DNA from: Paludibacter sp.
GTDB lineage: Bacteria > Bacteroidota > Bacteroidia > Bacteroidales > Paludibacteraceae
Direction of reading: 5' to 3'
Assembly: GCA_030653695.1 (NCBI GenBank)
Contig: JAURYY010000292.1
Location: 1-35,130 of the forward strand
Length of the DNA: 35,130 nucleotides
A program made the position numbers and the translations under genes. Under the pieces are notes generated by a model. That model made no database searches. It was given only the letters and a program-made list of their open reading frames with translations, and had not been told where the DNA came from. Shown here piece after piece: positions 1 through 35,130 of this stretch; position 1 is the first letter of the stretch; each line of letters opens with the position of its first letter.

Positions 1-120
1 AACGGACTAGAATTGTACAAAGGAATAAAATGGTTTATAGAGTATTACAATACGAAAAAGTCTCATCAGGGCATTGAAAGACAAACTCCCCGGAGTAGAT
101 ATTTAAAACCCTGTGCTTGA
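1..120 (+). CDS. IS3-type transposase, C-terminal fragment (truncated by window edge)
   Basis: An open frame enters from the left edge and stops at TGA 118-120, giving 39 residues. It contains WFIEYYNTKKSHQGIE followed by TPRSRYL, which resembles the very end of the DDE integrase core of IS3-family transposases (the 'YN..R.HQ....TP...Y' tail). Such proteins cut and join the insertion sequence ends. The rest of the protein lies outside the window, so it cannot be said whether the element is intact. The stop codon falls within the left arm of a long inverted repeat at 116-283. I could not identify the terminal inverted repeat of the element or a target duplication. Family assignment rests on this short tail only. 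Confidence 0.75.
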   Translation, partial: NGLELYKGIKWFIEYYNTKKSHQGIERQTPRSRYLKPCA

Positions 121-283
121 CTTTTTCAATTTGTAAACAAAGATATATTTCGTAAATGAACACGAAAGCTCAAGCCCTTCGGGTTTTTTGAAAAATCTCC
201 ACCCTACGGGTAGTATTTTTCAAAAAAAGCTTGCGTATTCATTTACTTCATATAAAAAACGTTTACAAATTCAAAAAATCAAG
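116..283. repeat. Long imperfect inverted repeat just after the transposase stop
   Basis: The left arm 116-170 and the right arm 228-283 are imperfect reverse complements over about 55 bp (shared blocks include AATTTGTAAAC, GTAAATGAA and AAGCT). Inside, 184-196 (TTTTTTGAAAAAT) pairs perfectly with 215-227. The whole stretch could fold into one long cruciform or RNA hairpin. It may be the 3' end of the insertion sequence, a strong transcription stop protecting the element, or a separate palindromic element. Confidence 0.7.
172..189 (+). terminator. Probable intrinsic terminator after the transposase
   Basis: AAGCCC-TTC-GGGTTTTTT forms a short GC stem with a three-base loop running into six T residues, about 50 bases after the transposase stop codon. 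It lies inside the larger inverted repeat, so the two structures would compete. Confidence 0.5.
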
Positions 284-761
284 AATAATAAACAGTTAAA
301 TTAGTTGTAACAACTTAGCTTAACTTCTGGTTTTATTGGTCTTACAAATGGGTAGTACAATAGTATGAGAGATTTAAAAATATGAATACTGCAAAAATCA
401 GAGAGAAATAATTTTTTTTCATAAAATCTAATTTGAAAGTTAATATTTAGAAAATTTTTATCACAAAAATACATTTTATATATTGTGTTTTTTCCAAATT
501 ATCTTGTTGATTTTGTGGAAAAAATGACAGTTTTGGTGGTAAAATTGACAAAACTTTTTTTCATACTCTACATCCTCCCTTTTTTGTTTAATAAAATGAG
601 TTTTAGCGGATTTTTCCGAAATTGAAACCCTGAGTTTTTAATTGCAACTAAATTCATTTAATTGATAAAACAGGCAATCCGATAGCATTCCGCGAATCTA
701 TTATTTGTGTTGTCAATGTTTTTCCAAAATTGGTGGACGAAAGAAATTTATTCTATTGTCC

Positions 762-790
762 AAAGAAAGAAAGAAAGTAAGTAAGTAAGT
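762..790. repeat. Tetranucleotide tract (AAAG)n-(TAAG)n
   Basis: Four AAAG units run directly into AAGT/TAAG units, about 29 bp of pure tetranucleotide repeat. Such tracts are prone to slippage. It is over 370 bp upstream of the ligA start and not in a reading frame, so no phase-variable gene is implied. Confidence 0.7.
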
Positions 791-847
791 GCACAAATAT
801 AATGTCCTATTTTATTTTTCATAGACGATGGTAATTTAACATCTCCG

Positions 848-1014
848 ATAGTGTTCAACTGAGACTTCGGCGTGAGACTTCGGCGTGAGACTTCGGCGTG
901 AGCTCAGTCGAACGCACAGTCGAACGCACACGCCGAAGTCAGACGGACTTGGGGCGGAAAACACTTCAATTTACCCGCCCCTAAATTCCCGTTCGACTGA
1001 GCTCCGCCGAAGCC
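848..1014. repeat. Cluster of GTTCGACTGAG / ACGCCGAAGTC repeats with nested hairpin
   Basis: Three exact tandem copies of GAGACTTCGGCGT occupy 861-873, 874-886 and 887-899. They are followed by GAGCTCAGTCGAACGCA and a further AGTCGAACGCA. The segment at about 890-913 is nearly the reverse complement of 990-1012 (CGTTCGACTGAGCTC then CGCCGAAG). Inside, 951-957 (GGGGCGG) pairs with 975-981 (CCGCCCC). The same motif family recurs at 25123-25171. Confidence 0.8.
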
Positions 1015-1068
1015 TTAAGGGGTCTTGAAGTTACAACTGTATAGTATATTTATATCCAAAAAAAATAA

Positions 1069-3210
<2,142 letters not shown>

Positions 3211-3398
3211 GAAAGAAAGCAAGGGGGCATGCCCCCTTGTCCTAGCAAGAAACAAAGAACACAACTTGTCCCAGCTTGTCCCGATTTATCGGGAAGTTAT
3301 AGTGAAAACGAGAAACACATCCTGTCCCAGCTTGTCCCGATTTATCGGGAAGTTATCGGGAAAACCCGAAACAAGAAACGATTTAACTAATATATAAG
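3211..3398. repeat. Two palindromic repeats of the CAGCTTGTCCCGATTTATCGGGAA type
   Basis: Two copies of a unit built on TCCCGATTTATCGGGA lie at 3279-3294 and 3335-3350, each preceded by CCAGCTTG and followed by AGTTAT, with AGAAACA-type spacers. The 36 bases at 3265-3300 are identical to the minus strand of 7249-7284 inside putA. A frame is open through here but reads the same repeat peptide twice in two frames, so I treat it as non-coding. Confidence 0.8.
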
Positions 3399-3965
3399 AT
3401 GTTTGAAAAACTCAACAGGTATTTTTTTCAAAAACGAGTAAAATCATATATCAACGACAAACCGCGTGAACGCAGGTTTGTGAATTACCACAAGGCAAAT
3501 ACAGTTTTATTGCTTTTTGAGAGTGATTATTCAGAAAAAAATCCGCAAATTCGAAGAATCATTCGTAGTTTAGTGAATGATGGTAAAAAAGTAAGCGCAT
3601 GGGGTTATTTGCAAAAAAAAGAAATTTCGACTGCCATTTTACCCGATTTTAGAATTTTACATCAAAAAGATACAGATTGGCTGATGAAACCTCATGTTTC
3701 ATTCATGAACGAACTTGATGAGCTTACATTCGATTTGTTAATTGATTTGTCGATCAATGAAGTAATACCTTTGCAGTATGTTGCTTTGCAGGCTAATGCA
3801 TTTTGCAAAGCGGGGATAAAGAAAAGTGAACCTAATATATGTGATTTTGTAATCGATATTGCCAATATTAACAGCGACGAAGAGGAAGAACCGGTTGATA
3901 TAAATGCTAAGTATATATTCGATCAAATAATTTTTTATCTTAAAAGCATACAAACAAGCGATTAA
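3399..3965 (+). CDS. DUF6913-type conserved protein, function unknown
   Basis: A 188-residue protein that looks like the DUF6913 family, small proteins found in Bacteroidota and often beside dapA or ligA. It starts with a basic segment (MFEKLNRYFFQKRVKSYI). A Rossmann-like alternation follows, with NTVLLLFESDY near residue 35 and FDLLIDLSINEVIPLQYVA near 110, and it ends in an acidic patch (SDEEEEPVD). No signal peptide or membrane span is seen, so it should be cytosolic. No catalytic motif is evident and no function is proposed. It lies 38 bases before the dapA ATG, but dapA has a separate -7 box right after this stop codon, so the two may be transcribed independently. Family name is from memory of sequence style and gene context. 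Confidence 0.75.
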   Translation: MFEKLNRYFFQKRVKSYINDKPRERRFVNYHKANTVLLLFESDYSEKNPQIRRIIRSLVNDGKKVSAWGYLQKKEISTAILPDFRILHQKDTDWLMKPHVSFMNELDELTFDLLIDLSINEVIPLQYVALQANAFCKAGIKKSEPNICDFVIDIANINSDEEEEPVDINAKYIFDQIIFYLKSIQTSD

Positions 3966-3970
3966 AATCT

Positions 3971-3978
3971 TATTTTTG
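3971..3978 (+). promoter_or_regulatory. -7 box for dapA
   Basis: TATTTTTG matches the Bacteroidota TAnnTTTG -7 element. It lies 5 bases after the preceding stop codon and 25 bases before the preferred dapA ATG at 4004. This spacing argues against a start at the upstream TTG (3995). A clear -33 element is not seen. Confidence 0.6.
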
Positions 3979-4003
3979 CACAAAATTAGAATTTTTGCGA
4001 CAG

Positions 4004-4888
4004 ATGATTAATAATAAACTGACAGGTATGGGTGTAGCGTTGATTACACCCTTTAAAACAGATGAATCGATAGACTTTGATGCCTTAGCGCGGATAGTTG
4101 AGTATCAGATTAAAAGCGGTACTGATTATTTAGTTGTTTGCGGTACTACTGCCGAAACACCTACACTTACCGAACAAGAAAAAGATGATGTTACCCGGTT
4201 TGTTGTCAATTGTGTTGCAGGTCGGTTGCCGGTAGTTCTGGGAGTTGGCGGTAATCATACGAAAGCGGTTGTTGAAAAACTTCAAACAGCCGATTTTACA
4301 GGAATTGACGCTATCTTATCAGTTACGCCCTATTACAACAAGCCATCGCAAGAAGGTTTATATCAGCATTATGCAGCCATTGCCAAAACTTCGCCACTGC
4401 CTGTAATTCTTTATAATGTTCCGGGAAGATCTGGTGTAAATATGCTTGCTTCCACTACTTTACGTTTAGCATCCGAGTTCCAAAATATTTGTGCCATTAA
4501 AGAGGCATCGGGTATTTTTTCGCAAATCGATGATATTATCAAAAATAAACCGGCCGATTTTATGGTTATCTCCGGCGACGATGGAATAACTTTTCCGTTG
4601 ATTACACTCGGAGCTATAGGAGTGATTTCGGTTATCGGCAATGCTTTCCCGCGTGAATTTAGTCGCATGGTACGATTGGCGCTCGAAGGCGATTACGACA
4701 GTGCCCGCAAAATTCATCACCGGTTTACCGAACTGATTGAATTGCTTTTTGTAGAAGGAAACCCGGCTGGTGTAAAAAGTATGTTGGCAGTAATGGGTTT
4801 CATTGAAAATACTTTGCGGTTGCCATTGGTTCCGAATACAATAAAAACGTATGAAAAAATACGGTTGGTACTCAATCAGTTGAATTGA
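4004..4888 (+). CDS. dapA: 4-hydroxy-tetrahydrodipicolinate synthase DapA
   Basis: It condenses pyruvate with aspartate semialdehyde in the first committed step of lysine and meso-diaminopimelate synthesis, so it feeds peptidoglycan. The frame allows a TTG start at 3995, but ATG 4004 (MINNKLTGMGVALITPF) fits the family and gives 294 residues. Seen in the sequence: the CGTTAETPTL motif (Thr48-Thr49), SVTPYYNKP, YNVPGRSG with the catalytic tyrosine, the Schiff-base lysine Lys166 in CAIKEAS, and ISGDDG. It is a complete (beta/alpha)8 aldolase of normal length. It converges on putA across a palindromic repeat and a bidirectional terminator. Confidence 0.97.
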   Translation: MINNKLTGMGVALITPFKTDESIDFDALARIVEYQIKSGTDYLVVCGTTAETPTLTEQEKDDVTRFVVNCVAGRLPVVLGVGGNHTKAVVEKLQTADFTGIDAILSVTPYYNKPSQEGLYQHYAAIAKTSPLPVILYNVPGRSGVNMLASTTLRLASEFQNICAIKEASGIFSQIDDIIKNKPADFMVISGDDGITFPLITLGAIGVISVIGNAFPREFSRMVRLALEGDYDSARKIHHRFTELIELLFVEGNPAGVKSMLAVMGFIENTLRLPLVPNTIKTYEKIRLVLNQLN

Positions 4889-4991
4889 TTTTGTATAAAT
4901 ATTTTTTAAATAATATAATTTCGAATAACTATTTTCACAATAAAGATACGTATTAGATTGATAATCAAATTTATATTGTCTTTGTTCTTTT

Positions 4992-5046
4992 CCCGTCCCG
5001 ATTCCCGATAGCTATCGGGACGGGAATCGGGACGGGAATCGGGATT
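4992..5046. repeat. Palindromic repeat, TCCCGATAGCTATCGGGA family
   Basis: The core palindrome is at 5003-5020. It has a CCCGTCCCGATT left arm and repeated GGGACGGGAATC right arms. The flanks TTTGTTCTTTT on the left and GGGATTATTCTTTA on the right recur around the copy at 28084-28137, so the mobile or amplified unit is longer than the core. Confidence 0.85.
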
Positions 5047-5062
5047 ATTCTTTAATCTATAC

Positions 5063-5099
5063 AAAAACGGATTTCAAACCATCGTTGAAATCCGTTTTT
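5063..5099. terminator. Bidirectional terminator between dapA and putA
   Basis: A perfect 15-bp stem (5063-5077 with 5085-5099) has a 7-base loop. A runs flank one side and T runs the other: AAAAACGGATTTCAA pairs with TTGAAATCCGTTTTT. It serves both convergent genes. Confidence 0.9.
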
Positions 5100-5120
5100 G
5101 TTTTCTGAAAAAATAACAAT

Positions 5121-8100
5121 TTATTCCGGCTTTTCGGTTATACTTCCATACCGGTGATATTCAAAAGCAATACTTTGTTCTTTCAAATAATGAAGTAATT
5201 CAAGTCTTCCCTCCATGAGCGGTTTTTGGGTAGCAATATATTTACCGAGTTTTGCCGCTTTTTTATAAATTTCAATCGAAAGTTCGGATGTGCAGGTACG
5301 AATCCGTTCATATTTTTCCATACTTTCAATAAACTCATACTCGGTCTGTAAAATAATTTCAGCGTTAATAGTCATTTTTAATGCATCATAATGCTTATGA
5401 TCACTCGAAATGCTGATAATCAGAGGTGTGCAGGCAATGTTAGCTGCTGCCAGTACCATTAATATATCAGTCAGTTCGTCAGTCGATTGAATACGGAACA
5501 AGATGTTTTTCAGCGGAAGATAACGGAAGGTATTTTGTTCGCCCATCAAATTATTAATATCTTTTTCAACCGAAAAAACTTCCTTGTAATTTTTGAAATA
5601 ACTTTCAATAGCATATTCATATTTTTTTCGGTCATCGTTTCGCAATGTTTCTGCCATAGATTTGAACTCGCCTAATTTACCGGATACTTCTAATTCTTTA
5701 AAATAGCTGGTATTATTGATGTTCACAAAACAGGATACATAATTTGGACCACCGGCTTTTATACCGCCACCAAATGCTGAACGCTTCATTCCTCCAAATG
5801 GCTGTCGATTGACAATGGCACCTGTAATGCCGCGGTTAATATATAGATTTCCTGCTTCAATACTGTTTTTCCACAATTTTTGTTCGCATTCGTCTAAACT
5901 TTGCAAACCCGCTGTCAGCCCAAATTCGGAGTTGTTGGCGAGTTGTATTCCATGTTCAAGATTGTCCATACAAACTACCGACAACATGGGTGCAAACAAT
6001 TCGGTATTAAACGAAAAACTACCGGGTTTAACGCCCCATTTTACACAAGGTTTCAGCATAAAATGTTTTTTATCAACAAATTCGGGTTTTACCAACCACC
6101 ATTCGCCTTCTTCAAGATGATTGATGGCGTGTAGTAAATCTTTATTTTCGGCAGTAATCATTGGACCCACATAATTTCCTCCATTCCAAACGCTTCCGGT
6201 GTGTAGACTGGTTACGGCATCAATCATTTTGGTTTTAAAATCATTATCGTTGAAAATCTTTTTGTCTAATATCAGCAACGAACAAGCCGAGCATTTCTGA
6301 CCTGCATTGCTGAAAGCGGAAGTAATAATATTTTGTATGGCGTGATCGCGGTCGGCACTTGAAGTTACGATGATGGCATTTTTACCGCCTGTTTCGGCCG
6401 AAAGCGGACAAGTCGGGTTATTTTCGAGCAACCGGAAAGCGGTGTCGGTTCCACCGGTCAGAATAATATGCTGTATGGAGGGATGAGCAGTGAGATAATT
6501 CAGCGGTTCGCGACCATCTGTACAAACTACCTGCAATGCATCTTTTGGAACTCCAGCTTCCCAAAAGCATTTGGCAAATTCCCATGCTATCGGAAATGCA
6601 ACAGTGGCAGGTTTCAGAATAACCGTATTTCCGCCGGCTAAAGCAGCTGCAACGCCGCCAACAGGAATTGCAGTCGGGAAATTCCAGGGGGGAATTACAA
6701 GTATTATCCCTTTGGGAGTAATCGAAATTGATTTTAATACTTCAAATTTTTTAAAACTTAACGGATAGTACCTGCAAAAATCAATGGCTTCGGATACTTC
6801 TACATCGCCTTCCATAAATGTTTTTCCGGTGATGGCCGACATGCTTCCAATCAAATGTCCGCGTTTGTTGCACAGATTGTCGGCTGTTTTGTGAAGTATC
6901 AGGTTTCGTTCATCGATGGTGGTTTTACGCCATTTCGAAGTGTCTTTTTCAGCTACATTGACTATTTCTTTCACTTGCTCAAGATTCGAAAGACTTGCTT
7001 CGCAAACGCAGATTTCTTCTTCCTGACAACGGTCGAGATATTTATATTTTTTTTGAGAAATGATTTCTTTATCGCCTATTTGAATCGGAATTTGATAAGG
7101 TTTGTCTGTTGTTGTTTTCATCCAGTTTTTGCGAATCTCGTCAGCCCACAACCGGTTTGGTTTTAAATCGAAATTGGTGTCAGGTTCGTTTTTAAATGTT
7201 TCGCGTTTCGTGTTCAGCGTTTCGTGTTCAGCGTTTCGTGTTTTCCCGATAACTTCCCGATAAATCGGGACAAGCTGGGACAAGCTGTGTTCTGTGTTTC
7301 GGTTTTGTGTGCGTTTTGGTTTTATGTCAACAGAGTCTTTCATTGCGTAAGCCTCCATAAACTGGTTTTTTAGAAAATTCCAGTGTTCGCTGTCGGGTTT
7401 CAGGTTGAATGAATAACTCAGAAAATTATCTGTGCCGGTATTTTCATCGAGCCGCCGAACGAGATACGAAACTGCATTCAGGAAATGTTCGTCTTTTACA
7501 ACGGGCGTGTAAAGAATAATTTGTTTGCCCAAACTACGCATTACTCGTGGAAGGTAATTTGCCATTCCTTCGAGCATTTCATAAGTTACAAATTCTTCCA
7601 CACCATTTTTCTGACATAATAAATACGAATATCCGATACTGAAAAAGTTATGTGTGGCAACACCAACATGTATCACGCTGGCATTTTCGGGTTCTAATGA
7701 ACGTTCGAGTATGTGAAGATGATTGGCATCTACTTTAATTTTTGTGTCCAATATCGGATTTTCCCAACCTTTGATCGATGAAATGATGGATTCCATTTGC
7801 AGATTAGCACCTTTAACCAAGCGCATTTTCAGAGGAGAACCGCCATCGGCGACCCGTTTTTTGGCGAATTCGAGCAGTTCGGTCTGGAAATTCCATGCAT
7901 CGGGAAGGTAAGCCTGAATAACAATACCTGCATAGTAATTTTTAAATTGCGGTAAACTCAACACCGAAATAAAGACTTCTAAAGTAAGTTCGGTATCCTT
8001 GTATTCTTCCATATCAAGGTTTACAAACTTGGCTGTTTTCTCACCTTTTTCGTTTGTGTAAGGATAATCAATTGCCTGCCGGTAAATACGTGTCAGTCGC

Positions 8101-8699
8101 TCGCATAATTCAATTTTGTTTTGCGCATAATTCAAGGCATTTATTTGAGCGTAAATACCTGAAATTTTGATAGAGATATAATTGATTTGCGGATTTTTGA
8201 GTGCTTCGAGATAATGTTCGTAACGGTGATTGGCTTCACCATCGCCCAATACCACTTCGCCTAACAGGTTCACGTTTTGTCCTATTTGTTGGCTTCGTCT
8301 TGCCCCTAAATGTTTGTTCAGAATCGATGCTTTTTCATCGATAATAACATTTGAAGTCTGAGCCCTGAGTTCTTTTTTGAAAATTGGAACAGCAATAAAA
8401 TCGAACCAGTAACCGAAAGTGGTGAACAATTTCATCAAAAAAGCATCGGTTGAACTGAAAAATTCAGGAACACCGTAACGTTCGATCAATATTTTCATCC
8501 TTTGTGCTAATTTTTTATTATCACGTATCTGCGACGATTCGTCCAATAACTTGGACAGTAATATCTTATCGTTTGGATTTTGAATCAAGATAGCATATTT
8601 CTGCTGTTCTTTTTTTTCTTGGGCAGTGATTTCGGTTTCGGTTTTTGCCAGGAATTGTTTTGCCCATTCCACAACTTCGGGAGCTGTTATTTTATTCAT
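5121..8699 (-). CDS. putA: PutA-type proline dehydrogenase / L-glutamate-gamma-semialdehyde dehydrogenase
   Basis: A bifunctional enzyme oxidising proline to glutamate in two steps (FAD-dependent PRODH, then NAD-dependent P5CDH). The preferred ATG at 8699 (MNKITAPEVVEWAKQFL) gives 1192 residues; the frame is open to 8726. PRODH motifs include LRLVKGAN, GVATHN and RRLDENTG, within about residues 60-450. P5CDH covers about 530-1000, with ILVIPPWNFP, ILTGGTDTAF, LSAETGGKNA and catalytic Cys803 in NAGQKCSAC. Beyond about residue 1010 lies a C-terminal segment of some 180 residues resembling the ALDH-like tail of long PutA proteins. The linker at about residues 465-501 is encoded by a palindromic repeat (SQLVPIYREVIGKTRN), absent from the usual family sequence as I know it. 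No DNA-binding N-terminus is seen. A near-match to a -7 box (TTAATTTG) lies 25-32 bases upstream. Confidence 0.95.
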   Translation of the reverse strand: MNKITAPEVVEWAKQFLAKTETEITAQEKKEQQKYAILIQNPNDKILLSKLLDESSQIRDNKKLAQRMKILIERYGVPEFFSSTDAFLMKLFTTFGYWFDFIAVPIFKKELRAQTSNVIIDEKASILNKHLGARRSQQIGQNVNLLGEVVLGDGEANHRYEHYLEALKNPQINYISIKISGIYAQINALNYAQNKIELCERLTRIYRQAIDYPYTNEKGEKTAKFVNLDMEEYKDTELTLEVFISVLSLPQFKNYYAGIVIQAYLPDAWNFQTELLEFAKKRVADGGSPLKMRLVKGANLQMESIISSIKGWENPILDTKIKVDANHLHILERSLEPENASVIHVGVATHNFFSIGYSYLLCQKNGVEEFVTYEMLEGMANYLPRVMRSLGKQIILYTPVVKDEHFLNAVSYLVRRLDENTGTDNFLSYSFNLKPDSEHWNFLKNQFMEAYAMKDSVDIKPKRTQNRNTEHSLSQLVPIYREVIGKTRNAEHETLNTKRETFKNEPDTNFDLKPNRLWADEIRKNWMKTTTDKPYQIPIQIGDKEIISQKKYKYLDRCQEEEICVCEASLSNLEQVKEIVNVAEKDTSKWRKTTIDERNLILHKTADNLCNKRGHLIGSMSAITGKTFMEGDVEVSEAIDFCRYYPLSFKKFEVLKSISITPKGIILVIPPWNFPTAIPVGGVAAALAGGNTVILKPATVAFPIAWEFAKCFWEAGVPKDALQVVCTDGREPLNYLTAHPSIQHIILTGGTDTAFRLLENNPTCPLSAETGGKNAIIVTSSADRDHAIQNIITSAFSNAGQKCSACSLLILDKKIFNDNDFKTKMIDAVTSLHTGSVWNGGNYVGPMITAENKDLLHAINHLEEGEWWLVKPEFVDKKHFMLKPCVKWGVKPGSFSFNTELFAPMLSVVCMDNLEHGIQLANNSEFGLTAGLQSLDECEQKLWKNSIEAGNLYINRGITGAIVNRQPFGGMKRSAFGGGIKAGGPNYVSCFVNINNTSYFKELEVSGKLGEFKSMAETLRNDDRKKYEYAIESYFKNYKEVFSVEKDINNLMGEQNTFRYLPLKNILFRIQSTDELTDILMVLAAANIACTPLIISISSDHKHYDALKMTINAEIILQTEYEFIESMEKYERIRTCTSELSIEIYKKAAKLGKYIATQKPLMEGRLELLHYLKEQSIAFEYHRYGSITEKPE
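7198..7305 (-). repeat. Palindromic repeat inside putA, translated in frame
   Basis: Read on the minus strand it contains CAGCTTGTCCCGATTTATCGGGAA-type sequence followed by three tandem 14-bp units (plus strand 7203-7244, GCGTTTCGTGTTCA type). The core palindrome is 7255-7270. The 36 bases 7249-7284 are identical, on the opposite strand, to 3265-3300 downstream of ligA. It adds roughly 36 residues with no stop or frameshift, between the PRODH and P5CDH domains. Confidence 0.88.
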
Positions 8700-9181
8700 A
8701 AAGTAATAGTTTAATTTTTTGTGCAAATTAACAAAATAATTTTAAAAAAATGAAATAAAAATGAGTAATTATTCAGAATTTAATTTGCCATTTTAATTAA
8801 ATAGTTGAATATTAAGGTTGATGAAATTTTGCGAAATATCAATTTTTTTTAATTCTAATAATCCTTGATGCAGCGGTGCAAAAGGGATTGGTGGATTTAA
8901 ACCTAAAATGAAAGAATAAAGATCTAAAAAACTTATTGCTTGAAACGATGGGGCAAGCAAGGTGGGAGAGTGAAGGTAATAAAAATGGCAGATAAATGTC
9001 TTACAGAGTATTAGGGTCAAATAATGTATTCGTTGACTATCAATGACAAATTTGATAAAATATCTTCGTGTAAATTATTGTAGTTAGTTGAGGGTATTTA
9101 CGCTCATATTGAAAGCAGTTGTCAATAAACCAAAAATCAACAACATGAAAGCAGTTGTAAGTATAAAAATGAAATGATTTT
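8700..9181. other. Gene-free stretch upstream of putA
   Basis: About 480 AT-rich bases between putA and the GNAT gene. A 75-codon minus-strand frame (8793-9020) has no recognisable motif and no start context, and I do not call it. No hairpin or palindromic repeat of the kinds seen elsewhere was noticed. It may hold the putA promoter. Confidence 0.5.
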
Positions 9182-9733
9182 TCACCATTTTAGTTTCGTG
9201 AAAAGGCGGGTTAAATACGAAAACTTCTGAAAAATAATTATATTTTCGAATCCATCAGGGGTGTTAATCCATTGTTTGAGTACGCCATTGGTTTCGTAAC
9301 CTTCTTTTTCGAACATAAGGCGACTGGCAGTGTTGTTTTGGGCAATGTGACAGTAAATTTGATTTATTTTAAGGAAGTTGAAGACATATTTTTCGGTGAT
9401 GTGTAACGCTTGCGTTGCGTAACCTTTGCCTTGTTTGGTTGAGTCAACAAACAAACCCAACGCAATTCTACTGTTGTGAATATCGAAATCGAACAGGTCA
9501 ACAGTTCCCACAGTTTTGCCTGTCAATTTATCTTCTATCATCAGTCGGAGTTGTTTGCTTTCGTAAATGGTGCTGTCGGTTTGCTGTATGTATTGCTTCA
9601 GCGCGTATTTTGAATAAGGCTGACGGGTATTGCCAACCATCCAAAGCGCAGCATTGTTTTCCCAACTGTAAAGATGCTCCAAATCTTGTGGTTCGACAGC
9701 GCGCAGACGGATATTTTCGTTTTCGAGAAACAT
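9182..9733 (-). CDS. GNAT family N-acetyltransferase (RimJ/RimL type)
   Basis: A 183-residue cytosolic enzyme expected to transfer acetyl from acetyl-CoA to an amine, either a protein N-terminus or a small molecule. The RimJ/RimL-like opening LENENIRLRAVEPQDLEHLYSW is followed by beta strands (GTVDLFDFD) and the acetyl-CoA pyrophosphate loop QGKGYA at residues 101-106. The late motif NNTASRLMFEKEGYE is also typical. The substrate cannot be told from sequence; a spermidine acetyltransferase-like or protein-acetylating role are both possible. It is the last gene of a probable four-gene minus-strand run (recR, membrane protein, HAD hydrolase, this gene), separated from the HAD gene by 66 bases that include a short TGGTTAG repeat. 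Confidence 0.9.
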   Translation of the reverse strand: MFLENENIRLRAVEPQDLEHLYSWENNAALWMVGNTRQPYSKYALKQYIQQTDSTIYESKQLRLMIEDKLTGKTVGTVDLFDFDIHNSRIALGLFVDSTKQGKGYATQALHITEKYVFNFLKINQIYCHIAQNNTASRLMFEKEGYETNGVLKQWINTPDGFENIIIFQKFSYLTRLFTKLKW

Positions 9734-9740
9734 TTTTTTA

Positions 9741-9765
9741 ATGGTTAGTGGTTAGTGGTTAATGG
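9741..9765. repeat. Short ATGGTTAGTGG tandem repeat
   Basis: Three units of (A)TGGTTAG/TGGTTAA lie between the GNAT and HAD genes. On the minus strand they read ATTAACCACTAACC, resembling the ACCATTAACC units at 12981-13126. Confidence 0.6.
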
Positions 9766-9799
9766 ATTGACAAACTCTTCAAATCTTTCAAACTTTATT

Positions 9800-10225
9800 T
9801 TATTCTCCGAACAAAGATCTTAAAAAACTTTTTTTTTGAACGGGGTATTCGTTTGGTATATCGTTGGTGTAGGGTTCGAGATGTTTTTCGGTTGTAATCA
9901 TCTGAAAAATTATTCCCCAATCGGGGAGTCCGCCTAAGTTGCGGTCATCAATAAACAAATCGGCTTTAAGTTTGCGGGGTTGTATATCGTTTGGTATAAT
10001 ATCGGGATAATTTGAGTTGACAGCATAAAACTCTATTCCACGGGAACGGCAAAATTCAACAGCATCGTCAAGTTCAGCACCTTCACGCACCGTCCAAAGT
10101 ATCAGAAGATGTTGATAATCATCTTGTAATCGTTTAAGTGTAGTGATGGCAAAAGGAATTTCCTTACCTATCCTTGGATAATCGTGGGTTACAATTGTAC
10201 CATCAAAATCAACAGCAATGATCAT
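9800..10225 (-). CDS. Small HAD-superfamily hydrolase (BT0820-like)
   Basis: A 141-residue phosphatase-type protein. It opens with MIIAVDFDGT, where Asp6 is the nucleophile and Asp8 the acid/base. Motif II Thr45 lies in WTVREG, motif III lysines are in RKLKADL (85-87) and motif IV is Asp93-Asp94 in FIDDRN. All four HAD motifs are present in a compact protein without a cap domain, as in the BT0820-type hydrolases of Bacteroidota. The physiological substrate is unknown. It starts 25 bases after the stop of the upstream membrane-protein gene, so co-transcription is likely. The ATG at 10225 is the only good start. Confidence 0.88.
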   Translation of the reverse strand: MIIAVDFDGTIVTHDYPRIGKEIPFAITTLKRLQDDYQHLLILWTVREGAELDDAVEFCRSRGIEFYAVNSNYPDIIPNDIQPRKLKADLFIDDRNLGGLPDWGIIFQMITTEKHLEPYTNDIPNEYPVQKKSFLRSLFGE

Positions 10226-10250
10226 TTTTTAAATTATTGAGTTAAATTGT

Positions 10251-10694
10251 TTAATCCTGATATTCTTCGAGTTTCAGTTCCGAGATTATTTTACTTTCGG
10301 CAGGTTTGCAAAAAAACAATCCTATGGCTGCAATTCCGGCACAAAAAATCATCGATTGCGATTGCATCACATAAAAGAATACTATTCCCAACACTAATCC
10401 CAACCCTATAACCCATATACGCATAAGTCCAGCTTTTCTGTATTTCTGAAATTTTTCAGTTTCATCAGTCAGCAAAACCAATTTTTTTGTGTAACGGTTG
10501 AATAGTGCTAAGGCAAGGGGTATTGAACCAATGATTAAAATAATCAGTGCCGATGATAGTACTATGCCGGTTTGACTTTGAGGATCGATCGAAAATCCGT
10601 TACGTAAAATATAAAAACCTGCAAGGGCACCCAGAATAGCTGTTATATAAACCGCATAATAGGCAATAGTAAGTTGGCTGAGCGTTTTTTTCAT
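10251..10694 (-). CDS. Small four-span membrane protein, function unknown
   Basis: A 147-residue hydrophobic protein with four predicted transmembrane segments at roughly residues 10-30, 43-65, 91-109 and 112-128. A charged cytosolic loop (NRYTKKLVLLTDETEKFQKYRKAG) joins spans 2 and 3, and the tail is acidic (SELKLEEYQD). It reads like an uncharacterised Bacteroidota inner-membrane protein; no enzymatic motif is visible. It is 82 bases downstream of recR and 25 bases upstream of the HAD hydrolase gene, all on the minus strand. Confidence 0.75.
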   Translation of the reverse strand: MKKTLSQLTIAYYAVYITAILGALAGFYILRNGFSIDPQSQTGIVLSSALIILIIGSIPLALALFNRYTKKLVLLTDETEKFQKYRKAGLMRIWVIGLGLVLGIVFFYVMQSQSMIFCAGIAAIGLFFCKPAESKIISELKLEEYQD

Positions 10695-10776
10695 TACTTA
10701 TTTTTTTTTATTCAACTTACCTAAGTTTTACACGTTGGGCAATCGAAAAAGTTTAAATCAATTGATTAATTAAAAA

Positions 10777-11412
10777 TTATTTAAACGAATTTGAAAATTC
10801 CACCCGATTCAAAATGGAACGTCCGAGTGTAACTTCATCGGCATATTCCAGTTCATCGCCAATGGCTACTCCTCGTGCAATAGTAGTAATCCTTATGTTC
10901 AGCGGATCTAATTTTCGGAAAATATAAAAGCTCGTAGTGTCTCCTTCCATGGTAGTGCTTAAAGCCAGAATAACCTCTTTTACACCATCGTTTTGTGCTC
11001 GCGTTACTAAACTTTCAATTTCAAGATGTTTGGGACCAATGCCATCCATAGGCGAAATGATGCCACCCAATACATGATATAATCCGCGAAATTGTTGTGT
11101 GTTTTCTATTGACATCACATCTTTTATGTTTTCGACCACACACACTGTCATCTTATCGCGCGATGGATTGGCACAAATGCGGCAAATTTCAGTATCCGAT
11201 ATGTTATGACAAACCTTGCAGTAAACAATTTCTTTGCGCAATTGCAAAATTGAATTACTGAAGCTTTCAGTTACGCTTTCGGGTTGTTTCAGTAAATGAA
11301 GCACCAATCTTAAAGCCGTTTTACGTCCAATTCCGGGCAGCTTTGCAAACTCATTGACTGCATTTTCGAGCAACGATGATGAAAATTGTTGGTGACTCAC
11401 CTGTTCAATCAA
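10777..11412 (-). CDS. recR: Recombination mediator protein RecR
   Basis: RecR acts with RecO (and RecF) to load RecA on single-stranded gaps. The 211 residues show the full family layout: helix-hairpin-helix [17 protein letters not shown] at about residues 25-41, a zinc finger of Cys65, Cys68, Cys77 and Cys80, and a Toprim domain starting at [12 protein letters not shown]. The tail [23 protein letters not shown] is the RecR signature. A TAAATTTG -7 box lies on the minus strand at 11452-11445, 33 bases before the ATG, so this is probably the first gene of the recR operon. Confidence 0.97.
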
Positions 11413-11444
11413 TTAATAATTAACCATTCATAATTTTATTGGCG

Positions 11445-11452
11445 CAAATTTA
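11445..11452 (-). promoter_or_regulatory. -7 box for the recR operon
   Basis: The minus strand reads TAAATTTG, fitting TAnnTTTG, 33 bases before the recR ATG. Confidence 0.5.
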
Positions 11453-11510
11453 CAAAAAATATCGGAATAAATCTATTAACTTCCGTGGCAGCGGGTTCGT
11501 TTTTTTTTCT

Positions 11511-11518
11511 TATTTTTG
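11511..11518 (+). promoter_or_regulatory. -7 box for the SSS symporter
   Basis: TATTTTTG, 29 bases before the ATG at 11548. It is back to back with the recR promoter within a 135-bp divergent spacer. Confidence 0.6.
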
Positions 11519-11547
11519 CATGATTTCGTAAATCAGAACAAAACAAG

Positions 11548-13050
11548 ATGAGTGGTGAATCGGTAATTTTGATTATTGTTATATATTTTTTGGTGTTGAT
11601 GCTCATTTCGTTCATTGTAGGACGAAAAAGTACCGATAACGATGCTTTTTTTCTGGGTAACCGCCAGTCGCCATGGTGGATTGTAGCTATCGGAATGGTG
11701 GGTTCATCGGTTTCGGGCGTAAGTTTTGTGTCGGTGCCGGGTATGGTGCGTGGTATCGATTTTACCTATATGCAAACTGTTTTTGGATTCTTTTTTGGTT
11801 ATGTAGTCATTGCAAATGTCTTGTTACCTTTGTATTACAAACTGAATTTGACATCAATTTATACTTATCTCGAACAACGTTTCGGAAAACACACCTACAA
11901 AACCGGAGCCACATACTTTTTGTTGTCCAAAACCATAGGTGCTTCTGCCCGATTGTATGTTGTGGCTTTGATATTGCAAACTCTTGTTTTCGATGCATGG
12001 AATGTGTCTTTTGCGCTTACTGTTTGCGGAACTATTTTGTTGATCTGGCTTTACACTTTCCGCAGCGGGATTAAAACAATTGTCTGGACCGATACACTTC
12101 AGACTTTAGTTATGATAGTAGCCCTTGTTTTACTTGTTGTGCAAATTTCGCAGCAATTGGATTTGAATTTTAGTGAGTTAATTAAAAATCTCATTCACAG
12201 CGACAAAACCCGTATTTTTGTATTTGACGACTGGCACTCGAAGCAAAATTTTTTCAAACAGTTTTTCAGTGGAATATTTATTGCCATAGTGATGACCGGA
12301 CTTGATCAGGATATGATGCAAAAAAATCTGACTTGCCGCAACCTGCGCGATGCTAAAAAAAACATGTATTGGTACGGAATATCATTTGTCCCGGTCAATT
12401 TGTTGTTTCTTACAGTGGGAGCCATGTTACTCATGCTGGCTACTCAAAATAATATTGTTTTGCCTGCTATGGCTGATCAGATTTTGCCTATGTTTGCAAC
12501 AACTTATCTTAGCAAAACGGTTATGGTTTTGTTTGTTATAGGGATTATTGCTGCTGCATTTTCGAGTGCCGATTCAGCTTTAGCGGCACTCACTACTTCG
12601 TTTTCGGTCGATATACTCGATGTGCAGCATCAGGATAAACAAAAAGCCAAACGTACCCGCATGATTATTCATGTGTGCATTTCATTAGTTTTTGCACTGA
12701 TAATTATGGCATTTAAAGCGGTGAACAACAAAAGTGTAATCGATGCCATTTACACCATTGCTTCATATACTTATGGTCCATTGTTGGGTATGTTCACCTT
12801 CGGGTTATTTACCAAGCTGAAAACCAACGATAAAGCAATTCCATACGTTGCCGTTGCTTCACCATTAATTTGTGCAATACTCGATTATGTAAGCAAAACT
12901 TTTTGGGGATTTTCGTTTGGATACGAATTGCTGATGATGAATGGATTCTTCACATTTATAGGAATGTTGATATTTTCCAACATCAACCCATCAACCCATC
13001 AACCAATAAACATTCACCATTCACCTCCCGATAGCTATCGGGACCATTAA
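11548..13050 (+). CDS. Sodium:solute symporter (SSS/SLC5 family), tail made of repeat sequence
   Basis: A 500-residue inner-membrane transporter with about 13 hydrophobic segments. Family features include the opening LIIVIYFLVLMLISFIVGR, the FFLGNRQSPWWIVAIGMVGSSVSGVSFVSVPG region that carries the sodium-site helices, and GLDQDMMQKNLTCR in the middle. The SSADSALAALTTSFSVDI block is typical of the helix 8 sodium site. The solute cannot be assigned. The last 23 or so residues (from NINPSTHQP to PPDSYRDH) are read from ACCCATCA/ACCATTC repeats and a TCCCGATAGCTATCGGGA palindrome. The stop TAA itself is part of an ACCATTAA unit, so the native C-terminus has probably been replaced or extended. 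engB follows 78 bases later, across more of the same repeats. Confidence 0.92.
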   Translation: MSGESVILIIVIYFLVLMLISFIVGRKSTDNDAFFLGNRQSPWWIVAIGMVGSSVSGVSFVSVPGMVRGIDFTYMQTVFGFFFGYVVIANVLLPLYYKLNLTSIYTYLEQRFGKHTYKTGATYFLLSKTIGASARLYVVALILQTLVFDAWNVSFALTVCGTILLIWLYTFRSGIKTIVWTDTLQTLVMIVALVLLVVQISQQLDLNFSELIKNLIHSDKTRIFVFDDWHSKQNFFKQFFSGIFIAIVMTGLDQDMMQKNLTCRNLRDAKKNMYWYGISFVPVNLLFLTVGAMLLMLATQNNIVLPAMADQILPMFATTYLSKTVMVLFVIGIIAAAFSSADSALAALTTSFSVDILDVQHQDKQKAKRTRMIIHVCISLVFALIIMAFKAVNNKSVIDAIYTIASYTYGPLLGMFTFGLFTKLKTNDKAIPYVAVASPLICAILDYVSKTFWGFSFGYELLMMNGFFTFIGMLIFSNINPSTHQPINIHHSPPDSYRDH

Positions 13051-13126
13051 CCATTAACCATTCACCAATCACCAATCACCAATCACCATTCACCAATCAA
13101 CCATTCACCATTCACCAATCAACCAT
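12981..13126. repeat. ACCATTC/ACCAATC tandem repeat array with embedded palindrome
   Basis: About 145 bp of short degenerate units (CAACCCAT, ACCATTA, ACCATTC, ACCAATC, 7-8 bp each) run from inside the symporter gene up to two bases before the engB ATG. A core palindrome TCCCGATAGCTATCGGGA sits at 13026-13043. The array holds the symporter stop codon and the whole symporter-engB spacer. Confidence 0.85.
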
Positions 13127-13128
13127 TT

Positions 13129-13725
13129 ATGGATATAAAATCAGCAGAATTTGTAATAAGTAATACCGATTTAAGGAAATGTCCCGAAAGTCGGTTGCCC
13201 GAATATGCTTTTATCGGGCGTTCAAATGTTGGAAAGTCATCGTTGATCAACATGTTGACTAACAAAAACGGTTTGGCAATGACTTCGTCCAAGCCGGGAA
13301 AAACCCTTTTAATCAATCATTTCATAATCAACAATAGTTGGCATTTAGTCGATTTGCCGGGTTATGGTTATGCCACAACCGGAAAAAAAATGAGAGAACA
13401 ATTGCAAAGTATCATCGAAAATTATATTTTGTACCGCGAACAATTGACTTGCCTTTTTTTGCTTATCGACAGTCGGTTAGAACCACAGAAAATTGACCTC
13501 GAATTTATGGAATGGCTCGGCGAGAGCGGAGTTCCTTTTGCCATTGTTTTTACCAAAACAGATAAAATGTCAGCCGTTCGAGCTAAACAAAATATGAAAG
13601 CATATCAAGAGAAACTTCATGAACAATGGGAAGAATTGCCACCTATATTTGCCACTTCGTCCGAAAAAAGGGTAGGACGTGACGATTTGTTGAACTATAT
13701 TGAAGGGATAAACCGGAGTTTATAG
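13129..13725 (+). CDS. engB: Ribosome biogenesis GTP-binding protein EngB (YsxC/YihA)
   Basis: An essential small GTPase in 50S subunit assembly. The 198 residues hold all G motifs: G1 GRSNVGKSS at residues 30-38, G3 DLPGYG at 75-80, G4 TKTD at 142-145 and G5 ATSS at 175-178. The switch I threonine is in [11 protein letters not shown]. The opening [15 protein letters not shown] is typical of the Bacteroidota form. The ATG lies directly after the repeat array; no -7 box is visible in the repeats, so it is likely co-transcribed with the symporter or depends on a promoter within that gene. Confidence 0.97.
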
Positions 13726-14079
13726 TTTTGCTAGTCGTTTTTTTATTTGCTATTATTTACAATGTTATGAACCTCTGTCGAATCGGATTTCTTTGCTTGC
13801 CATGCGAACAAGTACAAGCGTTAATCCGATACAGTGTTTTTTTGATTTTTTTAAAAGCTATTATTAATGTAAAAGATTACCGTTCGACTCTGTATTGCTT
13901 GCAAAGAAATCGCTTGCAATAGAAACACCGGAATTGTTAGTTGTAATAAAAAACAGCAAACGTTTGCGCTATCATTTTGCAATCTTATTCTTACTAATAG
14001 CAATTTTTTCAACGGAATTTTATAACATTGCATTTTCAAATAAAAAATCAACAATTTTCAACCGAATAAAAAACTTACC
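13726..14079. other. Gene-free spacer with hairpins
   Basis: No gene is recognised in these 354 bases. TCGGATT (13784-13790) pairs with AATCCGA (13823-13829) around an inner GCTTG/CAAGC. In addition GATTTCTTTGC (13786-13796) is the exact reverse complement of 13901-13911, so alternative folds are possible. A 64-codon plus-strand frame here has no recognisable content. Confidence 0.5.
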
Positions 14080-15582
14080 ATGCTGAATATTCAAAAGAAA
14101 TTAAGCAATCCGTTCTTAGCTTTATTAGCTTTGCCCGCCACAGCAGTCGGGTTTGCCTTGTCAACCCAAATTGCAGCGTTGAGCTGGATATTGTCGAAAA
14201 AGTACGGACTTGATATTCACGAAGTTGCTTTCGTGTGGTTAGCCGGTCCTATTGCAGGAATTTTCGGACAGGTTATAGTTGGGCTTATAAGTGATAATGT
14301 TTGGTTTATGGGCGGTCGTCGCCGTCCATTTATTATTCTGGGCGGAATGGTGAGTGCACTGGCGTTTCTTACTTTGCCTTATATTCAGGAAATTTCGAAT
14401 ATAACAGGCATTGGCGATATTATTATCATTGCTTCGGTGATAGCCCTTTTTCTCGATTTATCAGTCAATGTAACTTTTAATCCGGCACGTTCGATTATTG
14501 CCGACCTTACCCCCGAAGGAAAAGTGCGTACTGCCGGTTTTGTGTGGATGCAAATAGTTTCAGGGTTTTTCGGGGTTTTTGCTTATTTTCTTTCCATGCT
14601 TTTTGGTAACGAGTTATTGTTGTATATAGCTTCGGCATTGGTTTTTCTGACTGCCGTTTTCCCCATTTTATTTATTCAGGAAAAAAAAGACCTGAAAACC
14701 GAAACCACTCAAACTGATGAAAAATTTGGAGTATGGCAAATTGCAAAGGAGATATTCCCGCTTTACGGATTTTTAATTTTTGGCGTTTTCAGCGTTTTCA
14801 ATCATTTTTTCGATGTGCTAACTCCATTTCACAATCCGATGTTGATAGGTGCGCTGGTATATTCTATTGTCATAGGGATTATCAGTATTATTAAGGGATT
14901 TAAAACCAAAAGCAACCGAAACGAATTTCATAAAATCATGTTGGCGCACTCTTTTACCTGGGTGGCTTTTCAAAGCATGTTTGTCATGTCGGGCTTTTTT
15001 ATCGAAAAGCAAATTCTTCCAAATCTCGAAATAGCTTCCATTACCGCCAATTGGTTTGCCGAGCGTTTGACAGGAATTGTACAAACAGCCGATTCATCAA
15101 TTGGAAATATTGTTTCGCTTGGTTTCCTGATTTTAAACTTTGTCGGTGCAATTTTCCCATTGGTATTGCAGTGGGTTTCAAAATATATAGGGCGCGTAAA
15201 AACCTATATTTCAGCACTTTCATTTTCGGCTATCGGATATTTCTATATTGCTTTTCTGGGGCATGTCGAATTCGATTTTTATCTGGGTATGTTTCTTGCC
15301 GGAATTGGATGGTCGGCTGTGATTTCTATAGTTTTTGCCATTATGAGTGAGCGTGTTAATCCTGCTAAAATGGGTATGTATATGGGTGTTTTCAATTTGG
15401 CTGTTGTGCTGCCTCAAATGATGAGTAATGGTGTAGCAAACGTGATAAAACAAACTCAGAATTATCAGTTGTTATATATATTGTGTGGACTTTTTGTAAC
15501 CACTTCTGTAGTTTTCTGGATGTTTGTTCGCGAACCGGAATCGTTCGTTGCACAAAACAGTACACCCAAAAGCGGACATTAA
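14080..15582 (+). CDS. MFS transporter, SLC45 / sugar-proton symporter-like
   Basis: A 500-residue inner-membrane carrier with 12 hydrophobic segments. The loop between helices 2 and 3 reads GLISDNVWFMGGRRRPFIILGG, with the GRRRPF signature (residues 79-84) of the SLC45 / sucrose-proton symporter group. The helix 1 region PATAVGFALSTQIAALSWIL and DLSVNVTFNPARSIIADLTPE (helix 4-5) also fit. In Bacteroidota such carriers often bring in maltose or other disaccharides beside sugar phosphorylases, but no sugar gene is next to this one, so the substrate is open. The start at 14080 places helix 1 correctly; no clear -7 box was found just upstream. Confidence 0.85.
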   Translation: MLNIQKKLSNPFLALLALPATAVGFALSTQIAALSWILSKKYGLDIHEVAFVWLAGPIAGIFGQVIVGLISDNVWFMGGRRRPFIILGGMVSALAFLTLPYIQEISNITGIGDIIIIASVIALFLDLSVNVTFNPARSIIADLTPEGKVRTAGFVWMQIVSGFFGVFAYFLSMLFGNELLLYIASALVFLTAVFPILFIQEKKDLKTETTQTDEKFGVWQIAKEIFPLYGFLIFGVFSVFNHFFDVLTPFHNPMLIGALVYSIVIGIISIIKGFKTKSNRNEFHKIMLAHSFTWVAFQSMFVMSGFFIEKQILPNLEIASITANWFAERLTGIVQTADSSIGNIVSLGFLILNFVGAIFPLVLQWVSKYIGRVKTYISALSFSAIGYFYIAFLGHVEFDFYLGMFLAGIGWSAVISIVFAIMSERVNPAKMGMYMGVFNLAVVLPQMMSNGVANVIKQTQNYQLLYILCGLFVTTSVVFWMFVREPESFVAQNSTPKSGH

Positions 15583-15768
15583 TAAAAAATAGTTTTTGCA
15601 TTCTATTGTTTTGTGTATAAAATATTTTTGTTTTACTTTTTAATTCGTTGATATATAGTAATATATGTTCGGCGTTTTAATCGAATACCACATAGATTAC
15701 AGGTTGTAAAAAATTTATTTGTTAGTCAATTGATAAAAAACAATCCACCATATTTGTAAAAAATTTAG

Positions 15769-15776
15769 TACTTTTG
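15769..15776 (+). promoter_or_regulatory. -7 box for the cation/proton antiporter
   Basis: TACTTTTG, 23 bases before the ATG at 15800. The 217-bp spacer upstream of this gene shows nothing else recognised. Confidence 0.6.
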
Positions 15777-15799
15777 TCGTCAAATCAAATTAACTTTTC

Positions 15800-16957
15800 A
15801 TGAAAAAAGTACTTGCTTTCTCGTTTTTTTTAGTTGTAGGTTTAATTTTCTCGCAAATACTACCTCAAACTTTATCTGATTCGTACGGCACGTTTCGTAT
15901 CGTGGTCGCTTATCTTTTATCCATTGCTTTGTCTTTTATTATGATAAATGTTGGGCGCGAATTTGAACTCAATAAAAAGGAGTGGAAATCTTATTCTGTC
16001 GATTATATGATAGCAATGGGTACCGCAGCACTTCCCTGGTTGTTGGTATGTATCTATTTTATGACACTTATTCCGTGGGAATATATCGGAAATTGGGATG
16101 TTTGGAAAGATAATTTGTTGTTGAGCCGGTTTGCTGCACCAACCTCAGCTGGAATCCTATTCAGTATGTTGGCTGCCGTGGGTCTTAAAACAAGTTGGGT
16201 GTATAAAAAAATTCAAACATTGGCAATTTTTGATGATTTAGACACTATTCTGCTCATGATTCCGCTCCAAATAATGATGATAGGGTTACAATGGGAACTT
16301 CATATTGTGTTGATTGTTGTAACTCTATTGCTTATCTCTGGTTGGAAGTATTTAAACCAACTGCGTCTGCCTCAAAGTTGGTATTGGATGTTATTGTCGG
16401 CTGTTTTCATTGCCGGAATGTGTGAATTTATATACCGTACATCTTTGTTTATTTCCGAAAAGGGAGTTCATATTGAGGTTTTACTTCCCGCTTTTATTTT
16501 TGGCATGATACTCAAAACTAATCACAATCAAACAAGTACCGACCGAAAAGCAGCAACTGCAATATCATACTTATTCATGCTTTTGGTTGGGTTAAGTATG
16601 CCTCTTTTTTTTGGTGTAACATCGACAAATGAAATTAATAACAGCTTAATGCCTGATATGAGTTGGGGGGAAATTGCATTTCACGTACTAATCGTTTCAT
16701 TATTGTCGAATATCGGAAAAATGGTGCCCGTGTTTTTTTTCCGCGACCGCAAACTAAGTGAAAGATTGGCATTATCAATAGGAATGTTTACGCGGGGCGA
16801 AGTGGGTGCCGGTATTATTGTAGTTGCTATTGGGTATGGTGTTCAGGGACCAATGCTTACCATTTCAGTGCTTACCATTGTTCTGAATCTCTTGCTTACC
16901 GGATTTTTTATTATTTTGGTTAAAAAATTAGCATTAAAAAGTGTAAATACACAATAG
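15800..16957 (+). CDS. Cation:proton antiporter, CPA2 (Na_H_Exchanger) family
   Basis: A 385-residue inner-membrane protein with about 11-12 hydrophobic segments, expected to exchange Na+ or K+ for protons in pH and salt homeostasis. SRFAAPTSAGILFSML (residues 109-124) and LAIFDDLDTILLMIP (141-155), with the ion-binding pair Asp145-Asp146, match the discontinuous helix regions of CPA2 exchangers. The late motif FTRGEVGAGIIVVAIGYG is also characteristic. There is no C-terminal TrkA-N or TrkA-C domain, so it is the short form without the nucleotide-gated regulator seen in KefB/KefC. It has its own -7 box and is followed by a probable terminator. Confidence 0.88.
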   Translation: MKKVLAFSFFLVVGLIFSQILPQTLSDSYGTFRIVVAYLLSIALSFIMINVGREFELNKKEWKSYSVDYMIAMGTAALPWLLVCIYFMTLIPWEYIGNWDVWKDNLLLSRFAAPTSAGILFSMLAAVGLKTSWVYKKIQTLAIFDDLDTILLMIPLQIMMIGLQWELHIVLIVVTLLLISGWKYLNQLRLPQSWYWMLLSAVFIAGMCEFIYRTSLFISEKGVHIEVLLPAFIFGMILKTNHNQTSTDRKAATAISYLFMLLVGLSMPLFFGVTSTNEINNSLMPDMSWGEIAFHVLIVSLLSNIGKMVPVFFFRDRKLSERLALSIGMFTRGEVGAGIIVVAIGYGVQGPMLTISVLTIVLNLLLTGFFIILVKKLALKSVNTQ

Positions 16958-16971
16958 AAATACATTAGGTA

Positions 16972-17005
16972 TCGGGTTAATAAAAATAATCCCGACACTT
17001 TTTGT
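16972..17005 (+). terminator. Probable intrinsic terminator after the antiporter
   Basis: TCGGGTTA (16972-16979) pairs with TAATCCCGA (16987-16995) with one bulged base, followed by CACTTTTTG. It is 15 bases past the stop codon. Confidence 0.5.
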
Positions 17006-17422
17006 TTTTAGTTAGGCACAAAGTTATTGTTGTGAAATATTTTACCCGAAAAACAATTAGCTTAAAATATTTTATTACAATAGCAAGTTGCTACCCGCTT
17101 GCTATGAATACTTTGCAGTTTGTCAGCTGATCATTGTCAGTTGATTTTTTCTATTCAAACATCCGATTTCATTGTCAAATTGTACATCTATTATATGCAA
17201 TTGTAGTATCAGAAATCAATGAACTTTGCAAACTAAACGGCAAATACTATTGAGTTGATTATATGGTTTTGTTACAAATAACTCATTATTCGCTATTAAT
17301 TAACTTTTGACGATTCGTGTGTTTTCATCAATAATGGTTTCCGTTTTTAGATATTAGTTAATATACTTATCAAATATCAGAAATAAATTGTAGAAGTCTG
17401 AATATCTAAGGACTATTATACA
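17006..17422. other. Gene-free stretch
   Basis: No gene is recognised. One perfect 8-bp hairpin (ATAGCAAG 17080-17087 with CTTGCTAT 17098-17105) and a near-direct repeat TGTCAGCTGATCA / TGTCAGTTGATTT around 17117-17146 are visible. No conserved riboswitch core was recognised. Confidence 0.5.
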
Positions 17423-17585
17423 GACCGCAAGAATCAAGATGTAAAATGCAGTAAGTTAATGCGATGCAATTAACTAATACACTGCACTTTTCCCGTCCCG
17501 ATTCCCGTCCCGATAGCTATCGGGAATCGGGACGGGAATCGGGATGGATCTTGATTCAGATAGCTATCGGAATGATTCTTGCGTC
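17423..17585 (+). promoter_or_regulatory. Candidate structured leader before the metal-chelate uptake genes
   Basis: GACCGCAAGAATCA (17423-17436) is complementary to TGATTCTTGCGTC (17573-17585), a 13-bp stem with one bulge. An overlapping GAATCAAGAT (17431-17440) can instead pair with ATCTTGATTC (17548-17557). Inside, TGCAGT and AGTTAAT (17447-17460) pair with ATTAACT and ACTGCA (17469-17486). A palindromic repeat occupies 17492-17545 between the arms. The mutually exclusive pairings suggest a switch-like leader or a composite repeat. No known riboswitch consensus was seen. Confidence 0.4.
17492..17545. repeat. Palindromic repeat, TCCCGATAGCTATCGGGA family
   Basis: Left arm CCCGTCCCGATTCCCG, core CCCGATAGCTATCGGG, right arm GGGACGGGAATCGGGA. 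It lies about 125 bases upstream of the lipoprotein gene. A short frame reads through it as an RPDS/RESG peptide and is not a gene. Confidence 0.85.
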
Positions 17586-17671
17586 TTATATAACGCAGGC
17601 GTTCATCAAAGTCACTCTTAATCTAACACGCGAGTTACATGCAACTTTTAAAAAAAACCAATTATTATCGC

Positions 17672-18802
17672 ATGAAAAACATTTTTATATTATTATTTTT
17701 AACTATTTGTTTTATTCCGGCTTGTACACCCAAAAAACCGAAAATACAATATAATGCGCAATCTGTCGATTCCCTTCATCTGCATTATGCCAAAGGCTTT
17801 TCAATTAAATATTACGCCGATTACAAAGAAGTCATCGTATATAGCCCATGGGAAAAAGGAACAATTTATGCGCGTTATTATCTTGTAAACGATGCAAAAA
17901 CTAAAACACCACCCGATGGAACAAAAATAGGCATTCCCCTAAAAACTATTGCTGCCACTTCGGTTACTCAATTTGAATTTCTGAGTTTGCTGGACGAAAT
18001 AAATTCGGTTAATGCGGTTTGTTCACCCAAAATTATTTACAATAAAAATATTAATAAACGGCTTGAGAATGGTAAAATTACTGATTTGGGCGATGCTTTT
18101 AACATCAATATTGAAAAAACATTGCAACTCAAACCCAATGCAGTAATGATGAGCGGCTACAACCAAAATGATCCCTATGCCTTAAGGGTTTCACAGGCTG
18201 GAATTCCTGTCATTTTCAACAACGAATGGATGGAGACTTCGCTGTTGGCGCGTTCCGAATGGATTAAATTTGTGGCTGCATTTTACAATAAAGAGCTATT
18301 AGCCGACAGTATTTTCAATCAAATCGCATCCCAATACAACGAAATGAAAAATAAAGCATTAGGAGTGGAGAAAAAACCACATATTATGTCGGGTTCTAAT
18401 TTTCGCGGAACATGGTACATGCCTTCGGGACAAAACTTTATGGCAAAACTATATGCCGATGCCGGAGCAAATTACTTTTATTCAAATGATACCACTACCG
18501 GAAGTTTGCCGTTGAATGTGGAAATGGTGTTGAAAAATTTTTCCAAAACAGACTTATGGCTGAATTGTAATTTCAATTCGATAGATGAATTGATAAAAGC
18601 CGATGCGAAACATGCACTTTTCAGTCCTGTTAAATTCAAAAAAGTTTATAATTTCAATAAACGGCTGCTTCCCTCTTCGGCAAACGATTTCTGGGAAAGT
18701 GCTGTGGCACGCCCCGATTTGCTGTTGAGCGATGTGATTGCCATTTTGCATCCCGAATTACTGCCAAATTATGAGTTAGTATATGCACAGAAACTCAAAT
18801 AA
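17672..18802 (+). CDS. ABC transporter substrate-binding lipoprotein (BtuF/FepB-like)
   Basis: A periplasmic solute-binding protein of the PF01497 type, expected to hand a metal chelate (cobalamin, haem or siderophore) to the permease encoded next. The ATG at 17672 gives 376 residues and a lipoprotein signal peptide, MKNIFILLFLTICFIPAC, with the lipidated Cys18; a start at 17639 would spoil that signal. Family blocks include IAATSVTQFEFLSLLDEINSVNAVC, ITDLGDAFNINIEKTLQLKPNAVM and MPSGQNFMAKLYADAGANY. The permease gene starts 12 bases after its stop, so the two are one operon. The ligand cannot be decided from sequence; no cobalamin riboswitch was recognised upstream. Confidence 0.88.
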   Translation: MKNIFILLFLTICFIPACTPKKPKIQYNAQSVDSLHLHYAKGFSIKYYADYKEVIVYSPWEKGTIYARYYLVNDAKTKTPPDGTKIGIPLKTIAATSVTQFEFLSLLDEINSVNAVCSPKIIYNKNINKRLENGKITDLGDAFNINIEKTLQLKPNAVMMSGYNQNDPYALRVSQAGIPVIFNNEWMETSLLARSEWIKFVAAFYNKELLADSIFNQIASQYNEMKNKALGVEKKPHIMSGSNFRGTWYMPSGQNFMAKLYADAGANYFYSNDTTTGSLPLNVEMVLKNFSKTDLWLNCNFNSIDELIKADAKHALFSPVKFKKVYNFNKRLLPSSANDFWESAVARPDLLLSDVIAILHPELLPNYELVYAQKLK

Positions 18803-18814
18803 CCCTATAAAATA

Positions 18815-19810
18815 ATGTTTTCGCGTACCACCCTATTATTTATAATTCTTAGTATTCTCACTTTTTTACTTTTCCTTGCCGATTTGGCTTGGGGAAGTAT
18901 TCATATATCATTCAGCGAAATCATTACTGTCTTTGTTGGTAACGCAACTGATAGCATAAATTCTGAAATTTTACTGAACTTCAGATTGCCAAAAGCAATA
19001 ACGGCAATATTGGCGGGAGCCTCTTTGTCGGTGGCGGGATTGATGATGCAAACGCTTTTTCGCAATCCGTTGGCTGATCCTTTTATACTTGGCGTAAGTT
19101 CGGGTGCAAGTCTGGGTGTGGCTCTTATCACGATGGCTTCCGGTTTTTTGCCTTTGGTATTAGTCAGCAGCGGCTGGTCAATGGTTTTGGCTGCTGTGAT
19201 CGGTGCTTCAGTGGTTTTATTATTGGTAGTAGGTGTTTCGTTCAAGGTGCAAAATGCTGTTTCGCTGCTTATTGTCGGTATTATGTTTGGAACTATAGCA
19301 GGTTCAATTGTGAGTGTAATTCAGAATTTCAGCAATCCTGATGCCATTAAACTGTTCGTAATGTGGACATTTGGCAGCCTGAGTGCTGTTACCTGGAATT
19401 ATATGCAGGTATTGTTACCTGTTTCATTCGTTGGTATTGGGTTGGCTTTTTTTCTGCAAAAACGGCTCGATGGATTATTACTGGGCGAAAATTATGCCCG
19501 TGCGCTGGGAATTTCGATACTCCAAACCCGTTTCCTGATTGTCTTTGCCACCGGATTGCTGGCAGGAGGAATCACCGCTTTTACCGGTCCAATTGCCTTT
19601 GTAGGTGTGGCTATTCCGCATATTGCACGAGGTATTTTTCGTACGTCAGGTCATAAAATTCTGTTGCCTGCATCGGTACTTCTCGGTGCTTCGTTGTTGC
19701 TGGTTTGCGATATAATTTCTCAAATCCCTGCTTATACATTACCCATAAATACCATCAGTTCGCTGTTTGGTGCACCGATAATTTTATGGATAATTTTGAA
19801 AAGAAAATAA
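18815..19810 (+). CDS. FecCD/BtuC-type ABC transporter permease
   Basis: A 331-residue inner-membrane subunit with about 9-10 spans, forming the channel for metal-chelate import. Family signatures are RLPKAITAILAGASLSVAGLMMQ, FRNPLADPFILGVSSGASLG and the ATPase-coupling region TAFTGPIAFVGVAIPHIAR. The C-terminal block ELPI-like sequence appears here as AYTLPINTISSLFGAPIILWIIL. It is preceded by the substrate-binding lipoprotein gene. The expected third gene, an ATP-binding subunit, is not found downstream: the next 400 bases are non-coding and then comes plsC. Confidence 0.93.
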   Translation: MFSRTTLLFIILSILTFLLFLADLAWGSIHISFSEIITVFVGNATDSINSEILLNFRLPKAITAILAGASLSVAGLMMQTLFRNPLADPFILGVSSGASLGVALITMASGFLPLVLVSSGWSMVLAAVIGASVVLLLVVGVSFKVQNAVSLLIVGIMFGTIAGSIVSVIQNFSNPDAIKLFVMWTFGSLSAVTWNYMQVLLPVSFVGIGLAFFLQKRLDGLLLGENYARALGISILQTRFLIVFATGLLAGGITAFTGPIAFVGVAIPHIARGIFRTSGHKILLPASVLLGASLLLVCDIISQIPAYTLPINTISSLFGAPIILWIILKRK

Positions 19811-20200
19811 GTGTTTTTAACTATCTACATTACGATTTTTATCGTTCGACTACGAATGACCTATTGCACTTAGTGTTTGTAAAGTTTTAAAGTTCATAAT
19901 TCAATAAAGTCAATTAGATCTTATTCATTAATACGAGCGATTTAAATGACTATGTTTTTTCGTTTCAATTGCTAAGTTTGAAAAAAAAACAGGAGTTGAA
20001 AACCGCATCAGAGCTCTCTTATTCATTGAAAGACTGATTCGAATTACCGCTCGAACTTGTTTGCTTTGCTTGCATTGAAATTCGATTCGACTTGAAATTC
20101 TGTCATTCCAATTGTTATTCCATTATCCCGAAAGATAGGTAATTGATCGACGCAATAAAACTTTCTGACTTTCTGACTTTCTGATTTCTGATAATTATAT
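19811..20200. other. Gene-free stretch upstream of plsC
   Basis: No coding frame resembling an ABC ATPase or anything else is recognised. Near the end, CTTTCTGA-type units are repeated in tandem (about 20161-20190). No palindromic repeat of the main families was noticed. Confidence 0.5.
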
Positions 20201-20208
20201 TACATTTG
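20201..20208 (+). promoter_or_regulatory. -7 box for plsC
   Basis: TACATTTG fits TAnnTTTG; the ATG follows 11 bases later, implying a short or nearly leaderless transcript. Confidence 0.5.
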
Positions 20209-20219
20209 CCAAGAAAAAA

Positions 20220-20960
20220 ATGAAAGAAATGATACGAATAATTTCCATCCCCTTTTCCATTCTGGCATACCTTTGGTTTATAGTTTTTTTATGTATTTTT
20301 CATCCTATACAATGGTTATGCTTCAAAATCGCAGGATATCAGGCGCACAAACGCAGTGTTGATAGTTTGGTTTTTTTTCTGATGGGTACACTGAAATTAT
20401 TATTATCCACAACCAAATGCAAAAACAGGGAACTTATTCCCCAAAATAAACCACTGATTTTTGTATCCAATCATCAGGGTACTTTCGATATAGTCGGAAT
20501 GCAATGGTACTTTCGTAAATTTCACCCTAAGTTTGTAAGTAAAATAGAATTAACCAAAGGGGTTCCGAGTATTTCGTATAATCTGCGCAATGGCGGGTCA
20601 GTACTTATCGACCGCAATGATCCCAGGCAGGCTTTGCCCGAATTGAAAAAAATGGGCGAATATATTCAAAAATACGGGCGATCGGTAATAATTTACCCAG
20701 AAGGTACCCGCACAAAAGACGGTAAACCTAAAGATTTTGCCCCCAACGGACTTAAAATCCTCTGCAAATATGCACCGGATGCTTTGATAGTTCCGGTAAC
20801 TATTAACAATTCGTGGAAAGTGTTCCGCTATGGCTCTTTCCCACTCGGGTTGGGAAATCGACTTACCTTTACCGTGCATCCACCCATAGCAGTTAACGAA
20901 ACCGATTTTAACACTTTGTTCGAGCAAACAGAAAAAGTGATTATTGAGGCAATAGTTTGA
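20220..20960 (+). CDS. plsC: 1-acyl-sn-glycerol-3-phosphate acyltransferase PlsC
   Basis: It acylates lysophosphatidic acid to phosphatidic acid in phospholipid synthesis at the inner membrane. The 246 residues begin with a hydrophobic anchor (about 10-35). The catalytic HX4D motif is His85 and Asp90 in NHQGTFD, and the glycerol-phosphate-binding motif is YPEGTR around Glu161. The later VPVTINNSW block also matches the family. It stands alone, with its own -7 box, and is followed by a palindromic repeat 14 bases past its stop. Confidence 0.93.
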   Translation: MKEMIRIISIPFSILAYLWFIVFLCIFHPIQWLCFKIAGYQAHKRSVDSLVFFLMGTLKLLLSTTKCKNRELIPQNKPLIFVSNHQGTFDIVGMQWYFRKFHPKFVSKIELTKGVPSISYNLRNGGSVLIDRNDPRQALPELKKMGEYIQKYGRSVIIYPEGTRTKDGKPKDFAPNGLKILCKYAPDALIVPVTINNSWKVFRYGSFPLGLGNRLTFTVHPPIAVNETDFNTLFEQTEKVIIEAIV

Positions 20961-20974
20961 AAATTCAGGTTTGT

Positions 20975-21020
20975 CCCGTCCCGATTCCCGTCCCGATAGC
21001 TATCGGGAATCGGGACGGGA
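20975..21020. repeat. Palindromic repeat, TCCCGATAGCTATCGGGA family
   Basis: CCCGTCCCGATTCCCG, then the core palindrome CCCGATAGCTATCGGG, then AATCGGGACGGGA: nearly perfect over 46 bp. Placed right after plsC it could serve as a terminator-like or mRNA-stabilising hairpin. Confidence 0.85.
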
Positions 21021-21093
21021 TTGAAAGTTTGAAGAGTTTAAAAGTTTGAAGGGTTTGAAAGTTTCGATAAATTCACTTTCGCAAGAAATTTTC

Positions 21094-21405
21094 GATTCCT
21101 CACTTCAAAAACTTCACTTCGTTCTGTTTTTTTGTTCGGAATAACAGGTCGTATTCGGTGTTTTGAGGGTGAAATATGGGCGGCAAAGCCGCCCATATTT
21201 CACCCTCTTTATTAATAAGTCGCTCTGTCATTCCGAAGCGAAGCGAGGAATCTCAGGTTTGTTTATTGAAGTCGCTCTGTCGTTCAGAAGCGAAGCGAGG
21301 AATTTCAGTCCTCTCATCCGACAGACCGCCTGAAAAAGCCGTCAGTCGGTGTTCGGCGCAGGAGCAACAGACGGATTCTTTATTTTTTCCGTCTGTTGCG
21401 TTGGT
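21094..21405. repeat. Hairpin-rich composite element, copy A
   Basis: It begins GATTCCTCACTTCAAAAA and TTGTTCGGAAT. A perfect 20-bp stem follows (21165-21184 with 21188-21207, loop AAA). Next is ATTAATAAGTCG and two CATTCCGAAGCGAAGCGAGG-type repeats near 21229 and 21277. Then come a CCGAC/GTCGG pair (21318-21322, 21345-21349) and a 10-bp hairpin CAACAGACGG (21365-21374) with CCGTCTGTTG (21389-21398), ending in GCGTTGGT. A frame through it reads a low-complexity peptide typical of translated repeats, and no gene is called. See copy B. Confidence 0.8.
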
Positions 21406-21518
21406 AAAGAGTTGTAGTTAGTAAGGGACAAGCGAAATCCTTATCGCTTGACGAAACCTCGCCAAACGCTTTCAGGTCTCGTATCTCAACGCTGAAATGA
21501 TTGCAGGTGGAAAACAGA

Positions 21519-21861
21519 GATTCCTCACTTCAAAAAACTCCACTTCATTCCGTTTTTTTTTGTTCGGAATGACAGGTCATTTTTAGTATGTAAGGAGGGA
21601 ATAAATATGAGCGGCGAAGCCGCTCATATTTATTCCCTCCTTATTAATAAGTCGTTCTGTCTTTCCGATTCTTCATTACATTCTGAATGACATGAAGCGA
21701 GGAATCACTTATTTGTTAAAAATGTTTAATATCATTCCCAAAGAGACAGAGTTGGAACTCTATCATCCCGAGGTTTTCATCCGAATGACCGCCCGAAGCG
21801 GTCAGTCGGTGTTCGCAGCGCAGCAACTGACCGGTTTTTTTTCCGGTCTGTTGCGTTGGTT
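21519..21861. repeat. Hairpin-rich composite element, copy B
   Basis: A diverged second copy of 21094-21405 with the same order of parts. GATTCCTCACTTCAAAAAA and TTGTTCGGAAT are followed by a perfect 25-bp stem (21591-21615 with 21619-21643, loop GAA) and ATTAATAAGTCG. Then come a diverged GAAGCGAGGAATC repeat, a TGACCGC/GCGGTCA hairpin (21786-21804) and CAACTGACCGG (21824-21834), which pairs with 21843-21853 with one mismatch around a T8 loop, ending GCGTTGGT. The stem sequence differs from copy A at many positions, but both stems pair perfectly. Confidence 0.8.
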
Positions 21862-21911
21862 AATGGAACTATCGAAATCCCGAAGAATATAGACTCTTCA
21901 AACTCTCAAAA

Positions 21912-21934
21912 ACGCGAAACGCGAAACGCGAAAC
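21912..21934. repeat. Short ACGCGAA tandem repeat
   Basis: Three 7-8 bp ACGCGAA units. They resemble the GCGTTTCGTGTTCA units within putA read on the other strand. Confidence 0.6.
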
Positions 21935-21960
21935 ATTTTTGACTTGTCGTTAAAAAATAG

Positions 21961-21968
21961 TACTTTTG
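21961..21968 (+). promoter_or_regulatory. -7 box for the M16 peptidase operon
   Basis: TACTTTTG, 22 bases before the preferred ATG 21991. This argues against the upstream TTG at 21973 as the start. Confidence 0.6.
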
Positions 21969-21990
21969 CAGCTTGTTTAAAAATAACGGA

Positions 21991-23211
21991 ATGAATTATC
22001 AGACACATTTACTTCCAAACGGTTTGCAAATTATCCATAAGCCTGATTTAGGTACAGTTACGTATTGTGGTATAGTAATTAACGTTGGTTCGCGCGATGA
22101 AATTGCTGAGGAAGAGGGTATGGCCCACTTTATTGAACACATGCTGTTTAAAGGAACCCAAAAACGACGAGCCGGACATATAATAAACCGGTTAGAAAAT
22201 GTAGGTGGTGAACTGAATGCTTTTACTTCAAAAGAAGAAACAGTTGTTTATGCTGCTGTTTTGTCGGAACATACCGAGCGGGCAGTAGATTTGATTGGCG
22301 ATGTGGTATTTAACTCATTGTTTCCTCAAAAAGAAATTGATAAAGAGATAGTTATCATTGCCGATGAAATACAATCGTACAACGATAGTCCTTCGGAACT
22401 GATATATGATGATTTTGAAGAAATGCTTTTTGCTCATCATTCGGTGGGTCACAATATTCTTGGCAAATTAGAGTTGCTCGAAAAATTTAAAACTACAGAT
22501 GCAGTTCATTTTATTGCGAAGCATTACAGACCAGAGGAAATGGTCTTTTTTTCGTTGGGAAATGTAAGTTTTAAAAAGTTGATTCGCTGGGCTGAAAAGT
22601 ATTTTGACTCAGGAAATAATGAGACCCGGAAATCACAACGCGTTGCACCGGGTAATTACATTGTCTCGAAGCAAGAAATTGAGAAAAATACATTTCAGAC
22701 GCATTTTATATTAGGTAATCGTGCTTATGACTTGCATCATCCGCAAAGAATAGGCATGTATTTGCTAAACAATATATTAGGCGGTCCAGGTCTAAACAGT
22801 TTACTTAACCTTTCGTTACGCGAGAAACATGGTTTGGTTTACAATGTTGAATCTTCGTTTCAGCCAATGACCGATACCGGAATGTGGACTGTATATTTTG
22901 GGTCGGATAGTGAAAACGCATCACGTTGTGAGCAGTTGATATACAGTGAGATGCAAAAACTTAAAAATCGTGCACTTTCCGATAATGTCCTGAAAAAATA
23001 TAAACTCCAATTAATGGGTCAGATGGCTATTTCGTCGGAACACAAAGAAAATCTGGCGCTTAGTATTGGCAAAAGTTATATGCGATACGGGAAAGTGGAT
23101 GATATCGACACTATTCGTAAGAAAATAGAATCGATCTCTGCCATCCAGTTACAGGATATTGCCAATGAGATTTTTGATGAACAGATGATAACGATGTTGA
23201 AATATGTTTAA
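21991..23211 (+). CDS. M16 family zinc metallopeptidase (insulinase/pitrilysin type)
   Basis: A 406-residue single-length M16B-type peptidase, about half the size of full pitrilysins. The inverted zinc motif HFIEH is at residues 46-50 (His46, Glu49 and His50), and the third ligand is probably Glu126 in IIADEIQSY. The C-terminal M16_C domain includes NNILGGPGLNSLLNLSLREKHGLVYNVES, with the conserved R/Y pair that contacts peptide substrate. No signal peptide is seen, so it may be cytosolic. Bacterial M16B enzymes cleave peptides or process leader peptides; the substrate here is unknown. The O-methyltransferase gene begins 15 bases downstream, suggesting one transcript. Confidence 0.93.
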   Translation: MNYQTHLLPNGLQIIHKPDLGTVTYCGIVINVGSRDEIAEEEGMAHFIEHMLFKGTQKRRAGHIINRLENVGGELNAFTSKEETVVYAAVLSEHTERAVDLIGDVVFNSLFPQKEIDKEIVIIADEIQSYNDSPSELIYDDFEEMLFAHHSVGHNILGKLELLEKFKTTDAVHFIAKHYRPEEMVFFSLGNVSFKKLIRWAEKYFDSGNNETRKSQRVAPGNYIVSKQEIEKNTFQTHFILGNRAYDLHHPQRIGMYLLNNILGGPGLNSLLNLSLREKHGLVYNVESSFQPMTDTGMWTVYFGSDSENASRCEQLIYSEMQKLKNRALSDNVLKKYKLQLMGQMAISSEHKENLALSIGKSYMRYGKVDDIDTIRKKIESISAIQLQDIANEIFDEQMITMLKYV

Positions 23212-23226
23212 CAGATCGGAAATATA

Positions 23227-23859
23227 ATGAATGAGGACGAGTACATACTTGCACATTCGGATGCGGAACCTGAATATCTTGCATTAATCAATCGTAAAAC
23301 GCATCTGAAAATGATTAATCCCCGAATGATGTCGGGACATTTGCAGGGAAGAGCACTTGCCATGTTTTGCAGCATGATGAAGCCCGAACGGATTCTCGAA
23401 ATAGGTACTTTTACAGGTTACTCGGCTTTGTGCATGGCCGAAACGCTGAATAATAACGGAATAATTCACACCATCGAACGGGATGATGAACTGGAAGATT
23501 TCATTCTTGAGAATTTTGCATTATCGGGGCTTGCTCATAAAATACGTTTGCACATTGGCGATGCGATACAAATTATAAAGAAATTGGGCGAAATTTTTGA
23601 TCTGGTATTTATTGATGGAGACAAAAGGGAATATGCCGATTATTATGAAGCAGTTTTTCCCAAAGTTCGTAACGGGGGTTTTATCCTTGCCGATAATACA
23701 CTTTGGGATGGCAAAGTATTAAAAAGAGTAGATGCAAATGATGTGCAAACCATTGAAATAATGCGGTTTAACGATATGATTGCGCGCGATAACCGTGTTG
23801 AAAAAGTGATTTTGCCGCTTCGGGATGGGTTGACAATAATCAGGAAAAAGAACCCCTGA
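23227..23859 (+). CDS. Class I SAM-dependent O-methyltransferase (PF01596 type)
   Basis: A 210-residue cytosolic methyltransferase similar to the catechol/caffeoyl-CoA O-methyltransferase group. The SAM-binding glycine motif is EIGTFTGYSAL at residues 58-68, the acidic residue after strand 2 is in TIERDDE, and the metal-binding region FIDGDK (128-133) leads to ADNTLW (155-160). Divalent-metal dependence is expected from these acidic residues. The natural acceptor is unknown; members in Bacteroidota are widespread and seldom studied. It probably shares a transcript with the M16 peptidase and is followed by a small palindromic hairpin. Confidence 0.92.
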   Translation: MNEDEYILAHSDAEPEYLALINRKTHLKMINPRMMSGHLQGRALAMFCSMMKPERILEIGTFTGYSALCMAETLNNNGIIHTIERDDELEDFILENFALSGLAHKIRLHIGDAIQIIKKLGEIFDLVFIDGDKREYADYYEAVFPKVRNGGFILADNTLWDGKVLKRVDANDVQTIEIMRFNDMIARDNRVEKVILPLRDGLTIIRKKNP

Positions 23860-23861
23860 CC

Positions 23862-23878
23862 TCCCGATAGCTATCGGG
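23862..23878. repeat. Core palindrome of the TCCCGATAGCTATCGGGA family
   Basis: TCCCGATAGCTATCGGG starts 3 bases after the methyltransferase stop, flanked by CCCCT and AGGGG that extend the stem with small internal loops. No T tract follows, so it is not a classical terminator. Confidence 0.8.
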
Positions 23879-24054
23879 TGAAGGGGAAAAATATTACCAC
23901 TACAGGTGTTATCGTAGATTTGAGAAACTTAAAGAGTAATGATATACATATATATCGTTCTATCTATGAATAGGAATTATATGTAACTTATAAATGAAAA
24001 TTTTAAAAACAAAAACTAACTTAAACTCTCCTTTAGGGGGTGGGGGTATTTTCT

Positions 24055-24459
24055 ATGTACATTTACGAACTAGAATTTAAAGTGCGCGATTACGAGTGCG
24101 ATTTGCAAGGAATTGTCAATAATTCGGTGTATCAGAATTATTTAGAACATACGCGACACGAATTTATGTCGGAAAACGGTGTAAGTTTCGAGAAGTTGCA
24201 CCAACAGGGAATTGATGCAGTTGTTGCCCGTATTGAAATGTCATATAAATGTCCGCTGCATTCGGGCGATGCCTTTATTTCGAAGCTTTACATGAAAAAA
24301 GAAGGTGTAAAATACGTATTCTATCAGGTGATGTACCGTAAGGGCGACAATAAATTGTGTATTAAAGCCAAAGTTGATGCTGTGGTTGTAATCGATGGAA
24401 AATTAGCTGCTTCGCTGCCCGAATTTGATTTGCTTGTTGAACGAAGTGCTGCAAAATGA
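24055..24459 (+). CDS. Hotdog-fold acyl-CoA thioesterase (YbgC/4HBT type)
   Basis: A 134-residue single hotdog domain, expected to hydrolyse acyl-CoA thioesters in the cytosol as a tetramer. The catalytic Asp16 sits in YECDLQGIVNNSVYQNYLEHTR, matching the YbgC/4-hydroxybenzoyl-CoA thioesterase active-site helix. The later AKVDAVVVIDGKLA strand pair is also typical. I chose ATG 24055 over a GTG at 24040, whose extra residues (MGVFS) are encoded by a G-rich tract. The acyl substrate is not determinable. About 195 bases without a gene precede it. Confidence 0.88.
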   Translation: MYIYELEFKVRDYECDLQGIVNNSVYQNYLEHTRHEFMSENGVSFEKLHQQGIDAVVARIEMSYKCPLHSGDAFISKLYMKKEGVKYVFYQVMYRKGDNKLCIKAKVDAVVVIDGKLAASLPEFDLLVERSAAK

Positions 24460-24494
24460 TAATTCTTTAGTTTGAAAATACGGACAAACTAAAC

Positions 24495-24502
24495 TATTTT
24501 TG
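24495..24502 (+). promoter_or_regulatory. -7 box, probably for the SufT-like gene
   Basis: TATTTTTG lies about 197 bases before the next ATG (24699). If used, it gives a long leader containing the palindromic repeat at 24638-24680. Confidence 0.4.
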
Positions 24503-24637
24503 CATCAACTTGTTTGAATAGAAAATTAGAAAATGTACAACTACAAAAAATGTACTTATAAATATTAAAGAAATTATTTCTACAAGTATTTTTTGCAATT
24601 AAATTGTTTTCAGTTGGATAAAAATAGTAAATGGTAA

Positions 24638-24680
24638 CCCCGATTCCCGTCCCGATAGCTATCGGGAATCGGGACGGGAT
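24638..24680. repeat. Palindromic repeat, TCCCGATAGCTATCGGGA family
   Basis: CCCCGATTCCCGT, core CCCGATAGCTATCGGG, AATCGGGACGGGAT. It ends 18 bases before the ATG of the SufT-like gene, close to where ribosomes must load. Confidence 0.85.
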
Positions 24681-24698
24681 AAATAGTAAATTTATAAA

Positions 24699-25013
24699 AT
24701 GAATGAGTTTTTAGAAACAGAAGAAAAAATCGTAAAAATGTTGCGTAATGTTTTCGATCCGGAGATTCCGGTCAATATTTACGATTTGGGATTGATATAC
24801 AAAATAGATTTGGCTGATGATGGTCATTTGACAATTGATATGACGCTTACAGCACCTAATTGTCCGGCAGTTGATTTTATTGTAGAAGATGTAAAAATGA
24901 AAGCCGGAAGCGTAGAAGGTGTAACCGGTATTGATGTGAATATCGTGTTTGAACCAGCTTGGGACAAAGAAATGATGAGCGAAGAAGCCAAACTTGAATT
25001 GGGATTTTTGTAA
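24699..25013 (+). CDS. SufT/MIP18-like iron-sulfur assembly factor (DUF59)
   Basis: A 104-residue single-domain MIP18-family protein. DPEIPVNIYDLGLIY (residues 20-34) is the family signature and Cys55 in TAPNCPAVDF is the conserved cysteine. Relatives (SufT, PaaD and eukaryotic CIA2) help mature iron-sulfur proteins. It ends DKEMMSEEAKLELGFL, the usual tail of the Bacteroidota form. It is away from any suf operon in this window. A palindromic repeat lies just before the start, so translation or mRNA stability could be affected. Confidence 0.92.
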   Translation: MNEFLETEEKIVKMLRNVFDPEIPVNIYDLGLIYKIDLADDGHLTIDMTLTAPNCPAVDFIVEDVKMKAGSVEGVTGIDVNIVFEPAWDKEMMSEEAKLELGFL

Positions 25014-25113
25014 AAAGAGCAAAGAGCAAAGAATCAAGATGATGACAAGATAAGCTTTGTAAAGTCAAAAATTCACCAACAAATTGTAAATATAATAAAA
25101 GATATTAGAACAA

Positions 25114-25181
25114 TCCCGATAGCGTTCGACTGAGCGTTCGACTGAGCTCACGCCGAAGTCTATCGCCGAAGTCTATCGGGA
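25114..25181. repeat. Core palindrome interrupted by a GTTCGACTGAG / ACGCCGAAGTC unit
   Basis: TCCCGATAG (25114-25122) and CTATCGGGA (25173-25181) are the two halves of the core palindrome found elsewhere uninterrupted. Between them are two GCGTTCGACTGA units, AGCTCACGCCGAAGT and a further CTATCGCCGAAGT. The right flank AAAGAATAAAGAC is the reverse complement of the GTCTTTATTCTTT-like flank seen at other copies. Confidence 0.85.
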
Positions 25182-25237
25182 AAAGAATAAAGACAAAACG
25201 CAGCATATCAAATATTTACAAAATTCAAAGTGTAGGT

Positions 25238-25245
25238 TATATTTG
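25238..25245 (+). promoter_or_regulatory. -7 box for lpxH
   Basis: TATATTTG, 42 bases before the preferred ATG 25288. It overlaps the upstream part of the open frame, which supports the later start. Confidence 0.55.
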
Positions 25246-25287
25246 TCGTTTATTATAGTTAAAATTTTCAATCGTAAATTCTTCATA

Positions 25288-26019
25288 ATGATATACTTTT
25301 TATCGGATGCTCATCTGGGTTCGCGGGTGATAAAAGATTCGAAAGCGCACGAAAAAAAAATTGTGGACTGGCTCGACTTCGTAAAAAAAGATGCTGAAAA
25401 AATATTTCTATTAGGCGATATTTTCGATTTCTGGTTCGAGTATCGCACGGTGGTACCACGTGGTTTTGTGCGTTTTCTGGGTAAACTTGCCCAATTAGTC
25501 GATACCGGAATTGAGATTCATTTTTTTACAGGAAATCACGATATATGGACTTTCGGTTATCTCGAAAACGAAGTAGGACTTATTGTGCATCGTGAGCCGA
25601 AGACTTTTACATTGGGAGAGAAAAAATTTTTTTTAGCACACGGCGATGGACTTCATACGCATGAAAAAGGATTTCAGATGATCCGTAAAATATTTCATAA
25701 CAAATTAGCTCAAAAACTTTTTAGGTTAGTGCCCCCTCAGATAGGGCAGGAGTTCGGATACTTATGGTCGGAAAGAAACAGAGGCGGCGTACTTGATGCG
25801 CAAAACGAGTATAAAGGTGAAAAAAATGAGGAGTTAGTAGTTTATGCCAAAAAATATGCCGAAACTCATGCGGTTGATTTCATTATTTTCGGTCACCGGC
25901 ACATTGCGCTCGATTTACAATTGAAAGACCAAAAACGTGTTGTGATTCTTGGCGATTTTGCAACCATTTTTTCGTATGGTGTTTTCGATGGAGAAAATTT
26001 CAGACTCGATTATTTTTAA
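25288..26019 (+). CDS. lpxH: UDP-2,3-diacylglucosamine diphosphatase LpxH
   Basis: It cleaves UDP-2,3-diacylglucosamine to lipid X in lipid A synthesis at the inner membrane. ATG 25288 (MIYFLSDAHLGS) gives 243 residues; the frame is open to 25243, but those extra residues overlap the -7 box. The metallophosphatase motifs are all present: Asp7 and His9 (SDAHLG), Asp44 (LGDIFDFW), Asn83-His84 (TGNHD), LAHGDGLH near 117-123 and FGHRHIA near the end. Its last bases overlap the convergent nadC stop codon. Other lpx genes are not in this window. Confidence 0.93.
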   Translation: MIYFLSDAHLGSRVIKDSKAHEKKIVDWLDFVKKDAEKIFLLGDIFDFWFEYRTVVPRGFVRFLGKLAQLVDTGIEIHFFTGNHDIWTFGYLENEVGLIVHREPKTFTLGEKKFFLAHGDGLHTHEKGFQMIRKIFHNKLAQKLFRLVPPQIGQEFGYLWSERNRGGVLDAQNEYKGEKNEELVVYAKKYAETHAVDFIIFGHRHIALDLQLKDQKRVVILGDFATIFSYGVFDGENFRLDYF

Positions 26020-26858
26020 ACTGCCTTAAAGCTCATGTCTAAACTTTTTACCGAGTGGGTCAATGCACCCACCGATATAAAATCGACGCCACATTCGGCA
26101 TAACTGCGTATGGTTTCGAAAGTAATGCCACCCGATGATTCTATTTCAAATTTTCCGTCAATCATTTCCACCGCTTTACGGGTATTTTCTGCTGAAAAAT
26201 TATCGAGCATAATCCGATTGACTCCGCCAATTTCCAATACCTGAGCCAGTTCATCGAAATTTCGTACCTCAATTTCTATTTTCAGATTTTTGTTTTTTTC
26301 TTTCATGTAATTTTTGGCACGAAGTATGGCTTTGTCAATTCCTCCTGCAAAATCCACATGATTGTCTTTGAGTAAAATCATATCGTAAAGTCCGGTGCGG
26401 TGATTAACGCCACCTCCTATTTTTACCGCCTCTTTTTCGAGCAGTCGGAGTCCGGGTGTGGTTTTACGAGTGTCGAGTACACGGGTTTTAGTACCTTCAA
26501 GTAATTTTACATATTCGCTGGTGCGTGTTGCAATACCGCTCATTCGTTGCATTATATTCAGCATAAGGCGTTCAGTCTGCAGCAGCGACCGAATTTTTCC
26601 TTCCACCACAAAGGCTATATCACCGGATTTAACTTCGTTACCATCGTTAATAAAAACGGTCATAAGTAATTGGGGGTCGAAAGCCTGAAAAATTTTGCGG
26701 GCTACTTCAACCCCTGCAATTACACCGTTTTCTTTGATTATTAACTGAGATTTTCCGACAGCGGTTTCGGGGATGCACGAAAGTGTGGTGTGGTCGCCAT
26801 CTCCAATATCTTCGGCAAACCAAAGCGAAATAAGTTGCTCGAAATGATCAGTCATCAT
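26016..26858 (-). CDS. nadC: Quinolinate phosphoribosyltransferase (carboxylating) NadC
   Basis: It turns quinolinate and PRPP into nicotinate mononucleotide in de novo NAD synthesis. The 280 residues show EDIGDGDHTT at the start, MQRMSGIATRT, the core block RKTTPGLRLLEKEAVKIGGGVNHRTGLYD with LLKDNH, and the late ESSGGITFETI with VDFISVGALTHS. All are family hallmarks. The start could be the first or second methionine (26858 or 26855). The 5' end overlaps the end of the DUF4783 gene by about 11 bases, so the two are likely translationally coupled. At the 3' end its stop codon shares bases with the lpxH stop. nadA and nadB are not in the window. Confidence 0.97.
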   Translation of the reverse strand: MMTDHFEQLISLWFAEDIGDGDHTTLSCIPETAVGKSQLIIKENGVIAGVEVARKIFQAFDPQLLMTVFINDGNEVKSGDIAFVVEGKIRSLLQTERLMLNIMQRMSGIATRTSEYVKLLEGTKTRVLDTRKTTPGLRLLEKEAVKIGGGVNHRTGLYDMILLKDNHVDFAGGIDKAILRAKNYMKEKNKNLKIEIEVRNFDELAQVLEIGGVNRIMLDNFSAENTRKAVEMIDGKFEIESSGGITFETIRSYAECGVDFISVGALTHSVKSLDMSFKAV

Positions 26859-27249
26859 AAGGTTCTATCCGAAGTTGCTGAATAAGTACCAGATTCTCTG
26901 TTTTGCGGGTAAGAATATAAACCCTGAAATCACCCTGGTTCGTTTTCAGTGTACCAATGGAGAAATTAGCCGATTCTTTATTCCCGTTATGAATCACAAG
27001 GTATGAGCTGACTTTGTTTTTTTTGAAAAAGTCTGAAATGATTCCTGTGGCTTGTTGCTTGCTGAATACATCATTCACTTTTCCGATGACTAATTCGACA
27101 TTGGCATTCATAAGTCCCGAAAGTTTTCCTGCATCGCCACTGTTGAGTGCCGAATTAATTTCTGACATTCCTTCAGCCGATTGAGCAACAGAAAGTGAAA
27201 ATGCAAATAAGAGCAATCCGCTGATTAATAATAATTTTATTGATTTCAT
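26848..27249 (-). CDS. DUF4783-type exported protein
   Basis: A 133-residue protein with a cleavable signal peptide (MKSIKLLLISGLLLFAFSLSVAQ, cleavage likely after the AQ or SVA region). The rest fits DUF4783, an NTF2-like fold family of Bacteroidota: IISDFFKKNKVSSYLVIHNGNKESANFSIGTL and the ending VLIQQLRIEP. It should be periplasmic, and its role is unknown. Upstream of nadC with an overlap, an arrangement I associate with this family in Bacteroidota. A TATATTTG box on the minus strand at 27496-27489 is the nearest promoter-like site, about 240 bases upstream. Confidence 0.85.
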   Translation of the reverse strand: MKSIKLLLISGLLLFAFSLSVAQSAEGMSEINSALNSGDAGKLSGLMNANVELVIGKVNDVFSKQQATGIISDFFKKNKVSSYLVIHNGNKESANFSIGTLKTNQGDFRVYILTRKTENLVLIQQLRIEPYDD

Positions 27250-27582
27250 TTTTTAAGACTAAAAATAAACACAAGTCTTGATAATTAGTTTTTTTGTAGT
27301 TATGTTAGTTTTTTGTAACTGCTCAGCTCCCCGTTGTTTTAGTAAATCCAAAAGTGGTGGAGTTGTTGTTTTATTATTTACTAAAGTTTTAATGTCAAAG
27401 GGTTGATATTATTACAGCAAAACATGAACAGATAACAATAATTCCGGCAAAAAGTGCCATATTTGCATCGATATTTATTTTATTGCTGCAAATATACATT
27501 ATTTCTGCTTTGTAGCTAAATTTTTTCATTTATTTTAATTGTATCAAATAATGAACCAAAATAGTGATAATACTCGGGTAGC
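27250..27582. other. Divergent intergenic region between the DUF4783 gene and rlmH
   Basis: An AT-rich spacer without a recognised gene. The minus strand carries TATATTTG (27496-27489), a plausible -7 box for the DUF4783-nadC operon. No palindromic repeat is present. A promoter for rlmH was not identified with confidence. Confidence 0.5.
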
Positions 27583-28056
27583 ATGAAAATAACTTTGTTA
27601 ATGATAGGAAAAACGGTGAATGCCCAGCTAATAAAACTTCAGGATGAATACCATAACCGGCTCAAACATTACACACCGTTTGATGTTGTAGTGATACCCG
27701 AATTGAAAAACACAAAGAATATTTCGGAAGTAGAACAGAAAGAAAAGGAAAGCGATTTATTGTTCAAACACTTTGAAACTTGTGATGAAGTGTATTTACT
27801 TGATGAACATGGAAAGGAATTTTCGTCGGTCGGCTTTTCAACATTTATTTCGAAAAAGCAAATCACATTGAACAAACGCATGGTTTTTGTTGTAGGAGGT
27901 CCGTATGGTTTTGCCCAAAAAGTACATCAGCGGGCAAATGGGTTGATTTCGTTGTCGAAAATGACTTTTTCGCATCAAATGGTTCGGGTCATTTTTCTTG
28001 AACAACTTTATCGAGCCATGACGATTATTAAAGGCGAACCTTATCATCATCAATAA
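27583..28056 (+). CDS. rlmH: 23S rRNA (pseudouridine1915-N3)-methyltransferase RlmH
   Basis: A SPOUT-class enzyme that methylates pseudouridine 1915 in helix 69 of 23S rRNA. The 157 residues match the normal length. The SAM-binding knot is seen as VGGPYGF (residues 104-110) and the C-terminal signature as SLSKMTFSHQMVRVIFLEQLYRAMTI followed by KGEPYHH. The ATG at 27583 gives the canonical MKITLLMIGK opening. A palindromic repeat lies between this gene and the histidine kinase gene. Confidence 0.97.
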   Translation: MKITLLMIGKTVNAQLIKLQDEYHNRLKHYTPFDVVVIPELKNTKNISEVEQKEKESDLLFKHFETCDEVYLLDEHGKEFSSVGFSTFISKKQITLNKRMVFVVGGPYGFAQKVHQRANGLISLSKMTFSHQMVRVIFLEQLYRAMTIIKGEPYHHQ

Positions 28057-28083
28057 ATATAAATTATCGGTCTTTGTTCTTTT

Positions 28084-28137
28084 CCCGTCCCGATAGCTAT
28101 CGGGAATCGGGAAGGGAATCGGGACGGGAATCGGGAT
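28084..28137. repeat. Palindromic repeat, TCCCGATAGCTATCGGGA family
   Basis: CCCGTCCCGATAGCTATCGGGA-type core followed by three GGGAATCGGGA-type arms, one reading GGAAGGGA. Flanks TTTGTTCTTTT and ATTACTCTTTATTC match those of the copy at 4992-5046. It ends about 22 bases before the kinase ATG. Confidence 0.85.
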
Positions 28138-28159
28138 TACTCTTTATTCTTTTTTAAAA

Positions 28160-31100
28160 ATGAAACTATCCAAAACAAACCGTATTCTTGTCATAGCATT
28201 TTTCATCAGTGTTTTTTCGGGTTTGTTATGTGAGTATTTTTATTATTCTCCTGCTGCATACACCATTCCGTTCGATAAATTTAAAACTACATTAAATAGA
28301 AAAGAAAAGCAGGTTAATAAAACAATGCTCCGCTTAAGCGATATAGTTAAATCAGGGCAAACCGATTCGTTAGTGAACTGGCATTTTCAGGATAAAGATA
28401 TTTCGTACTACCTGTATAATAATCAACTTATTTTCTGGTCTGATAATCATTTAGATATTACAAATATTCCGCTTGCTCCATCGGTATATTTTCAGTTTTT
28501 GCAGCTCTCGAATGCATTTTGCATAATGAAATCGGTGCAGGTCGACTCGACTTTATTGGTTGCAATAATTACTATAAAATATAATTACCCGTACGAAAAT
28601 GATAAATTAATCAATGAGTTTGCTCAGCATTTCGACATGGATAAGCATGTGCAAATTACGACCGGTACCAACAAGGATAAATATGCAGTTTCGGACGAAA
28701 ATGGAATTTATTTATTCACGCTAACCATTCCTGAAGCACCGGTTTTGAATACCGTAATCGGTTTTATCGGTTTTGGTTTTCATATCATAACATTCCTTCT
28801 GTTTTTAATGCTTTATGTGCGAATAGCAAGTATTACGCACAATAAAGCACTGAGTTTTAAATTGTTTTTTGGGATAACAAGTGTTGTTGCCGCAATTATC
28901 GGAATTTGTTTGTATTATAATTTTCCGTCATTGCTTTTTTGGGACAAAGTGTTTACTTCGTTTCAGTATGCTTTTAACCCATTCTTGTCTTCGATAAGTC
29001 ATTTATCAGTTGCCACCCTATTTTTTCTGGCTGCGAATTATGTTTTATATTTCAAGGTTAAAATTGACAGTAAAAACCAGTTGACAACAGGATTTATACT
29101 TCAGTTTCTGTTTGTTATGTATTTCTTGTTAGTTTACAATTTAATCGGAAGTATTACTTATCACTCAAGTATTCAGTTAAATATTTTGCAATTTAAGGAT
29201 TTATCTTTTCCTGCGCTGTGGTTGCATTTTCTGATTTTACTTTGGGGTATTGGTTTGGCATTGTTGTTTTTCAGAACGCATGTTATATTAAGTGCGGGGC
29301 ATTTAATCAAATACGCTATAATTTATGATGTGTTTTTTGTTGGTTTAATAGTTATTGTATTTGCAATTTTTGATCCGCTGAATATTTTGCGAGTGTCGGT
29401 TTCATTATTTGTTTTGCTTTTTGTTTTTTATTTGTCATTCGTATTGAAACGCCGAAAAAGTTTTAATAACCTTTTGTCAAGCTGGGTTTTTGTTTTTGCA
29501 TTATTTTTTGTTGTTAACTCTTTGTTGTTTAATAAAGAAAAGAATTTTAATAAATACAAAGTGCTGGCGCAGAATATTTTGATAAACGGTAATGCCGAAA
29601 CCGACCGTATGGCTGATAGTATGCTCGAAGAACTTGATTTGCAGATTTCGAAGGATGCCCGAATCAAAAAAATTGTATTTTTTCCCGATTCAATACTTGC
29701 GGCAAATGAGTATTTAAACAAAACATACCTGAGGGGTTTTTGGAATAAATATGATATGCGTTTTAATATTGCCCGTTCGAACTCTCAATTGTACCTGCAA
29801 TACGAAGAGTTTGCAGGCAGGGTTGGCTCTAAACTTAAAGACACTCATTTCTACAGTGTGTCGTCATCCAACAATGAAATGTCATATCTCGGTGTTTTTC
29901 AGGCAAGTAAATCGAAAGTCGATTCAATTTATTTCTTTATGGAGTTTTATCCGCGCAAAAATTTTAAAAGTTATAGTTTTCCTAATTTATTGATAACTTC
30001 ATCGCCCGACATTCAAACCCAACTTGATATTGCCATTGCAAAGTACGACAATAAAAAACTTGTTTATTCATCCGGTATCATCGATTTTCCTGAAAAAAAT
30101 AATTGGATACCTGCTCGCAGAGCTGAGTTTTACAATGTAACTCATAACGGAAAATCGTATTATATATACCATCCGCACCAAAATAGTCAAATTGTTATTT
30201 GCGAACAATTGCCCATTAAATTTAGTGATTACTTAATGTATTATTTATATACATTGCTGGCGTTTTTTGCGTTTAGTCGACTTATTATCTGGTTGTTTTT
30301 GTTATTTAAGCGCAAGGGTAAATTCAGAGTCGGTTTTACTGCAAAGTTTCAATATGTATTTATTACGCTTTTGGTGGTTAGTTTTTTTTGTATATTTTAT
30401 GTTTCGGTTGATTATATTGAACGAAATTACAAAAACGAACAAATCGCGAATATTGAGAATAAGAAAAAATATATTCAGAAAGCATTACAAAATTCGTATT
30501 ACTGGAGTCAGAATCTGACTAATATTAACAAGCAGACATTAAATTTTGATTTACAAGAACTTTCGTATATCTATCAAACTGATATTCATGTTTTCGACAA
30601 TCAGGGTGCACTTGTTGGTAGTTCTCAGCCACTTATTTTCAATAAAAATTTGATTGGGAAACAAATTTCACCTACGCCATTTTTTTCAAATCAAACCAAT
30701 ATCACCCAATATGAATATATCGGGAAATTGAATTACCTGACGGCTTATACCGATTTTTATAATGGCGATTTCATGCAAATTGGATTTATTGCTGTGCCGC
30801 AATTTTTTAGTCAGGACGAAATAAGGAATGAAATAGAGGGGTTTCTGGCAGTTATTGTTCATATATACTTGATAATCATAATTCTGGCAATATTTATAAG
30901 TTTATTTATTGGGCGTCAACTTTCTGCACCTTTAATTTTGATTGAAAATAAAATGAAGAAAATGAGGTTTGGTCACAGAAATGAAAAAATAGAGTACCAG
31001 TTGAATGACGAAATTGGACAATTGGTGACACAATATAACCGAACGATTGACGAGTTAGAACGAAGTGCGAAGCTACTGGCACAATCCGAAAGGGAGTCGG

Positions 31101-31762
31101 CATGGAAAACCATGGCGCGACAGGTGGCGCATGAAATTAATAATCCGTTGACACCAATGAAATTAACCATTCAGCAGCTACAGCGAACCAAAAAGCTGAA
31201 TGATGACAGGTTTGATGATTATTTCGAGAAATCGACCAAAACCCTGATTGAACAAATTGATAATTTGTCGCGCATTGCCGGTACTTTTTCGAATTTTGCG
31301 CGAATGCCTGAAGCTCGTTTTAAGCGAGTGGATATTGCTGCACGCTTATACTCTGTGATACAACTTTTTGAACGAAGTCATGAGGAGATAAAATTCGAAT
31401 TTTCGGGCAATAAAAACGATGTTTTTGTTTTTGCCGACCCGGAGCAGTTGGTTCAGGTCTTCAATAATTTATTGAAAAATGCCATTCAATCTATTCCGGT
31501 GGGACGTGATGGAAAAATTCAGATTTTGCTGACACAAAATGAAAAAGAAATTATAATAGAAATTACTGATAACGGCATCGGAATTTCCGAAAATATTCAG
31601 GAAAAATTATTTCTGCCCAACTTTACTACCAAAAATACGGGTATGGGATTAGGACTTACCATTGCCAAAAATATTATTGAAAATACAGGTGGAAAAATAT
31701 CATTCACCACCAAAATAAACCAAGGAACCACTTTTAAAGTTACCTTTTACAATACAGAATAA
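28160..31762 (+). CDS. Large NtrY-like sensor histidine kinase
   Basis: A 1200-residue membrane histidine kinase. The N-terminus has one span near residues 8-25 and an extracytoplasmic part to about 195, then about eight further spans between 200 and 470. A soluble sensor region (about 475-700), a span near 710, a second sensor loop (about 770-895) and a span near 900-925 follow. The HAMP segment (about 925-975) leads to the H-box ARQVAHEINNPLTPMKL with phospho-accepting His991. Then come the N-box (LLKNAIQSIP), G1 (ITDNGIGIS), F-box (FLPNFTTKN) and G2 (MGLGLTIAKNI). The kinase core is complete and NtrY-like. No response regulator is adjacent, so its partner is unknown. It may be co-transcribed with rlmH across the palindromic repeat. 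Confidence 0.93.
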   Translation: MKLSKTNRILVIAFFISVFSGLLCEYFYYSPAAYTIPFDKFKTTLNRKEKQVNKTMLRLSDIVKSGQTDSLVNWHFQDKDISYYLYNNQLIFWSDNHLDITNIPLAPSVYFQFLQLSNAFCIMKSVQVDSTLLVAIITIKYNYPYENDKLINEFAQHFDMDKHVQITTGTNKDKYAVSDENGIYLFTLTIPEAPVLNTVIGFIGFGFHIITFLLFLMLYVRIASITHNKALSFKLFFGITSVVAAIIGICLYYNFPSLLFWDKVFTSFQYAFNPFLSSISHLSVATLFFLAANYVLYFKVKIDSKNQLTTGFILQFLFVMYFLLVYNLIGSITYHSSIQLNILQFKDLSFPALWLHFLILLWGIGLALLFFRTHVILSAGHLIKYAIIYDVFFVGLIVIVFAIFDPLNILRVSVSLFVLLFVFYLSFVLKRRKSFNNLLSSWVFVFALFFVVNSLLFNKEKNFNKYKVLAQNILINGNAETDRMADSMLEELDLQISKDARIKKIVFFPDSILAANEYLNKTYLRGFWNKYDMRFNIARSNSQLYLQYEEFAGRVGSKLKDTHFYSVSSSNNEMSYLGVFQASKSKVDSIYFFMEFYPRKNFKSYSFPNLLITSSPDIQTQLDIAIAKYDNKKLVYSSGIIDFPEKNNWIPARRAEFYNVTHNGKSYYIYHPHQNSQIVICEQLPIKFSDYLMYYLYTLLAFFAFSRLIIWLFLLFKRKGKFRVGFTAKFQYVFITLLVVSFFCIFYVSVDYIERNYKNEQIANIENKKKYIQKALQNSYYWSQNLTNINKQTLNFDLQELSYIYQTDIHVFDNQGALVGSSQPLIFNKNLIGKQISPTPFFSNQTNITQYEYIGKLNYLTAYTDFYNGDFMQIGFIAVPQFFSQDEIRNEIEGFLAVIVHIYLIIIILAIFISLFIGRQLSAPLILIENKMKKMRFGHRNEKIEYQLNDEIGQLVTQYNRTIDELERSAKLLAQSERESAWKTMARQVAHEINNPLTPMKLTIQQLQRTKKLNDDRFDDYFEKSTKTLIEQIDNLSRIAGTFSNFARMPEARFKRVDIAARLYSVIQLFERSHEEIKFEFSGNKNDVFVFADPEQLVQVFNNLLKNAIQSIPVGRDGKIQILLTQNEKEIIIEITDNGIGISENIQEKLFLPNFTTKNTGMGLGLTIAKNIIENTGGKISFTTKINQGTTFKVTFYNTE

Positions 31763-31830
31763 CACATGAAATTCCTAACCGGAACGCAGCATCTGACTTT
31801 CGGCGAAACCTTTTCCTTTGCTTGCTAACA

Positions 31831-31857
31831 AAACCCTTGTTACACTGTGATGGGTTT
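31831..31857. terminator. Weak terminator-like hairpin between the kinase and patatin genes
   Basis: AAACCC (31831-31836) pairs with GGGTTT (31852-31857) around a 15-base loop, followed by a T-rich run. It lies between two convergent genes. Confidence 0.35.
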
Positions 31858-31865
31858 ATTTCTTT

Positions 31866-32693
31866 CTATTTTTTTAACCGCATCATCTCGGGATTTTCAA
31901 CAATATATTTTGTGGCAGTGCTATAACCATACTGATAAATTTCCTGATAGGCATCGAAACTAAATTCGTTATGTTTCTCGATTGCATTCGGTTCAATCAG
32001 GAAGCGGCACATTTCGCGTCCTTCTTTCGAATTCTGATGCTGCATAGCACGTACCGAATGAGCCAATGTGTCCATCGGCTTATGAAGAGTTTCGGGTGTT
32101 TTGAGTGGAATTACATTTACTCCTATTATGGTCTGACAATATTCTTCGAGCCCTTGCGCAGGAACATTATTCAACAGTCCACCATCTACATAAAAATTAT
32201 CGTCAAGTTTAATAGCTTCAAAAATTCCCGGAATGCTTGCCGATGCTGCTACCCACATATCGAGATTTTCGCCTTCGTGAATAATTTCCCATTCGCCTTT
32301 GCTTAGGTTTGAAACACAGATATGCATGCGTTTTTTCAGTTGTCCGAAACTGTTGTGAGGTATTAGTTCTTTGATCAACGACCGTAATATTTCGTGATCG
32401 ATTAATCCCGACTTAAGAAATCCGGGATGAAAATGCATAAGTTTAGTAATTTTATAAAGTTTGTCGTTTTTAATCATAAGCATCATTTCGGCAGGCGAAT
32501 ACCCAGCGCAATACAGCGTGCCTATGATAGCACCCATGCTCGAACCTGTTACATGTTCGGGAAAAATACCATGATCTTCCAATGCCTGCAAAACTCCGAT
32601 ATGAGCAAAACCCAAAGCAGCTCCACCACTTAAACAAAGTCCGAGTACTTCATTGCGCGATGAAGTGAAAAATAAATTTTTAATAAATTGCAT
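31866..32693 (-). CDS. Patatin-like phospholipase (RssA-like)
   Basis: A 275-residue serine hydrolase of the patatin family. The oxyanion loop is LSGGAALGFAHIGVLQAL (glycines 23-24), the nucleophile Ser52 is in GSSMG, and the catalytic Asp169 is in DGGLLNNVP, giving the Ser-Asp dyad. ASIPGIFEAI is also a family block. There is no clear signal peptide or outer-membrane beta-barrel, so it resembles the short cytosolic RssA/YlbK type and not PlpD. The lipid substrate is unknown. It sits alone between convergent and divergent neighbours. Confidence 0.92.
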   Translation of the reverse strand: MQFIKNLFFTSSRNEVLGLCLSGGAALGFAHIGVLQALEDHGIFPEHVTGSSMGAIIGTLYCAGYSPAEMMLMIKNDKLYKITKLMHFHPGFLKSGLIDHEILRSLIKELIPHNSFGQLKKRMHICVSNLSKGEWEIIHEGENLDMWVAASASIPGIFEAIKLDDNFYVDGGLLNNVPAQGLEEYCQTIIGVNVIPLKTPETLHKPMDTLAHSVRAMQHQNSKEGREMCRFLIEPNAIEKHNEFSFDAYQEIYQYGYSTATKYIVENPEMMRLKK

Positions 32694-32795
32694 GACAGTT
32701 ATTATTTTAAAGTTTTTGAAATTTGAGAATTACAAATAAATTGTTAACGGAATGAAAACTTTCAGAATAAGGGTGTTTTAAAAAATTATTTGAAG

Positions 32796-32803
32796 TATTT
32801 TTG
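32796..32803 (+). promoter_or_regulatory. -7 box for the DPP IV gene
   Basis: TATTTTTG fits TAnnTTTG and lies 85 bases before the ATG at 32889. Confidence 0.55.
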
Positions 32804-32888
32804 TGATAAATAATGAAAACCGGAATTTGTTTATTTGATTTTAAGTAATAACAAAAATTATACCCCAAAATAATAAACTCCTATTGAA

Positions 32889-35063
32889 ATGAAACAATTA
32901 AAAATTATTTTTTTACTGCTATTTTTCTCGTCATACGGATTTTCGAATTTGCTTTATGATATTACCGATGGCAAGTTTCGTCCCAAACCTTTCGAAACCA
33001 TAAATTCGATGAATGATGGTGAATTTTACACATCGGTAGTTAATAACGTTGCGGTCGTAAAATACAGCTACAAAAATGCTTCGTTTGTCGATACTATTTT
33101 CAGTGTTTCACGAATTAAGAACGTAAAACTAAAGTCCATTGCAGGGTGCGAATTTAGTCCAAACGAACAAAAGCTACTGGTTTACACCAATGTAAACTAC
33201 CGCTACCGTCGCACATTCACTGCCGATTATTATGTTTACGACCTCAAAAAAAGCGAGTTAGCACCACTTTCGGACGAAGGTTCGCAGGAGGTTCCGTTGT
33301 TTTCGCCCGACAGCCGCTATATTGCTTTTGCGCGAAAAAACAATTTGTTTATGAAAAAACTTGATTTCAACACCGAACTGGCTATTACAAAAGATGGCGA
33401 AATAGGTAAAATAATCAACGGAACACCCGATTGGGTTTACGAGGAAGAATTTGAAAAAACACGTTATTTTGAATGGAGTCCCGACAGTAAATTACTTGCT
33501 TTTGTGAAATTTGACGAAACGAATGTTCCTTTATTTTCGTTTCAGAAATTCAATTCCGAAAATACTTTGAATAATGATATAGTGTTATATCCCACATTAT
33601 TTGCTTTTAATTACCCCAAGGCAGGACAAAATAATTCGAAAGTGAGTGTTTGTGTGTACGATGATTTTTACAAAACAACAAGAGTGATGAAAATAAACGA
33701 GGATGAGCAGGATATTTACATTCCGCGCATCAAATGGTCGAATCAACCCGATCAGTTATTTGTATTCAAACTAAATCGCAACCAAAACCGCTTAGATATG
33801 CTGCTGGTAAATCCAAAATCGACACTTTCAAAGTTAATTCTGAGGCAAGATGACCAATATTATATCGATTACGACAATATTGATTACATTCAGTTTACTG
33901 CCGACAATCAATTCTTCTTCATGGTTAGCGAACAAGATGGTTATAGGCATATTTATCAGTATAAAATAAACGGTTCGATAGCAAAACAAATAACCAAAGG
34001 CAACTGGGATGTAACTGATTTTTACGGATACGATGAGACAAAGAAAATGATTTATTATCAATCGGCTGAGGTTTCACCCTTACAACGCGATATTTATGCC
34101 ATCGATGCTAAAGGAAAAAAAACAAGATTGACGGATGGGAAAGGTACACATGTTGCCACTTTCAATAAAACATTTAGTTATTTTGTTGACAATGCTTCAA
34201 CCAGCCGAATGCCCAATGTCATTACGCTGCGATCGCAAATAGGAACATCGATAAGAGTGCTTGGAAATAATAACGCAACAGAAAAAGCATTTAAAGAACA
34301 AAATTTACCTAACAAAGAATTTTTCAATTTTACGACTACCGAAAATGTAAAACTCAACGGTTGGATGATAAAGCCGCTAAATTTTGATGTAACCCGAAAA
34401 TATTCTCTATTGCTGGTTCAATACAGCGGTCCCAATTCGCAACAAGTACTCGATAAATGGAATATAGGATGGGAATACTATCTGACCGGAAAAGATTATA
34501 TCGTTGCCTGTGTCGATGGTCGGGGTACCGGAGCACGTGGTGCAGAGTTCCGTAAATGCACACATAAGCTTATGGGAATTCTCGAAGCAAAAGATCAGGT
34601 GGAAGCTGCTCAGTATTTTGGAAAACAGAGTTACATTGATAAAGGCAGAGTCGGAATCTGGGGCTGGAGTTATGGCGGTACAATTACTATAATGGCAATG
34701 AGCACAGGAGAGAAGGTTTTCAAAGCCGGAATTGCTGTTGCACCCGTTACCGACTGGAAACTGTACAATACAGCTTATACCGAGCGTTTTATGCAACGGC
34801 CGCAGGAAAATTTCAAGGGATACGAAAATACATCGGCTTTATCGAAAGCCGATAAACTCAACGGTTATCTGTTGTTGGTACACGGTACTGCCGACGATAA
34901 TGTGCATGTACAAAACACCATGTTGTATGCCGATAAATTAGTTGAAGCCGACAAACAGTTCGAAATGCAACTTTATACCGATAAAAATCACAGCATTTTG
35001 GGTAAACAAACTCGCCGGCATTTATATACACGAATGAGTGAATATTTATTCAGAAATTTGTAA
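32889..35063 (+). CDS. dpp4: Dipeptidyl peptidase IV (S9B family)
   Basis: A periplasmic serine exopeptidase that removes X-Pro or X-Ala dipeptides from peptide N-termini, part of peptide nutrition in Bacteroidota. The 724 residues begin with a signal peptide (MKQLKIIFLLLFFSSYGFSN). An eight-bladed beta-propeller follows, holding the double-Glu motif in PDWVYEEEF that anchors the substrate amino group. The alpha/beta hydrolase domain has the triad Ser594 (GWSYGG), Asp669 (GTADDNVH) and His701 (DKNHSI). Length and spacing closely match the well-known Porphyromonas DPP IV. A -7 box lies 85 bases upstream. The gene is complete, and nothing follows in the last 67 bases except a weak hairpin. Confidence 0.96.
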   Translation: MKQLKIIFLLLFFSSYGFSNLLYDITDGKFRPKPFETINSMNDGEFYTSVVNNVAVVKYSYKNASFVDTIFSVSRIKNVKLKSIAGCEFSPNEQKLLVYTNVNYRYRRTFTADYYVYDLKKSELAPLSDEGSQEVPLFSPDSRYIAFARKNNLFMKKLDFNTELAITKDGEIGKIINGTPDWVYEEEFEKTRYFEWSPDSKLLAFVKFDETNVPLFSFQKFNSENTLNNDIVLYPTLFAFNYPKAGQNNSKVSVCVYDDFYKTTRVMKINEDEQDIYIPRIKWSNQPDQLFVFKLNRNQNRLDMLLVNPKSTLSKLILRQDDQYYIDYDNIDYIQFTADNQFFFMVSEQDGYRHIYQYKINGSIAKQITKGNWDVTDFYGYDETKKMIYYQSAEVSPLQRDIYAIDAKGKKTRLTDGKGTHVATFNKTFSYFVDNASTSRMPNVITLRSQIGTSIRVLGNNNATEKAFKEQNLPNKEFFNFTTTENVKLNGWMIKPLNFDVTRKYSLLLVQYSGPNSQQVLDKWNIGWEYYLTGKDYIVACVDGRGTGARGAEFRKCTHKLMGILEAKDQVEAAQYFGKQSYIDKGRVGIWGWSYGGTITIMAMSTGEKVFKAGIAVAPVTDWKLYNTAYTERFMQRPQENFKGYENTSALSKADKLNGYLLLVHGTADDNVHVQNTMLYADKLVEADKQFEMQLYTDKNHSILGKQTRRHLYTRMSEYLFRNL

Positions 35064-35072
35064 AAATTGATT

Positions 35073-35098
35073 CTAACCAGATAAAATTGTTAGTTTTT
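35073..35098 (+). terminator. Weak terminator-like hairpin after DPP IV
   Basis: CTAAC (35073-35077) pairs with GTTAG (35089-35093), followed by TTTTTG. Short and AT-rich, so tentative. Confidence 0.3.
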
Positions 35099-35130
35099 GC
35101 CTATAAAAGTGTTGTAAAACATTTTTTGAA

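Follow-up and report, generated by a model that had tools for sequence, protein, structure and literature searches.

Rickettsia palindromic elements are inserted in frame in unrelated protein genes, and the account drawn on here in part (PMC10969869) describes them as about 150 bp long, encoding a conserved peptide and affecting many genes. Several species also carry REPs of the GTAG and CGTC types within coding sequence (Di Nocera et al. 2013, PMC3733652). The portion of that paper used here places many intragenic REPs in replication and repair genes, notes that REPs occupy nearly the same position in the recB genes of two Xanthomonas species, and assigns CGTC REPs a stem of 8-9 bp that starts with complementary A and T; its authors suggest flexible linkers or loops for the intragenic copies. 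The TAACTGA 7-nt direct repeats are mostly intergenic, with some in ORFs, and their hosts are Beggiatoaceae, Cyanobacteria and five Bacteroidetes including Paludibacter propionicigenes (MacGregor 2015, PMC4679880); according to the portion of that report used here, such repeats might be tolerated between the subunits of modular proteins.

There is thus precedent both for translated palindromes (in Rickettsia and in other bacteria with REPs) and for heptamers within ORFs (in the Beggiatoaceae). What is new here is that the same two interdomain joints, one in PutA and one in a KdsA-KdsC fusion, have been repeatedly rewritten across a genus by unrelated repeats, mostly heptamers. Among the titles and abstracts searched, which leave subscription journals mostly uncovered, none concerned repeat-built PutA or KdsA-KdsC linkers.

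The locus described below resembles the Rickettsia elements in that the insertion is in frame in a protein gene and its palindrome block is absent from a close relative (genome G026). The sequence-only reading that preceded this work had drawn the same comparison, which is apt as to how the insertion works; however, what was inserted combines a palindrome with the heptamer array that surrounds it. Unlike a 150-bp element with a conserved peptide, it measures 59-68 nt, with a core of 16-18 nt set among heptamers; two genes are mainly affected, and the same site holds unrelated repeats in different species. Intragenic REPs are palindromes only, whereas here heptamer arrays dominate and recur genus-wide at two interdomain joints. 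The TAACTGA system has one heptamer word, found in ORFs mainly near their ends, and the replacement of orthologous linkers is not among the phenomena reported in the portion of the source used here.

The window, meaning the whole stretch of 35,130 nucleotides that was analysed, is contig C157 of a 3.69 Mb genome in 383 contigs. By PutA, the named loci nearest to it belong to the Bacteroidales, and roughly half of the first dozen carry the label Paludibacter. The relevant features are as follows; the last is on a locus outside the window.

1123..3210, plus strand: ligA, NAD-dependent DNA ligase
3249..3316, plus strand: first spacer copy, downstream of ligA
3306..3372, plus strand: second ligA-spacer copy, a 56-nt tandem repeat of the first copy
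5121..8699, minus strand: putA, bifunctional proline dehydrogenase / P5C dehydrogenase, encoding 1192 aa if translation starts at the likely ATG
7194..7298, minus strand: repeat-coded part of the PutA interdomain linker, NTEHSLSQLVPIYREVIGKTRNAEHETLNTKRETF, residues 477-511 of P0001
7198..7243, minus strand: heptamer array (14-bp units) coding the NAEHETLNTKRETF part of the PutA linker
7233..7300, minus strand: composite element (palindrome plus heptamer flanks), inverted copy of the ligA spacer
7255..7270, no strand assigned: palindrome core TCCCGATAAATCGGGA in putA
12981..13050, plus strand: C-terminal tail of a sodium:solute symporter, with the same repeat kinds as the putA linker, terminal and not interior
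L188:16899-18338, minus strand: KdsA-KdsC fusion gene

The end of the symporter gene (12981-13050), coding its last residues and the stop, is composed of CATCAACC/CATTCACC repeats together with a TCCCGATAGCTATCGGGA palindrome, and in a similar gene of G024 (L291) the frame stops right where its heptamer array starts. Elsewhere in the window, a long spacer (20960-21970) carries repeats resembling GAAGCGAGGAATCTCAG and, at 21591-21643, an inverted repeat that is perfect over 25 nt, and 12-13-nt tandem units at 860-930 (CTTCGGCGTGAG) recur inverted 24 kb away at 25121-25178 (CAGTCGAACGC).

The putA gene is one open frame, 5121-8726 on the minus strand (1201 aa, opened by a TTG at 8726), and the best match of its product among solved structures is 5ux5, a PutA. 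Pfam places proline dehydrogenase at residues 138-437 and aldehyde dehydrogenase at 561-1003, so the repeat-coded segment falls between the two domains, as had been proposed from the sequence. The frame and catalytic motifs, noted earlier as intact, are indeed so: most residues of the RRLDEN, ETGGKN and GQKCS motifs are invariant in 37 aligned sequences, an alignment that excluded L083, L062 and L097. An AlphaFold2 model of the ATG-started protein, built with 37 sequences, has a mean pLDDT of 82.4. Residues 472-497 in this numbering fall below 50 and lack secondary structure; five further segments also have a pLDDT below 50, and a low linker value is partly expected, because the insert has few aligned homologues. 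The repeat-coded linker is thus predicted to be disordered.

The opposite-strand identity that first drew attention to this gene stands: 7249-7284 on the minus strand equals 3265-3300 on the plus strand over 36 nt. This identity sits within a larger, 59-68-nt element, a palindrome nested in a GAAACAC-type heptamer array and read in frame in the PutA interdomain linker. Ungapped extension gives 68 nt at 91% with the first spacer copy (3249-3316 / 7233-7300), and the second near-copy that had been claimed in the ligA spacer aligns over 59 nt at 95% (3314-3372 / 7233-7291). The 14-bp tandem units were also correctly recognised; they occupy 7203-7242 in 2.9 copies at 100%, each unit being a heptamer pair. 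The whole block is made of AAACACA-like heptamers, the palindrome and GAAAC heptamers. It occurs also in spacers of the same genome and in linkers of two other species, one composite element being common to the PutA of G000 and G031 and the Kds linker of G022. The putA core TTGTCCCGATTTATCGGG has 4 exact copies in the genome, and the clustering of 3 of these within 4 kb on the window contig suggests local copying.

How much the repeats have added needs a relative for comparison. The sequence-only reading had counted some 36 added residues. About 35 are indeed repeat-coded, but the linker measures 48 aa from anchor to anchor against 27 aa in the closest relative, G026, a net gain of 21 residues; the G026 linker is itself coded by heptamers, without the palindrome. 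The expectation that homologues would lack the segment held for the palindrome in this relative, but several other relatives hold other repeats there. For example, SVVGS heptamers are found in the PutA linkers of G009 and G017, CTTTCAA heptamers in that of G019, and a palindrome like GTAGAGACG...CGTCTCTAC in those of G013 and G025. Exact GTAGAGACG-pattern palindromes are present in 27 of the 48 genus genomes; a pattern search found none in the genomes of G013, G025, G004 and G021, and the G013 palindrome had no second locus in its own genome at the sensitivity used. The link for G013 and G025 is therefore drawn from likeness to the copies of other species. Part of the G009 PutA linker, by comparison, has 38 matches in the G009 genome, counting its own position.

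Within the genus the variable part of the linker ranges from 12 to 73 aa, and it is 12-16 aa in 53 of 56 distinct PutA loci below 67% identity, the others having 18, 24 and 32 aa. The 32-aa case, a distant PutA from a Dysgonamonadaceae MAG (L085), shows no 7-nt period.

The putA case is not isolated, and reading it as such proved incomplete: in the same genome the linker of the KdsA-KdsC fusion likewise consists of a palindrome and heptamers. Both halves lie in one open frame in 26 of the 48 genus genomes (in G025 only in part). In an order-wide draw of 119 genomes, 108 of which gave matches, a one-frame fusion was found only here and in G088, the one other member of the family, so that within that draw the fusion is confined to the family. 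The repeats in the linker vary by species: G017 has GACTACC heptamers, G008 two GTAGAGACG-like palindromes and G022 a putA-type element. Altogether the Kds linker is repeat-built in 19 of the 26 genus species tested; in the other 7 no repeat exceeded the threshold, three of these having been tested by period only. We considered whether repeats made the fusion itself, which is unsupported: G012, G035, G068, G030, G034 and the sister-genus G088 are fused without a 7-nt period.

A 7-nt period is a useful mark of repeats arising at the DNA level, because codons impose no such period. Lag 7 stands alone as the best lag in 15 of 22 genus Kds linkers and in 10 of 27 genus PutA linkers, the remaining 17 PutA linkers having no unique 7-nt period. 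Among the 56 distinct distant PutA loci (alignment-based, below 67% identity) none reached a period score of 8; the same count, which covered products of at least 600 aa, includes 25 of the 27 genus PutA loci, and 9 of these score at least 8. When each linker was set against windows of its own size from the same gene, 18 of 22 Kds linkers and 13 of 55 PutA linkers lay above 99% by period or by hairpin. For PutA these linkers come from 109 loci, 41 without the linker motif, leaving 68 of which 55 are distinct; L043 ends at a contig edge. For Kds, 6 of 28 loci missed the motif: L242 and L243 match the KdsC half alone, and L222, L237, L238 and L241 were tested by period only. These four further linkers comprise a strong array in G031 and no strong array in G068, G030 and G034.

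We surveyed 841 kb for lag-7 arrays, in stretches partly chosen for holding putA, kds or query matches and containing 554 ORFs of at least 150 aa. At a threshold of 15 there are 57 arrays: 35 are noncoding, as befits spacer-type repeats that lie mostly outside genes, 11 are terminal or overlapping, and all 11 interior ones are in the two linkers (PutA 7, Kds 4). The window's own putA array scores 13 and so falls below this threshold. Other lags gave 1 array (lag 6), 3 (lag 9), 3 (lag 10) and 22 (lag 8), and none of the 22 was interior. A translated search for other invaded genes, as earlier proposed, returned peptide matches in 22 of the 48 genomes. The 20 places fetched include interior arrays in two other proteins, one with a SpoIID domain (G024, L277:1519-3003) and a DNA methylase (G062, L282:692-2845), as well as terminal or upstream cases. 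RNA pseudouridine synthases of G022 and G024 (L278, L283) have C-terminal tails made of heptamers.

Linker arrays are not detectably less perfect than noncoding ones (11 vs 35, p=0.53), nor more often stop-free. Genomes rich in GAAACAC (at least 10 peptide matches) carry this heptamer in the two linkers in 5 of 9 cases, against 1 of 27 for the rest (Fisher p=0.0018, uncorrected for relatedness). The signal from shared 12-mers, judged against backgrounds of 13-235 kb, was weak; only 4 of 18 PutA and 3 of 20 Kds linkers stand out.

We propose, with a probability of roughly 80%, that dispersed repeats spread at the DNA level and survive in genes mainly where they are in frame, stop-free and at unstructured joints. 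The genus genomes carry dispersed, mostly non-coding heptamer tandem arrays together with short palindromes, the latter often inside arrays. These would be copied or expanded by slippage, recombination or template switching between similar arrays, a mechanism that, like the direction of copying, we infer from the sequences. Copies inside genes would mostly be lost, judging from their rarity. An in-frame, stop-free copy would be tolerated at the PRODH-P5CDH joint of PutA and at the KdsA-KdsC joint because these are unstructured, and as a consequence the joints may be rewritten repeatedly, often with a repeat found elsewhere in the genome. This putA linker probably had heptamers first, as in G026, and then received a palindrome-bearing block like that in the ligA spacer 4 kb away. 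Translated in the cell, as it presumably is, the segment would be close to neutral, with a probably small effect on the enzymes; repeat DNA, and not the needs of the protein, seems to dictate the hinge. The earlier suggestion of a mostly intergenic repeat read through in a flexible linker is supported by these data, but was incomplete, as the site is hit recurrently by other repeat families.

A second explanation is that a REP- or MITE-like palindromic element was moved into putA by a RAYT or other transposase, as in Rickettsia, the heptamers being incidental. Exact TCCCGATN4ATCGGGA palindromes number 130 in the genome against 0 for the control, and from these and the 4 exact putA-core copies mobility may be inferred. 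Of 44 distinct sites sampled from the 130 in the order of the contigs, 39 fall outside ORFs of at least 80 aa; the other 5 are inside such ORFs, all near an ORF end. In 41 of 65 sites the TCCCGAT arm has CG or TG directly before it, on one side or on both, giving CGTC or TGTC like the CGTC REP tag (PMC3733652, as far as the portion used here describes it), a count made without a shuffled control; unlike in a CGTC REP, the arms TCCCGAT/ATCGGGA are 7 nt and no AT follows the tag. The genome also has 7 matches to the transposase family PF01797. However, only 1 of the 6 matches examined has a TCCCGAT palindrome within 700 nt, which leaves a RAYT link unsupported and differs from GTAG REPs, which flank their own RAYT gene. 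Furthermore, the PutA linkers of G026, G005, G009 and G017 have heptamers without this palindrome, and 17 of 65 palindromes sit in heptamer tracts, a higher share than among control spacers (54 of 1060). We therefore regard a transposed palindrome as an unlikely primary cause.

That the linkers are selected, with the repeats providing a hydrophilic spacer whose length benefits the enzymes, would agree with the use of the same joints in many species and with the predicted disorder. Yet peptides, lengths and repeat families differ even among close species, and most of the distant relatives have a variable part of 12-16 aa, which makes this account improbable.

The arrays could also be reversible switches, in which one heptamer more or less changes the reading frame and cuts off the second catalytic domain. 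If so, PRODH-only or KdsA-only products would result, as at contingency loci. In putA a stop does follow the last array units after 0 codons in one shifted frame and after 7 in the other, and the linker arrays are, as noted above, not detectably less perfect than noncoding ones. Minority frame variants would not show in consensus assemblies. No frame break was seen at the linker in the PutA and Kds rows inspected, though the G020 contig ends there, and we consider switching very doubtful. An artefact of assembly or binning, in a metagenome-assembled genome as fragmented as this one, is hardly credible: the 383 contigs and the G020 contig that ends right at the PutA linker might suggest it, repeats being what makes assemblies break, but frame and flanks are intact and the same kind of linker is found at the same site in other genomes.

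The situation at these two joints amounts to a natural replicate experiment, in which the same joints have received unrelated non-coding repeats in dozens of species. It makes testable how far DNA-level processes, as opposed to protein selection, shape interdomain linkers, and it offers a route from spacer DNA to protein. It is also a warning that hypervariable linkers of this kind are not to be read as functional motifs.
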